Of a stretch of 45,981 nucleotides of DNA, positions 1 to 45,981 are shown in pieces. Both the position numbers and the translations under genes were made by a program. This DNA comes from a virus, in IMG/VR virus record IMGVR_UViG_3300029989_000046, positions 1-45,981 of that record. One strand, given 5' to 3'. Positions within the stretch are counted from its first letter, which is position 1. Each line of letters begins with the position of its first letter. The notes beneath the pieces were generated by a model, which saw nothing but the letters and a program-made list of their open reading frames with translations, was not told where the DNA came from and did no database searches.

Positions 1-212
1 TTGTCGCAGTCAGGAAGGACATGGGGGAAGACGGCTCCCTATCAATTGGTGCCATTAAGGACATACGAACCAGACTCGGTAAGAAGATCGATGGAATGAG
101 CGGCCCTAGTGCCGATGCAGAGCTTCGTGGTGCCTATAAGAATCTTTATGGCAAGCTTACTGATAGCCTAGAGGCAGGTTCGATGGACTACGGAGACGGA
201 GCGGCACAAGCT
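1..212. repeat. Terminal redundancy, left copy
   Basis: Bases 1-212 match 45770-45981 base for base except position 128 (T here, C at 45897). The reading frame passes through the join without interruption, so the copy reflects a circular or circularly permuted molecule that was assembled linearly. It could also be a short physical direct terminal repeat. Unique genome length is then 45,769 bp. Confidence 0.95.
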
Positions 213-1607
213 TTTTCTCGCGCTACAGGTTACAGCCGAGCCCTGAACGAACGACTTGGGCTGTTGAATGATGTTACTAAAAGCGACATACCGGAACGCA
301 TTTTTCAGACCGCCACTGGTAACACGAAGGATGGCGCGACAGTGCTTGCTGCGACGATGAAGAGCATCCCGCAAGATCAGAGAAAGGAAGTGGCTTCCGC
401 CGTTCTCAGGAGGATGGGTCTCGCTAAGGCGGGTCAGCAAAACGCGAGCGGTGACGCCTTTTCGATGGAGACGTTTTTAACGAATTGGAATAGCATGTCG
501 CCCCAGGCCAAGAATGCTCTGTTCAATGGCCTCGGTAATTCCGAATTACGTTCTAACATTGATGCGATTTCTCGCGTTGCCGGTAACGTGCGGGTTGGAG
601 GCAAGGTTTTCTCTAATCCCTCCGGGACGGCACGCCAGACCGCCCTTATCGGCCTACTTGGCGGTAGTGGTATTGGTGGCCTAGCTTCTGGGAACGTCCC
701 CCTCGCTGCGGGGGCTGCGGCCACTGTTGCGGGTGCCAATATCACGGCTCGCATGATGACAAATCCCGCCGCCGTGCGGTGGCTGGCAAAGTCCGCGCCC
801 CAATATGGAACGAATAATCTGAATGCAGCAGTTCGCAATATGATGCAGGCCGCAAACGCGAGCGGTGACGCTGAATTTAAATCGATTGCCAAGGAACTGA
901 ATGATAAACAAAATTCTGCCACGCCCGGAAATAACCAGTCTGGTTCCGTAAAGGGATTAGAGAAGGTGACTCAGAATTGGGAGAAGAATACCGTAATACC
1001 ATACTACAACGGAGCTCAGGCAAACTCTGGGACTCCAGCAAACTTCGATGTCAATTCGCACATTATGGATTCTGAGGGTGCTTCGGGAATCCAGGATGGA
1101 CGCAATGAAATCTTTGGCTTCAGGGCCGGAGAGGGGACAGGTTACGATCAACTCCGTCGCATGGAACTAGCGAAGGGAAAGAACTCTCCCGAGGTTCGCG
1201 CCTTGGCTAGCAGCCTGCTTACTGCGAGAGCCGCAAGGGCTGGCGTGGACAGGTTCGAGAATCCAGGCGTCAAGGCTGCTGTAGCCACCTCTGCGCAGCT
1301 TCGCGGAGAAGGTGGGGCGCGCGCCATCATGGCGATGGCTGCCGGTATCCCCGTCAACTCAAAAGGCCTCGCGCAGCTACCCAGCGCGGCGGTGGACAAG
1401 ATCAATTCCATGAGCCCCGAGGAATTTCAAACCGCATTCCGTCAGGCCAGGGAAAATTATGATCGTCGTTTTCTTTGGAATAATCCCGCAACCGTGGTGG
1501 TGAATGGGAAAACCAAGAGCGGCACTTGGGGGAATCTCTTTGGCAAGGGAGTCCTTAGCCGATACGATGAGGAGGCCAACCGATTCCGTCAACTAAACAA
1601 TACATAA
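1..1607 (+). CDS. Large internal virion/ejection protein, C-terminal part (wraps from 44584)
   Basis: This is the 3' part of a 930-aa protein that starts at 44584 and crosses the contig join. Position 1 is the second base of a Leu codon, and the frame continues without a break from 45769. The segment is rich in Ala, Gly, Asn and Ser, with a hydrophobic Gly/Ala stretch around window positions 640-750 that could insert into a membrane. The last 190 or so residues contain an E-G-x-x-G-x-x-D start and a late R-x-x-Y-D-R-R segment followed by N-P. That reminds me of phage muramidase-like domains, so a peptidoglycan-cutting end is plausible but unproven. By position it corresponds to the T7 gp15/gp16-type ejection proteins. 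A virion role is fairly sure; the enzymatic role is a guess. Confidence 0.75.
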   Translation, partial: VAVRKDMGEDGSLSIGAIKDIRTRLGKKIDGMSGPSADAELRGAYKNLYGKLTDSLEAGSMDYGDGAAQAFSRATGYSRALNERLGLLNDVTKSDIPERIFQTATGNTKDGATVLAATMKSIPQDQRKEVASAVLRRMGLAKAGQQNASGDAFSMETFLTNWNSMSPQAKNALFNGLGNSELRSNIDAISRVAGNVRVGGKVFSNPSGTARQTALIGLLGGSGIGGLASGNVPLAAGAAATVAGANITARMMTNPAAVRWLAKSAPQYGTNNLNAAVRNMMQAANASGDAEFKSIAKELNDKQNSATPGNNQSGSVKGLEKVTQNWEKNTVIPYYNGAQANSGTPANFDVNSHIMDSEGASGIQDGRNEIFGFRAGEGTGYDQLRRMELAKGKNSPEVRALASSLLTARAARAGVDRFENPGVKAAVATSAQLRGEGGARAIMAMAAGIPVNSKGLAQLPSAAVDKINSMSPEEFQTAFRQARENYDRRFLWNNPATVVVNGKTKSGTWGNLFGKGVLSRYDEEANRFRQLNNT

Positions 1608-1619
1608 CGAAATAGTAAT

Positions 1620-2144
1620 ATGGCTAATATCACAGCCGCAACCCTTGCGGCCATCATTCTAGCGAACCCGAAATATACTGGTGGGGAGCCGCAGCAGGTT
1701 GCTCATGGCATTTCTCCTACTGGATATATCACTCCGTTCAATACTGACGCCAATGGCAATCTTGCTACCACAGCCAGCGGCGGCGCGCCTGCCATTTCGG
1801 CCACAAATTCCCCCAGCCTAAGCACGTCGTTCGCCTCCGTGGCTTCCGCCCAGGCCAAGGCCACCCCCGCGCAGTTGGTAAGCATCAGGGCCACCAATGC
1901 GAACGCTGCTGTTCGATACCTTCAGCTTTTCAATGCCGCATCGGCAACCGGAACCCCGATCTATAGCGAGCCCATTCCTGCCGGTAGTGCAACTCAGCCT
2001 TCCAGCCTGATTCTGGATTCTGTTTTCTTCGGGTCTGGCGGCAAGTATTTCTCGACCGCTCTTTCTTGGGGTATCTCGACTACGAACGGAAGCTATACCG
2101 CAGCCACAGCCGCCGACCATAACGTCTCCCTGCACTTCTTCTAA
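1620..2144 (+). CDS. Virion-associated protein (unknown, 174 aa)
   Basis: 174 residues, low in charge and rich in Ala, Ser and Thr, beginning MANITAATLAAI. It lies between the ejection protein and two fibre-like genes, so it is probably a structural or tail-associated protein. The middle and end have alternating beta-strand-like segments (YLQLFNAAS, SLILDSVFF). The ATG follows an A-rich leader without a Shine-Dalgarno sequence, 12 nt after the previous stop. I do not recognise a family. The composition is typical of phage virion proteins translated in large amounts. Confidence 0.65.
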   Translation: MANITAATLAAIILANPKYTGGEPQQVAHGISPTGYITPFNTDANGNLATTASGGAPAISATNSPSLSTSFASVASAQAKATPAQLVSIRATNANAAVRYLQLFNAASATGTPIYSEPIPAGSATQPSSLILDSVFFGSGGKYFSTALSWGISTTNGSYTAATAADHNVSLHFF

Positions 2145-2147
2145 GGC

Positions 2148-2810
2148 ATGAGCAGCTCACTTTTCCCAGACCTTACGTGGAGGCAAATCACCTTTACGCC
2201 TGGAACTGCGGACTGGTATAGGATCATGGATGAAACCGGCCCTGGGGGGCAAATCTCTGGGATGTTTCGCCTGTCCGGGTTGGACGGCGGCGGGAAGGCT
2301 TGGAGCGCGATGGTGGTTTTCAATGCGGAGGGTAGCGCGGGGGCTTACTCCACGTTGACTCAACTTTTTTGCACTTCAATTCACGTCGTGGACATTGTTA
2401 GAACGTCATGCGATGGGGCCAGCCACAGCGCGCTAGATATTCACATTGCCACAGGCATGGCAAGTCTTCCGGTTACGGTTGACTTCATGTGCTACACGAA
2501 TAACAATCCAATCACTTCACCGACAGTAGCCACATCGCTGGGAACCGACACTCAGCTTTTCATCAATCAGGCTGGGCTAAGAACCACTGACATGGTTACC
2601 CAGGGGTCAGTCCTCAGCAAAATGCTGAAGACCAATTCTGGGGGAGATTTGATTGCCGCCACAGCTGGAACGGACTACTCCACGCGCGTAACCGTTCCAG
2701 CATCCGCTACGGCGTCCGGGGTTGCCGGTAACTGGGCTGGCGATGCATCCGCATTCTACTACTGTTATTCAACAAATACTTGGAGAAAAATCCTAAGCTC
2801 CACATTCTAA
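2148..2810 (+). CDS. Tail fibre-like protein, paralogue A
   Basis: 220 aa. Its first 130 or so residues align with the next gene: both have W-R-x-x-T-F-x-P, then D-W-Y-R-I-x-D-E-T, then G-G-x-I-x-G and later P-V-T-V-D. The C-terminus (Y-Y-C-Y-S-T-N-T-W-R-K-I) resembles the ends of many phage fibres and spikes, where a short Tyr/Trp motif closes a beta-structured stalk. The start is 3 nt after the upstream stop, so it is co-translated with its neighbour. I infer a receptor-binding or fibre-tip role from location and C-terminus. The tandem pair suggests a duplication followed by divergence of the distal part. Confidence 0.6.
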   Translation: MSSSLFPDLTWRQITFTPGTADWYRIMDETGPGGQISGMFRLSGLDGGGKAWSAMVVFNAEGSAGAYSTLTQLFCTSIHVVDIVRTSCDGASHSALDIHIATGMASLPVTVDFMCYTNNNPITSPTVATSLGTDTQLFINQAGLRTTDMVTQGSVLSKMLKTNSGGDLIAATAGTDYSTRVTVPASATASGVAGNWAGDASAFYYCYSTNTWRKILSSTF

Positions 2811-2824
2811 TTAAATTACGAAAT

Positions 2825-3460
2825 ATGAGTCAACAAGATGCGTCCGCCCAAGCATGGCGGTCTTTCACATTTGTCCCAGCCGCCAATGACTGGTATCGAA
2901 TCGTGGATGAAACGAATACCGGGGGGTCAATTGGAGGGCTAGTCCGAGTTTCTGGAAATGTGAACGGAACGCTTACTTTCAGCGAGCTTTTTTCGTTAAA
3001 TGCCCAGGGAGCGGCTGGAGGTCAGACGAATATCACCATGCTCGAATGCACGACAAATCTGGGAGTAGATTTGGTTCGGGCTGACACCAACGGGACTACT
3101 AGAACGTGTTTCGACATTAGAATTGCCGCCGCATTCACTGGATACCCTGTGACCGTCGATCTGTTCGTTACGCCTCAGCTAAATCCCATCGGAAATCCGA
3201 CGCAGGGGCCAACCCTTCTGACGACTCAAACCTATCTTACGGTTGGTCAGAATGCTATTCTGACAACTGGCTCAATTTACGCCAGCGGGTCAATCCAGGC
3301 CGGTGGGGGGCTTAAGGCTCCGAGCGGGGCAACGATCACGGACGGGGCAGGCGCGCCATCCGCATCGCTTCCAAACGGGTCGATCTACTTGCGATCTGAC
3401 GGCACATCCACGACGTGCATTTATAGGCGCATTGCTGGAGCCTGGGTGGCAGGCATCTAA
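2825..3460 (+). CDS. Tail fibre-like protein, paralogue B
   Basis: 211 aa from the ATG at 2825. An upstream in-frame start at 2780 would overlap the previous gene by 31 nt and lacks the A-rich leader seen here, so it was not used. The N-terminal domain is paralogous to the preceding gene. The last 30 residues carry the phage-fibre signature G-S-I-Y-L-R-x-D-G followed by Y-R-R-I-x-G-x-W. The gene ends 18 nt before a strong bidirectional terminator, so it is the last gene of the late structural transcript. Family assignment is by motif and position only. Confidence 0.65.
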   Translation: MSQQDASAQAWRSFTFVPAANDWYRIVDETNTGGSIGGLVRVSGNVNGTLTFSELFSLNAQGAAGGQTNITMLECTTNLGVDLVRADTNGTTRTCFDIRIAAAFTGYPVTVDLFVTPQLNPIGNPTQGPTLLTTQTYLTVGQNAILTTGSIYASGSIQAGGGLKAPSGATITDGAGAPSASLPNGSIYLRSDGTSTTCIYRRIAGAWVAGI

Positions 3461-3478
3461 TACAAAGACAAAAAAGAA

Positions 3479-3506
3479 CCCCGCTGGTTTCCCAGCGGGG
3501 TTTTTT
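3479..3506. terminator. Bidirectional intrinsic terminator
   Basis: A perfect 9-bp GC-rich stem, CCCCGCTGG (3479-3487) and CCAGCGGGG (3492-3500), with a 4-nt loop. It is followed by TTTTTT on the plus strand and preceded by an A tract, which gives a U tract on the minus strand. It separates the end of the late plus-strand operon from the convergent minus-strand gene ending at 3519, and should stop both. Confidence 0.93.
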
Positions 3507-3518
3507 CTTTTCAGACGA

Positions 3519-4409
3519 TTAGGCCTGATAGCCAGGGAACAGTGAATCCGGCGCAGCGAGCAGAACGTGGTAGTAGTTCGTGCCATCAGGAGCAGTATTC
3601 GGGGCATACGTGCCACGCGCATCGCCACTGGTGGTAGTAGGGCCACCAGCAGTAACATCCGCAGCAACAAACGTGCCGCCAGTCCCAGACGTGGAACCGT
3701 TGGTCAGGTCTTTGATGACGAGGCCAAGCATGTTCATTGGAACCGGCAGGCCGAACACGTTGATGGTGCCAACGCTCAGGTTACCGGCCAGCGCAGCCGA
3801 AGAGGCGATGCTAGTCACGGTAGAGAACGCTTTCTTGCCGTTGACGATGGTAGTCCCGTTCGCGGCAATGGCCTCCGTAATCGTCACCCCAAAGGCATCC
3901 TTGCCGGTGATGGTGATAGTCTGGGTGGTGTCGCCAGCGTTCGAAGAAACGATCTTCAGGGCTCGACCGCCGATACCAGCACCAGGGACAGCCGAAGTCG
4001 TGGGAGCGACGGAGGTGGCCGAAGCGAAGGCAGTTGCAGTCAGAACAGCCGTAGCGGAAGAAGCAGCAGGCGCGCCAATCGGGACGACGCGAACGTATCC
4101 CAGGAAGGCGCGATCAGCGAGCCGCGCGGGCTGACGGGTAGCGGCGGCGTCACCAAGCTGATTAAGCTGGAGGACGAATGCGCTACCAGACTTCCAGGTG
4201 GCCGTGCTTCGATTCGTGATGGTTGCAGTAGAGCCGCTAATGGCAATGGAGAAGCCAGTCGGCGAAACGTAGGGGACACCGTTGATGGTCAAGCGGTGAT
4301 CCAGCGCGCCGATAAAGCTTCCGTTGTCATACGGGGCGGGGACAGTCACGGTAAACGTGCCAGAAGTGGCGACATCAGCCGATAGCGTGCCCGCAGGAGT
4401 ATTATACAT
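3519..4409 (-). CDS. Probable virion surface/decoration protein
   Basis: 296 aa and almost the only long gene on this strand in the first 15 kb. It is Thr-, Ala-, Ser- and Gly-rich with repeated beta-strand-like blocks (T-F-T-V-T-V, T-I-T-I-T-G, S-V-G-T-I-N-V-F-G), as in capsid decoration or fibre-like proteins. The middle segment with T-I-T-G-K-D-A-F-G-V and K-K-A-F-S-T-V-T-S-I is of a kind often seen in environmental podovirus structural proteins. It has its own promoter region, shared divergently with the small regulator at 4564, and its own terminator, so it is expressed independently of both flanking operons. A specific function is not proven. Confidence 0.6.
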   Translation of the reverse strand: MYNTPAGTLSADVATSGTFTVTVPAPYDNGSFIGALDHRLTINGVPYVSPTGFSIAISGSTATITNRSTATWKSGSAFVLQLNQLGDAAATRQPARLADRAFLGYVRVVPIGAPAASSATAVLTATAFASATSVAPTTSAVPGAGIGGRALKIVSSNAGDTTQTITITGKDAFGVTITEAIAANGTTIVNGKKAFSTVTSIASSAALAGNLSVGTINVFGLPVPMNMLGLVIKDLTNGSTSGTGGTFVAADVTAGGPTTTSGDARGTYAPNTAPDGTNYYHVLLAAPDSLFPGYQA

Positions 4410-4448
4410 GACGTTATTGATCCTTTGGTTTTGGGGTTCCGACCTTCG

Positions 4449-4549
4449 CTTAAAATGTTGCCATTCCCAGGCTTAAATGCAAGGTCAAGAGATATTGCTT
4501 TAAAATGCAGTATTTTTTTGTTTGACCAAATTACTGCATTTTGTAGTTT
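4449..4549. promoter_or_regulatory. Divergent promoter/operator region with 11-bp inverted repeat
   Basis: An exact inverted repeat, AAAATGCAGTA (4502-4512) and TACTGCATTTT (4532-4542), is separated by 19 nt, so the arm centres are about three helical turns apart. Looser copies of the left arm, TTAAAATG (4450-4457) and TTAAATGC (4473-4480), lie further left. On the plus strand TTGACC (4522-4527), N16, TAGTTT (4544-4549) makes a promoter for the gene at 4564, with the right arm inside its spacer. Binding at the repeat should therefore control that promoter. The minus-strand -35 candidate TTGACC (4487-4482) lacks a clear -10. Confidence 0.6.
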
Positions 4550-4563
4550 GCAACACATCACCA

Positions 4564-4794
4564 ATGAGAACCCCGAAGCTAATTCTTGATATACCGAAGC
4601 TGGTTGAGTTCTTCGGAGGCCGTCAGGAACTTCATAGAATTATGAATCGAAGAGGCTTCCAGTGTTCTTTACGCAGTATCGATTCTTGGATTTATCGCAA
4701 TAGCATTCCAACTAAAAGGATTCTGCAATTGATGATGATAAAATCTTTCCAGATTACTTCGTTCCGAACCTCAAAACCCACACCTACAAAATGA
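4564..4794 (+). CDS. Small Cro-like HTH DNA-binding regulator
   Basis: 76 aa from ATG 4564. The residues from L-V-E-F-F-G-G-R-Q-E-L to I-D-S-W-I-Y-R-N-S-I-P fit the size and pattern of single-domain Cro/YdaS-type helix-turn-helix repressors: a helix, a turn at G-G, a recognition helix near R-S-I-D-S-W, and the I-P turn. A longer in-frame start at 4522 lies inside the promoter and operator and was rejected. The gene sits directly downstream of an 11-bp inverted repeat, which is its most likely binding site, and its stop overlaps the next start (ATGA). It may set the switch between the decoration-like gene on the other strand and the early plus-strand operon. Confidence 0.6.
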   Translation: MRTPKLILDIPKLVEFFGGRQELHRIMNRRGFQCSLRSIDSWIYRNSIPTKRILQLMMIKSFQITSFRTSKPTPTK

Positions 4795-5210
4795 GCGATA
4801 CAGTAAAATCCATTTCCGAATTAAAAACGGAATGGCTAAAGCAAGAGTCCGTTATAAAAAAGGCGAAATCCGTAATGGAAGGAATAGAATTGATTCTGCT
4901 CGCCCATTTCGGAGAGGAAAAGAAAAAGAAACTCAATGCCATTGGCAAAGAGGCTGGCTCAATGACTTTTGAGCATAACGGAATTAAATTGAATTTTGAG
5001 ATCTCCAAGAGAGTAGAATGGGACAGTAACAAGCTTAGCCAAATTGGAGCTACGTTGCCCCCGGAAATTGCATCGAAGCTCTTCAAAGTGAAAGTCACGA
5101 TGCCGGAGAAAATGTTCGACGGCCTAACGGACGCCGAATTGATCCGAAAGGTAAGGGAGGCAAGAACCGTTAAATACGGTAACCCTGCGGTCTCCTTTGT
5201 CACCCTCTAG
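4791..5210 (+). CDS. Unknown phage protein, first gene of the metabolism operon
   Basis: 139 aa, charged, with an N-terminal helical segment rich in Lys and Glu (about residues 8-55) followed by a beta-rich part with E-I-S-K-R-V-E-W-D and K-V-K-V-T-M-P. It overlaps the regulator by 4 nt (ATGA), which implies translational coupling. I do not recognise a named family. Similar short helical proteins often precede replication genes in phages. The codon pattern matches its neighbours. Confidence 0.6.
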   Translation: MSDTVKSISELKTEWLKQESVIKKAKSVMEGIELILLAHFGEEKKKKLNAIGKEAGSMTFEHNGIKLNFEISKRVEWDSNKLSQIGATLPPEIASKLFKVKVTMPEKMFDGLTDAELIRKVREARTVKYGNPAVSFVTL

Positions 5211-5222
5211 GATCAGCAAACC

Positions 5223-5292
5223 GAGGGGGCGGGCCAGGATAAGCGCGCTCGTCTAGGAGGAATCCAAAGTCGATCCTCTACCCCGCCCCCTC
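5223..5292 (+). ncRNA. Long GC-rich stem upstream of thyX (leader or structured RNA)
   Basis: GAGGGGGCGGG (5223-5233) pairs perfectly with CCCGCCCCCTC (5282-5292). The 48-nt interior can form a second stem, TAG(g)AGGA with TCCTCTA. There is no U tract, so it is not a standard terminator. It lies 12-97 nt after the upstream stop and 15 nt before the thyX start. It could be an mRNA-stabilising or processing structure, or a leader that controls thyX. No known riboswitch was recognised. Confidence 0.5.
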
Positions 5293-5307
5293 ACCTACCT
5301 AAATAAA

Positions 5308-6114
5308 ATGAAGAAAACCACACCACGAATTTTTTTGATCGCACAGACCGTAGTGAATCCCGGCTCCATCGTTGCTTGGCTTGAGCATATCGGGGTAAAG
5401 GACGTTCAGGGAGTGATACGCCAATTTGAAACCGCAACCAACGCGGAAACGCTCGTAGCGATGGCCGGTAAGCGTTGCTATAATTCGTTTGAGGTAGGCT
5501 CAAACAATCCGAATGTTAATTCAATCAGAACCGATCTGGATGAATATATTACGAACATTCTCTCCTCGGGCCATGGTTCTGTTTTGGAGCATGCCACATG
5601 GACTTTCGCTATTGAAGGTGTAAGCCGTGTGTTCACCTCAGAAATGAACCGGCATCGCGCGGGGGTTGCGGTAAGCGAGGGGAGCGGCAGATACATTCGC
5701 TTTTCTGAATTGTGTTTCTCCGACATTCCGCTCAAGAAAGCCAACGAAGCCGACCCCATGGAGGAGACGGCTAAAATGATCGACGAGGCTATCGCGTCCC
5801 AGGAGAAAACTTACGTCGACCTATGCAATCTCTGGAAGATCGATGAAATCAAAGAATTTAAAAGAAAGAAGGAACTAACATCATTCTTTCGCCGGATCAT
5901 TGGTCAAGGTGTCTCTACTGGCGGTATCTGGACTATCAACGCGCGCGCGCTTCGGCACATCATTTCCATGCGAGCTTCGGCTTTTGCTGAGGACGAAATT
6001 TTCGGAGTATTCGATCAGATCGCAACGCTCATGTCATCCCATGAGCCGCGACTTTTCGGAGATTTCGAGAAGACCGGAGCCGGAACCTGGAGGGCCAGAT
6101 TCCCCAAGGTCTAA
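5308..6114 (+). CDS. thyX: Flavin-dependent thymidylate synthase ThyX
   Basis: 268 aa. ThyX makes dTMP from dUMP using FAD, NADPH and methylene-tetrahydrofolate, and replaces the unrelated ThyA. The diagnostic region is present: G-H-G-S-V-L-E-H (about 88-95), then R-H-R (115-117) leading to S-G-R-Y (126-129), the folate/FAD/dUMP-binding signature. Eight residues separate R-H-R from the serine instead of the usual seven, a variant I recall from other phage ThyX proteins. The C-terminal I-N-A-R-A-L-R-H-I-I-S-M-R fits the family's dUMP-binding arginines. It opens the nucleotide and DNA metabolism operon and probably boosts dTTP supply during replication. Confidence 0.95.
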   Translation: MKKTTPRIFLIAQTVVNPGSIVAWLEHIGVKDVQGVIRQFETATNAETLVAMAGKRCYNSFEVGSNNPNVNSIRTDLDEYITNILSSGHGSVLEHATWTFAIEGVSRVFTSEMNRHRAGVAVSEGSGRYIRFSELCFSDIPLKKANEADPMEETAKMIDEAIASQEKTYVDLCNLWKIDEIKEFKRKKELTSFFRRIIGQGVSTGGIWTINARALRHIISMRASAFAEDEIFGVFDQIATLMSSHEPRLFGDFEKTGAGTWRARFPKV

Positions 6115-6141
6115 TAACAACCACCACCATAACGTAATACA

Positions 6142-6537
6142 ATGAGCGAAAACACTACTCATAAATTCATCATCATCGAAGCTAAGACCCTGAAGGAACT
6201 GGCCGAATCCGTAAACAAGCAGGTTGAGGATTCTTCCTTTTCCGGCAAGCACTTCGGATTCAATCCCACCGTCGTCGTAGTCCCTGAACATTCCGCATTC
6301 GGAGCAGGCTTGACGTTCGCCATCGCTGGTATTGAAGGCCCCCTCTTCAGTCTGTGCGGGGAATGCCCTGAAGAAGAAGAAAAGGCTTCCCCCACCACCG
6401 ATCCCGAACCCACTACGCCCTCTGCGGATAGCATGGCTGGAGATTCGGTTATCAAGGATGACGATACTCCGAAGTCCGATCCCGTTCCTAACCCTGAGCC
6501 CGACGAGACTCCGAAGGACGAAACGCCCGCCTCTTAG
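6142..6537 (+). CDS. Unknown protein with acidic, Pro-rich tail
   Basis: 131 aa in two parts. Residues 1-75 form a small alpha/beta domain (F-I-I-I-E-A-K-T, V-V-V-V-P-E-H). Residues 76-131 are a disordered tail of Glu, Asp, Pro and Thr with many D-E-T and P-E-P repeats. Acidic tails are typical of proteins that bind partners on DNA, such as SSBs, but the N-domain is too short for a recognisable OB fold. The gene lies between thyX and the Sak4-like gene in one operon. Its start follows a C/A-rich leader (ACCACCACC) and A-rich spacer. Function unknown. Confidence 0.6.
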   Translation: MSENTTHKFIIIEAKTLKELAESVNKQVEDSSFSGKHFGFNPTVVVVPEHSAFGAGLTFAIAGIEGPLFSLCGECPEEEEKASPTTDPEPTTPSADSMAGDSVIKDDDTPKSDPVPNPEPDETPKDETPAS

Positions 6538-6595
6538 GCGAACAAGCGAGGGGTGCGACTCGACAACGCATAACCACACCAACCACCAAAACATA

Positions 6596-7483
6596 ATGCT
6601 AAAAATCATTTCAGCCGACGAGCGATTAGCTACCCCACCCAAAATCAACATGACAATTCTCGGTGCCTCCGGTGTCGGGAAAACATCCCTGGTTCGCACG
6701 CTTCCAGCAAACAACACTCTGTTCATTGATGGCGAGGCCGGGAGTCTCGCTATTCAGGGGTGGCGCGGCGATCTGGTTAAAATTCGCGAACAGGCGAACG
6801 CAATGGGTTGCCATCCATGGGAACTCGCAAAAGCACTTGCTTGCTGGCTAGGTGGCCCGAATCCCGCTGATGCAAACGGATTCTATTCACGCGGAACTTA
6901 TGAAAACCTCTTACAAACCATGGGATCGCTGGAAGTCCTGGCGAAATACGAAACCATCTTCGTTGACTCTCTTACGGACATTTCTCGACTGTGCCTCGAC
7001 TGGTGCAAGACCCAGCCCCAAGCCTTCTCGGAAAAGACAGGAAAGGCCGATACGCGCGGAGCGTATGGCCTTCTCGGGCAGGAAATGACCCGATGGCTGA
7101 TTCACCTTCAGCACTCCTCTAAGAGCGTCATTACGGTAGGCATTCTCGACAAGGCCGAAGATGACCTTAAGAGGGCATTTTGGAAGCCTCAAATTGAGGG
7201 CACTACCACGGCAAATGCCCTTCCTGGCATCTTCGATCTGGTGATGACGCTGGCCTCATTCACCACCCCCTCAAACGTCCCTTATCGCGCCCTGGTGTGC
7301 CATAAGATCAATCCGTGGGAGTATCCCGCCAAGGATCGCTCTGGTTGCCTCGACATGATCGAAGAGCCCGACCTCTCCAAGATTATGAAGAAAATCCGGG
7401 AGGGCATTCGAAAGGATAGCGTCTATCAGAGCGCGATTCCCCAGGCGGAACAGGCCGCAATTACGGGCACGACAGAATCTTAA
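6596..7483 (+). CDS. Sak4-like ATPase / single-strand annealing protein (AAA_24)
   Basis: 295 aa. A RecA-like P-loop ATPase core with Walker A G-A-S-G-V-G-K-T-S (23-31), an early acid loop I-D-G-E-A-G (44-49), and Walker B I-F-V-D-S-L-T-D (121-128). This is the layout of the phage AAA_24/Sak4 family, Rad51-like proteins that anneal single strands with the help of an SSB. The following gene looks like DUF669, the usual partner. The frame extends 88 codons upstream, but the ATG at 6596 follows the typical C/A leader and starts just before the domain. It likely acts in recombination-dependent replication and repair. Confidence 0.85.
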   Translation: MLKIISADERLATPPKINMTILGASGVGKTSLVRTLPANNTLFIDGEAGSLAIQGWRGDLVKIREQANAMGCHPWELAKALACWLGGPNPADANGFYSRGTYENLLQTMGSLEVLAKYETIFVDSLTDISRLCLDWCKTQPQAFSEKTGKADTRGAYGLLGQEMTRWLIHLQHSSKSVITVGILDKAEDDLKRAFWKPQIEGTTTANALPGIFDLVMTLASFTTPSNVPYRALVCHKINPWEYPAKDRSGCLDMIEEPDLSKIMKKIREGIRKDSVYQSAIPQAEQAAITGTTES

Positions 7484-7492
7484 TATTTTTAT

Positions 7493-7507
7493 CGCAATAT
7501 AATTGCG
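7493..7507. promoter_or_regulatory. Palindrome CGCAAT-ATA-ATTGCG between sak4-like and DUF669 genes
   Basis: A perfect 6-bp inverted repeat around ATA in an AT-rich 56-nt gap. Related words (ATTGCG, TTGCGCAA) occur upstream of other genes near 19686, 20738 and 25158. It may be a protein-binding site or part of a promoter; no -35/-10 pair is clear. Weak call. Confidence 0.3.
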
Positions 7508-7539
7508 TAAAAAAACCAAAAATAAAACAAACAAATAAT

Positions 7540-8340
7540 ATGCCGACATTTGGAGTAGAACAAAATAAGGGTCAATCTCGGGAACTCATTCCGGCTGGAT
7601 GCCTGCTGTGGGTTCACGTTCATCCCAAAGAACTCATTAATAGTCAGAATACCGGGGGCGAAATGCTCAATCTGGAACTGACTGTTATTTCTGGAACCTA
7701 CAAGGATCGAAAGATTTTCGTGAACGTCGCCAACATTTTTGATGTCGAGCGGAATAGCGAAAAGTTCCGTGAAATGGCCGCTATCCACCTTCAGCGAGTT
7801 TTTGAAGGTTGCGGCATCTTCCAGCCCCAACATCCCAACAGCTATCAGCAGTTCGACGGAAAGCCGTTCCAGGCTATGATTGATACGCTTCTGAACCTCG
7901 GAAACAATGCCGTTTCTGCCGTTCGGGTTCGCGTTTCGAAGGGGCAGAATGGCTATGAAGACAAGAACGACGTGGAATTTCTTTCCCCCAACCCCAATTC
8001 TAATTCCGCCAAGGATTGGAAAAAGTTGATGGATAGCGGTTCCGCCCAGGAGGTGATTGCGGAAGCCAAGAAATCCGCCGTCCCCCCTACTGCCTCCGCG
8101 CCTGTCCCCGCCGCCTTCGGCGGCTCTCCTGCGGCACAGCCCGCGCAGCCCGCGCAGCCTGGGATTCCTGTGGCCGCGAATGTGTCTACCGGCGTCGGCC
8201 CTGTCGCCGCTGGAACCTATTCCAGCCCGCAGGCTCTCGCGTCTGGACAGCCCCCAATCGCTCCCGGCGCGATCCCGACCCCCGCAGCGGCTCCTGGAGG
8301 CATCCCGCCTTGGGTTTCGCAGGGTAACCCCACCAAGTAA
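7540..8340 (+). CDS. DUF669-type single-stranded DNA-binding protein
   Basis: 266 aa. The N-terminal 150 residues match the DUF669 pattern: L-I-P-A-G near residue 25, a strand with L-N-L-E-L-T-V-I-S-G-T-Y-K-D-R-K, then V-R-V-R-V-S-K-G-Q-N-G-Y-E-D and N-D-V-E-F-L-S-P. DUF669 proteins are usually encoded beside Sak4-type annealing proteins and are thought to act as their SSB. The last 110 residues are a low-complexity Pro/Ala/Gly tail with repeated P-A-Q-P, ending P-P-W-V-S-Q. That resembles the flexible tail of SSBs, though without acidic residues. The neighbouring Sak4-like gene strongly supports the call. Confidence 0.8.
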   Translation: MPTFGVEQNKGQSRELIPAGCLLWVHVHPKELINSQNTGGEMLNLELTVISGTYKDRKIFVNVANIFDVERNSEKFREMAAIHLQRVFEGCGIFQPQHPNSYQQFDGKPFQAMIDTLLNLGNNAVSAVRVRVSKGQNGYEDKNDVEFLSPNPNSNSAKDWKKLMDSGSAQEVIAEAKKSAVPPTASAPVPAAFGGSPAAQPAQPAQPGIPVAANVSTGVGPVAAGTYSSPQALASGQPPIAPGAIPTPAAAPGGIPPWVSQGNPTK

Positions 8341-8350
8341 ATCCTAGCGC

Positions 8351-8373
8351 GCCGGGAGTCCAATCCTCCCGGC
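8351..8373 (+). other. Intergenic GC hairpin
   Basis: GCCGGGAG (8351-8358) and CTCCCGGC (8366-8373) form a perfect 8-bp stem with a 7-nt loop. There is no T tract after it, and the next gene starts 8 nt downstream. It is more likely an mRNA-processing or translation-modulating structure than a terminator. Confidence 0.5.
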
Positions 8374-8381
8374 TCCCTATT

Positions 8382-8669
8382 ATGGCAATCCTTCGTCATA
8401 CTCGCATTTGGTATCAGGCCCTAGTCCCAGCAAGAACGAAAAAGGATAGGGCTGGATATAACTGCGTTACTTACGAACCATTCCCATTTTATATCGATTG
8501 TCCCGATGGGACTACTTGGGATGACGCACTAAAGAATATCATTCAATTAGAGCATAGAGTTAAAAAGAATAAGGACAGCAAAGAGACAAAGATCATAGAG
8601 CCAAAATTTTTCCGCTTCCACTCACAGCAGCAAATAGATATTGAAGTTCAAGACGGAAACCCATTTTAA
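8382..8669 (+). CDS. Unknown small phage protein (95 aa)
   Basis: 95 aa, basic and aromatic-rich at the start (R-I-W-Y-Q, Y-E-P-F-P-F-Y-I-D), with a Lys-rich helix in the middle and an acidic C-terminus. It is co-directional and closely spaced between the DUF669 and Toprim genes, so a replication accessory role is plausible. No family was recognised. The start is set by a short gap behind the hairpin; no Shine-Dalgarno sequence is present. Confidence 0.55.
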   Translation: MAILRHTRIWYQALVPARTKKDRAGYNCVTYEPFPFYIDCPDGTTWDDALKNIIQLEHRVKKNKDSKETKIIEPKFFRFHSQQQIDIEVQDGNPF

Positions 8670-8689
8670 AACCCACCATACCACACCCA

Positions 8690-9604
8690 ATGAAAGAGTT
8701 CTTCCGTGACGTGAATTTCCATGCGAAAACACGCGCGATTATAGCCAAAGCCAATGAAATTTTGGCATCCTATTCCGCACAGGGATACAAGCTTACCCTG
8801 CGCCAGCTTTACTATCAGTTCGTATCCCAAAATCTCATTGCAAATACTGAACGGAATTATAAAAACCTCGGTCAGGCAATCAGTGATGGTCGAATCGCCG
8901 GTTTGATCGACTGGGATATGATCGAAGATCGTGGGCGCGAGACTCAGGAAAATGCTCATTGGGAAAACCCCGCCGACATCCTCGATTCCTGCGCATTATC
9001 ATTCCGATACGATCTTTGGAAAGATCAACCGAATCGAGTCGAAGTCATGGTTGAAAAGCAGGCTCTTGAGGGCGTTCTTATCCCTGTCTGTCGCAGCCTG
9101 GACATCCCGTTCTCCGCGAACAAGGGATATGCCTCCTCCTCTGCGCTCTATGATTCGAGCAAGCGGATGCTTCGGTATATCTATAAGGGCCAGAAAATTC
9201 ACGTTCTCTACCTGGGAGACCATGACCCCAGCGGTATCGACATGAGCCGCGATATTGAGGATCGATTCAAGATGTTCCTAACCGACGAGGCCGATTCATT
9301 GATAATCCATCGCATCGCCCTGAATCTCGACCAGATCAAAAAACTGAAGCCCCCCGAGAATCCCGCCAAGATCACCGATTCGCGTGCCAAGGGCTATATC
9401 CGCACTTACGGAAGGCACTCCTGGGAACTGGACGCCATCGAACCTCGCGCGCTGGAAAAGCTGGTTACAGATAACGTAATTGATTTAAGGGATGAGGACA
9501 AGTGGAGAGAAGCCGTCTCCCGCCAGGGCAAAACACGCAAGCTTCTTAGCTATGTCGGTGACAACCTGGAGCGCATCGAAGAGGATTTCGATAATAAGGA
9601 ATAG
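8690..9604 (+). CDS. Toprim-fold protein (topoisomerase VI-A/Spo11-like phage family)
   Basis: 304 aa. The N-terminal helical part carries L-T-L-R-Q-L-Y-Y-Q-F-V (35-45), a common mark of this phage family. The Toprim core follows: the conserved Glu in V-E-K-Q-A-L (E122) and the D-x-D in L-G-D-H-D-P-S-G (D177, D179), which in this fold bind Mg2+ for DNA strand cleavage or phosphotransfer. No partner ATPase subunit of a type II topoisomerase is visible, so it probably acts as a stand-alone nuclease or nicking factor. It lies inside the replication operon, with a C/A-only leader before the ATG. Confidence 0.8.
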   Translation: MKEFFRDVNFHAKTRAIIAKANEILASYSAQGYKLTLRQLYYQFVSQNLIANTERNYKNLGQAISDGRIAGLIDWDMIEDRGRETQENAHWENPADILDSCALSFRYDLWKDQPNRVEVMVEKQALEGVLIPVCRSLDIPFSANKGYASSSALYDSSKRMLRYIYKGQKIHVLYLGDHDPSGIDMSRDIEDRFKMFLTDEADSLIIHRIALNLDQIKKLKPPENPAKITDSRAKGYIRTYGRHSWELDAIEPRALEKLVTDNVIDLRDEDKWREAVSRQGKTRKLLSYVGDNLERIEEDFDNKE

Positions 9605-9605
9605 A

Positions 9606-9716
9606 ATGGAAACAAAAGAAACTGATAATGGAATTGGTTGCATACTTATTGTAATTGCATTCCTTGGGCTGATTTTCGGATTGCGCTGGATTTATCTTCA
9701 TTGGAATTTGTTATGA
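9606..9716 (+). CDS. Small single-span membrane protein (36 aa)
   Basis: 36 aa: a polar N-terminus (M-E-T-K-E-T-D-N), one hydrophobic span of about 20 residues (G-C-I-L-I-V-I-A-F-L-G-L-I-F-G-L), then W-I-Y-L-H-W. It starts 1 nt after the Toprim stop, and its stop overlaps the helicase start by 4 nt (ATGA), so it is likely a real coupled gene rather than noise. It could anchor replication proteins to the membrane or alter the host envelope; its function is unknown. Confidence 0.5.
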   Translation: METKETDNGIGCILIVIAFLGLIFGLRWIYLHWNLL

Positions 9717-11398
9717 TTCTTCGCCCCCGCCAAATTGAAATGAAGGACAAGTGCGTTGCCGCTCTTCGCGAGCATGGCAACACGCTTGCCGTTGCTCCCA
9801 CGGGAGCCGGAAAAACCGTAATCATTTCGTCCGTTACTGGATCATTCCCGGGAACGTCCGTAATCCTCCAACATCGCGAAGAGCTTTTAGTTCAAAACAG
9901 ACGGACGTTCCTGAAGGTGAATCCCGGAGCGGTTGCCGATATTTTTTCGGCAGACCGCAAGAGGTTCATTAACGGAGGCGCAACCTTCGCCATGGTTCAG
10001 ACGCTTTGCCGGAATATCGAAAGGATGCCGTTCGTTGATTTTTTGGGAATCGATGAAGCGCACCATACTGCTGCTGAAAGCTACGAAAAAATCATTACTG
10101 CGGCCAGGGAGCGCAATCCGGCTCTTTTTCTTTTCGGCGTTACCGCTACCCCAGAGCGGGCCGATAAGAAGGGCCTTAAGAAGCATTATTCGAATGTCGC
10201 CGACATCATTACAATTACCGAATTAATCCAGTCGGGGCATTTAGTTCGCCCCAGGACATTCGTTGTGGAGTGCGGCCTGCGGGATGAACTTGAGGCCGCT
10301 AAGGAGGATATGCGGAGGCGCAGGCTTGCCGATTACGATATGTCCCAGATCGAAAAGATCATGGACAACTCGCCTGTAAATACGCGCGTTTTTGAAGAAT
10401 GGCAGAAGCATGCCGGGGCGCGTAGGACAGTAATATTCTGCTCCACCGTCGATCACGCCCAGCACGTTTGCTCCACGTTCGTTGAGCGAGGAATCAAGGC
10501 AGAGGTTGTTCATGGAGCGATGTCAGCAACGGAACGGCGCGCCGTTCTTCGGCGGCTCGACACTGGTGAAACCCAAGTCGTCGTAAACGTCGCCGTCCTT
10601 ACTGAGGGATTCGACTGCCAGCCGCTATCTTGCGTCGTTCTCTTGCGCCCATGCTCGCACAAATCGACCATGATGCAGATGATTGGGCGCGGACTTCGCC
10701 GCCTCGACCCAGAGCGTTACCCCGGAATCCAGAAAGACGACTGCATTATTCTGGACTTCGGATACTCGCTCCTAAAACACGGAAATTTCAATATCGACGT
10801 TGAATTAGACCCGGAGAAGAGAACACTTCCTTCGATCTACTGCCCGAAATGCGAAACACTTATTCCTGCGAACGTCATGGAATGCCCTGTATGCGGGGAA
10901 ATCATAAACGTGCGCATGGCACCCACTGGCGGGGGAGAGGTTGAGAAGGGTGTTCTTGAGGATTTTGTCCTAACTGAAATCGACATTCTGGACTCCTCAC
11001 CGTTCCGCTGGGAAGACCTGTTCGACGGGATCGGGGCCATGGCAAACGGCATCGACGCCTGGGCCTTCATCATGCTCTATAGGGGCCGCTGGCACGCCCT
11101 TGGGGGTGGCGTAGCACTAGCCAAGGAAAGCCTGAACTCGCCTAATCTGAAGTCCCTTGGGGACTTCCCGGATCGCCTGACCGCCCTCGGAGTCGCTGAC
11201 GATTTTATGAGGGCATACGGGAACCGGGATGCGGCCAAGAAATCGAAAGCTTGGCTTGCCCTGCCCCCCACCGACACCCAAATTAAAATGCTCAAGTTGG
11301 GGCAGTTCTCCAACATGACCCGATACCGAGCCTGTTGCCTCTACACGTTCAAAATGTTTGAAAGCAGAATCCAATCCATCATCACAAGCAAATACTAG
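9713..11398 (+). CDS. SF2 DEAD/DEAH-box helicase with zinc ribbon
   Basis: 561 aa. Superfamily 2 helicase with motif I A-P-T-G-A-G-K-T (28-35), motif II D-E-A-H (114-117), motif III-like T-A-T-P (about 149), and motif VI Q-M-I-G-R-G-L-R-R in the second RecA lobe. A C-P-x-C...C-P-x-C zinc ribbon follows near residues 380-402, then a helical C-terminal extension of about 160 residues. Phage relatives (UvsW/RecG-like or RAD25-like) remodel forks and branched DNA. ATG 9713 is chosen over the in-frame 9638 because it forms the ATGA overlap and starts at the conserved L-R-P-R-Q Q-motif. Confidence 0.92.
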   Translation: MILRPRQIEMKDKCVAALREHGNTLAVAPTGAGKTVIISSVTGSFPGTSVILQHREELLVQNRRTFLKVNPGAVADIFSADRKRFINGGATFAMVQTLCRNIERMPFVDFLGIDEAHHTAAESYEKIITAARERNPALFLFGVTATPERADKKGLKKHYSNVADIITITELIQSGHLVRPRTFVVECGLRDELEAAKEDMRRRRLADYDMSQIEKIMDNSPVNTRVFEEWQKHAGARRTVIFCSTVDHAQHVCSTFVERGIKAEVVHGAMSATERRAVLRRLDTGETQVVVNVAVLTEGFDCQPLSCVVLLRPCSHKSTMMQMIGRGLRRLDPERYPGIQKDDCIILDFGYSLLKHGNFNIDVELDPEKRTLPSIYCPKCETLIPANVMECPVCGEIINVRMAPTGGGEVEKGVLEDFVLTEIDILDSSPFRWEDLFDGIGAMANGIDAWAFIMLYRGRWHALGGGVALAKESLNSPNLKSLGDFPDRLTALGVADDFMRAYGNRDAAKKSKAWLALPPTDTQIKMLKLGQFSNMTRYRACCLYTFKMFESRIQSIITSKY

Positions 11399-11399
11399 T

Positions 11400-11801
11400 A
11401 TGAATAATGACACGCCAAAAGCAGACCCATTAACTAACGTTATGATCGAACGCCGCAAGAGGCTCTTTTATACGCTCGAATCCACCCTGAAAGAAATCAG
11501 GGAGACAATGGCTAAAAAGAATCAGGACTACAGCGGCGGGACGAATGATCCGTATGCCAACTTCACGGCAGGAGAATACGCCTTGGGAGTTCCTGTAGAG
11601 ATTGGAATGTTAATGCGAACGATGGACAAGTTCCAACGCATTCGCTCGTTCGTTTTGACTGGGAATCTGGCAGTTAAATCCGAAAGCGTTGACGACGCTA
11701 TCAATGATAGCATTGCATACCTTATCCTATTGAAAGGATACGTCCACGAATTTAAGGGCGTCGGGAAAAATGTAACCATCCAGGAAAATCTTATCCACTA
11801 A
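11400..11801 (+). CDS. Nmad1/DUF1599-like protein
   Basis: 133 aa. The core K-N-Q-D-Y-S-G, then D-P-Y-A-N-F, then a helix with M-R-T-M-D-K-F-Q-R-I and the late E-S-V-D-D-A-I-N-D-S-I-A-Y fits the DUF1599 (nucleotide-modification-associated domain 1) pattern, all-alpha and MazG-like in flavour. Such genes are found in phages near nucleotide metabolism and DNA-modification loci. ATG 11400 is preferred to in-frame 11358, which overlaps the helicase. No obvious base-hypermodification enzyme lies nearby, so it might instead act on free nucleotides. Family call moderate, role unproven. Confidence 0.6.
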   Translation: MNNDTPKADPLTNVMIERRKRLFYTLESTLKEIRETMAKKNQDYSGGTNDPYANFTAGEYALGVPVEIGMLMRTMDKFQRIRSFVLTGNLAVKSESVDDAINDSIAYLILLKGYVHEFKGVGKNVTIQENLIH

Positions 11802-11805
11802 TACA

Positions 11806-12612
11806 ATGACATTCTCAGCAGATAACGAGTCGAGCCCAAAAGGTCAGGCGATTGTGGATCACATCTATTCGAGCTTGGTTGCCCAGCGCGAGAAGAGCCC
11901 CCGCAGAAACTATCTCGGGGCTTCCATGTGGGGTGAGAAGTGCGAGCGAAAACTTAGCTTTATCTACACCAAGGCCCCCGTCCCGGATGAAAAGAAAATC
12001 AAGGGGCCTACCTATGCCATTTTCGACATGGGACACGATGGGGAAAAGCGCGCTTCGGAGTATCTCCGCATTGCCGGCTTCACCCTGCTTACTGAGCGTC
12101 CCGATGGCTCTCAATTTGGATTCGAAGCTGCAAAGGACAAAGACGGCCATGCCCTACTTTCTGGGCATATTGACGGAGTGTTTATTGAAGGCCCAAAAAA
12201 GCTTGGCGACATCGATCTAACTTATCCCCTCATGTGGGAAAACAAGGCCCTTGGCGAAAAGTCATGGAAAGATGTTGTCAAGAACGGATTGAAAAAATCT
12301 AAGCCGATATACCACGTCCAGATTCAAACCTATTGCGCTTACATGGATGTCCCGAACGGAGGGATTTTCACGGCAATCAATCGGAACACTGGCGAGATTT
12401 ACGCTGAGGTTGTCCAATACGATCCCATCGTTGCCCAGGAGGCGAGCGATAAGGCCCTTCGAATCATCAGCGCGGGCGATCCATTTGAATTGTCAAGACA
12501 TACAAACGACCCTTCGCATTTCGAGTGCGGTTGGTGCGCCTACAAAGAAATTTGCTGGAACCAAAATGCCCAAACGCCTACCGTCAACACGATCCCTTCG
12601 TGGATTAAGTAG
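11806..12612 (+). CDS. Cas4/RecB-like PD-(D/E)XK nuclease with probable Fe-S cluster
   Basis: 268 aa. The catalytic set of a RecB-type nuclease is visible: G-H-I-D-G-V (D123), W-E-N-K-A (E145, K147), and Q-I-Q-T-Y-C-A-Y-M (about 172-180). One cysteine near the N-terminus (C46 in G-E-K-C-E-R-K) and three near the C-terminus (C241, C244, C250 in C-G-W-C-A-Y-K-E-I-C) have the spacing of the 4-Cys iron-sulphur clasp of Cas4 and AddB. It is probably a 5'-3' exonuclease that feeds the Sak4 annealing protein. No CRISPR genes are present. Confidence 0.85.
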   Translation: MTFSADNESSPKGQAIVDHIYSSLVAQREKSPRRNYLGASMWGEKCERKLSFIYTKAPVPDEKKIKGPTYAIFDMGHDGEKRASEYLRIAGFTLLTERPDGSQFGFEAAKDKDGHALLSGHIDGVFIEGPKKLGDIDLTYPLMWENKALGEKSWKDVVKNGLKKSKPIYHVQIQTYCAYMDVPNGGIFTAINRNTGEIYAEVVQYDPIVAQEASDKALRIISAGDPFELSRHTNDPSHFECGWCAYKEICWNQNAQTPTVNTIPSWIK

Positions 12613-12636
12613 CCCCCACTTAGACCCACCCGCCCA

Positions 12637-15228
12637 ATGTCCGAAGCACCCTCGCAGGCATGGCCTGTCAACGAGAACGTATCTTTCGTCAATCGTGAAG
12701 AGATTTTTAAATACCTTAACGTCCTATTTGATGGGATTGAATGGAATGAACGGCGTTGGATCGGGCTTCGTGGTATCGGGGAGAAGGGGACTAAGCAGGA
12801 AGGGGATTTCCGAGAGGACAGATTCATTTCACCTCTCGAATCCGGCTGTTCTGAGCGTATCTATGAAACGGCGATCCGCTATGCAAAGCATCATGTTGCG
12901 TTTTTCTGCGTGCCTTGCGTTCTTCGCGAGCAGCGCGGAACCGCCGCAAACGTAGAGCTTTTCACCTGCCTAGTCGCCGACCTGGATAGCGGCAACACAA
13001 CGGATAAATTGAATCACATGGCTGACCATGTCGGCCCCCCCACAATGGTAGTCTCGTCCGGTGGAGTTACCCCAGAAGGAACAGATAAATTCCATGTCTA
13101 TTATAGACTCGACATCCCAACGGACGACATCCAGCGGGTTGTAATGCTTCGGGATGAAATAGCGAAAAAGTGCGGAGGCGATCCCATGTTCGGGCTTGGA
13201 GTTAAATCCAATCCATTCGGAAGAGCGCACCAGCCAATCCGCGTTGCCGGTTCATGCCACGCAAAAAACGGAGTCGCCCGCGCGGTCAGGATCATTCATT
13301 TGAATGAAAATCAAGTCTATACTCTTGATGGCATCGAACAGGCAATCCATGCCATGCAATACGGCCCCTGGTTCACGCCTGAGGAGGTGGAGAATGCCAC
13401 CGTTGAGCGGCAGGAGAGCTTGCCATTCTCAGCCTCGGCAGAGCAAGGTAAAGGCCCCGCGATCAACGAAACATTGACGAAGCCTGTCTACGAGGGCGGC
13501 ACCGATACGACCCGATGGGGGGAGTTTTCGAAGGTGGCTGGGCACTATGTGCGGATGGTTCGGGACAGCCACATGACAACGGACGAGGCATTAGAGAAGA
13601 CGCAGGGATGGGTTTTGGCCAATATGATGCCTCCATGGCCCCCCGCGCGGGTCGATAAGGAGTTTTGGGCCATCCACAGCCGCGACGTTCAAACCAACGG
13701 ATCAATGCCGAAGCCGTCCCAGGCTCCAGCCACCATCCCGACACCTCAAAACATCGTTCCTTACTCCCAAGCCCCCCTTATCGCACCCCAGAACTTCGGG
13801 GACGACCTGAGGGCCTGGGCGGCGTGGCGTTGGGTCAGCGGGGATAAGCCGCACCATGAATTTCTAGTTGATAGATTTATTGTCCGTGGGGAGGCGCACC
13901 TTTACGTTTCCGAAGGCGGAGCGGGAAAGACATATCAGCTTTTGGATTTGGGAATGAAGGTGGCAGCGTATGAGCCCGCAAAGGCATTGGGTATTGATCT
14001 ATATTGGAATGGTTTCAAGATCACAGGTGGAGGCCCCGTAGTCGCCATCTTCAATGAGGATAGTCGAAAAGAAATTCACATTCGATTAGTCGAAATTGAC
14101 CAGCAGGGTCTTATCCAAATGGCCGGGGACAACTTCTTCCCGTTGCCGATGGGCGATCTTATCGGTTCTTTCCCTCTCGCGGTTCACGATAGCAGGAGCG
14201 GGACTTCGGCTTCACACCCCGCCTGGGACGACCTCCTGAAGAAGATCAAGGCTGTTTGCCCTAACCCCGCCATGGTCATCATCGACACCCTGAACAGCGT
14301 CAGTCATGCCGACGAAAACAGCGCGATAGGCACCAACGAAATGATGCGCGAGGGCAAGCGGGTTTGCTCAGAGCTACGTTGCTCCCTAGTAATGACTCAC
14401 CACTTGCGCAAGCCGGGGAACGAACCAATCCGCTCGCTGGAGGAGTTGAAGGAGGCTATTCGCGGCTCTTCCGCTTTGGTAAATGCGTTCCGTGTATGTT
14501 TCGGAATGTTTAAGGCAATCGATTACGATAGGAGAATGAAGGCGATGGGCCTGAAGGCCGTCAAGAATGCCCTGTGGCGGTTCGGCATCGTCAAGGCGAA
14601 TATCAACGGCCTATTCATTGGGGAGAAAACCCTTCTCCGCGCTGCGAACGGAATGCTTGAGGACTGCACCGACATGGATAAATACAATTCTGTTAACGGT
14701 GCGGAGCGCATGGCGTGGCTCGTCCTCGCTATCAAGCTGGCCGCTCGGGCGGGGCACCCCTACGTTTCTGGAGGGAAGAATGCGAAGAACGGGCTTTACG
14801 CTCGACGCTCGGAACTCCCCGTAATTCTAAGGAAGGTTGGCGACTCTGAATTTAGGGTCTTGCTCGAAAATGCGTTGCAGGAAGGGCTATTAGTTCTTAC
14901 CGCCAAGGGCGGAAAGGAAAAGAAGTGGATCGATGGCCCTGATGGTCTCCTATCGATCGATAGCCCTGATGGCGAAATTAAGGAAGGCTCCTACAATCCT
15001 CCCGACTTTTCGCAATACATTTACCGCCCCGGCGATCACGTTGTTCTCCACAAGGACGAACAACCTCTACCTTTTCAGAATGGAGTTTCCCCCATCATGG
15101 ATGCGGAGAAACCCACCGAGAACCTGGGGCTATGGGCCGTGCACATGACGGCGGCGGCGAACGATACATCCAGGGCATCGACCCCGGCCCCGCTGATGCA
15201 CGCCAAGGGCGCGCCTATAGACGATTAG
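12637..15228 (+). CDS. Primase-helicase: AEP-like primase fused to RecA-fold helicase
   Basis: 863 aa. The N-terminal third contains L-V-A-D-L-D-S-G (D115/D117) and later K-F-H-V-Y-Y-R-L-D, matching the catalytic acids and strands of archaeo-eukaryotic-type (RepB-like) primases. From residue 410 or so there is a RepA/DnaB-type ATPase: Walker A G-G-A-G-K-T (about 427-432), Walker B V-I-I-D-T-L-N (about 546), and a T-H-H sensor (about 586). The C-terminal 200 residues look regulatory. It should unwind and prime the phage DNA; with no phage DNA polymerase here, the host replisome would extend the primers. It is the last gene of the operon and is followed by a GC hairpin. Confidence 0.85.
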   Translation: MSEAPSQAWPVNENVSFVNREEIFKYLNVLFDGIEWNERRWIGLRGIGEKGTKQEGDFREDRFISPLESGCSERIYETAIRYAKHHVAFFCVPCVLREQRGTAANVELFTCLVADLDSGNTTDKLNHMADHVGPPTMVVSSGGVTPEGTDKFHVYYRLDIPTDDIQRVVMLRDEIAKKCGGDPMFGLGVKSNPFGRAHQPIRVAGSCHAKNGVARAVRIIHLNENQVYTLDGIEQAIHAMQYGPWFTPEEVENATVERQESLPFSASAEQGKGPAINETLTKPVYEGGTDTTRWGEFSKVAGHYVRMVRDSHMTTDEALEKTQGWVLANMMPPWPPARVDKEFWAIHSRDVQTNGSMPKPSQAPATIPTPQNIVPYSQAPLIAPQNFGDDLRAWAAWRWVSGDKPHHEFLVDRFIVRGEAHLYVSEGGAGKTYQLLDLGMKVAAYEPAKALGIDLYWNGFKITGGGPVVAIFNEDSRKEIHIRLVEIDQQGLIQMAGDNFFPLPMGDLIGSFPLAVHDSRSGTSASHPAWDDLLKKIKAVCPNPAMVIIDTLNSVSHADENSAIGTNEMMREGKRVCSELRCSLVMTHHLRKPGNEPIRSLEELKEAIRGSSALVNAFRVCFGMFKAIDYDRRMKAMGLKAVKNALWRFGIVKANINGLFIGEKTLLRAANGMLEDCTDMDKYNSVNGAERMAWLVLAIKLAARAGHPYVSGGKNAKNGLYARRSELPVILRKVGDSEFRVLLENALQEGLLVLTAKGGKEKKWIDGPDGLLSIDSPDGEIKEGSYNPPDFSQYIYRPGDHVVLHKDEQPLPFQNGVSPIMDAEKPTENLGLWAVHMTAAANDTSRASTPAPLMHAKGAPIDD

Positions 15229-15240
15229 GGCTTGAGTGAA

Positions 15241-15270
15241 GTGGGGCCAGCGCGAGGACGCCGGCCCCAC
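15241..15270. terminator. GC-rich hairpin ending the replication operon
   Basis: GTGGGGCC (15241-15248) pairs with GGCCCCAC (15263-15270), extended inward by GCG/CGC after one mismatch. No T tract follows. It sits 12 nt after the primase-helicase stop, facing a convergent minus-strand gene, so it may act as a (factor-assisted) terminator or 3'-end protector. A C/A-only tract resembling the phage's gene leaders follows at 15270-15298 without a gene. Confidence 0.5.
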
Positions 15271-15349
15271 CCACCACCACACCAAACGCTCCACACCCTA
15301 GCGCGATTGGCGCACCTACACGATATAGCGTGTCGATAGAGCGTCAACC

Positions 15350-15766
15350 CTATTCCTTGCGCTCCGACTCAGCGGAGAACCTGGGGGCCGCAAACCACCC
15401 AGGGCGAGGCGATGTCGGTAATGCCGACGCCGTGGGCTCAGGCTGGGGCGGCGGGGGAGGCTCCTGGAGTTCTTCCTGGGGCACGGCGGGGGCAGATTCC
15501 GACTCCAGAACCTCCAGAGAATCCACGGCAGGTGCCTGCTGGAGCTTCAGGGCGTCGATCTTGGCCTCTATGGCGCGAAACCGGGAATCCAACCCAGCGC
15601 ACACCTCTCGCAATGCATTGGCTTGAACATCAATTGCATTGAAGATCTTTACCTCCAGTGATTCAAGGCGGCGACGGCGCAAGTCTCGCTCCTCAGCCTT
15701 CGTCTGTCTATAACGTTTCATATATTCACGACGGTCTCTTTTTACTTTCTGAGCGGATTTATTCAT
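15350..15766 (-). CDS. Basic-plus-coiled-coil protein next to the GGTTAC array (bZIP-like layout)
   Basis: 138 aa. Residues 3-36 are strongly basic (K-R-D-R-R-E-Y-M-K-R-Y-R-Q and D-L-R-R-R-R-L), residues 36-76 form a heptad-like coiled coil (L-E-S-L-E-V-K-I, A-L-R-E-V, I-E-A-K-I-D-A-L), and the rest is a Pro/Glu-rich disordered tail. A basic region followed by a dimerising coil is the architecture of bZIP proteins, which bind dyad-symmetric half-sites. Its start codon is 7 nt from a GGTTAC-T-GTAACC palindrome, as expected for an autoregulated DNA-binding protein. The DNA-binding role is inference; no family was recognised. Confidence 0.55.
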   Translation of the reverse strand: MNKSAQKVKRDRREYMKRYRQTKAEERDLRRRRLESLEVKIFNAIDVQANALREVCAGLDSRFRAIEAKIDALKLQQAPAVDSLEVLESESAPAVPQEELQEPPPPPQPEPTASALPTSPRPGWFAAPRFSAESERKE

Positions 15767-16117
15767 GGTTACGGGTTACTGTAACCAAATGCACCCGTAA
15801 CACAATTACAAAATGATGGTTACTATTTATGTTACGGATTGTTACGTTATTTTAATTTTGGTTCGATTGGATTTTTCGGTTAAATACACTGGGTTCGTTG
15901 CATTACGTAACCATTGTTTGTAACCACACGTAACCCGTAACCATTTACGTAACCATTTCATGCAATGGTTACGTTGGTTACGATAAATATCGTAACCATT
16001 GGTTACTGTGAGTATAAATACCTATAATCCTCCCATCCTCAAGGCTGTTTTTGGACGTTTTTAGGACGATTTCGTATCCTGTTGATAATCAATTAGTTTT
16101 ACGCTATAAATGTAACC
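15767..16117. repeat. GGTTAC/GTAACC hexamer array (candidate origin or operator cluster)
   Basis: Fourteen exact GGTTAC or GTAACC hexamers start at 15767, 15774, 15781, 15818, 15907, 15920, 15930, 15937, 15949, 15967, 15976, 15992, 16001 and 16112, with near copies at 15797, 15831 and 15841. Many form dyads: GGTTAC-T-GTAACC (15774-15786), ACGTAACCATT with AATGGTTACGT (15947-15974), an 11-bp-arm palindrome (15975-15998), and GTAACC-ATT-GGTTAC (15992-16006). The array is AT-rich between sites and lies between divergent genes. A TATAAT (16023-16028) sits 16 nt after the last array hexamer, so that hexamer takes the -35 place. Confidence 0.9.
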
Positions 16118-16451
16118 AAAGTGCCGCGAGGACTATATTTATATATAGAGGGATGGGACTCGCGTCCTATTCGTTCCTCATAGGAGCCCTAGAGCCTGTC
16201 GGCTCGGGCCTGTCGCACTCGCCCCCTCCATCCATATGAATGGGTTTGGCGCGCCTCGAAAATTAATAATGTTATAGACAATTTATGAAAATCAAAAAAA
16301 TCGCCGGAAATAGGGGTCTGCGGAGATTCCAGCAGGCCGATTCTTGCTGCCTGGGGCTTCGATAGGGTGATTTTGATTGCCGGGGCGTGGGGTTGGTGCC
16401 TAGAAAAGCTCCTGGGCCATCCTAGGGGCCAAAATCCACCCTTTTCACATC
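16118..16451. other. Intergenic region upstream of rusA
   Basis: No convincing gene. It holds CGCGAG...CTCGCG flanking an AT-rich CTATA/TATAG core (about 16125-16175) and a small GAGCC/GGCTC hairpin near 16193-16206. One 26-aa basic mini-ORF (16285-16365) starts 6 nt after a TATAGA but has no good -35. A 62-aa frame starting with TTG at 16051 looks non-coding. The AT-rich stretch beside the hexamer array could serve as a DNA-unwinding element if the array is an origin. Confidence 0.4.
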
Positions 16452-16955
16452 ATGCACTATAAAAACACCATCCTGATTACCGTTCCGGGGCACCCAAGGC
16501 CCCAACCCCGCCCCAGAATCAGAGGGAGCAGGGCCGTCTCCAACGCCGACGAGAACGCCAAACTATGGGCCAACTTCGTTCGGAATGCCGCCGTCAGCGT
16601 CCGGGAGAGCCTGGGCGGGGAAAAGGTAGTGCGGGAAATGATTGGGGATGGGCCGCTGTATCTGGAAGCCCATTTTCGCATCCCCACGAAAGACGAGGAG
16701 CGTTGGGAGAATTGGCATTGGGAGATGCCCCCCGACTTTGACAATCTTGTCAAGCTCGCTGTTGATAATACGCTAATCGACCCCAAGAGTCCCGGAGTTG
16801 GTTTGATGGGGACTGGTGATAACAGAATAGCATTAAGTTACATTTCAAAAATCTGGACAAGCCCGAAAAAAGCCGGGGCAACCTTGCGATTGTCCCGGCT
16901 CTTGGATCGTAAGCCTAATACTATTGACGATATTAGGCCGAAGTGGCTTGCTTAA
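16452..16955 (+). CDS. rusA: RusA-like Holliday junction resolvase
   Basis: 167 aa, slightly longer than E. coli RusA (120 aa). It has the early P-R-P-Q-P-R-P-R segment (a substrate-binding loop in RusA) and the acidic catalytic set in P-D-F-D-N-L-V-K-L-A-V-D-N-T-L (D95, D97, D105) plus G-D-N-R-I (D123). RusA dimers cut four-way junctions, clearing recombination intermediates before packaging. Its 3' end overlaps the convergent minus-strand gene by 4 nt. It is separated from the main replication operon by the hexamer array. Confidence 0.88.
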   Translation: MHYKNTILITVPGHPRPQPRPRIRGSRAVSNADENAKLWANFVRNAAVSVRESLGGEKVVREMIGDGPLYLEAHFRIPTKDEERWENWHWEMPPDFDNLVKLAVDNTLIDPKSPGVGLMGTGDNRIALSYISKIWTSPKKAGATLRLSRLLDRKPNTIDDIRPKWLA

Positions 16956-17386
16956 TGCCGCCGCGAGAAGCTGAACATACCCTCCTTACGAATCGCGTTG
17001 TAATCGACCCCATGGAGGTTGCACCACTCCCGCCCCCGGCGTTCAGCGTCGGGAGTGAGGGGGCGTTCAGCAGGCCCAAGGTTGTAAATTCCGACCGCCA
17101 GCAGGTTGCGCGCCACGGTCTGTTTGTGCTTCTGTTGTTGGGCTCCCCGCCGCTTGATCTTAGCGGAAATCGCTTGGGTCTTGTCGGGAAAGATTTCCGA
17201 AAGAAGAGAGCCAGAGCGCGAGACTTCAGCCCATCCGACGCGATGCTCTGCCCCATAGACAGTTTCCTTGATGATAGGCTTATTCGTGTCGGGATGGATG
17301 ATCCTCACGCCGTCTTCGTCGCGTTCGTAAACGACTCCGACAACGCGGGGGACGATTCGATTGATATGCTTGATGGTAGTTGCCAT
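16952..17386 (-). CDS. Unknown basic early protein (144 aa)
   Basis: 144 aa, basic, with a beta-rich first half (V-P-R-V-V-G-V-V-Y-E-R-D-E-D-G-V-R-I-I) and a Lys/Arg/Gln-rich middle (K-R-R-G-A-Q-Q-Q-K-H-K-Q) before a helical end. It has its own promoter with the -10 just upstream and an AAGGAAA stretch before the ATG that could act as a ribosome-binding site. It is the last gene of the minus-strand block and convergent with rusA. No family recognised. Confidence 0.6.
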   Translation of the reverse strand: MATTIKHINRIVPRVVGVVYERDEDGVRIIHPDTNKPIIKETVYGAEHRVGWAEVSRSGSLLSEIFPDKTQAISAKIKRRGAQQQKHKQTVARNLLAVGIYNLGPAERPLTPDAERRGREWCNLHGVDYNAIRKEGMFSFSRRH

Positions 17387-17394
17387 GATGTTTC

Positions 17395-17423
17395 CTTTTA
17401 TTTTTGGTTGTCTATTTTGTCAA
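17395..17423 (-). promoter_or_regulatory. Promoter for the 144-aa gene
   Basis: On the minus strand TTGACA (17423-17418), 17 nt, TAAAAG (17400-17395), with the ATG (17386) 8 nt further on. It lies within the 3' end of the upstream gene. The predicted start would be at or just before the ATG, so the transcript would be nearly leaderless. Confidence 0.55.
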
Positions 17424-17652
17424 TAGAAATTAGTTTGGTATGAATGCGGTTGCTCGTCGCCTCGAATAGCATTGCCGCATGAGGCTCGCCGCGCAAGGCC
17501 AGTTCCGCGAGGTGTTCGGTGGAGATATGATGTTGCGTCGATCCGCTCAGACTTCGAAGTATCCGAAGCACTCGCGACGATAAAGCCGCATCCCTTCGGC
17601 CATAAATCGAATACAATTCGCTTGGCTCTACGTGATCTTCAATTTTCGGCAT
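17398..17652 (-). CDS. Unknown small early protein (84 aa)
   Basis: 84 aa, acidic N-terminus (E-D-H-V-E-P-S-E-L-Y), helical centre with V-L-R-I-L-R-S-L and H-L-A-E-L-A-L-R-G-E-P, ending K-I-D-N-Q-K. The start follows AAGGAAGGAAAATAAA, one of the few Shine-Dalgarno-like sites here. It is 1 nt from the upstream gene's stop, so part of a small polycistronic unit. No family recognised. Confidence 0.55.
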   Translation of the reverse strand: MPKIEDHVEPSELYSIYGRRDAALSSRVLRILRSLSGSTQHHISTEHLAELALRGEPHAAMLFEATSNRIHTKLISIDKIDNQK

Positions 17653-17653
17653 T

Positions 17654-18046
17654 TTATTTTCCTTCCTTGATGATGGTTTGGACTACTGAAATAGGCATGC
17701 GAAGACGCAAAGCAATAGCAATATCGTCCTTCCCGCGAGCATGAAGAGACAAAATCTCATTTTGGATTCTTGATTTTCCATTTAATCCCTTGCCTTTAGC
17801 TTCATTAATTTTACCGTGCAGGATTCGCTTGCCGTATCGAGCCGCACTCCTCGCCTCCAATTGATCGACGGAGAGTTTCATATCAGCCTTTTCTTTCGCC
17901 TTACGGACTTGGGCGCGATGCTTAAAAACCCACTCTTCGTATTTATCGGGTTCAACGAAAACCGCTCGACCCATGCTGTAGCGAACGAATCGTTTTCCGT
18001 TCACCACTTGGCCGCACTTCAACTTGTCAGAGTTCATGGGGGTCAT
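17654..18046 (-). CDS. Small protein with C-terminal HTH-like segment
   Basis: 130 aa from the ATG at 18046; a TTG start 3 codons upstream and another ATG at 18037 are also possible. The C-terminal 40 residues (E-I-L-S-L-H-A-R-G-K-D-D-I-A-I-A-L-R-L...I-S-V-V-Q-T-I-I) look like a helix-turn-helix of the kind found in small phage regulators and in terminase or resolvase tails. The middle is Lys/Arg/Glu-rich. It may be a DNA-binding regulator of the minus-strand block. The N-terminus overlaps the upstream gene by 20 nt. Confidence 0.55.
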   Translation of the reverse strand: MTPMNSDKLKCGQVVNGKRFVRYSMGRAVFVEPDKYEEWVFKHRAQVRKAKEKADMKLSVDQLEARSAARYGKRILHGKINEAKGKGLNGKSRIQNEILSLHARGKDDIAIALRLRMPISVVQTIIKEGK

Positions 18047-18245
18047 GGGATGCAATTGCGCTTCTAGTCATGTAGTAAGGGTTTCCATATTCGTCCTCCC
18101 GCAGATAAATTCGGACGCCGTATCTCTCCTCAATCTCTACCTTCTCCAGCCGCACCGGCTGGCCGTCACCAGGGCGGGCGGTAGAGCGGAAGCGCGGGAA
18201 TCGACTGAAACGCACATCAGGGCGTGCAGCTAGTCGAATATTCAT
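18027..18245 (-). CDS. Unknown small basic protein (72 aa)
   Basis: 72 aa beginning M-N-I-R-L-A-A-R-P-D-V. The Arg-rich first half is followed by a beta-like segment (R-L-E-K-V-E-I-E-E-R-Y-G-V-R-I-Y-L-R-E-D-E-Y-G). The ATG at 18245 overlaps the stop of a 28-aa ORF by 4 nt (ATGA), which favours this start. An in-frame ATG at 18293 would give 88 aa. Function unknown. Confidence 0.5.
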   Translation of the reverse strand: MNIRLAARPDVRFSRFPRFRSTARPGDGQPVRLEKVEIEERYGVRIYLREDEYGNPYYMTRSAIASHDPHEL

Positions 18246-18328
18246 CGGCGCATGCTGGCTAAGATTGAGGCAAGGAACGTGATAAACACGCATACGGCGG
18301 GATCAGCTTGGGAGTTCAAAAATTCCAT
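18242..18328 (-). CDS. Candidate 28-aa membrane micropeptide
   Basis: An ATG 10 nt after a TACAAT -10 box opens a 28-codon ORF (M-E-F-L-N-S-Q-A-D-P-A, then V-C-V-F-I-T-F-L-A-S-I-L-A-S-M-R-R) with one short hydrophobic span. Its TGA overlaps the next ATG. The position right behind a promoter and the coupled stop/start argue for translation. It could equally act only as a leader that couples the next gene. Confidence 0.4.
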   Translation of the reverse strand: MEFLNSQADPAVCVFITFLASILASMRR

Positions 18329-18338
18329 AATGTTCGGC

Positions 18339-18366
18339 ATTGTATTATACTTTTCTATTTCGTCAA
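18339..18366 (-). promoter_or_regulatory. Promoter within the minus-strand block
   Basis: TTGACG (18366-18361), 16 nt, TACAAT (18344-18339) on the minus strand, 10 nt before the 28-aa ORF. The -35 abuts the stop codon of the GNAT-like gene. Same build as the promoters at 19601, 20646 and 35678. Confidence 0.6.
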
Positions 18367-18666
18367 TTATAATTTCTTTTTCAGCGGAAAAAATCCGCCA
18401 CTATTCTCAGGCCCAACCTCAAACCCAAGCGATTCCCAAAAGCGCACGCTTCCGGGCATTGCGCCACATCCATTCAGAGAGCGAAACCGCTTCGCTCCGC
18501 ACCGTCTTGCCACGTCTAGGAAAAGCTCTACGGCCTTGCGGCCAGCCCCTTGACGGCGTTTGGATTCGTCAACATGGATTATGTCTATATCGCAAATAGT
18601 TTTCTTGATCGTTCCTTTCAGGTAGACTCCGGGGATTCGGAATATAAATTCTGTGTTTGCGCTCAT
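18367..18666 (-). CDS. GNAT-like N-acetyltransferase
   Basis: 99 aa, a short GNAT. The acetyl-CoA-binding loop is represented by D-E-S-K-R-R-Q-G-A-G-R-K-A-V-E-L-F (compare R/Q-x-x-G-x-G/A), followed by the late F-W-E-S-L-G-F-E-V strand typical of the family. The target is unknown; phage GNATs can modify host RNA polymerase, toxins or small molecules. Its ATG overlaps the upstream stop by 4 nt. It lacks the first strands of full-length GNATs, so it may be a minimal form. Confidence 0.75.
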   Translation of the reverse strand: MSANTEFIFRIPGVYLKGTIKKTICDIDIIHVDESKRRQGAGRKAVELFLDVARRCGAKRFRSLNGCGAMPGSVRFWESLGFEVGPENSGGFFPLKKKL

Positions 18667-18869
18667 GCCATCCTTTCGATTGTGTGGGGGCGATTCCCGC
18701 GACGGGAATAGGCTCTGACCACAACCACAATTCCCGCCCTTTCTGCCATACGATAGGATCCTCTGGCCATCGTGTAGTTATTGCATGCGATGATGTCGCC
18801 TAGCTCCATCTTCTCCACCCGCCTTGCCAATGAGCTAAGAGGGTGGTTTGTGTGGTTTCCCTTAGCCAT
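18663..18869 (-). CDS. Unknown small early protein (68 aa)
   Basis: 68 aa, basic, with an N-terminal H-T-N-H-P-L-S-S-L-A-R-R-V helix and a strand G-I-V-V-V-V-R-A-Y. It overlaps both neighbours (8 nt upstream, 4 nt downstream), so it is coupled in an operon with the GNAT-like gene. Function unknown. Confidence 0.5.
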   Translation of the reverse strand: MAKGNHTNHPLSSLARRVEKMELGDIIACNNYTMARGSYRMAERAGIVVVVRAYSRRGNRPHTIERMA

Positions 18870-19116
18870 GGTTTAACTCATGGAGTATTCCCCGGCTGGC
18901 GTTGTCAACCCGCCGCTGTAGATAGCCTAGGGCGTTTTCAGTCATCTTGCCTCGCACGATAACGAAGGCGAATGACTTGGGGGCAATGGCCGTGTTGCAG
19001 ATAATCCCTGCCAGCGGGAAACCAAATCGGACGGCGTCAGCAAATTCCGCATAGACATCCGGCGATGCCATCCAAACCACGTTGCGCCCTTTGTAGTTGT
19101 TTTTCAGGATTAGCAT
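18862..19116 (-). CDS. Unknown small early protein (84 aa)
   Basis: 84 aa with alternating strands and helices (N-V-V-W-M-A-S-P-D-V-Y-A-E-F, G-F-P-L-A-G-I-I-C-N, S-F-A-F-V-I-V-R-G). It overlaps the upstream gene by 7 nt and the downstream gene by 8 nt. No family recognised. The compact alpha/beta pattern suggests a folded domain. Confidence 0.5.
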   Translation of the reverse strand: MLILKNNYKGRNVVWMASPDVYAEFADAVRFGFPLAGIICNTAIAPKSFAFVIVRGKMTENALGYLQRRVDNASRGILHELNHG

Positions 19117-19328
19117 GCGATATAGAATTTCTTTTCGTTCATATCGTCCCCCGGCTTGTAATCCCGAAGAAACGCATTGTAATCTTGCAGGGCCTTAAGC
19201 ACCGCCCCCGCCTTTAGCTCCCTGACGGCGTAGAAGGCCTCTTGGGGGGGGGCGCAGCGCACCAGGCAGGCTCTGGCTTGCTCTTTGTCGTTCGTATAGG
19301 TCTGAATGTCGCGCTCGATAGTAGTCAT
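19110..19328 (-). CDS. Unknown helical protein (72 aa)
   Basis: 72 aa from the ATG at 19328 (M-T-T-I-E-R-D-I-Q-T-Y-T-N-D). The longer open frame back to 19535 runs antiparallel through the better supported upstream gene and was rejected. The sequence is mostly helical with a charged C-terminus (P-G-D-D-M-N-E-K-K-F). It starts 4 nt after the upstream stop. Function unknown. Confidence 0.5.
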   Translation of the reverse strand: MTTIERDIQTYTNDKEQARACLVRCAPPQEAFYAVRELKAGAVLKALQDYNAFLRDYKPGDDMNEKKFYIAC

Positions 19329-19332
19329 AGTA

Positions 19333-19593
19333 TTAGAACCGAAAGAGGTAGAATTTATCCGCTCCGTCTTCGCCCATCGTATCCATTTGAAGGGCTTTGC
19401 CTTCATCTTCGCCGAAGGATTCAGGGAAGGCCTCAAAGGCGGCGATCTTAGGCTGAAGGCTGTGATATTGCGCCATATCGATGCTGACCGTCTTGCGCTT
19501 CCCGGTAGTGATATTCGTGACGGTATATTTTCCATTACCGTTCCTGTCAGTGATCCGGCGGATTTTGAAGAGTCTGCAATTGTGAATGCTCAT
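19333..19593 (-). CDS. Unknown early protein (86 aa)
   Basis: 86 aa. The basic N-terminal half has a beta-hairpin-like segment (K-Y-T-V-T-N-I-T-T-G-K-R-K-T-V-S-I), and the second half is acidic (F-P-E-S-F-G-E-D-E-G-K-A). It begins 7 nt after the -10 of its own promoter, so it is the first gene of the transcript that continues to the GNAT-like gene. No family recognised. Confidence 0.55.
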   Translation of the reverse strand: MSIHNCRLFKIRRITDRNGNGKYTVTNITTGKRKTVSIDMAQYHSLQPKIAAFEAFPESFGEDEGKALQMDTMGEDGADKFYLFRF

Positions 19594-19600
19594 ACGATTA

Positions 19601-19629
19601 GTTCTATTACATTTAGTCTATTTCGTCAA
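19601..19629 (-). promoter_or_regulatory. Near-leaderless promoter
   Basis: TTGACG (19629-19624), 17 nt, TAGAAC (19606-19601), then 7 nt to the ATG of the 86-aa gene. The surrounding sequence is a diverged copy of the region around 20669-20740. Confidence 0.6.
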
Positions 19630-19641
19630 TACTATTTTGAA

Positions 19642-19830
19642 TTATTTTTTACTCCTAGATTTCCCTTGACATGCTTTGAACCAAAGTATTGCGCAAGTGT
19701 CCGATTTTGTCATGTTGAAGTGCGAGGCAATGAACTTTGCCGATTGCGTGGAGTAGGCGAGAATCAGTCGATTGCCGTTAGGCTCGTCTCCGTCGAAGTA
19801 GACGAAGTGGTATTGCCGAAGTGGGGGCAT
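19642..19830 (-). CDS. Unknown small early protein (62 aa)
   Basis: 62 aa with strand-like Y-H-F-V-Y-F-D-G-D-E and R-L-I-L-A-Y-S-T-Q-S-A-K-F-I-A, ending basic (Q-G-K-S-R-S-K-K). A frame with a similar Q-G-K-S-R-K-K end can be read at 20697-20724, part of a repeated cassette. The start overlaps the stop of a 16-codon ORF (TAATG). No family recognised. Confidence 0.5.
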   Translation of the reverse strand: MPPLRQYHFVYFDGDEPNGNRLILAYSTQSAKFIASHFNMTKSDTCAILWFKACQGKSRSKK

Positions 19831-19880
19831 TAATCATCTCCTAACGCTTGTTCTCGCACTCGAATTTGTAGAGCGTTCAT
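19830..19880 (-). CDS. Candidate 16-aa leader peptide
   Basis: ATG at 19880 with AAAAGGAAATCT in front, one of the few purine-rich ribosome-binding-like sites in this block. It encodes M-N-A-L-Q-I-R-V and 8 more residues, and its TAA overlaps the next ATG (TAATG). It probably serves translational coupling. Weak but consistent with other coupled starts here. Confidence 0.3.
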   Translation of the reverse strand: MNALQIRVREQALGDD

Positions 19881-19892
19881 AGATTTCCTTTT

Positions 19893-20132
19893 CTAGTCTT
19901 CGGGTTTAATTTTCTTTTCTAGGCGCGCGATAGCATCGCATTCTTGCTCATATGTAATGCGCTTTTTAATCCATCCTTCCGCGCGTTGGAGGCACAATAT
20001 GGCATGATCGATTGCTCCACCGTCTGATTGGATATGTTCCAGGTCTCCAATGCTATCGCCAATACGATTGAAAACCTTGACTAGAACTTTATGATTTGAT
20101 CCACCGAGGGGTTGACGAATGATTGTTTTCAT
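19893..20132 (-). CDS. Unknown early protein (79 aa)
   Basis: 79 aa from the ATG at 20132; the open frame reaches 20195 but would overlap the membrane gene. The N-terminal strands (K-V-L-V-K-V-F-N-R-I-G-D) are followed by a helix (A-I-D-H-A-I-L-C-L-Q-R-A-E-G-W-I-K-K-R), resembling a small dsRNA/DNA-binding alpha-beta arrangement, but no family is recognised. Its leader contains C/A-rich CCCCTACCAATACC. Confidence 0.5.
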   Translation of the reverse strand: MKTIIRQPLGGSNHKVLVKVFNRIGDSIGDLEHIQSDGGAIDHAILCLQRAEGWIKKRITYEQECDAIARLEKKIKPED

Positions 20133-20172
20133 AATGGTATTGGTAGGGGATTTCCTTTTAGAGTTTAGAGTG

Positions 20173-20358
20173 TTATTCGAGAGAAACTGCCGCACCGCAA
20201 AGGATGCTGATTAGTGCTGTGATTAGGAGGTTCTTCCCTGCCGTGACGAAGGGGATCGTTTCAGGGTGAAGGTTTGCGCCAATAGGGAGAGAGGCGAGGA
20301 TTAACATGCCAAGCATGAAGAAGACGACTCCGATGAAGAAGAGGATTTTAGCGATCAT
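20173..20358 (-). CDS. Small membrane protein with two transmembrane segments
   Basis: 61 aa: two hydrophobic spans (I-L-F-F-I-G-V-V-F-F-M-L-G-M-L-I-L-A and N-L-L-I-T-A-L-I-S-I-L-C-G-A-A) joined by a short polar loop. The start at 20358 follows a purely C/A leader after the previous stop, so the longer open frame (to 20601) is a fusion artefact. It may act on the host membrane, for example in superinfection exclusion, but nothing proves this. Confidence 0.6.
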   Translation of the reverse strand: MIAKILFFIGVVFFMLGMLILASLPIGANLHPETIPFVTAGKNLLITALISILCGAAVSLE

Positions 20359-20381
20359 TTGGGGGTTTTGGTTTGGGTTTG

Positions 20382-20601
20382 TTAGAGGCTGAAAACTCGC
20401 TCTCCGTTCTTCATAAATATGAAGTAAGAGTTTTGGGTGAAGGGGTGAATTTCGATACGATGGGGGCGACTGCCAGCGAATCGACCTGCCACATTGACGA
20501 TGCCCCCTTACCGTTTTGAGGTTGTTAATTGGACGGCGGTTATTCATTCCGACGGTATCAAATGTGCCATCTTGATTCTGGAGGGTGACAATTGCTTTCA
20601 T
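20382..20601 (-). pseudogene. Small gene interrupted by a +1 frameshift in a G5 tract
   Basis: From ATG 20601 the frame reads M-K-A-I-V-T-L-Q-N-Q-D-G-T-F-D-T-V-G to about residue 32, then meets GGGGG (plus-strand C5 at 20503-20507). Removing one G restores a clean 72-aa protein ending N-G-E-R-V-F-S-L and a TAA at 20384-20382, 23 nt before the next ATG. As written, the first frame runs on into the membrane gene. Explanations are a homopolymer sequencing error, a true mutation or a programmed shift. The restored protein is beta-rich and of unknown function. Confidence 0.6.
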
Positions 20602-20609
20602 GGGTATAT

Positions 20610-20639
20610 TTAGTAGTTGTTATCAAATCCGTTGTTCAT
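20610..20639 (-). CDS. Candidate leaderless 9-aa mini-ORF
   Basis: ATG at 20639 is 6 nt after the TACAAA -10 box and opens M-N-N-G-F-D-N-N-Y-stop. It ends 8 nt before the start of the next gene. It might be a regulatory upstream ORF. Chance cannot be excluded because it is only 10 codons. Confidence 0.3.
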   Translation of the reverse strand: MNNGFDNNY

Positions 20640-20645
20640 AACGTA

Positions 20646-20674
20646 TTTGTATTATAAATCGTCGTGTTTGTCAA
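20646..20674 (-). promoter_or_regulatory. Promoter of the minus-strand early block
   Basis: TTGACA (20674-20669), 17 nt, TACAAA (20651-20646) on the minus strand. A TATAAT overlaps the spacer (20656-20651). It should drive the genes from 20601 leftward and is probably the main early promoter of the block. Confidence 0.65.
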
Positions 20675-20778
20675 TAGAATTGTGAAATAATTTTCTTCCT
20701 AGATTTACCTTGACGTTCCATAGCTCATAAAATCAGGGATTGCGTTAGTTCGTGGCGTAGCTAGATATTTTTTTCGTC
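20675..20778. other. Divergent intergenic region before terS
   Basis: It holds a diverged copy of the 19630-19690 sequence (TCCTAGATTT followed by CCTTGAC) and the plus-strand boxes TTGACG (20710-20715) and TTGCGT-N16-TAGATA close to the terS start. Either could be the plus-strand promoter; the second is nearer the ATG. Confidence 0.4.
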
Positions 20779-21279
20779 ATGCATACTCTAGCCAAAATTG
20801 ACGCCCATTCTCTTTCGGAGAAACAACGCCTATTCGCCGACGCTATGGCCAAAGGCATTCCTAGGCAAGAGGCGTGCAAAATCGCTGGCTATCACGATTG
20901 GGAGCGGGAAGGCACTCGCCTAATGAGTCTGCCGCATGTTCGCGCTTTCATTCAACAGCAGCGGGAATCGTTGTTCTGCGGCGATCTAGCCAGCATCGCG
21001 ACGAACACGATTCGAGAACTAATGACGGACGAAGGCACGCCAGCGCACGTTCGTTTTCAGGCGGCGAAGCTCACCCTGGCCATCGCTGGCCACGTAGAGA
21101 AGACGGGCAAGACCGCCAATTCTAACGCCGTGAAAGAGATTCACGAAATGAGCCCAGGGGAGCTAGACGCCTTCATTGCGGAGGGCAGGCGGCAGGTTGT
21201 CACCTTGGAGGCAGAGGTTAGAAACGTCGATACCTCCAGAGACGAGGCGGTAGAGAGGGCGGACGATGCGCAGGAGTAG
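20779..21279 (+). CDS. terS: Terminase small subunit (TerS-like)
   Basis: 166 aa. The N-terminal half has the usual TerS layout: L-S-E-K-Q-R-L-F-A-D-A-M-A-K-G, then an HTH with E-A-C-K-I-A-G-Y, then L-M-S-L-P-H-V-R-A-F-I. Next comes a helical oligomerisation segment with A-H-V-R-F-Q-A-A-K-L-T-L and an acidic tail. TerS binds the packaging start site and activates TerL, which is encoded 10.5 kb away at 31779. The non-coding, hairpin-rich DNA just downstream could hold the packaging site. A transcription-regulator role is the main alternative. Confidence 0.75.
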   Translation: MHTLAKIDAHSLSEKQRLFADAMAKGIPRQEACKIAGYHDWEREGTRLMSLPHVRAFIQQQRESLFCGDLASIATNTIRELMTDEGTPAHVRFQAAKLTLAIAGHVEKTGKTANSNAVKEIHEMSPGELDAFIAEGRRQVVTLEAEVRNVDTSRDEAVERADDAQE

Positions 21280-21535
21280 CACCTAGGTAGATACTACTAC
21301 GTTAGTGTGACATAACGTCATAGCTTTCTATAACAGGCATTGTGCGAAGTAACTCTCTTTCGGTATTACAATTACAGTAAGCGTATAACAGTATATCTCA
21401 ATGGTGTGGTATCTCTGTTGAGCGGGAGCGACAAGCGCGCGCCCACCCCGAACCCCCGCCTAGGGGGTCAAACGCTGAGGGCGCGGGCGCGTCCGTGCGT
21501 CTCCGCAAAATTGCAAAAATTTCCGAAACTCGGAC
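21280..21535. other. Non-coding region after terS with nested GC hairpin (possible pac/cos region)
   Basis: No gene seen. ACGTTA (21299-21304) and TAACGT (21313-21318) form an inverted repeat. Further on CGCGCCC (21438-21444) pairs with GGGCGCG (21479-21485), and inside it ACCCCC (21452-21457) pairs with GGGGGT (21463-21468), giving a strong nested hairpin or cruciform. CCGA-AAC-TCGG lies at 21523-21533. It could be a terminator for terS or a packaging site; there is no T tract directly behind the main stem. Confidence 0.45.
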
Positions 21536-21563
21536 TTGAAATAGTATTACGTTAATGTATTTT
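21536..21563 (+). promoter_or_regulatory. Near-leaderless promoter of the accessory operon
   Basis: TTGAAA (21536-21541), 16 nt, TATTTT (21558-21563), then 6 nt to ATG 21570. The same geometry (-10 about 6-7 nt before the ATG) is seen at 35678 and 19601, which supports both the promoter and the start choice. Confidence 0.5.
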
Positions 21564-21569
21564 ATCTCA

Positions 21570-22055
21570 ATGACAGACACCATACCGATCAAGTCTCTGA
21601 GCGAAACTGAAATTATCAACACCCTCCCGAGGCTCTACGCAACCAACCGCATCGCTGCCGTCCTGCTGGCCGCAGAATTGCAGCACGTTCAAGTAGAATG
21701 CCAGTTGGAACCCAATGAACCCTACTCGCCCTGGGTCATTGGGATTCTGACTGCGATCAACGCCGGATTTAAAGTCCGCGTAACCGTTCCGTTGCCTGAC
21801 GCAAAGCGTCAGCTTCGCCAGGACGAAATGCCGGATCAGTTCTGGTGGCAGAACATGAGCTATAATTATAAACCGTTCCATCCCTACTATCACGATAGGA
21901 ACAGAGTGGAACCTGTAGATGGGGAGTGTGACACGAATTGGGATTTCAGCGGCGTTGACAGACCCCTATGCAAGTGGACTGTCGATAAGGTTAATTGGAA
22001 TCCATTCTACAAGATGGAAAAGCGCGAACCCCTCGTTCTCACCTCGGAGGACTAA
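21570..22055 (+). CDS. Unknown accessory protein, paralogue of the 23899 gene
   Basis: 161 aa from ATG 21570 (an ATG at 21555 lies inside the promoter). The N-terminal E-I-I-N-T-L-P-R-L-Y-A-T-N-R-I-A-A-V-L-L resembles the start of the gene at 23899 (L-P-F-L-F-E-R-N-K-R-A-A-V-F-L), so the two are probably distant paralogues. The rest has W/Y/P-rich segments (F-W-W-Q-N-M, F-H-P-Y-Y). Family and function unknown. First gene of a long operon of small accessory genes. Confidence 0.6.
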   Translation: MTDTIPIKSLSETEIINTLPRLYATNRIAAVLLAAELQHVQVECQLEPNEPYSPWVIGILTAINAGFKVRVTVPLPDAKRQLRQDEMPDQFWWQNMSYNYKPFHPYYHDRNRVEPVDGECDTNWDFSGVDRPLCKWTVDKVNWNPFYKMEKREPLVLTSED

Positions 22056-22059
22056 TCCT

Positions 22060-22374
22060 ATGGCACGCAATACTACACACTCAGTCTTCATTGTATTCGA
22101 TGACGATTCGATATTCCGGTTCGAAACGGTGGAGGAGGAAATCGAGCCGCAAATCCGATACTGGCTCGGGGGCCACAAGCATCCGCGCTGGAAGGCGAAC
22201 GAACATGGGGTTAAGTCGATCTACTCTCTCCCCCGGAAACACGTCACCGAACATATCGGCGTCTGGGAGGCGATTATGAAAAAGGAATCGGAGGAGAGAT
22301 TCGCCTCAGTGGAGGCCCAGCAATTTGCTAACTACATGCAACTGAAAGCAAAATTCGAAAACAAAAAACAATAA
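22060..22374 (+). CDS. Unknown accessory protein (104 aa)
   Basis: 104 aa from ATG 22060. It has a beta-rich start (S-V-F-I-V-F-D-D-D-S-I-F-R-F-E-T-V), a central W-L-G-G-H-K-H-P-R-W, and a helical Lys/Glu-rich end. A longer open frame upstream overlaps the previous gene and was rejected. Function unknown; operon position suggests host interaction. Confidence 0.55.
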   Translation: MARNTTHSVFIVFDDDSIFRFETVEEEIEPQIRYWLGGHKHPRWKANEHGVKSIYSLPRKHVTEHIGVWEAIMKKESEERFASVEAQQFANYMQLKAKFENKKQ

Positions 22375-22375
22375 C

Positions 22376-22699
22376 ATGAACGAAACATACATTACCATTC
22401 CCGCGCGCAGTATCGACATGCCCAACGGCAAGAAATATCTCGCCAAAGCCAATCGCCTGATCGAAATCTCCAGGCATCGGCTGGAGAAGTTTCAAAAAGG
22501 ATACATAGGAAAATCAGAAAACCTGACAGAAAACCTGACAAACAACATTCAGGAAGACCGCTTGATGAAGTCTGTTCGGTATTGGAGTGCGGTGCAGTCT
22601 GCGCTTGAGGACGGATTTGAAATTCAAATCGCGATATCTTGGTTTGAGATTTTGAGTGTGGCTTCGGAGAAGCCCCTTAATGAAGAGGAAAAAGAATGA
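22376..22699 (+). CDS. Unknown accessory protein (107 aa)
   Basis: 107 aa, helical and charged, with a short imperfect repeat S-E-N-L-T-E-N-L-T-N-N in the middle. It begins 1 nt after the upstream stop with an A-rich leader and overlaps the next ATG by 4 nt. No family recognised. Confidence 0.55.
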   Translation: MNETYITIPARSIDMPNGKKYLAKANRLIEISRHRLEKFQKGYIGKSENLTENLTNNIQEDRLMKSVRYWSAVQSALEDGFEIQIAISWFEILSVASEKPLNEEEKE

Positions 22700-23604
22700 A
22701 GAAAAATAAAGAAGTCGAGTTCCATGGGAAACTGGAAACAGAATGCCGAAATGCATATAAAGAATACGTCGTATTGAATATGCCTAAAGCTGATGTTCGG
22801 CATATCGATGCGGATTGGTGGGCGTTGGCGGTAAAGACCGGGATCATTCCTATCGTTGCGTTTCGCAGGCGATGGATGAATGAGCATCTTCCCGCCAAGT
22901 CTGAGGCTATCAGCAATCAGAATACCACGACGTTAGGTATCCTTATGGAGGTTCAGGAAGAGCGCAGAAAACAGATCGAAATCCACGGCTGGACGCCGGA
23001 ACACGACGACGATCATACTAAGCGCGAGCTTGTCATGGCGGCGTGCGCCTACGCTGGCGGAACTGGGTTACGGAAAACAAACGACCGTTCTATTTGGCCT
23101 TGGAGCCATAAGGCCAAGGTGAAGGTGTGGGAGTCGGGGGGGCGCAAGCGGCTTATCAAGGCCATGGCGTTGCTGGTTGCTGAAGTGCAGCGCATCGACC
23201 GTGCCAAGGGAAGGGCGTGGAATGAACTCCATAAAGACTATTCTTCAAGGCAGCGAACGGAGCGAGATTGGGACGAGGTGAAGTCTTACGGAGAGGAATT
23301 ATATTTTAGTAAGGGAGCGTTCCTTCTCCTCGCCTCCGCGATGAAGAAGCGGGAGGAGGAAGTCCAACATTGGATTGGAGTAGCGCAGAGTATCGACCAA
23401 GAGAGGAAAAGCATTCAGATAGAGGCCGATACGTTAAGAAGTCATTTCCGCAATAGCGAAAAGGAACTCGCCGCCGCCAAGGAGGGGGCATCTAGCAGAG
23501 TCGGGGTGCTGGAAGCCTACAGGCAGTCTCACGGGATTCTCTGTCAATGTGCATGCTGTAAGGGGTTTGAAGCCCTCGCCGCCTACGAGGCGAGTAAGAA
23601 ATAA
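22696..23604 (+). CDS. Phage protein with E-H-D-D helical domain plus coiled coil
   Basis: 302 aa. The centre (about 85-170) has I-L-M-E-V-Q-E-E-R-R-K-Q-I, W-T-P-E-H-D-D-D-H, E-L-V-M-A-A-C-A-Y-A and W-P-W, then K-A-M-A-L-L-V-A-E-V-Q-R-I-D-R. This pattern recurs in many phage and prophage proteins of uncertain role and looks like an all-alpha metal-binding, MazG/HD-like fold. A long coiled coil (about 215-270) and a C-terminal C-Q-C-A-C-C cysteine cluster follow. It could hydrolyse nucleotides or bind a host protein. Only the domain pattern is certain. Confidence 0.55.
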   Translation: MKKNKEVEFHGKLETECRNAYKEYVVLNMPKADVRHIDADWWALAVKTGIIPIVAFRRRWMNEHLPAKSEAISNQNTTTLGILMEVQEERRKQIEIHGWTPEHDDDHTKRELVMAACAYAGGTGLRKTNDRSIWPWSHKAKVKVWESGGRKRLIKAMALLVAEVQRIDRAKGRAWNELHKDYSSRQRTERDWDEVKSYGEELYFSKGAFLLLASAMKKREEEVQHWIGVAQSIDQERKSIQIEADTLRSHFRNSEKELAAAKEGASSRVGVLEAYRQSHGILCQCACCKGFEALAAYEASKK

Positions 23605-23627
23605 AACGTAATACTAATACAATAATT

Positions 23628-23897
23628 ATGAGTGAACTGGATTCAGATATTAAAAAAGCATCGGATTATGTGAATGCTAATTTTTTTAGCCCAAAAACCC
23701 ATCTTGCTATAGGCATCCAAAATGACTTTAAGAGAACGTATATAGACGGAATGCATTGTGAGAGGAAAAATAGCAATGAACTGCGCCTGATGCTCGCTAA
23801 GGTCATGGGCAAGATCGTTCGGGAGGGCGATGGCTGGCAGGACGAAGTGTTCACGGAAGCGGAATCGCTGCTTAAACGTCATGGAGTTACTATTTGA
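23628..23897 (+). CDS. Unknown accessory protein (89 aa)
   Basis: 89 aa, mostly helical, with S-D-I-K-K-A-S-D-Y-V-N-A and W-Q-D-E-V-F-T-E-A-E-S-L-L-K-R-H. The leader is AT-rich with AATACAATAATT before the ATG, including a TACAAT that could be a -10, though no -35 is clear. Function unknown. Confidence 0.55.
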   Translation: MSELDSDIKKASDYVNANFFSPKTHLAIGIQNDFKRTYIDGMHCERKNSNELRLMLAKVMGKIVREGDGWQDEVFTEAESLLKRHGVTI

Positions 23898-23898
23898 T

Positions 23899-24147
23899 AT
23901 GAATGACATTGAATTAAGAAAAATTCTCCCGTTTTTGTTTGAGCGCAACAAGCGCGCTGCCGTGTTCCTGGCTAATACGGTGAAAGGATCGCGCGTCTGG
24001 ACGGAGGATTTAGGTTACTGGTGCGAAAGCACGATGCGCGGGAAAGATGGGGGAGTGATAATTCCGTTGCTTGGCGGCATTCGCGTCATCCTCCCGGAAT
24101 CCGATGGATTTAAAGAAGAAACATACCAAGTTAGCAGATTCGATTGA
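23899..24147 (+). CDS. Unknown accessory protein, paralogue of the 21570 gene
   Basis: 82 aa from ATG 23899, 1 nt after the previous stop. It has the same start motif as the 21570 product (hydrophobic helix with N-[KR]-x-A-A-V-[FL]-L) and a later V-I-I-P-L-L-G-G-I-R-V-I-L-P, comparable to that protein's V-R-V-T-V-P-L-P. The shared core suggests a small alpha/beta domain duplicated within the operon. Confidence 0.55.
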   Translation: MNDIELRKILPFLFERNKRAAVFLANTVKGSRVWTEDLGYWCESTMRGKDGGVIIPLLGGIRVILPESDGFKEETYQVSRFD

Positions 24148-24148
24148 T

Positions 24149-24433
24149 ATGACTACAATAGACTCACCAAAGGTCATGGATGTGTTCGCCAGGATGTTCC
24201 CTGGCTATGATGGAATGTATTCCAGAATAGAGGCTGAGATTAAAAATCAAAGGATTGCATGGGCTCGAAAGGTGGAGTCCGACGTTGAGGCGTTGATGGC
24301 GGCAAACCCTGGAACCGATCCCCATCATATCCTGATGACTCAGCAATTCGGATTGCCGTTTGGAGAATATTCAATTCGGTTATTTACACCTGATGAACTT
24401 CTGGAATTATCTCTTTCATCATCGCAACTATAA
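24149..24433 (+). CDS. Unknown accessory protein (94 aa)
   Basis: 94 aa, helical, with R-M-F-P-G-Y-D-G-M-Y-S-R-I-E-A-E-I near the start and F-T-P-D-E-L-L-E-L-S-L near the end. Start 24149 lies 1 nt after the previous stop; the longer frame from 24071 overlaps it. Function unknown. Confidence 0.5.
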   Translation: MTTIDSPKVMDVFARMFPGYDGMYSRIEAEIKNQRIAWARKVESDVEALMAANPGTDPHHILMTQQFGLPFGEYSIRLFTPDELLELSLSSSQL

Positions 24434-24443
24434 AATTAATATT

Positions 24444-24836
24444 ATGGAAGAAAATTACCTACCGTCACGTTCAATGGAGAGTATTACGGTCTATGTGGAG
24501 AGCGCGATTGAAACCGGCGATCTTGGAATGACTCCGATAAATCTCAAGGACATCGTGTTTCATCTTCGCAATAACATGAAAATTAACAAAGGTATGAGCG
24601 ACGAGATGCTTGCATCGATTAAGGTAAGGGAGGACTTAAGGGCGGAAATAGAAGCAAAGACAAAAATGCTCAACGAGCTTGGGGGGTCGCTTGAGAGTGC
24701 GGCACAGACTCAGCGCGGCATGCAGGTGACAATCGATCAGTTGGAGAAGGATTACGCTGATCTGAGGCAAGATCGGGATGTCAGCGAGCATGCGCTCAAG
24801 CTGTCGATTCGGACGATTATCGAAGCAATTAAATAA
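24444..24836 (+). CDS. Coiled-coil accessory protein (130 aa)
   Basis: 130 aa. Residues 50-125 are a continuous charged coiled coil (L-R-A-E-I-E-A-K-T-K-M-L-N-E-L, V-T-I-D-Q-L-E-K-D-Y-A-D-L-R-Q-D-R). It probably oligomerises or binds a partner. ATG 24444 follows an AT-rich leader; the open frame upstream (24360) overlaps the previous gene. Function unknown. Confidence 0.55.
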   Translation: MEENYLPSRSMESITVYVESAIETGDLGMTPINLKDIVFHLRNNMKINKGMSDEMLASIKVREDLRAEIEAKTKMLNELGGSLESAAQTQRGMQVTIDQLEKDYADLRQDRDVSEHALKLSIRTIIEAIK

Positions 24837-24848
24837 CGAAATACAATT

Positions 24849-25139
24849 ATGGAAAAAGAAGAAGTCAAGCATGCCGCTATTGCGCTACCGGCTTACACGC
24901 GAGAGGCTAGGGATAGATATGAGAAGAGCTTGGATGTTATCGAGAAGCTGCCGGATAGCGTCCCTCATGGCAATACCATGCTGGCCGTTCAGATTGCCCA
25001 AAGTGATTACATCATTGTAATGCTTGAGCAGCTTGTGTCTCAAAATCACCTCGCGCTTTCGATGATGGGGGAGGCGCGGAGCGCGGCAACTGAAGTGAGG
25101 GTTGAAGGAAAGCTGCCTGATCCCCCTGAGTTTCCGTAA
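24849..25139 (+). CDS. Unknown helical accessory protein (96 aa)
   Basis: 96 aa, helical (Y-T-R-E-A-R-D-R-Y-E-K-S-L-D-V-I-E-K-L; M-L-A-V-Q-I-A-Q-S-D-Y-I-I-V-M-L-E-Q-L), ending Pro-rich. The A-rich leader AACGAAATACAATT precedes the ATG. Function unknown. Confidence 0.5.
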   Translation: MEKEEVKHAAIALPAYTREARDRYEKSLDVIEKLPDSVPHGNTMLAVQIAQSDYIIVMLEQLVSQNHLALSMMGEARSAATEVRVEGKLPDPPEFP

Positions 25140-25172
25140 GTGTAAGGACTAAAATAGTATTGCGCAAAAAAT

Positions 25173-25433
25173 ATGAAATGCTATTTCATTTCTTGGTTGT
25201 GGAAAGATGATGATGAAGAAATGGAGATTCAAAATTCCGTTTGGAAGGGAGAGTTGTCTTGCTTCATCATGTTAAAGAAACGTGAGGCTGATGAAAAACA
25301 CATGAGGGACTTGGAGTTCTCCAGGGAGCGACACCCCCTCATGCGCCCCAAGCCGATTGGCTTTACTATCGTTTCTGCAATTCAGGTTCCTGAGTCCGAA
25401 TATATGACTCTGGAAGCCGCCATTAAACAATAA
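25173..25433 (+). CDS. Unknown accessory protein (86 aa)
   Basis: 86 aa starting M-K-C-Y-F-I-S-W-L-W-K-D-D-D-E-E, with an alternating strand/helix pattern (F-T-I-V-S-A-I-Q-V-P-E). It reads like a small ferredoxin-fold protein but no family is recognised. The 33-nt gap before it contains TATTGCGCAA, a palindromic word also found near 19686. Confidence 0.5.
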   Translation: MKCYFISWLWKDDDEEMEIQNSVWKGELSCFIMLKKREADEKHMRDLEFSRERHPLMRPKPIGFTIVSAIQVPESEYMTLEAAIKQ

Positions 25434-25446
25434 CAAATAACGAAAA

Positions 25447-26442
25447 ATGACCGACACCAATACCGCCGCACCGCACAACCCCCTGGCCCTCCCTGGTCAG
25501 AAGATCGTCTCTACCGGCAAGACGAACGCCGTCAAGGACACCAAGGCCCCGGCGCAGCCCGCCAACGCCAGCCGCGACATCGAAAAGCCTTCCCCTGCAA
25601 TCGCCCCTCTTGACCCTAAGAAAGTCGCTGAGGCCAAGGCCCTGAAGGCGAAGCTTGATGCCGCTAAGAAGCCATTGGCCGATAAGCCCAAGGCGGCAAG
25701 AAAACCCAAGCCGGAAGCTAAGAAAAATTCGGCCAAGCCCAAGCCCGAAAAGAAGACGAATGTTTCGAAGAAGGATTCGAAGCCTGAAGCTAAGAAGCCT
25801 GTCGTAAAGTCCACCGAGAAGGCCCCTCGCGCCACCACCAAAATCACTCCGAACCTGACTCCCGAAAAACAGGCCAAGATTGACGAACTGATTCGGGAGC
25901 GAGCGAAGTTCGAAAAGGACTCGAAGGAATACGCTGCGCTCTCCCAGAAGATTCGCGTTCTTCGCAACCCCGAAGGCGTCAAGGAATCGAATGGTAAGCG
26001 GCGGGAGACTCAGAACGAGTGGCTGCGGAACAAGTATGCCACCGATTCCGAGTTCCGGGAGAAGCAGGTGAAGGCGGTTCGCAGTTGGCGGAAGAAGAAC
26101 CCTGATCGCGTGGCTTCCTACAACTCCAAGAGGAAGAAGTCTCCCCAGTTCCGTGGCGCGACGAAGGTTCGCAATACAATCATTGGTGGGCTGAGTCGCC
26201 CAAAGACGAATTGCGGCCCCAAGCGGGACGCAAAGGCGTTCACTGGCCTCGTCGGCTGCACGCGCGAGACGTTCCAGAAGCATATTGAGTCGCAGTTCTC
26301 CAAGGGCATGACCTGGGAGAATAAGGGCGAAAAGTGGACGGTCAGCTTTAAGGCTGAACTCTCCAAGTTCGACCTCACGAAGGAAGAGGAAATGAAGAAG
26401 GCTGCGCATTACAAGAACGTTATCGTTGTTGCCTACGAATAA
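25447..26442 (+). CDS. Histone-H1-like domain fused to a degenerate HNH module
   Basis: 331 aa. Residues 1-135 are a Lys/Ala/Pro-rich tail (repeats such as K-P-E-A-K-K and K-P-K-P-E) like histone H1 or bacterial H1-like nucleoid proteins. Residues 180-331 follow the layout of common phage HNH endonucleases: basic helical repeats with E-F-R-E-K, K-K-N-P-D-R-V, then G-C-T-R-E-T-F-Q-K-H-I-E-S-Q-F and G-M-T-W-E-N, then F-D-L-T-K-E-E-E. Where active relatives have W-H-I-D-H-I, this one has W-T-V-S-F-K (S300, F301), so the catalytic D-H pair is lost. Likely a non-cutting DNA-binding or nucleoid-remodelling protein. Confidence 0.65.
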   Translation: MTDTNTAAPHNPLALPGQKIVSTGKTNAVKDTKAPAQPANASRDIEKPSPAIAPLDPKKVAEAKALKAKLDAAKKPLADKPKAARKPKPEAKKNSAKPKPEKKTNVSKKDSKPEAKKPVVKSTEKAPRATTKITPNLTPEKQAKIDELIRERAKFEKDSKEYAALSQKIRVLRNPEGVKESNGKRRETQNEWLRNKYATDSEFREKQVKAVRSWRKKNPDRVASYNSKRKKSPQFRGATKVRNTIIGGLSRPKTNCGPKRDAKAFTGLVGCTRETFQKHIESQFSKGMTWENKGEKWTVSFKAELSKFDLTKEEEMKKAAHYKNVIVVAYE

Positions 26443-26471
26443 GAAGTAATCTCACCACCACACCACGCACC

Positions 26472-26600
26472 ATGAATAAAAGCACAACTCCGTTCCTTAC
26501 TGAAAAGCAGAAATCCGAAAAGCATATCGAAACCCGAGATAAGGTCAGGAAGCTTTCGGATGAAAATATTCAGACCAAGCCTGCTTATGTCACGCGATAA
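26472..26600 (+). CDS. Small charged protein (42 aa)
   Basis: 42 aa, Lys/Glu/Thr-rich, starting M-N-K-S-T-T-P-F-L-T-E-K. It is preceded by the clearest C/A leader in the window (CACCACCACACCACGCACC) directly before the ATG, which argues that it is translated. The next gene starts 4 nt after its stop. Function unknown. Confidence 0.5.
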   Translation: MNKSTTPFLTEKQKSEKHIETRDKVRKLSDENIQTKPAYVTR

Positions 26601-26604
26601 TAGA

Positions 26605-26823
26605 ATGTGTCGCGTGACGTTCACGCCTCGTCGGCTGACGATTGAGGGTAAGCCAACGGCAGAGGCAACAATGCCGATTCGCTACAACTACCCTGGAGGA
26701 ATGAACCGAAAGGAGTTTCGGATCGCCATGCGAGAGGCCAAGAAAAAGGCCCATCGTCTGGGCCGCATGCTCGATAGCAGGGCTTCGGATGAAGCTGAAT
26801 CTGCCGTCGCAGGAACGAAATAA
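26605..26823 (+). CDS. Small basic protein (72 aa)
   Basis: 72 aa from ATG 26605: a beta-like N-terminus (C-R-V-T-F-T-P-R-R-L-T-I-E-G-K) and a basic helix (R-K-E-F-R-I-A-M-R-E-A-K-K-K-A-H-R-L-G-R). The size and charge would suit nucleic-acid binding. It is the last gene before the 1.07-kb non-coding locus. Confidence 0.5.
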   Translation: MCRVTFTPRRLTIEGKPTAEATMPIRYNYPGGMNRKEFRIAMREAKKKAHRLGRMLDSRASDEAESAVAGTK

Positions 26824-26841
26824 AATTTCTAAAAATTCCTG

Positions 26842-26869
26842 TTGACGTTCGAATACAATTCGGTATGTT
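26842..26869 (+). promoter_or_regulatory. Promoter of the non-coding locus
   Basis: TTGACG (26842-26847), 16 nt, TATGTT (26864-26869). It lies 18 nt after the last accessory gene, and no ORF follows, so it should drive untranslated RNA. Confidence 0.5.
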
Positions 26870-26875
26870 GAATCC

Positions 26876-26985
26876 GACTCGAAGCATTGACGAGTATAAA
26901 ACAGGCGGTCGTAGCTTGCGCGACTTGAAATAGGAATAGAGAAGGTTAACCCCTTCCGAGGACAAGCATAAGGGGTTTTAATTTT
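26876..26985 (+). ncRNA. Candidate small RNA (about 110 nt)
   Basis: It is bounded by the promoter at 26842 and an intrinsic terminator at 26948-26985. Short stems are visible: ACTCG/CGAGT (about 26878-26896) and GTCG/CGAC (about 26909-26925). There is no ORF of note. It may be a stand-alone small RNA or the 5' end of a longer transcript if the terminator leaks. No known family recognised. Confidence 0.45.
26948..26985 (+). terminator. Intrinsic terminator in the non-coding locus
   Basis: AACCCCTT (26948-26955) pairs with AAGGGGTT (26970-26977), 14-nt loop, followed by TTTAATTTTG. Confidence 0.75.
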
Positions 26986-27220
26986 GTTCTTTGTAATTTC
27001 CGTTAGGAAAAAAGTTGGGTATTGCAACGCTGTTTTATCGTGGATGTGATTTGCTCGGTTACTCCAGATATTTTCAGTGGTTAAGACCATCACCCGAATC
27101 CGTAATTGCATAAAAGCGGAATCCAAATCCGTTCAGAGAATGGTTCCCCTTTCCCATTCAAAAGAACTTGTCCTCTCACCGGCACGGACAGCGTAACAAA
27201 TAAGCGGGTTTGATTTGATT

Positions 27221-27334
27221 TAGAGGATGCGACGAGAGGCTAAAGTCGGCTAGGAATGAGAAAACAGCATTCCGTTTTAAAGTATAGGAGTCTTACGGGA
27301 ACACGGTATCGCAGGTTCGAATCCTGCTCCTCTA
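27221..27334 (+). tRNA. tRNA-like element, 114 nt, anticodon unresolved
   Basis: The acceptor stem TAGAGGA (27221-27227) pairs perfectly with TCCTCTA (27328-27334). A D-arm follows: CGAC (27230-27233), loop with AGG, GTCG (27245-27248). The T-arm is canonical: GCAGG, loop TTCGAAT, CCTGC (27311-27327). The middle (27249-27310) is 62 nt, about 24 nt longer than even a long-variable-arm tRNA. It holds GGAATG/CATTCC with a 9-nt loop lacking a proper U33, so no anticodon can be assigned. CCA is not encoded (ACAA follows). It could be a split, degenerate or structural tRNA mimic. Confidence 0.5.
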
Positions 27335-27509
27335 ACAATTTCTGTTCCCGGCGCGATAATGCGTGGAGGGTATCTGGCATGGAGGGAGGCGCGCTGGGAA
27401 CAGATTCGAATTGGTGAAAGTCGTCATGTGAAGATACCTAGGCATAGGAACCGCATGAAAATTCGAATCGACAAGTAACCAGACCTTAGCAAGTCCTGTA
27501 AACTGCTTA

Positions 27510-27548
27510 CCCCTGACCGCCTTGAAGAAAGGCCAGGGGATTTAATTT
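27510..27548 (+). terminator. Terminator-like hairpin
   Basis: CCCCTG (27510-27515) and, after a 3-nt bulge, GCCTT (27519-27523) pair with AAGGC (27529-27533) and CAGGGG (27534-27539). The loop is GAAGA, followed by ATTTAATTT. Confidence 0.65.
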
Positions 27549-27555
27549 CGCAATG

Positions 27556-27844
27556 CGATAACGAATAGTTTGAATACACTATCCAAAAGGTTCCGGTTCC
27601 GTGGGCACCGAAAGAGCGGGCGCACTGTAACGGCGGGCGCGAAAGCCATTAGCCTAACCGGTTTGCCGGGCAACTGTGGTGATTAGGAAGACGACGCGAA
27701 CGTCAACGCCGTGTGTGGCATGGGGTTGCCAACAACCCAAAAAGGTTCCCGTCAGAACGGTCAGACATCATTCCGTCCGTATGGGTCAAAACCGGTAGAA
27801 ATCTGCAATGGTTAATAGCCAAAGCGGAATTTCTACCGGTTTTT
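27556..27844 (+). ncRNA. Second candidate structured RNA
   Basis: A stretch of about 290 nt with stems CGGT/ACCG (27594-27610), CCTAA/TTAGG (27653-27687) enclosing CCGG-TTTG-CCGG, and GGGTT/AACCC (27723-27738). It also has a direct repeat GCGGGCGC (27616 and 27633), and ends in the very strong terminator at 27788-27849. The open frame that crosses it upstream of the tailspike gene has no protein-like features. It might be an independent RNA or a long 5' leader of the tailspike transcript that is stopped at the terminator. Confidence 0.4.
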
Positions 27845-27849
27845 CTTTT
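27788..27849 (+). terminator. Strong intrinsic terminator before the tailspike gene
   Basis: AAAACCGGTAGAAAT (27788-27802) pairs perfectly over 15 bp with ATTTCTACCGGTTTT (27829-27843), with a 26-nt loop and then TCTTTTTC. It isolates the non-coding locus from the tailspike/lysis genes. Confidence 0.85.
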
Positions 27850-27889
27850 TCTTGCGCTAACCTTTTCAGACCGCTTAACTTGCCTCGAC

Positions 27890-29710
27890 ATGAGTGCGGC
27901 ACCTACCCCCTATAATCCGAGTTACAACTTTTCAGGATTCCAGGCGACGAATCCCACTACTCCACTTCCGGCGCAGAAGCTTGATACTGAACTCTATAAC
28001 GTTTCTACGGCGACGAAACAGACGATCACGCGCCTCGCGTTGCTGCAACGAGACGATGGCGTTCTATCTAACGGAATTGTTACTCTCTCTTCGCTCGCTA
28101 CCGACGTTTCCGCGCTGATTTCAACGTCGTTCAATTATCGTGGGGTATGGGTTACGGCCACGCACTACGCCTATAAAGACTTTTGGACTCACCCAACCTC
28201 TGGCACGACTTACGTTGTCACGAATACGGGTGGATATACCTCCCGAGCTACGCCCGCTATGGACATCGCTGCGGGCGACGTTCAGGCATTCGTTACCGGG
28301 AATCCCCCTCCTACTGATGCTGGTGGGATTCCGTATGGACGAGGTTACTATAACGTCCTCGACTTCGGGGCGGCTGGGGATGGCTCCACGGATGACTCTG
28401 CTGCCTTTCAGGCTGCTATCGATGCGGCGGGCTCCTCCCCTACGGCGAAAAGCGTGTTCGTCCCGAACACCAGCGGAGGATATGCATTCGGTTCAACTGT
28501 GTTCATCCCTGGCGGGGTTTACGTCTACGGGTCGAACTACAAGGGCGGCAGGCTCAGCCGAATCAAACCCACGCCATCCAACTCCGATCCATTTTTCCGC
28601 ACTAAGGACTTCGGGGTAACTCGCCAGGGCAAGATGGGGGTGATCGGGTTGACGTTGGACGGTTCCAGCACAACTCTTGTTGCGCTGGACTTTTTCTGCC
28701 AGGAGAGCGTGATTCGCGATTGCTCCATTTACGAGTGCTGGACTTACGGAATAAGAATTGGCGGGATCAATAACGCCACCACTGACGGGCTCGCTCTGAA
28801 CAACTGGATTGAAAACAATTTCATCCATTCCGCTTCAGCGCATTTTTACGACGGAATCCTGTTAGATACCTACGGCGCGGATACTTTCGTTCGTGGTAAT
28901 TATATTGAAAATTGCACGAACTGCGGGATTAGATCCTTCAGCTATAACGATACTATCTGCAACAACCATATCTACAAGGTAACGACCCATTACCGTTCTG
29001 AAACTGCGGCTGACAAGAATATTCTTGGTAACTATTTCGAAAACTGCGATGGAACCAGCGTCGTGTTTGCGGCTGGCGCGTCCGATCTTGGGACTATTGC
29101 CGGATGCCTAATTTCGAACGTGTTTCGTAATGTTAATAAGGGCGGGACTGGCTCCGGGGTCGTGGAGTGCGATACGGCCAATATCGATAATTTGGTTATT
29201 TCTAATAACGTCGTTCGGCGCGATTCGGCAACTAGCTATGCTACCGCCTACTTCGTCTATTTCAATGGCGTTACTCCCACCCGAACGCGAGTTTTTGCGA
29301 ATACCTGGGCGACGGGATGCGTTACGACCAGTGAAGCCAATGTAAAGGGCCTCGGGTATGATTCGGACGGCAGGGGCGGCACGACGGCCCCCTCTATCAC
29401 CGCTGGGACGGGTGCGGGAACCGCCCCTACGGTCAGCGTTACGGGAAATGGCCGTGGTGGGCAAATCAGCATCACGACGGGGACTTCTCCATCTACCGCC
29501 GCAACTATCGCGACGATGACCTATGCGACTGCCTATAGCGCGGCCCCTAGTGCTGTGGTGATTACCCCGGCCAACGCTGCCACGGCGGCTCTCACAAGCG
29601 CGGCACCCTATATCTCAGCTTCCAATGCGGGTAACTTCGTGATGACCAGCAACGCGAGTGCGTTGACGGGTTCAACGGCCTACAAATGGAATTACAGTGT
29701 CATTCCCTAA
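27890..29710 (+). CDS. Tailspike with pectate-lyase-like beta-helix
   Basis: 606 aa from ATG 27890; the open frame before it crosses the terminator and is not coding. Residues 1-140 should form the virion-attachment domain (contains W-V-T-A-T-H-Y-A-Y-K-D-F and T-T-Y-V-V-T-N-T-G-G). At about 155 the hallmark start of a pectate-lyase-3 beta-helix appears: Y-Y-N-V-L-D-F-G-A-A-G-D-G-S-T-D-D-S-A-A-F. It runs through N-x-I-x-N-C rungs to about 470. The end (T-x-V-V-I-T-P-A-N-A-A-T-A, W-N-Y-S-V-I) resembles known spike C-termini. It probably binds and cuts a surface polysaccharide of the host. Confidence 0.88.
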   Translation: MSAAPTPYNPSYNFSGFQATNPTTPLPAQKLDTELYNVSTATKQTITRLALLQRDDGVLSNGIVTLSSLATDVSALISTSFNYRGVWVTATHYAYKDFWTHPTSGTTYVVTNTGGYTSRATPAMDIAAGDVQAFVTGNPPPTDAGGIPYGRGYYNVLDFGAAGDGSTDDSAAFQAAIDAAGSSPTAKSVFVPNTSGGYAFGSTVFIPGGVYVYGSNYKGGRLSRIKPTPSNSDPFFRTKDFGVTRQGKMGVIGLTLDGSSTTLVALDFFCQESVIRDCSIYECWTYGIRIGGINNATTDGLALNNWIENNFIHSASAHFYDGILLDTYGADTFVRGNYIENCTNCGIRSFSYNDTICNNHIYKVTTHYRSETAADKNILGNYFENCDGTSVVFAAGASDLGTIAGCLISNVFRNVNKGGTGSGVVECDTANIDNLVISNNVVRRDSATSYATAYFVYFNGVTPTRTRVFANTWATGCVTTSEANVKGLGYDSDGRGGTTAPSITAGTGAGTAPTVSVTGNGRGGQISITTGTSPSTAATIATMTYATAYSAAPSAVVITPANAATAALTSAAPYISASNAGNFVMTSNASALTGSTAYKWNYSVIP

Positions 29711-30001
29711 ATGAACGAAGATAGAAAGCGGTTAGTGGATAATAAGGGTATCGAGTGGGGATACCGGGGGATTGTGTTCTTGGTCTTGATAGCGCAGCTT
29801 TGGCTTTCCAGCCATTACGTGACTCGGGAGGAGTATAAAGAATACATGGAACAGAATGAGAATCGTATTCGGAAGGTGGAGGATGCGATTCTTCGAATGA
29901 CAACCCAGCAGGCCCTTGCTGAAATTCAGCGGAGCCAGATAATCGACCATGAAGCCAGATTACGCAGCCTTGAAAATCGCCCTCAATCATATGCGCACTA
30001 A
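29711..30001 (+). CDS. Inner-membrane coiled-coil protein (i-spanin- or holin-like)
   Basis: 96 aa: a charged start, one transmembrane span (I-V-F-L-V-L-I-A-Q-L-W-L, about 21-34), then a periplasmic-type coiled coil (Y-K-E-Y-M-E-Q-N-E-N-R-I-R-K-V-E; I-I-D-H-E-A-R-L-R-S-L-E). This is the layout of an inner-membrane spanin. The next gene, a probable lipoprotein, overlaps its end by 11 nt, as in Rz/Rz1 pairs. A holin role cannot be excluded. Confidence 0.6.
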   Translation: MNEDRKRLVDNKGIEWGYRGIVFLVLIAQLWLSSHYVTREEYKEYMEQNENRIRKVEDAILRMTTQQALAEIQRSQIIDHEARLRSLENRPQSYAH

Positions 30002-30548
30002 CATCATTATTATTGCTATCGTTGCTGTTCTGTGTGGTGGATGCGCTTCCTCTACGAAGCTATCTAAGGCCCCGGCTGAGGAAACTGACGAGCATGTCAC
30101 AAAGGGACAGGAAGAAATCAGGAAGGCGAAGCCGATTGTCCGCGACATAATCAATAACGGCGTGCCCGCCCATTCCGAAAAGGCTAAGGAGGTTGCGGCC
30201 CACCTTGAGCTTGGGGACAAAGAGCTTTCATCCGCGCTGAAGACCAATGCTGAAAACAAAGAAGAAATAGACAGAGGAAATGAAATCATCGCTTCTCAGA
30301 TCTCAAAGATAGCCAAATTCGCTACGATTATTTTCTTTGTCGCGCTTGGCGGCGGGATTGTGTTTTGGGGGGTCAGGACTTTCGTGAATGTATCGGCTCA
30401 AGCGAGTAAAATAACGGGCATGACCGGATTAATAATCAATTTCATTATTGGAATTATTCCACTTTCCGATCTGCTTGGATTTGTCGCTCTGATCGCATAT
30501 TCTGGATTGGTCTGGATTGCGTATAAACTGTTCGGATGGATTCTGTAA
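29991..30548 (+). CDS. Lipoprotein-like lysis protein with C-terminal membrane spans
   Basis: 185 aa from ATG 29991. The signal sequence (N-I-I-I-I-A-I-V-A-V-L-C-G-G-C-A-S-S) ends in a cysteine that fits lipidation, though the lipobox is imperfect (Cys at -3). A helical periplasmic part follows, and then, unusually for an outer spanin, two or three hydrophobic spans from about residue 108 on (F-A-T-I-I-F-F-V-A-L-G-G-G-I-V-F; L-I-I-N-F-I-I-G-I-I). It may combine spanin- and holin-like functions or be an unrelated envelope protein. Confidence 0.55.
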   Translation: MRTNIIIIAIVAVLCGGCASSTKLSKAPAEETDEHVTKGQEEIRKAKPIVRDIINNGVPAHSEKAKEVAAHLELGDKELSSALKTNAENKEEIDRGNEIIASQISKIAKFATIIFFVALGGGIVFWGVRTFVNVSAQASKITGMTGLIINFIIGIIPLSDLLGFVALIAYSGLVWIAYKLFGWIL

Positions 30549-30552
30549 TACA

Positions 30553-30918
30553 ATGAAGAAAACAATAAAATACATCAAACGTCATTCGGTTCCGATGGCA
30601 TTCATCTTGGCCGCTGTTTTCGTTTACTTCGCTTCCATCTTCGCGATTCACAGTGCGGACGCGAACGCCGGGGTATTCGATTCCGGCTTTCTGATGCGGC
30701 CTGTTCTAGGGTCGATCTATCTGTTCGGAGTTGTTTCTCTGGTATGGATCGTATGGGAGCATTGCTTCCCAACGTTGAGCGATTACATTGAATTAGAAAC
30801 GTTCAAGACAGATTTTTACAATCTTCTCCCTGAGTGGCGTATCGTCATAACCCTCGTCAGCATCATCATCATTCTGTTATGCGTTCTTATCTGCATGTGG
30901 CTTGTGCCTGTCTCTTAG
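30553..30918 (+). CDS. Membrane protein, three spans (holin candidate)
   Basis: 121 aa from ATG 30553 (leader GTAATACA). A basic N-terminus is followed by three hydrophobic segments (F-I-L-A-A-V-F-V-Y-F-A-S-I-F; L-G-S-I-Y-L-F-G-V-V-S-L-V-W-I-V-W; I-V-I-T-L-V-S-I-I-I-I-L-L-C-V-L-I). Size, topology and position just before the endolysin fit a holin. Its 3' end overlaps the endolysin start by 40 nt. Confidence 0.55.
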   Translation: MKKTIKYIKRHSVPMAFILAAVFVYFASIFAIHSADANAGVFDSGFLMRPVLGSIYLFGVVSLVWIVWEHCFPTLSDYIELETFKTDFYNLLPEWRIVITLVSIIIILLCVLICMWLVPVS

Positions 30919-31409
30919 TCGTTTCGGCATTCGGTTCGGATAGGAATGAAATCCTGGATACCGCGCGATCCTTAATCGGAACTACCGAGGCAACCGGAAA
31001 CAACGATGGCCCTGCCGTGGACGCTATTCTGTCCTCTGTCGGATTGGAGGGAACCGGCGCGCCGTGGTGTGCGGCGTTCAACCGGCGCGTCTATGATCTT
31101 GCCGGATTCCGTGATAAGGCCCCCAGGAGTGCATTGGCGGCTGATTGGGTTCGCAACCCCACATGGAAACGCGGAACTGGACAACCCCCCCTCCCTGGCG
31201 ATCCTTGGGGCATCTACTTCCCAAGCAAAGGCCGTGTGGCCCATACCGGATTGGTGGAGAAGTGGGGGGACTCGGTAGTTGTCACGATAGAGGGCAACAC
31301 GGCTCCCCAGGCCATACCGGGATCGCCCCAGGATAGGGATGGCGATGGGGTATGGAGGAAGCGGCGAATCAAAACTCAAATCTACGCCGTTCAAAATTGG
31401 CTTAATTAA
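30879..31409 (+). CDS. Secreted CHAP-type endolysin
   Basis: 176 aa from ATG 30879. A Sec signal peptide (M-R-S-Y-L-H-V-A-C-A-C-L-L-V-V-S-A-F-G-S, residues 1-20) precedes a CHAP amidase/peptidase domain: C64 in G-A-P-W-C-A-A-F-N, H122 in R-V-A-H-T-G-L-V, and N140 in I-E-G-N-T, the usual Cys-His-Asn set. Export by the host Sec system would make lysis less dependent on holin holes. The gene is nested into the end of the membrane gene. Confidence 0.85.
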   Translation: MRSYLHVACACLLVVSAFGSDRNEILDTARSLIGTTEATGNNDGPAVDAILSSVGLEGTGAPWCAAFNRRVYDLAGFRDKAPRSALAADWVRNPTWKRGTGQPPLPGDPWGIYFPSKGRVAHTGLVEKWGDSVVVTIEGNTAPQAIPGSPQDRDGDGVWRKRRIKTQIYAVQNWLN

Positions 31410-31418
31410 CATTTATTT

Positions 31419-31775
31419 ATGTGCAACCCCGAAGCGATGCAAGGTATCATGCGCCAAGTTCAGGCCCTTGGTGGATCAACTCCCGTTCAGCCTAACCCCA
31501 AGGCAATCCCGTCACTCATTCCGTCCGGGGTTGGCGCGTCTACAGCCGCCCAAAACGGCATGCCTCCTACCCAGGGAGGCCCCCAGATGATCGCTGGTCA
31601 AGCGATGGGCATGCAGCCCCAGCCTCAAGTTCAAATCCCCCAACAGCCAGCCATGCCTAGCGCGATGGGGCATGCCCCTGCGGCCCCTGGAGGCCCTACG
31701 CCCCCCGCTGACGCTATCCGCCGCATGGTTGATGGCGGCAGGGCTCCGCAGGGCCGGGGGATGATGAAGGGATAA
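31419..31775 (+). CDS. Low-complexity protein before terL (118 aa)
   Basis: 118 aa, Pro/Gln/Gly/Ala/Met-rich with P-Q-P-Q-V-Q-I-P-Q-Q and G-M-P-P-T-Q-G-G repeats. Largely disordered, beginning M-C-N-P-E-A-M-Q, similar to the M-C-D-P start of a core protein at 42846. It lies between lysis and packaging genes; probably a minor virion or packaging-accessory protein. No family recognised. Confidence 0.5.
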   Translation: MCNPEAMQGIMRQVQALGGSTPVQPNPKAIPSLIPSGVGASTAAQNGMPPTQGGPQMIAGQAMGMQPQPQVQIPQQPAMPSAMGHAPAAPGGPTPPADAIRRMVDGGRAPQGRGMMKG

Positions 31776-31778
31776 GCT

Positions 31779-33380
31779 ATGCCTGACGCTAAGCAGGCCG
31801 TCGAAATTCAGAAGGCTATCGCGGCTCAAAAAGCCACGCTTGAGGCCGCTGAACGTCGGCGGCGATTTCTTGCTGCAAGAGACGATTACATTTCGTTCGT
31901 TCAGTTGATGATGCCTGACTCATTCGAACAGGGGAACATCAACAAAAGCCGTTATCATGTCGCCCCGTTTCATCGCCTGCTATCCCAGCAGTTAATGAAA
32001 GTGGAGAAGGGAACTGCCCCCAGAACGATCATTGTCATGCCCCCAGGCCACGGCAAGAGCGAGCTTGGTGCAAAGAAATTCATACCCTGGTTTATCGGAC
32101 GTGACCCCTATAGGCATGTCATGTTCGCTGGGTATTCCGATGACTTTGCTGGGGTCACTGGGCGCACTGTCCGAGATACCCTCTATGATCCGCTCTATCG
32201 ACAGGTTTTCCCGACCGTGAGTCTAGCTAAAGGATCAACCTCCTCGCAGTTTTTCAAGACGACGGAAGGCGGAGAGTCTTTCTTTACTGGCGTTGGAGGC
32301 TCCGCGACAGGTCGGCGGGCACATCTTCTTATCATTGACGATCCTATCAAGAATGCGGAGGAGGCGAAGAGCTTGAGCGAGCGGGATAAGCTGTGGGATT
32401 GGTTCACTAAAGTCGCCATGACTCGGTTAGCGGATATGTCGGCAAGAGTTATCATCATTCAAACTAGATGGCATGAGGATGATTTGATTGGTAGGTTGAC
32501 CGATCCTAATAACGATCATTACGACAAGAAAACAGCCTCTCAGTGGGAGATTTTCGAGATACCCGCAATCGCTGGTGAGAATGACTGCATGGGAAGAAAG
32601 CCGGGGGAAGCATTGTGGCCGGAGCGATTTCCTATCGAGACGCTTGAGACGAACAAGCGGATGGATCGCGCTGGTTTTGAGGCGTTGTTCCAGGGGAGGC
32701 CTAACCCCGAGGATGGCGAGTTTTTTAAAAAGGAAAATTTTCGCTATTACACCCCAGACGAATTGCCGGATAATCTAATGCGTTATTGCGCATCGGATCA
32801 CGCTGTTTCCGAGAAACAGACTCGGGATTCCACTGTGTTATTGCCTTTCGGACTTGATGAAAATGATGATATTTACATCCTGCCCGACGTGTTCTGGCAT
32901 CGCGCTAAAACCGATGAAGTTACCGAGGCCATTTTGTCCATGATGCAGCGACACAGCCCGCTGTGGTGGGGTGCTGAGAACGGTCATATCAGCAAGGCTA
33001 TCGGGCCGTTTCTTCGAAAACGGATGTCCGAAACTAGAACGTATTGCAATATTCAGGAATTAACTCCGTCCAAGTCTAAGATGACGCGAGCCCAGCCGAT
33101 TCAGGCTCGTATGGCTATGGGCAAGGTCTTCCTTCCTAAGGATGCGCCATGGCTGGAAAAAGCAGAGCGTGAACTTCTTATGTTTCCAAATGGGAAGCAT
33201 GACGATTTCGTTGATGCTATTTCATGGGCCGGTATTATGTTGGATCGCCAATTTGGGGCAGTTTCGGAAGAAAATAAAAGTATTGAGAAAGAACCTGTTC
33301 CCGGCACATTTGAATGGATAAAGATGAGCGACGAACAGGAAAAGGCTCGTCTACAAACCTCGTTAAAAGATGGATATTGA
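31779..33380 (+). CDS. terL: Terminase large subunit
   Basis: 533 aa. ATPase domain: Walker A P-P-G-H-G-K-S (88-94), Walker B L-L-I-I-D-D-P (183-189), and R-W-H-E-D-D-L-I-G-R-L typical of this TerL branch. Nuclease domain: Asp in C-A-S-D-H-A-V (about 339) and the late H-D-D-F-V-D-A-I-S (about 475). It cuts concatemers and pumps DNA through the portal encoded next. The 3' end overlaps the portal start by 11 nt. Confidence 0.95.
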   Translation: MPDAKQAVEIQKAIAAQKATLEAAERRRRFLAARDDYISFVQLMMPDSFEQGNINKSRYHVAPFHRLLSQQLMKVEKGTAPRTIIVMPPGHGKSELGAKKFIPWFIGRDPYRHVMFAGYSDDFAGVTGRTVRDTLYDPLYRQVFPTVSLAKGSTSSQFFKTTEGGESFFTGVGGSATGRRAHLLIIDDPIKNAEEAKSLSERDKLWDWFTKVAMTRLADMSARVIIIQTRWHEDDLIGRLTDPNNDHYDKKTASQWEIFEIPAIAGENDCMGRKPGEALWPERFPIETLETNKRMDRAGFEALFQGRPNPEDGEFFKKENFRYYTPDELPDNLMRYCASDHAVSEKQTRDSTVLLPFGLDENDDIYILPDVFWHRAKTDEVTEAILSMMQRHSPLWWGAENGHISKAIGPFLRKRMSETRTYCNIQELTPSKSKMTRAQPIQARMAMGKVFLPKDAPWLEKAERELLMFPNGKHDDFVDAISWAGIMLDRQFGAVSEENKSIEKEPVPGTFEWIKMSDEQEKARLQTSLKDGY

Positions 33381-35646
33381 ACCGAATAATAATGCTGCGG
33401 CTGCTGGTGATCCCGCTGCGGCTCAAACAGTTTCTCCGGTTCCCCCGCTGAATATTCAACGAGAGGAGCCCAATCCTGAAAAGGCGCGCGCTGCGCTTGT
33501 TGAGAAAAAGCAGAACGATATTAAGCGAGCCAAGGGCTTCTTTAATAAGACGTTCAAGCAGATGCATCGCGATCAGAGTTTCTTGCGCGGTCGTCAATGG
33601 ACTTCCGATCCTGAAAACGAGGAGAAATACATTGCGAACATTACACAGCGTATTATTCAGCAGAGGACTTCTGCGCTTTACGCCAAAGACCCAACATGCA
33701 TTTGCCGTCGTCGCGAGATTCTTGATTTTGAGATTTGGGATGGTGAACGTTCATCGCTTCTTCCTTTGCAGAAGGTAATGAACCCCCAGCCTCAGCCCAT
33801 GCTGGATCAGAACGGTCAGCCAGTTATTGATCCTATGACCGGCGCGCCTGCAATGCTCCCCCCGCCTCCTCCCGACCCTCAGAGTCTCGCTCTTCTGGCT
33901 GACCTTCAGCAGGGAACGGCTCGTCGGTTTATGATGGATCGAATTGCGAAAACTGCCGAAATCGTTTTCAAGCATCAGATGGATGCGCAGTTTCCGCCGT
34001 TCAAGAAATCCATGAAGCAGATGGTTCGCAGGACGTTAACTAATTCCGTTGGGTATGTGAAAATCGGATACCAGCGTTTTCTTGAGCGTCGTCCTGAAGA
34101 CCTTGAGCGCATGAACGATATTACAACTCGTCTTGCTGAAATAGGTAGAATCGAAGCCGACATTAAGGACGGCAAGATTCAAATGGAAGATTCTGAAGTG
34201 GAACACATGAGAATCGAATTGGAGGCTCTTCAGAGTAGCCCCCAAGATCACGTTTCCCGTGAGGGATTGGTGTTCGACTTCCCGAAATCGATGCATATCA
34301 TCGTTGATCCTCTTTGCACGAATTTAAGTGGGTTCGTGGGGGCTCAGTGGGTTGCGCAAGAATACTATCTTGATCCTGACGACATTAAAGAGATTTGGAA
34401 GAAGGACGTTGGGGCAGTTGCTACGAAATACTATACCAACGATCAGGGTCAGTATGTGGCTTCTCAGAACGATAGCGATCTGAATAAAAAGGCTCCGAGC
34501 AGGGTTCTTGTTTGGGAAGTCTATAACAAAAAAGACAAGTTGGTTTATTGGGTGGCGGATGGATACAAGGACTTCCTTGAAGAGCCGCGCCCGCCCCGCG
34601 TGTCGCTTCGCCGGTTTTGGCCCTGGTTCTCGCTTGTCTTCAATGAGGCTGAGAATGAAAAGGACATCTATCCCCTTTCTGACGTGTCGCTCTTGCGCCC
34701 CATGCAGCTTGAGTATAATCGAGCCCGCAACGGCCTTCGCGAGCATCGGTTTGCGAATCGCCCCGCCACGGTGGCAGCGCACGGCGCGCTTGATCCCAAG
34801 GATGAACAGAAGCTCCAGGACTTCCCGGCGAACGCCTTGATTAAACTGAAGATTCTCAATCAGGGCCAGAAAATCGATGACGTTCTTCAGGTTCTTAAGC
34901 GTCCCCCTATTGATCCGAATGTTTATCAGACCGCCGATATTTGGGATGATATTCAGCGGGTAAGCGGCTCTCAGGAGGCGAATCTTGGCGGCACGACTTC
35001 TGGTGTTTCCGCTACGCAGAGCGGTATTGCTGAGTCCAGCCGGATGTCATCCATTGGATCGAATGTGGACGAGTTGGAGGACTTGCTTGCGGAGCTTTTT
35101 GGAGCGGCTGGAGAAATTCTGTTTGCGGAAATGTCTGCGGATACGGTTCGGAAGATCGCCGGTATTGGTGCCGTGTGGCCCGACATGAGCCCTCAGGATA
35201 TTCAGGACGAGCTTTACCTCACCGTTGAAGCGGGTTCCAGCGGTAGACCCAATAAGGCGGTCGGGATTATGAATCTCGAAAAGCTGGCTCCGCTTATTAT
35301 GCAGATTCCAGGCGTTTCGCCTGAATGGCTGCTTAAGATTTTCGTTCAATACCTGGATGAAAAAATGGACCCTACCGACGCGGTTATTGATTCCGTTCAA
35401 AGCATTGTTTCGATGAACAGGAATGCTCAACCCGCTGGCCCTGGTGCTAACGTCGCGTCTAGTGATCCCCACATGCAGGGGCCTAGTGGGAATATGCCCC
35501 CCGGATCAATGCATCATGCCCCCGGAGGTGGTGCCACTCCCCAGGGCGAAGCGCGCCCCGGATCGCCATCGCTAAACAAAACATTTTCAGGCCCCGCCCC
35601 AGGGTCAACGCCGCCTAATCGCTTCGTGAATCCTGGGCAGGTATGA
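33370..35646 (+). CDS. Portal protein (P22-like, large)
   Basis: 758 aa. Size, position after terL and before scaffold, and sequence features (R-K-A-K-G-F-F-N-K-T-F-style basic helix, W-T-S-D-P-E-N, a long coiled segment, and the late Q-S-G-I-A-E-S-S-R) fit podovirus P22-type portals, which are about 725 aa. The end (from about 690) is a Gly/Pro/Met-rich tail. The portal dodecamer joins head to tail and is the DNA channel. Confidence 0.88.
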   Translation: MDIEPNNNAAAAGDPAAAQTVSPVPPLNIQREEPNPEKARAALVEKKQNDIKRAKGFFNKTFKQMHRDQSFLRGRQWTSDPENEEKYIANITQRIIQQRTSALYAKDPTCICRRREILDFEIWDGERSSLLPLQKVMNPQPQPMLDQNGQPVIDPMTGAPAMLPPPPPDPQSLALLADLQQGTARRFMMDRIAKTAEIVFKHQMDAQFPPFKKSMKQMVRRTLTNSVGYVKIGYQRFLERRPEDLERMNDITTRLAEIGRIEADIKDGKIQMEDSEVEHMRIELEALQSSPQDHVSREGLVFDFPKSMHIIVDPLCTNLSGFVGAQWVAQEYYLDPDDIKEIWKKDVGAVATKYYTNDQGQYVASQNDSDLNKKAPSRVLVWEVYNKKDKLVYWVADGYKDFLEEPRPPRVSLRRFWPWFSLVFNEAENEKDIYPLSDVSLLRPMQLEYNRARNGLREHRFANRPATVAAHGALDPKDEQKLQDFPANALIKLKILNQGQKIDDVLQVLKRPPIDPNVYQTADIWDDIQRVSGSQEANLGGTTSGVSATQSGIAESSRMSSIGSNVDELEDLLAELFGAAGEILFAEMSADTVRKIAGIGAVWPDMSPQDIQDELYLTVEAGSSGRPNKAVGIMNLEKLAPLIMQIPGVSPEWLLKIFVQYLDEKMDPTDAVIDSVQSIVSMNRNAQPAGPGANVASSDPHMQGPSGNMPPGSMHHAPGGGATPQGEARPGSPSLNKTFSGPAPGSTPPNRFVNPGQV

Positions 35647-35677
35647 AACGTAATGTAATCTCCATCAGGGATTTACA

Positions 35678-35705
35678 TTGACGAAACCCTACACCAAAGT
35701 AAAAC
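35678..35705 (+). promoter_or_regulatory. Near-leaderless promoter of the head genes
   Basis: TTGACG (35678-35683), 16 nt, TAAAAC (35700-35705), then 6 nt to the ATG at 35712. It should boost scaffold and capsid expression independently of terL/portal. Confidence 0.65.
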
Positions 35706-35711
35706 ACCACT

Positions 35712-36773
35712 ATGTCCGCAGAATATAAAGACGATAACAATGTTGCCTCTTCGTCGGTGGCTTCAAATTCCGGCGCGGACGCCGGGAGTATCACGCCTAT
35801 TCAGGGTGGCGAAAGCCAGAATCAGGACACTCAAGGCGCGCCCGCAACAACGCCGACTTCGGGCAGCGGCAAGCCAGACGCACCCCAACTCAGTGACGTG
35901 GTTCATCGCGCGCTGGGAGGGGAAGGGAACTCGTCTGATCCCGCAAGTAAGAAGGATGGAGCGCAGAAGCCCGAAACCGGGACGAACCCGGATGGCACGA
36001 AAAAGGATGGTGCCGATCCGAAGAATCCGGTTGACGAGCAACTGAACAACCACCCTCGCTTCCGCGAAGTCATCGCGCAGAAGAACGAGCTTAAGAAACA
36101 GGTCGATACGCTTCAAGGTCAACTCACCGACTACCAGAATATCACGTCGTTCATGTCTAACCAGAATCTTTCTGGCGATGATGTCACGAAGGGCTTTGAG
36201 ATTATGGCGTTGATGAAGAGCGATCCTATTAAGGCACTCGAATTACTGTCGCCCTACATCACGCAGCTTCAGCAAATCGCGGGGGATATTTTGCCCCCCG
36301 AAATTCAGGCGCGCGTAGATGCAGGCGAGCTTTTGCCCGCCGATGCGCAGAGACTCGTTAGGAGTCAGAACCAGACTGCTATTATTGCGAACCGCGAAAG
36401 ACAGATGCGCGAGCGATTTCAGCAGACGGCTCAAGATGCCGAGTTTCGTCAGACCACGGAAGCGGTCAACGGCGCGCTCGGAGCGTGGGAGGAGCGGATG
36501 CGCAAAATCGATCCCAATTACGCCCAGGTCGAACCCTTTTTCCTGGAAGCGATCCGTAATGCCTTTTCGAGCAAACTTCCGCGAACCCCGCAGGATGCCG
36601 TTGATGACGCCAAACGCATCTACGAGGGGGTAAGCAACCGCCTTCGGAAGATGTTGCCCGCACGTCATGGCATTGCTCCGCTTCCTAGTTCGACAGCATC
36701 CTCTAATACCGCTTCGGCTCAACCTGAAACGGCCCTTGCGGCAGTTCAGTTGGCCTTGCGGCAAGGTAAATAA
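35712..36773 (+). CDS. Scaffolding protein
   Basis: 353 aa, acidic and Gln/Ser-rich with a disordered first third (many Gly/Ser/Asn/Pro), a central coiled coil (N-E-L-K-K-Q-V-D-T-L-Q-G-Q-L-T-D-Y) and a basic helical C-terminus before a Ser/Ala tail. This is the usual build of phage scaffolds, and the gene is directly upstream of the capsid gene. The gap before it holds a promoter. Confidence 0.8.
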   Translation: MSAEYKDDNNVASSSVASNSGADAGSITPIQGGESQNQDTQGAPATTPTSGSGKPDAPQLSDVVHRALGGEGNSSDPASKKDGAQKPETGTNPDGTKKDGADPKNPVDEQLNNHPRFREVIAQKNELKKQVDTLQGQLTDYQNITSFMSNQNLSGDDVTKGFEIMALMKSDPIKALELLSPYITQLQQIAGDILPPEIQARVDAGELLPADAQRLVRSQNQTAIIANRERQMRERFQQTAQDAEFRQTTEAVNGALGAWEERMRKIDPNYAQVEPFFLEAIRNAFSSKLPRTPQDAVDDAKRIYEGVSNRLRKMLPARHGIAPLPSSTASSNTASAQPETALAAVQLALRQGK

Positions 36774-36778
36774 AATCA

Positions 36779-37852
36779 ATGGCATTCACCGCACAAGAAG
36801 TCTCGAACGCTGCGGCGGCGGTTCTTCAGTTCTATCAGACTGGCCCTTTCAAGAGTCAGACGATCCAGAACAAGCCGCTGCTCAAGCAGCTTGAACAGAA
36901 TCAAAAGACGTTCTCTGGTGGCAATGGGACGATTAGTATTCCCGTCAAGGGCAACTACACGACCACCATCCAGGGCTATAATACCTCGGATGTCGTCTCT
37001 TACGCGAATCCGGCCAATGGCCTGCGCGCCGTCTATAAGTGGTATGAAATCCACGGCGGCGTTACCATGACCGAAACCGAACTGAAAATTAACGGTCAGT
37101 CGGTTACGGACGAAATGGGCAAGGACATTTCCGATCATTCGGGTCGTGACGAACAGGTTCTCACCGACCTTCTGAAGGACAAAATCGAAGACATGATGGA
37201 AGGCATCGCGCGCGGCAAGCAGGCGATGTATTGGGCTGACGGAACCCAGGACGCCAAGCTCGTCCCTGGCATCACGTCCCTTATTACCGATACCCCCAAC
37301 CTTGGAACGACTGGCGGCATTGACCGCTCTATTGCTTCGAATTGGTGGTGGCGGTCGAAGGCGTATGTCGGGACTGGCGCGAACGCAACTGGCGCGAAGA
37401 TCACCTCTTCCACGTCGCTTCAGACCCTCACGCAGTTCATTACCACGCTGTATCGGCAGCTTCGCCGTTATGCGCAGGGTAGCCCGAACTACGGCCTCTT
37501 CGCCGGCTCCGCCTTCCTTGACCTCCTGAACGCGGAAATCCGCGCTAAGGGGTTCAATTCGATGAGTGGCTGGACTTCGAAGAGTGCCACTGACATCAGC
37601 ATCGCGGACATCAACTTCAATCCCCTCGGGACGTTCGTTTACGATCCTTCCCTGGACGATATGGGGTATGCTGACCGCTGCTACTTCATCGACCTCAATG
37701 CAATCAAACTCCGGCCTATGGTCGGGGAAATCGACAAGACCCGCAATCCGGCTCGTCCGTTCAATCAGTATGTGCTTTACAAGGCGCAGACCTGGACTGG
37801 CGCACTCGTCGCGGATCAACTCAACACTTCCGCCGTCGTTCAGGCTGCTTAA
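36779..37852 (+). CDS. Major capsid protein
   Basis: 357 aa, between scaffold and tail-connector genes. The sequence pattern (G-T-I-S-I-P-V-K-G-N, V-T-M-T-E-T-E-L-K-I-N, long E-loop-like and spine-helix-like segments, C-terminal L-R-P-M-V-G-E-I-D-K-T) suits an HK97-fold capsid subunit. Strong codon bias compared with neighbours (mostly C-ending codons) fits very high expression. It starts 5 nt after the scaffold stop and ends 20 nt before a hairpin. Confidence 0.9.
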   Translation: MAFTAQEVSNAAAAVLQFYQTGPFKSQTIQNKPLLKQLEQNQKTFSGGNGTISIPVKGNYTTTIQGYNTSDVVSYANPANGLRAVYKWYEIHGGVTMTETELKINGQSVTDEMGKDISDHSGRDEQVLTDLLKDKIEDMMEGIARGKQAMYWADGTQDAKLVPGITSLITDTPNLGTTGGIDRSIASNWWWRSKAYVGTGANATGAKITSSTSLQTLTQFITTLYRQLRRYAQGSPNYGLFAGSAFLDLLNAEIRAKGFNSMSGWTSKSATDISIADINFNPLGTFVYDPSLDDMGYADRCYFIDLNAIKLRPMVGEIDKTRNPARPFNQYVLYKAQTWTGALVADQLNTSAVVQAA

Positions 37853-37872
37853 GCCCTAGCGACAGGAAAATA

Positions 37873-37897
37873 GATGGCCCCGAAAGGGGCCATCTTC
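37873..37897 (+). terminator. Hairpin after the capsid gene
   Basis: GATGGCCCC (37873-37881), GAAA tetraloop, GGGGCCATC (37886-37894), then TTC. The T tract is weak, so it may partly terminate or protect capsid mRNA, which would raise capsid over downstream tail products. Confidence 0.65.
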
Positions 37898-37927
37898 ACT
37901 TAAACAAACCAACCACCCCACACCACT

Positions 37928-38536
37928 ATGGAAGTTGCAGACATCATGCTCCAAATCAACAGCGGCGAATCTCGTAATATTATTCCGAAATTTGACGTTA
38001 CTCCCGCTGAGGTCGTTGTTCTACGTGCGATTCACGGAATCGCCTCCGTCACGAACATCAAGATCAAAAGCGTCACCAACGACGGCAAGGACATTTCCCG
38101 ACGCTCTCACGTCTGGGAGCGCAGCCGACTCATTTCTCGCTATCAACGCGCCCCCGGTGCCATGCAGAGCTTGGAGGGGTCTTTCAACGGTGGATCCCCC
38201 GAAACTTTCGATGCCAGTTATCGAAATCTGGTCACCCATCTTTTCCCTGGGGTTAATCCCATCCTCCCCATCAAATTCAAGGACATCGAACAGGTTACCG
38301 TCCAGGATGACGGCGGGATCAATATCGATGATGGTTCCGGTGATGTTCAGGTTGGTGTTGCAACCGACCAGGAGAACTCCCCCAAGCCGGAACAGGAAGA
38401 GCTTGAGCATGACCGTGAGTCTGGAGACATTCAGGCGGAAGCTCAGGCCGAACAGGAGGCAGCTTCGCAATCCGAAGGCGCGCCTTCTTCTAAGCCTGCG
38501 GTTCGCCCCCGCCGCCGTCGCGCTTCCGCAGAATAA
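37928..38536 (+). CDS. Unknown virion-module protein (202 aa)
   Basis: 202 aa in two parts: an N-terminal beta/alpha domain of about 110 residues (F-D-V-T-P-A-E-V-V-V-L-R-A-I-H-G; R-E-containing linker) and an acidic, Glu/Gln-rich disordered tail that ends abruptly basic (R-P-R-R-R-R-A). It follows the longest C/A leader (ACCAACCACCCCACACC). Possibly a head-completion or scaffold-accessory protein; unrecognised. Confidence 0.6.
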   Translation: MEVADIMLQINSGESRNIIPKFDVTPAEVVVLRAIHGIASVTNIKIKSVTNDGKDISRRSHVWERSRLISRYQRAPGAMQSLEGSFNGGSPETFDASYRNLVTHLFPGVNPILPIKFKDIEQVTVQDDGGINIDDGSGDVQVGVATDQENSPKPEQEELEHDRESGDIQAEAQAEQEAASQSEGAPSSKPAVRPRRRRASAE

Positions 38537-38555
38537 ACTAAAAAAAAATAACGTT

Positions 38556-39275
38556 ATGGCAATAGGAACGCCGCTCAGCGAATTGGTAGACCAGTTTAGA
38601 ATGGAGATTAACGCATCTACTCAGGTCGGGCAAGGCCTGAGCGCGCTTCCTAAGTTTCGTTATTTGATTAAGCGCAGCCAGGAGGTCGTTTACGACGATT
38701 ACAATTGGCCGCACATTCAGGTAGATTACGACGTTCCAATTAATACAGGACAGCGGTATTACAGTTTCTCGACTGCCGTCAATCCGTTTAAGGTGTTTGA
38801 TACGGCGGTCAATTATAACAATCGGTGGTATCCCGTTGGCTATGGAATTGGGCCTGCTGAATACAATATCTCAAACCCCCAGCTTCACCAAAGCCAAGAC
38901 CCAATTCGTCGCTGGCGTCGTTACAACGACCTCACTACAGGTCAACAGCAGTTTGAGGTTTGGCCGGTTCCAATTACCCCGTCCTATCTCCGATTCAGGA
39001 CTTTGCAGGCATTGCCACCGCTGATTGCGGAAACTGACGTTTGCGTGATCGATGATAAGCTTATCGTCATGTTGGCAGCAGCCGAATATCTCACGTCGCT
39101 TGGAGATAAGTCGGCCCCCCTCAAGCAGCAGGCCGCGCGCGCGCTATACGCCTCCCTGAAGGGTAATTACGATGACATTCAAACCTCCAAACTTGGAGGT
39201 ATGCCGCCCACTATGCAGGAGCCTGACAGGGCTGTAGAAAACGCTTGGTTCCCGCTGATGGCAAGAGGAGCTTAA
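38556..39275 (+). CDS. Tail-tube adaptor/head-completion protein (T7 gp11- or P22 gp4-like)
   Basis: 239 aa from ATG 38556. The N-terminal helical bundle (L-S-E-L-V-D-Q-F-R-M-E-I; F-R-Y-L-I-K-R-S-Q-E-V-V-Y) leads into a beta-region with V-P-I-N-T-G-Q-R-Y-Y and F-E-V-W-P-V-P. This is the pattern of adaptor proteins that bind below the portal, and the position fits. The open frame upstream to 37935 is an out-of-frame shadow of the preceding gene. Confidence 0.75.
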   Translation: MAIGTPLSELVDQFRMEINASTQVGQGLSALPKFRYLIKRSQEVVYDDYNWPHIQVDYDVPINTGQRYYSFSTAVNPFKVFDTAVNYNNRWYPVGYGIGPAEYNISNPQLHQSQDPIRRWRRYNDLTTGQQQFEVWPVPITPSYLRFRTLQALPPLIAETDVCVIDDKLIVMLAAAEYLTSLGDKSAPLKQQAARALYASLKGNYDDIQTSKLGGMPPTMQEPDRAVENAWFPLMARGA

Positions 39276-39278
39276 AAA

Positions 39279-41738
39279 ATGGCATATCTTTTAATTGAAA
39301 ATTTCAAGGGTGGCCTTGATTCGCGCCGGGGGCTTCTGACCTCAAAGGCCGGGACGCTCCACAAGATAGCCAACGCCCATATTACCCGAGGCGGCGAAAT
39401 GGAGCGTCGGCGCGCTTTCGTGAAATACTCCGATCTTCCCGCAGCACAAACGTTCGGCCTTCATTCGGTTGATGGTAACATTTACGTCTTTGGTTCTTCC
39501 TACAGCCCCAGCGTTCCGCCTGGGGTAAATTATCAGCAGTTGATTCACCCGGACGGCGTGACTCAATTAAATGCGATTATTTCTACCGATAACTTTAATG
39601 GTGCCATCTACGCAATTGCGCGATTCGCTGATGGAGCAATTTACCATTACTATGACGGAAAGAGGGTAACGTCATGGGACACCATCGTTGACGAGACGGT
39701 CACTCCTGTTGCCAGCAACTCTGACATTGCCACCTATCTCGCTTCCCTTATCGATGCGGATTCCAACTTTTCCGCTACCGCAACAGGAAATGACATTCAG
39801 ATTACCGCTTCGGCCACAAACACTCCGTTCACGGCAACATTAACGGCCACGGCCGGAGGTTCCGGGTCGCCTACGTTATCCCAATCAGCCGTTCAATCCG
39901 CCGCCGCCGCCATAGCTGAAGTTCTCGCTAGAACCGGGAATATGAACCCTTTCGGGACTGGTGTTGGCGGATACAGTTCATTCCGAATCAACGGGCAGGA
40001 AGTCCTTGGCAGCAGCATTTCCCTGCACGACGAAAGTAACGCCGGTAACAATCTTTCCGGCAGGGTTAATTCGTATCAGGGAGTCTATACCTGCGTCCCT
40101 CTGGGAAGCCCATGGTATTTCCAAGCCAAGCCTGGGAGCGGGGCAACCCCTAACGGCTATGACGTTTACTTCAACTCTTTCCGAGACGTTCCAACCACCT
40201 GGGGTGATCCTAGCGTGTCTAGCGCGCAATACGGGCTCGTAGGCAATGGGGGAAGGTGTGGGACGTTCTACGGTGGCGTTGCGCCTGTTGCCGCCGCCGC
40301 CCAGGTGACCAAGGTTACTGTCGGAGGAACGTTTGATTTCGATAACGTTTATACTATTCAGCTAAACATTCCATCCACAAGCTATAGCGCGACTTTTACT
40401 GTTACGCGAAAATATAATTCAGAAAACAACACGGCAGTAGCTCAATCGCTAGCCCGCAAGATCAATCTTGATCCCAAGGTTTACGCTAGTTATCTGGATT
40501 CCCGCGTAATTGTAACGGCAAGGCAAAACAATTACGAATTTGACCTTACGACCTCTTTTTCGAATGGAACAAACGGTTCCATTGTCATGTCTAAGGCAAC
40601 CCTTCAGGCAACGTCTGCAACGCAGCCAAAAATCATGTCCGTTTCGATTGGCGGCGGATATGCGAGCGGTAATAAATATAACGTTCTAGTCAGCAGCACC
40701 ACCCAGGCCTACAACCAGATGTATAGCACCATCGGTCAGGCAACTGGGATGGGAACGGTTTGCAAGACGTTCGGAACTAAGATGTATGTCGAGGCGTCGA
40801 ACATCCTGTGGTTCTCGCAAATCAACGACCCAACGAAATTCGATTTGATCCAAACGAATGGCTCCGGGTTCATCAACATGAGCAATCAGGACGCCGGTTC
40901 CGAAATCCTTTCCGGCCTTGGCGTCTATCAGGGCCGTCTTGCTGTTTTCGCCAGGAGAACCACTCAGGTATGGTCTATCGATGCCGATCCAACCAAGAAC
41001 GCGAAAACTCAGACCCTTTCTAACATCGGAACTGTTGCCGCTCGCAGTATCGTAAATTACGGCGACTTGAATCTATTCTATCTTGCCGATATTGGAATTA
41101 GATCGCTAGTCCCCCGCGATGCGTCCAACAACGCCACGATTTCTGATGTTGGGACGAATATAGACAATATAGTTCAGTCTAACGTGTCCACGCTCGACCC
41201 AGATTTAGCGGCTAATGCCTGCGCTATCATGGAGCCGATTGATGGTAGGTATTGGCTAGCGGTTGGGTTGGAGAACTACGTCTACAGCTACTTCCCGAAT
41301 GGCCAAATTTCTGCTTGGTCTACCTACTACCCAGGATTTGTTATTGAACAGATTGTTTATTGCGGAGGTTTGATTTATGTCCGCAGCGGAGATTCGATTT
41401 ATGCCTTTGGAGGAAGGGACGGACAGACGTATGATGATTGCAGAATTGAAATTGAATTACCGTTCCTTGATGGCGGTAAACCTGCGAACATTAAAAAACT
41501 GACGGCGTTCGATATGGAGTGTCAGGGGACGTGGGACATTTATATTGGATGCGATCCGTCCAACCCTGATGCGAAGCAAAAGATTGGGACTGTTACTGGA
41601 GAGACCTATTCCCTCCTTTCAATCCCAGCCGAAGGATTGGGAACGCATATCGGAGTTAAATTGGTGAATACAACCCCTGGATACGCTAGGGTTGGAAATA
41701 TGGCTGTTCACTTTCAGGATTTAGGAGACGTTCAATGA
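39279..41738 (+). CDS. Tail nozzle/stabilisation protein (819 aa)
   Basis: 819 aa, beta-rich. It starts M-A-Y-L-L-I-E-N-F-K-G-G-L-D-S-R-R-G, a typical nozzle N-terminus (N-F-x-x-G-L-D), and the C-terminal half has a propeller-like series (D-P-T-K-F-D-L, L-A-V-F-A-R-R-T-T-Q-V-W, Y-W-L-A-V-G, Y-S-Y-F-P-N-G-Q-I-S-A-W-S). In short-tailed phages this protein forms the tube below the adaptor. A central 200-residue insertion with repeated T-A-T/S-A-T strands may be a surface domain. It starts 3 nt after the adaptor. Confidence 0.78.
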   Translation: MAYLLIENFKGGLDSRRGLLTSKAGTLHKIANAHITRGGEMERRRAFVKYSDLPAAQTFGLHSVDGNIYVFGSSYSPSVPPGVNYQQLIHPDGVTQLNAIISTDNFNGAIYAIARFADGAIYHYYDGKRVTSWDTIVDETVTPVASNSDIATYLASLIDADSNFSATATGNDIQITASATNTPFTATLTATAGGSGSPTLSQSAVQSAAAAIAEVLARTGNMNPFGTGVGGYSSFRINGQEVLGSSISLHDESNAGNNLSGRVNSYQGVYTCVPLGSPWYFQAKPGSGATPNGYDVYFNSFRDVPTTWGDPSVSSAQYGLVGNGGRCGTFYGGVAPVAAAAQVTKVTVGGTFDFDNVYTIQLNIPSTSYSATFTVTRKYNSENNTAVAQSLARKINLDPKVYASYLDSRVIVTARQNNYEFDLTTSFSNGTNGSIVMSKATLQATSATQPKIMSVSIGGGYASGNKYNVLVSSTTQAYNQMYSTIGQATGMGTVCKTFGTKMYVEASNILWFSQINDPTKFDLIQTNGSGFINMSNQDAGSEILSGLGVYQGRLAVFARRTTQVWSIDADPTKNAKTQTLSNIGTVAARSIVNYGDLNLFYLADIGIRSLVPRDASNNATISDVGTNIDNIVQSNVSTLDPDLAANACAIMEPIDGRYWLAVGLENYVYSYFPNGQISAWSTYYPGFVIEQIVYCGGLIYVRSGDSIYAFGGRDGQTYDDCRIEIELPFLDGGKPANIKKLTAFDMECQGTWDIYIGCDPSNPDAKQKIGTVTGETYSLLSIPAEGLGTHIGVKLVNTTPGYARVGNMAVHFQDLGDVQ

Positions 41739-42214
41739 GCGAGATTGCAATCAAAGAGGCGAACTATACTGATCTTCTTTTTGTCGCGGAAAACATGCGA
41801 CTTACGGACAAAAAGGAAATCTATGCCATGCGCTGGTCAGACGATCCCGCTATGCTGGCTCGCGATGCGCTTACCGTATCTCCTGGTATGTCCTGGACGG
41901 TTGGAAAGAACGTCCCTATTGCCGCCGTAGGTGTCGCCCCTAAATGGCCTGGGGTTTGGTCTGCATGGATGTTTGCAACCCCTCGATTTGCTGAAGTCGG
42001 AATTACGATGACGAAGTTTATTAAAAAGAAAGTAATTCCGATGATTTACGACCATGCCCATAGAGTTGAGGCGATTTCGTGGTCAGGTCATTCTGAGGCT
42101 CATAAATGGCTTGAAAGCTTGGGGGCTACGGCAGAGAATCCTTTACGCGAATACGGGAAAAATAAGGAGGATTTTATAACGTTCGTCTGGAGAAAACAAA
42201 ATGTGCGTATTTAG
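41735..42214 (+). CDS. GNAT-like internal virion protein (T7 gp13-like)
   Basis: 159 aa. Alpha/beta fold with a K-R-x-E-I-Y motif and W-S-A-W-M-F-A-T-P-R-F, then I-T-M-T-K-F-I-K-K, and the GNAT-style end H-S-E-A-H-K-W-L-E-S-L-G-A. Podoviruses carry a non-enzymatic GNAT-like protein here, equivalent to T7 gp13, needed for virion maturation. It overlaps the nozzle by 4 nt and the next gene by 14 nt. Confidence 0.75.
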   Translation: MSEIAIKEANYTDLLFVAENMRLTDKKEIYAMRWSDDPAMLARDALTVSPGMSWTVGKNVPIAAVGVAPKWPGVWSAWMFATPRFAEVGITMTKFIKKKVIPMIYDHAHRVEAISWSGHSEAHKWLESLGATAENPLREYGKNKEDFITFVWRKQNVRI

Positions 42215-42839
42215 TGCGGGTGGAGGAGGTGGAGGTAATGATGCGGCAGCCCAACAGCGCGCCGATGAAGAGGCTCGTCAGGGGCGTATTAATACAGGAA
42301 TGGACAAGATTAACAATCTGTTCACTGGATACGACGATAATTTTTATAACACAAAGGGAACGGAATATAATAATTATTTCACCCCCCAGGTTGAGAATCA
42401 ATATTCCAATGCTAAGGATAAGCTTCTCTACTCCCAAGCCAATACCGGGAACGTCGGCGGATCCGCATCCAACTACGCAAACTCACAGCTTGCTAAGGAA
42501 TACTCCCAGTATCTCCAACAGGTTCAGTCCGGATCACAAGACTACATTAACAATGCGAAATCTCAGGTTGCTGGAGTCCGATCTAATTTGGTAGGCCAGC
42601 TTCAATCATCCGCCGACCCGTCCTCCATCACCCCGGATGCGTTGAATCAGATTTCCATCCAGAACGTTTCCAGCATGTCCCCTCTTACCGGGCTGTTTAA
42701 CGACCTGGTCAGCACTTACGGTAATTACAACGCGAATACCGCTCTGACTGGAAACACGAACTCCATTAACAGTTCTGTCAATAGTCTCTTTGGGAACAAC
42801 GGTAGTTCATCGAAGTCCAGCAAATATATTACGGGATAG
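42201..42839 (+). CDS. Internal core protein (212 aa)
   Basis: 212 aa, rich in Asn, Gln, Ser and Gly, with a Gly6 stretch near the start and helical Q/N-rich repeats (Q-Y-L-Q-Q-V-Q-S-G-S-Q-D-Y). It begins M-C-V-F and lies in the slot of T7-like core/ejection proteins. It ends in a Ser/Gly/Asn tail. No enzymatic motif. Likely ejected with the DNA or lining the core. Confidence 0.6.
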   Translation: MCVFSAGGGGGGNDAAAQQRADEEARQGRINTGMDKINNLFTGYDDNFYNTKGTEYNNYFTPQVENQYSNAKDKLLYSQANTGNVGGSASNYANSQLAKEYSQYLQQVQSGSQDYINNAKSQVAGVRSNLVGQLQSSADPSSITPDALNQISIQNVSSMSPLTGLFNDLVSTYGNYNANTALTGNTNSINSSVNSLFGNNGSSSKSSKYITG

Positions 42840-42845
42840 TATTCT

Positions 42846-43637
42846 ATGTGTGATCCAGTTTCACTCACTTCCGTTGGGCTCGGAGTCGCTAGCGCGGCTG
42901 CCGGAATGGTTCAGCAGAATGCGCAGCAAAGCGCGATCAATAGTGCCAGAGATAATTACAATAGCGAATATAGTAATTATATGGCGCAGGAGCGTCAGCG
43001 TCAGTCTGAATTTGATCGCAAAAAGGATTCCACGTTCAACATGAGCGCGGATAACGCCTCGCGCGCGAGTCAGGATCAACAGCTAGCCGATAAGACCGGC
43101 AAGCTCGCAACCGCATATACTTCCGCAACCGAAACCACGCTTCCGACTACCCCCCAGACAGCCGCTCAGCAAGCCAACCCGAATAATTCTGTTGGGAATG
43201 CAATTGTGGATGCCGCCGCCAACAAATCCAATGCTCTCGCGAAATCCTATATGGATCAGCAGGGCAATGCGAAGGCCGCGCTTGATGCCCAGAAGGGACA
43301 ATGGGTCGATAATTCGATTTACAATTCCAATCAAGGTAGCCTTCTAAACCTCTACAACAACGAGGCCCAGGGATCGCGCAATGCCTTGAATGTTGAGCTT
43401 CAGTCCGCAAACAACAACCTTCAAAACAACCTCTCTGCCGCCCAGTCTAAGGGTGGTGTTTTTGGGCTTCTGGGATCGCTCTTCGGTGCCGCTTCTGGAG
43501 CGGTTGGTCGAGGGGCTGGATTAGGAGCGGTGACCCCTACCGTTGGAGCGGTCGCCCCTAAGCTTTTCAGCAGCCTTTCCTCTTCTGTTCCTAGAAGCAA
43601 CTACCTCGTCAATTTGGATTACGCTGCACCCTATTAA
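42846..43637 (+). CDS. Internal core protein (T7 gp14-like)
   Basis: 263 aa starting M-C-D-P-V-S-L-T-S-V-G-L-G-V-A-S-A-A-A-G, a start common among gp14-type proteins: a short hydrophobic helix followed by an Ala/Gln/Asn-rich coiled region with E-R-Q-R-Q-S-E-F-D-R-K. The C-terminus has a Gly/Ala hydrophobic stretch (L-G-S-L-F-G-A-A-S-G-A-V-G). gp14 forms the outer-membrane part of the ejection channel in T7; that role is inferred here. Confidence 0.65.
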   Translation: MCDPVSLTSVGLGVASAAAGMVQQNAQQSAINSARDNYNSEYSNYMAQERQRQSEFDRKKDSTFNMSADNASRASQDQQLADKTGKLATAYTSATETTLPTTPQTAAQQANPNNSVGNAIVDAAANKSNALAKSYMDQQGNAKAALDAQKGQWVDNSIYNSNQGSLLNLYNNEAQGSRNALNVELQSANNNLQNNLSAAQSKGGVFGLLGSLFGAASGAVGRGAGLGAVTPTVGAVAPKLFSSLSSSVPRSNYLVNLDYAAPY

Positions 43638-43638
43638 T

Positions 43639-44580
43639 ATGCCGATAATTACCATTAACTCTCCCGCCGCAGAAAACGCACGCACTGGCGCGACTCTTGA
43701 TCGCGGCATTAGCGGAATCGGAAGCGCGCTCTATCCAAACCCGATGCAGCAAGTCGCCCTCCTCTATCGCAAGCAAATGATGGAGCAGAAGGCCGCTGAA
43801 GAGGCGCGCAAGCAGCAGGGAGGCCAGCAAATGGGTGATGCCGTAACCACGGCCTCTGATGGCACTCTTTCTCTGGATGGGTCTAAAATCCCAGATCTGT
43901 TCCGAACGGGGGCGGTAAGCCCCCAAGCCGCGCCCAATATTCTTGCGCTCGCCAACGGAGGCAAGAGCAACCTGAAACCGATCAACGATTCGGAACAGAA
44001 GGACATCAGCAAAAAACTGACCGAACTTCAGCAGCTTTATGCCGCGCAGGATGCACTTAAGGCCAACCCAAACGCAATTGGATTAAAGAACAAATTGGGT
44101 GTTGAGCTTCCTAATACCATTGATTCTATTTTTGGAAATATTGGTAATATTGATGCCCGCGCTAAGGTTGGTCAGGTTAGGGCCAATAAAACATTTTCCC
44201 GCGCTGGCATGGGGGTAACTGGTAATGAGAGCGGATTGACATCCCCTGATACTCCCCAGCTTACCGATCAGGCCTTAGCCGCCCAGATTAAGATGACGCC
44301 GTATCAACAGGCTCTCGAAAACGAAGTCCTCGGAATGCAGAATGTATATTCCCCTTCTGGTGGGTATCGCGAATTTCCTCAGCTTCGTGACTTCTTTAAA
44401 AACTATCAGCAAAACGATGGTTCTAATTCGGGCACGACCGCAAATTCTGCACAAACTCAGAATGTGATTCAACCGGCTGACCCGATCAGCAAGGCTCGGG
44501 CTGCTATCGCCTCCGGGGCGGATGCTGCTGCCGTGCGCCAGCGGTTACAACAGGCCGGTATCGACCCCAGCGGACTCTAA
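43639..44580 (+). CDS. Internal core/ejection protein (313 aa)
   Basis: 313 aa from ATG 43639; the open frame from 43543 lies inside the previous gene. Helical and Gln/Ala-rich (M-M-E-Q-K-A-A-E-E-A-R-K-Q-Q-G-G-Q), with a later segment of Asn/Ser/Thr-rich linkers and R-A-A-I-A-S-G-A-D-A-A-A-V-R-Q-R-L near the end. The slot is that of gp15-like proteins. Unknown in detail. Confidence 0.6.
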   Translation: MPIITINSPAAENARTGATLDRGISGIGSALYPNPMQQVALLYRKQMMEQKAAEEARKQQGGQQMGDAVTTASDGTLSLDGSKIPDLFRTGAVSPQAAPNILALANGGKSNLKPINDSEQKDISKKLTELQQLYAAQDALKANPNAIGLKNKLGVELPNTIDSIFGNIGNIDARAKVGQVRANKTFSRAGMGVTGNESGLTSPDTPQLTDQALAAQIKMTPYQQALENEVLGMQNVYSPSGGYREFPQLRDFFKNYQQNDGSNSGTTANSAQTQNVIQPADPISKARAAIASGADAAAVRQRLQQAGIDPSGL

Positions 44581-44583
44581 TGT

Positions 44584-45981
44584 ATGGCCGATGTAAATTT
44601 TGACGATCTGATTCCGAAAGGTAAGGGGCAACAGTCCTCTACTGGCGACGTGTCGTTTGACGATTTAATTCCGAAACAACAGGATAAGTCTTTTTGGGCT
44701 GGGAGTTACACTCCCGTAGTCCACGGCGCAGTTCGCGGGCTGGCATCCATCCCAGGACTTCCTGGGGACATTGCTGCCAGCGCGTTAGGGCACGGTGAAG
44801 ACCTTGTGGATCACCCTGAAAATATCGCCACTACCCCCGCCGCCCTACCTAGTGTTTTCATGGGTCTTGCTTCCAAGGCCGGAAGAGGTATTTCTGATTT
44901 GGTATTTAACGGAAAATCGCAGCCTCCAAAATTCGGAGACGTTACTAACGGGATCATGCAGTCAACCCGAGATTTGGGCGTGATTCCTTCCGATCCTAAT
45001 TACACTCCGTCTAGCACAGGAGGGAAATTCGTTGATAATCTAATTTCCACAGTTCCCCAACTCCTCGTCAATCCCGCAGGGGCCACGGCTGGCGGTATCG
45101 GTGGAGCGGTTCGAGCTATTGCGCCTCTTGTTGGCGGTGCTGCTGGGCAGACTGCCGCTGAAGAGATTGCGCCCAACAACCCAATAGCTTCAGGTCTTGC
45201 CACGCTTGCCGGTGGAGTTGGCGGCGGTCTGGCTGCAAACAGCAACCAGATCGCTAAGGGTCTAATTAGAGGTGGCACCAGTGCCGCTGAGGTTCAGCAG
45301 AATATCGATGACTTTTCGAAGGTTGGGGCTACCCCTACCGTCGCTCAGGCCATTCAGAAGCCCGCTGCTCCTGGGGGCAACCCTCAGCCTAATTTCGTGG
45401 CTCAGGGGATTGAGACGGCGGCGTCAAATTATCCCGGAGGGGCCGGAGTAATGGGTAAGAAGGCTGCTGACCTTCAGCAGGGCGTTGGAACCACTATGGG
45501 CAAAATGGCCGATGATCTTGCTCCTGGCTCCGATCCGATTACGGCTGGTAGGGCAATCCAGAAGGGAGTAGCTGAGGGATTCACGCCAGACAAGCGAGCC
45601 CAGGAGGGGAAGCTGTGGGATGAATACTTCAATGCAATTCCAAGCAATACAAGGGTTAAAGTTAACCCGTTCGTTGACGCCCTGGAGGAAATGGCCGGGG
45701 GGTCTACCCAAGCGAAGAATACCAGGGCCGCTATTGGGGGTGACGTAGATCAGCGTTTGAATGATATTCTTGTCGCAGTCAGGAAGGACATGGGGGAAGA
45801 CGGCTCCCTATCAATTGGTGCCATTAAGGACATACGAACCAGACTCGGTAAGAAGATCGATGGAATGAGCGGCCCTAGTGCCGATGCAGAGCTTCGCGGT
45901 GCCTATAAGAATCTTTATGGCAAGCTTACTGATAGCCTAGAGGCAGGTTCGATGGACTACGGAGACGGAGCGGCACAAGCT
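44584..45981 (+). CDS. Large ejection protein, N-terminal part (continues at 1-1607)
   Basis: First 466 residues of the 930-aa protein; from 45770 the sequence is the redundant copy of 1-212. It opens with two near-identical boxes, V-N-F-D-D-L-I-P-K and V-S-F-D-D-L-I-P-K, 17 residues apart, then a helix F-W-A-G-S-Y-T-P-V-V-H-G-A-V-R-G-L. Gly/Ala-rich hydrophobic stretches near residues 165-215 could cross a membrane. F-D-D-L-I-P repeats mark several podovirus ejection proteins that I recall. It starts 3 nt after the previous stop. Confidence 0.75.
   Translation, partial: MADVNFDDLIPKGKGQQSSTGDVSFDDLIPKQQDKSFWAGSYTPVVHGAVRGLASIPGLPGDIAASALGHGEDLVDHPENIATTPAALPSVFMGLASKAGRGISDLVFNGKSQPPKFGDVTNGIMQSTRDLGVIPSDPNYTPSSTGGKFVDNLISTVPQLLVNPAGATAGGIGGAVRAIAPLVGGAAGQTAAEEIAPNNPIASGLATLAGGVGGGLAANSNQIAKGLIRGGTSAAEVQQNIDDFSKVGATPTVAQAIQKPAAPGGNPQPNFVAQGIETAASNYPGGAGVMGKKAADLQQGVGTTMGKMADDLAPGSDPITAGRAIQKGVAEGFTPDKRAQEGKLWDEYFNAIPSNTRVKVNPFVDALEEMAGGSTQAKNTRAAIGGDVDQRLNDILVAVRKDMGEDGSLSIGAIKDIRTRLGKKIDGMSGPSADAELRGAYKNLYGKLTDSLEAGSMDYGDGAAQA
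45770..45981. repeat. Terminal redundancy, right copy
   Basis: Second copy of bases 1-212, with C instead of T at 45897 (silent: CGC/CGT, Arg). Confidence 0.95.

Follow-up and report, generated by a model that had tools for sequence, protein, structure and literature searches.

The locus at positions 26824–27889 of the 45,981-base virus record analysed here (the window) is a real non-coding locus, and it carries a 114-nucleotide domain that keeps the outer half of a tRNA intact and has no valid anticodon arm. The explanation that we consider most likely, at a little short of an even chance, is that the locus makes a processed, non-decoding tRNA mimic.

The window derives from a podovirus-type phage, with genes for a Sak4-like annealing protein, a helicase and a primase on its left side and genes for a tail spike, an endolysin-like protein, a terminase, a portal and a major head protein on its right side. 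By codon score, positions 26601–27712 together with the 5′ leader of the spike gene make up the longest stretch of the window that has no genes, flanked by small middle genes on one side and by the tail-spike gene on the other. Open reading frames inside the gap score near or below zero on both strands, the single exception being a frame of 27 amino acids, and the longer frames that were tested gave no PHROGs match. A protein gene on either strand was ruled out on these grounds (the 27-residue frame excepted), and the original prediction of a non-coding locus in a tightly packed genome is upheld. A GTG extension of the spike frame to 27713 was rejected owing to its negative score and to the conserved N-terminus, which begins at 27890. 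A temperate-phage attachment site was also rejected, integrase being absent among the proteins scanned (a subset of the open reading frames). The hexamer TTCGAA occurs four times in the locus (26848, 27316, 27405 and 27462), where about 0.5 occurrences are expected from the composition of the window. The features are listed below, with folding-energy z scores computed against dinucleotide shuffles.

26842–26869, plus strand: weak promoter-like site TTGACG-N16-TATGTT, matching nine of 12 consensus bases, a quality of match that chance alone would give about twice in the region
26948–26984, plus strand: possible terminator 1, hairpin AACCCCTT/AAGGGGTT (perfect 8 bp inverted repeat, 14-nucleotide loop) followed by TTTTAATTTT; z of −0.6
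27221–27334, plus strand: tRNA-like domain, 114 nucleotides, with no valid anticodon arm; 16 of 16 stem pairs formed; found by the scan for acceptor, D and T arms and by a covariance model
27253–27273, plus strand: hairpin GGAATG-AGAAAACAG-CATTCC standing in the place of the anticodon arm in the minimum-energy fold and followed by a 37-nucleotide variable region
27341–27404, plus strand: 15 bp stem with 14 of 15 pairs, a 34-nucleotide loop and no U tract, starting six nucleotides past the acceptor stem; z of −5.1
27403–27469, plus strand: second hairpin, closed by the 10 bp inverted repeat GATTCGAATT/AATTCGAATC (27403/27460); z of −2.0
27510–27545, plus strand: possible terminator 2, hairpin CCCCTG..CAGGGG followed by ATTTAATTT, a weak U tract; z of −3.3 to −3.9
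27546–27787, plus strand: third non-coding segment, with no significant structure; z of +1.9 on the plus strand
27788–27853, plus strand: strong intrinsic terminator, 15 bp perfect stem (27788–27802/27829–27843) followed by TTTTTCTTTTT; z of −8.2 to −8.7
27890–29710, plus strand: tail-spike gene (PHROG tail spike, Pfam pectate-lyase-like domain, N-terminus kept in relatives), which bounds the locus and lies outside the RNA

The acceptor stem of the tRNA-like domain (TAGAGGA/TCCTCTA) is paired at all seven positions and can be extended by one T–A pair; T8 and G9 connect it to the D arm (CGAC-GAGAGGCTAAA-GTCG), in which all four stem pairs form. The T arm (GCAGG-TTCGAAT-CCTGC) has five of five stem pairs, and the 3′ strand of the acceptor is followed by an A, CCA not being encoded. 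The elbow nucleotides T8, A14, G15, G18, G19, A21, C48, T54, T55, C56 and A58 (tRNA-Ser numbering) are all present, so that, on a direct reading combined with standard knowledge of tRNA, the tertiary elbow contacts can form. The domain thus has the 7 bp acceptor stem, the D arm, the 5 bp T arm, the TTCRANY loop and the elbow of a canonical tRNA and lacks the anticodon arm of 5 bp with a seven-nucleotide loop; the D and T stems are separated by 62 nucleotides with no valid anticodon loop. Its minimum-energy fold is a cloverleaf in which the third arm has a 6 bp stem and a nine-nucleotide loop. Strict rules for the acceptor, D and T arms, applied to both strands of 1.08 Mb of DNA from this phage and related ones, returned two matches only, this element and a real tRNA-Pro.

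In a rival reading, an insertion or rearrangement within the anticodon loop has recently disrupted a class II tRNA gene and left a functionless pseudogene. The intron mode of ARAGORN, with about two false positives per 1.6 Mb, reads the domain as tRNA-Leu(gag) with a 28-nucleotide insertion. Changes of this kind do occur: in one tRNA gene of near-identical phages the anticodon loop is intact in L175, enlarged by an insertion of about 53 nucleotides in L188 and shortened by a loss of nine nucleotides in L203 and L209. The intron mode, however, gives half of the tRNA-like elements discussed below, unrelated ones among them, arbitrary introns and anticodons whose positions do not agree, and we therefore give the tRNA-Leu(gag) reading little weight and reject a tRNA-Leu with a 28-nucleotide intron. 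The tRNA 'repaired' by removal of the insertion would lack a variable-arm stem. Simple decay is disfavoured because a decaying tRNA should lose pairs in all stems, whereas here all 16 are kept and every outer pair and elbow base is intact; a normal tRNA gene that had lately received an insertion would likewise keep its outer arms. We regard a broken tRNA gene as unlikely, though as the rival to be taken most seriously.

Elements of similar build occur in other viruses. A pattern search of viral contigs, requiring a Ser-type D loop 50–80 nucleotides ahead of a T arm, yielded 53 loci. In about 40 of them the acceptor, D and T stems are complete or almost so and an ordinary anticodon arm is missing; the shared Ser-type loop is no independent evidence of kinship because the search pattern selected for it. 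A subfamily (L160, L165, L177, L178, L179, L181, L184, L186, L187, L193, L195, L198, L206, L207, L208, L211 and L212) shares a D stem followed by TGAC and an H-type pseudoknot, as seen in the 15 examples examined; GATAG is frequent in the first loop, as is AGCCTAT or AGCCAAT ahead of the last strand. Swapping the 5′ and 3′ halves between members weakened the mean pairing energy from −18.8 to −12.3 (nominal p of about 1e-8, from hybrids that are not independent and energies that are simplified). The three tRNA stems of the subfamily also covary strongly, with 93% of cells paired compared with 58% in shuffles and 83 double changes compared with 26.5. Rfam models run on 14 loci matched ordinary tRNAs and a few of the other element types; of the pseudoknotted members in these loci only L184 was matched, weakly, as a tRNA (34.6 bits). 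Among 84,980 bacterial and archaeal species genomes the TGAC form was found in one, a Serratia with neighbour genes like those of the viral contig L195. Beyond near relatives, the tRNA-like elements were found to have no neighbour gene in common.

A covariance model of the outer stems (R1), built from 15 phage tRNA-like elements, scores positions 27221–27334 of the window at 31.4 bits (E of 4.8e-7), with 11 bits at the next best place. Across 578 kb of control loci, nothing exceeded 14.4 bits outside loci already known for tRNAs or tRNA-like elements. Real tRNA-Ser genes score 29–51 bits and non-pseudoknot elements 41–60 bits, so R1 sees the class II outer half and cannot tell mimics from tRNAs. 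In the window element the D stem is not directly followed by TGAC, the alignment instead giving a nine-nucleotide insertion and TGAG. Its best pseudoknot, at −15.2, lies between the mean of the family's own halves (−18.8) and that of the hybrids (−12.3), and no clear pseudoknot was found. Sequence comparison therefore supports a build, in the outer arms, shared with the phage tRNA-like elements; membership in the pseudoknot subfamily is not supported, since TGAC after the D stem and a clear pseudoknot are both missing.

A second group was found in Enterococcus Schiekviruses and EH93P1 (L217 and L218–L225), in which an anticodon-less tRNA-like element of 98–105 nucleotides is kept in 31 phage records. 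It has a long covarying hairpin with a palindromic loop (AGTGCACT, ATTCGCGAAT or ATTCATGAAT) that might serve in dimerisation, and it is mostly unannotated or labelled tRNA-OTHER (e.g. MZ147816). Other forms were also seen. In the 151 kb viral contig L200 a tRNA-like element (2185–2310, minus strand) lies beside a phage-borne permuted tmRNA of the alphaproteobacterial type. Streptococcus phage Javan400 (L088, 1484–1530) has a 47-nucleotide mini element upstream of the terminase genes, consisting of an acceptor stem (TGAGATA/TATCTCA) and a T arm only. The N4-like Escherichia phages L213 (PBM-3) and L214 have a short 'tRNA-OTHER' that adjoins tRNA-Ile and whose anticodon arm is unusual. Anticodon-less phage tRNA mimics form a wider, apparently undescribed set, and a search on anticodon-less phage tRNAs found nothing relevant in the literature covered. 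It is conceivable, and we put it forward tentatively, that the window locus belongs, as a diverged representative, to a class of phage RNA not described before, with a class II outer half and an anticodon arm replaced by a pseudoknot or another fold, which would be non-decoding and act on the host tRNA machinery or on tRNA-targeting defence.

Around the domain, the locus is less structured than originally predicted. The TTGACG-N16-TATGTT site is present, its agreement with the consensus being at the level of chance. All three predicted terminator hairpins were found: that at 27788 is strong, with its 15 bp stem perfect as described, and that at 26948 alone folds near shuffle level. The predicted 15 bp stem at 27341/27390 is there with one pair short, the 10 bp inverted repeat lies where it was placed, and the tRNA-like fold is borne out by the domain described above. 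Dense structure over one ornate 1 kb RNA was not borne out: three segments only, 27338–27405 (z of about −5), 27505–27546 (z of −3.9) and the terminator at 27786–27850 (z of about −8), fold better than shuffles, and the locus minus the last terminator is at shuffle level (z of −0.76). Long-range complementarities of 8–9 nucleotides were discounted, their number being about that expected by chance for 1 kb.

These energies bear on the reading of the locus as a single larger RNA of a new class, comprising the tRNA-like domain, the 15 bp stem, the second hairpin and a terminator, by comparison with GOLLD, whose members sometimes carry tRNAs in the linker (PMC12286853). The two hairpins do come directly after the tRNA-like domain, and about 400 nucleotides of non-coding sequence likewise come after a tRNA-like element in L175 and L188. 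Those downstream regions, however, fold at or near shuffle level, only three hairpins of the window locus exceed shuffles and no homologue was found in which covariation could be followed. A new RNA class at the window locus is possible; a single RNA of this extent we consider quite improbable. In L175, L188, L203 and L209 the non-coding sequence spans 395–440 nucleotides between the tRNA-like element and the tRNA gene of variable anticodon loop, which lies about 500 nucleotides after the element; the L175 sequence differs completely from the others.

No relative was found with a terminase identity above about 53%. In L004 (about 52%), which is among the nearest by this measure, the stretch before the spike gene is also gene-free and holds a tRNA-fMet gene (60 bits) between two terminators, followed by a promoter-like site with TTGACG. 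L003 has sequence matching this slot, minus the tRNA, and in both phages TTGACG lies just ahead of the spike gene. About 0.9 kb of gene-free sequence precedes the spike gene in L020 and L008. Three relatives (L020 near 7560–7640, L008 near 2060–2140 and L032 near 1340–1425) have a conserved promoter-like block, GAAAA.TTT.TCCTACA....GTTC.CTTGC, a short way upstream of the spike start; the window retains of it a CTTGCGC remnant alone, past its terminator. In related phages the slot thus holds promoters, terminators and sometimes a tRNA, with a content that is not conserved. The locus could be an intergenic control region that yields no functional RNA and combines the end of the middle operon, terminators and the leader of the late spike gene. 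The shuffle-like folding of most of the sequence agrees with this, as do the long gene-free stretches of L020 and L008 with their common block near the spike start. Such a region leaves the tRNA-like domain and the stem of 14 out of 15 pairs that follows it unexplained, and we hold it to be improbable.

The original suggestion was a GOLLD or ROOL RNA; in favour of identity with GOLLD, ROOL or OLE, or of close kinship with one of them, are the size of the locus, its phage origin and its tRNA-like element. In an Infernal search of the whole window with all models of Rfam 15 (cmscan), no family matched at the curated gathering thresholds. With permissive filters, GOLLD, ROOL and OLE were all absent from 26400–28200 at E ≤ 10, and the fold is not dense; this assignment is very improbable. 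A riboswitch or another Rfam family was rejected on the same searches. The sole tmRNA match in the permissive search reached 9.9 bits and ARAGORN called neither a tRNA nor a tmRNA at the locus and recognised no tag reading frame, and a tmRNA was rejected. No homologous locus turned up among 50,697 phage records, compared as DNA, or among the 151 viral loci that are related, and no similar RNA in viral contigs with a related terminase, spike or 331-residue protein. The exact T-arm and acceptor string of the element is absent from the viral contigs.

For the non-decoding mimic we count, besides the arm scan, the cloverleaf fold, the R1 score with its controls and the unbroken stem pairs, the tRNA-fMet gene in the corresponding slot of L004, the approximately 40 elements of the same build elsewhere and the 31 Enterococcus records; against it stand the weak promoter, the equal R1 scores of tRNA-Ser and the lack of a homologue among the sequences searched. 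The proposed course of events is as follows. The locus would be a non-coding slot where the middle genes give way to the late ones, and its short transcripts, one or several, would end at the intrinsic terminators. An RNA from about 27000 to 27545 would bear the tRNA-like domain without a decoding end. Host RNase P and RNase Z would probably excise the domain, the CCA-adding enzyme would complete its 3′ end and the product may persist as a stable tRNA mimic. Codon reading is impossible for the domain, and it would therefore act by occupying proteins that grip the outer half of tRNA. Candidate partners are a synthetase that ignores the anticodon (e.g. SerRS), EF-Tu, a tRNA-processing or tRNA-modifying enzyme and a tRNA-targeting defence protein. 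Phages carry many tRNA genes, and annotation drops or mislabels those that have no anticodon. If a set of these genes imitates tRNA by design and never decodes, its members are candidates for inhibitors, decoys or scaffolds, with tRNA synthetases, processing enzymes or tRNA-cutting defence systems as targets. The mimics are small enough for direct testing, and the pseudoknotted subfamily already shows covariation.

Among known systems, GOLLD and ROOL resemble the window locus in being phage-borne, non-coding and tRNA-associated; the locus differs in having no covariance-model match, no dense fold and a few hairpins only. The tmRNAs share a tRNA-like end and the absence of an anticodon, whereas the window element has at most 9.9 bits with the Rfam tmRNA models, no ARAGORN tag frame and a D stem. 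With tRNA-Ser and other class II tRNAs (RF00005) it shares the acceptor, the Ser-type D loop GAGNGGNTNAA, the T arm, the elbow nucleotides and a long central variable part; unlike them, it has 62 nucleotides between the D and T stems, no 5 bp anticodon stem with a seven-nucleotide loop and a D stem longer by one base pair, and it is called by neither ARAGORN nor Rfam. The pseudoknotted phage elements have TGAC and a covarying H-type pseudoknot where the window element has its nine-nucleotide insertion and TGAG with no clear pseudoknot; the outer half, the range of D-to-T spacing, the missing anticodon and the viral genomes are common to both. The 'Undetermined' tRNAs of the Enterococcus Schiekviruses (tRNA-OTHER in MZ147816) differ in their hairpin middle with a palindromic loop and in their position inside a tRNA array, and they share with the window element the combination of a tRNA outer half and a non-decoding middle.
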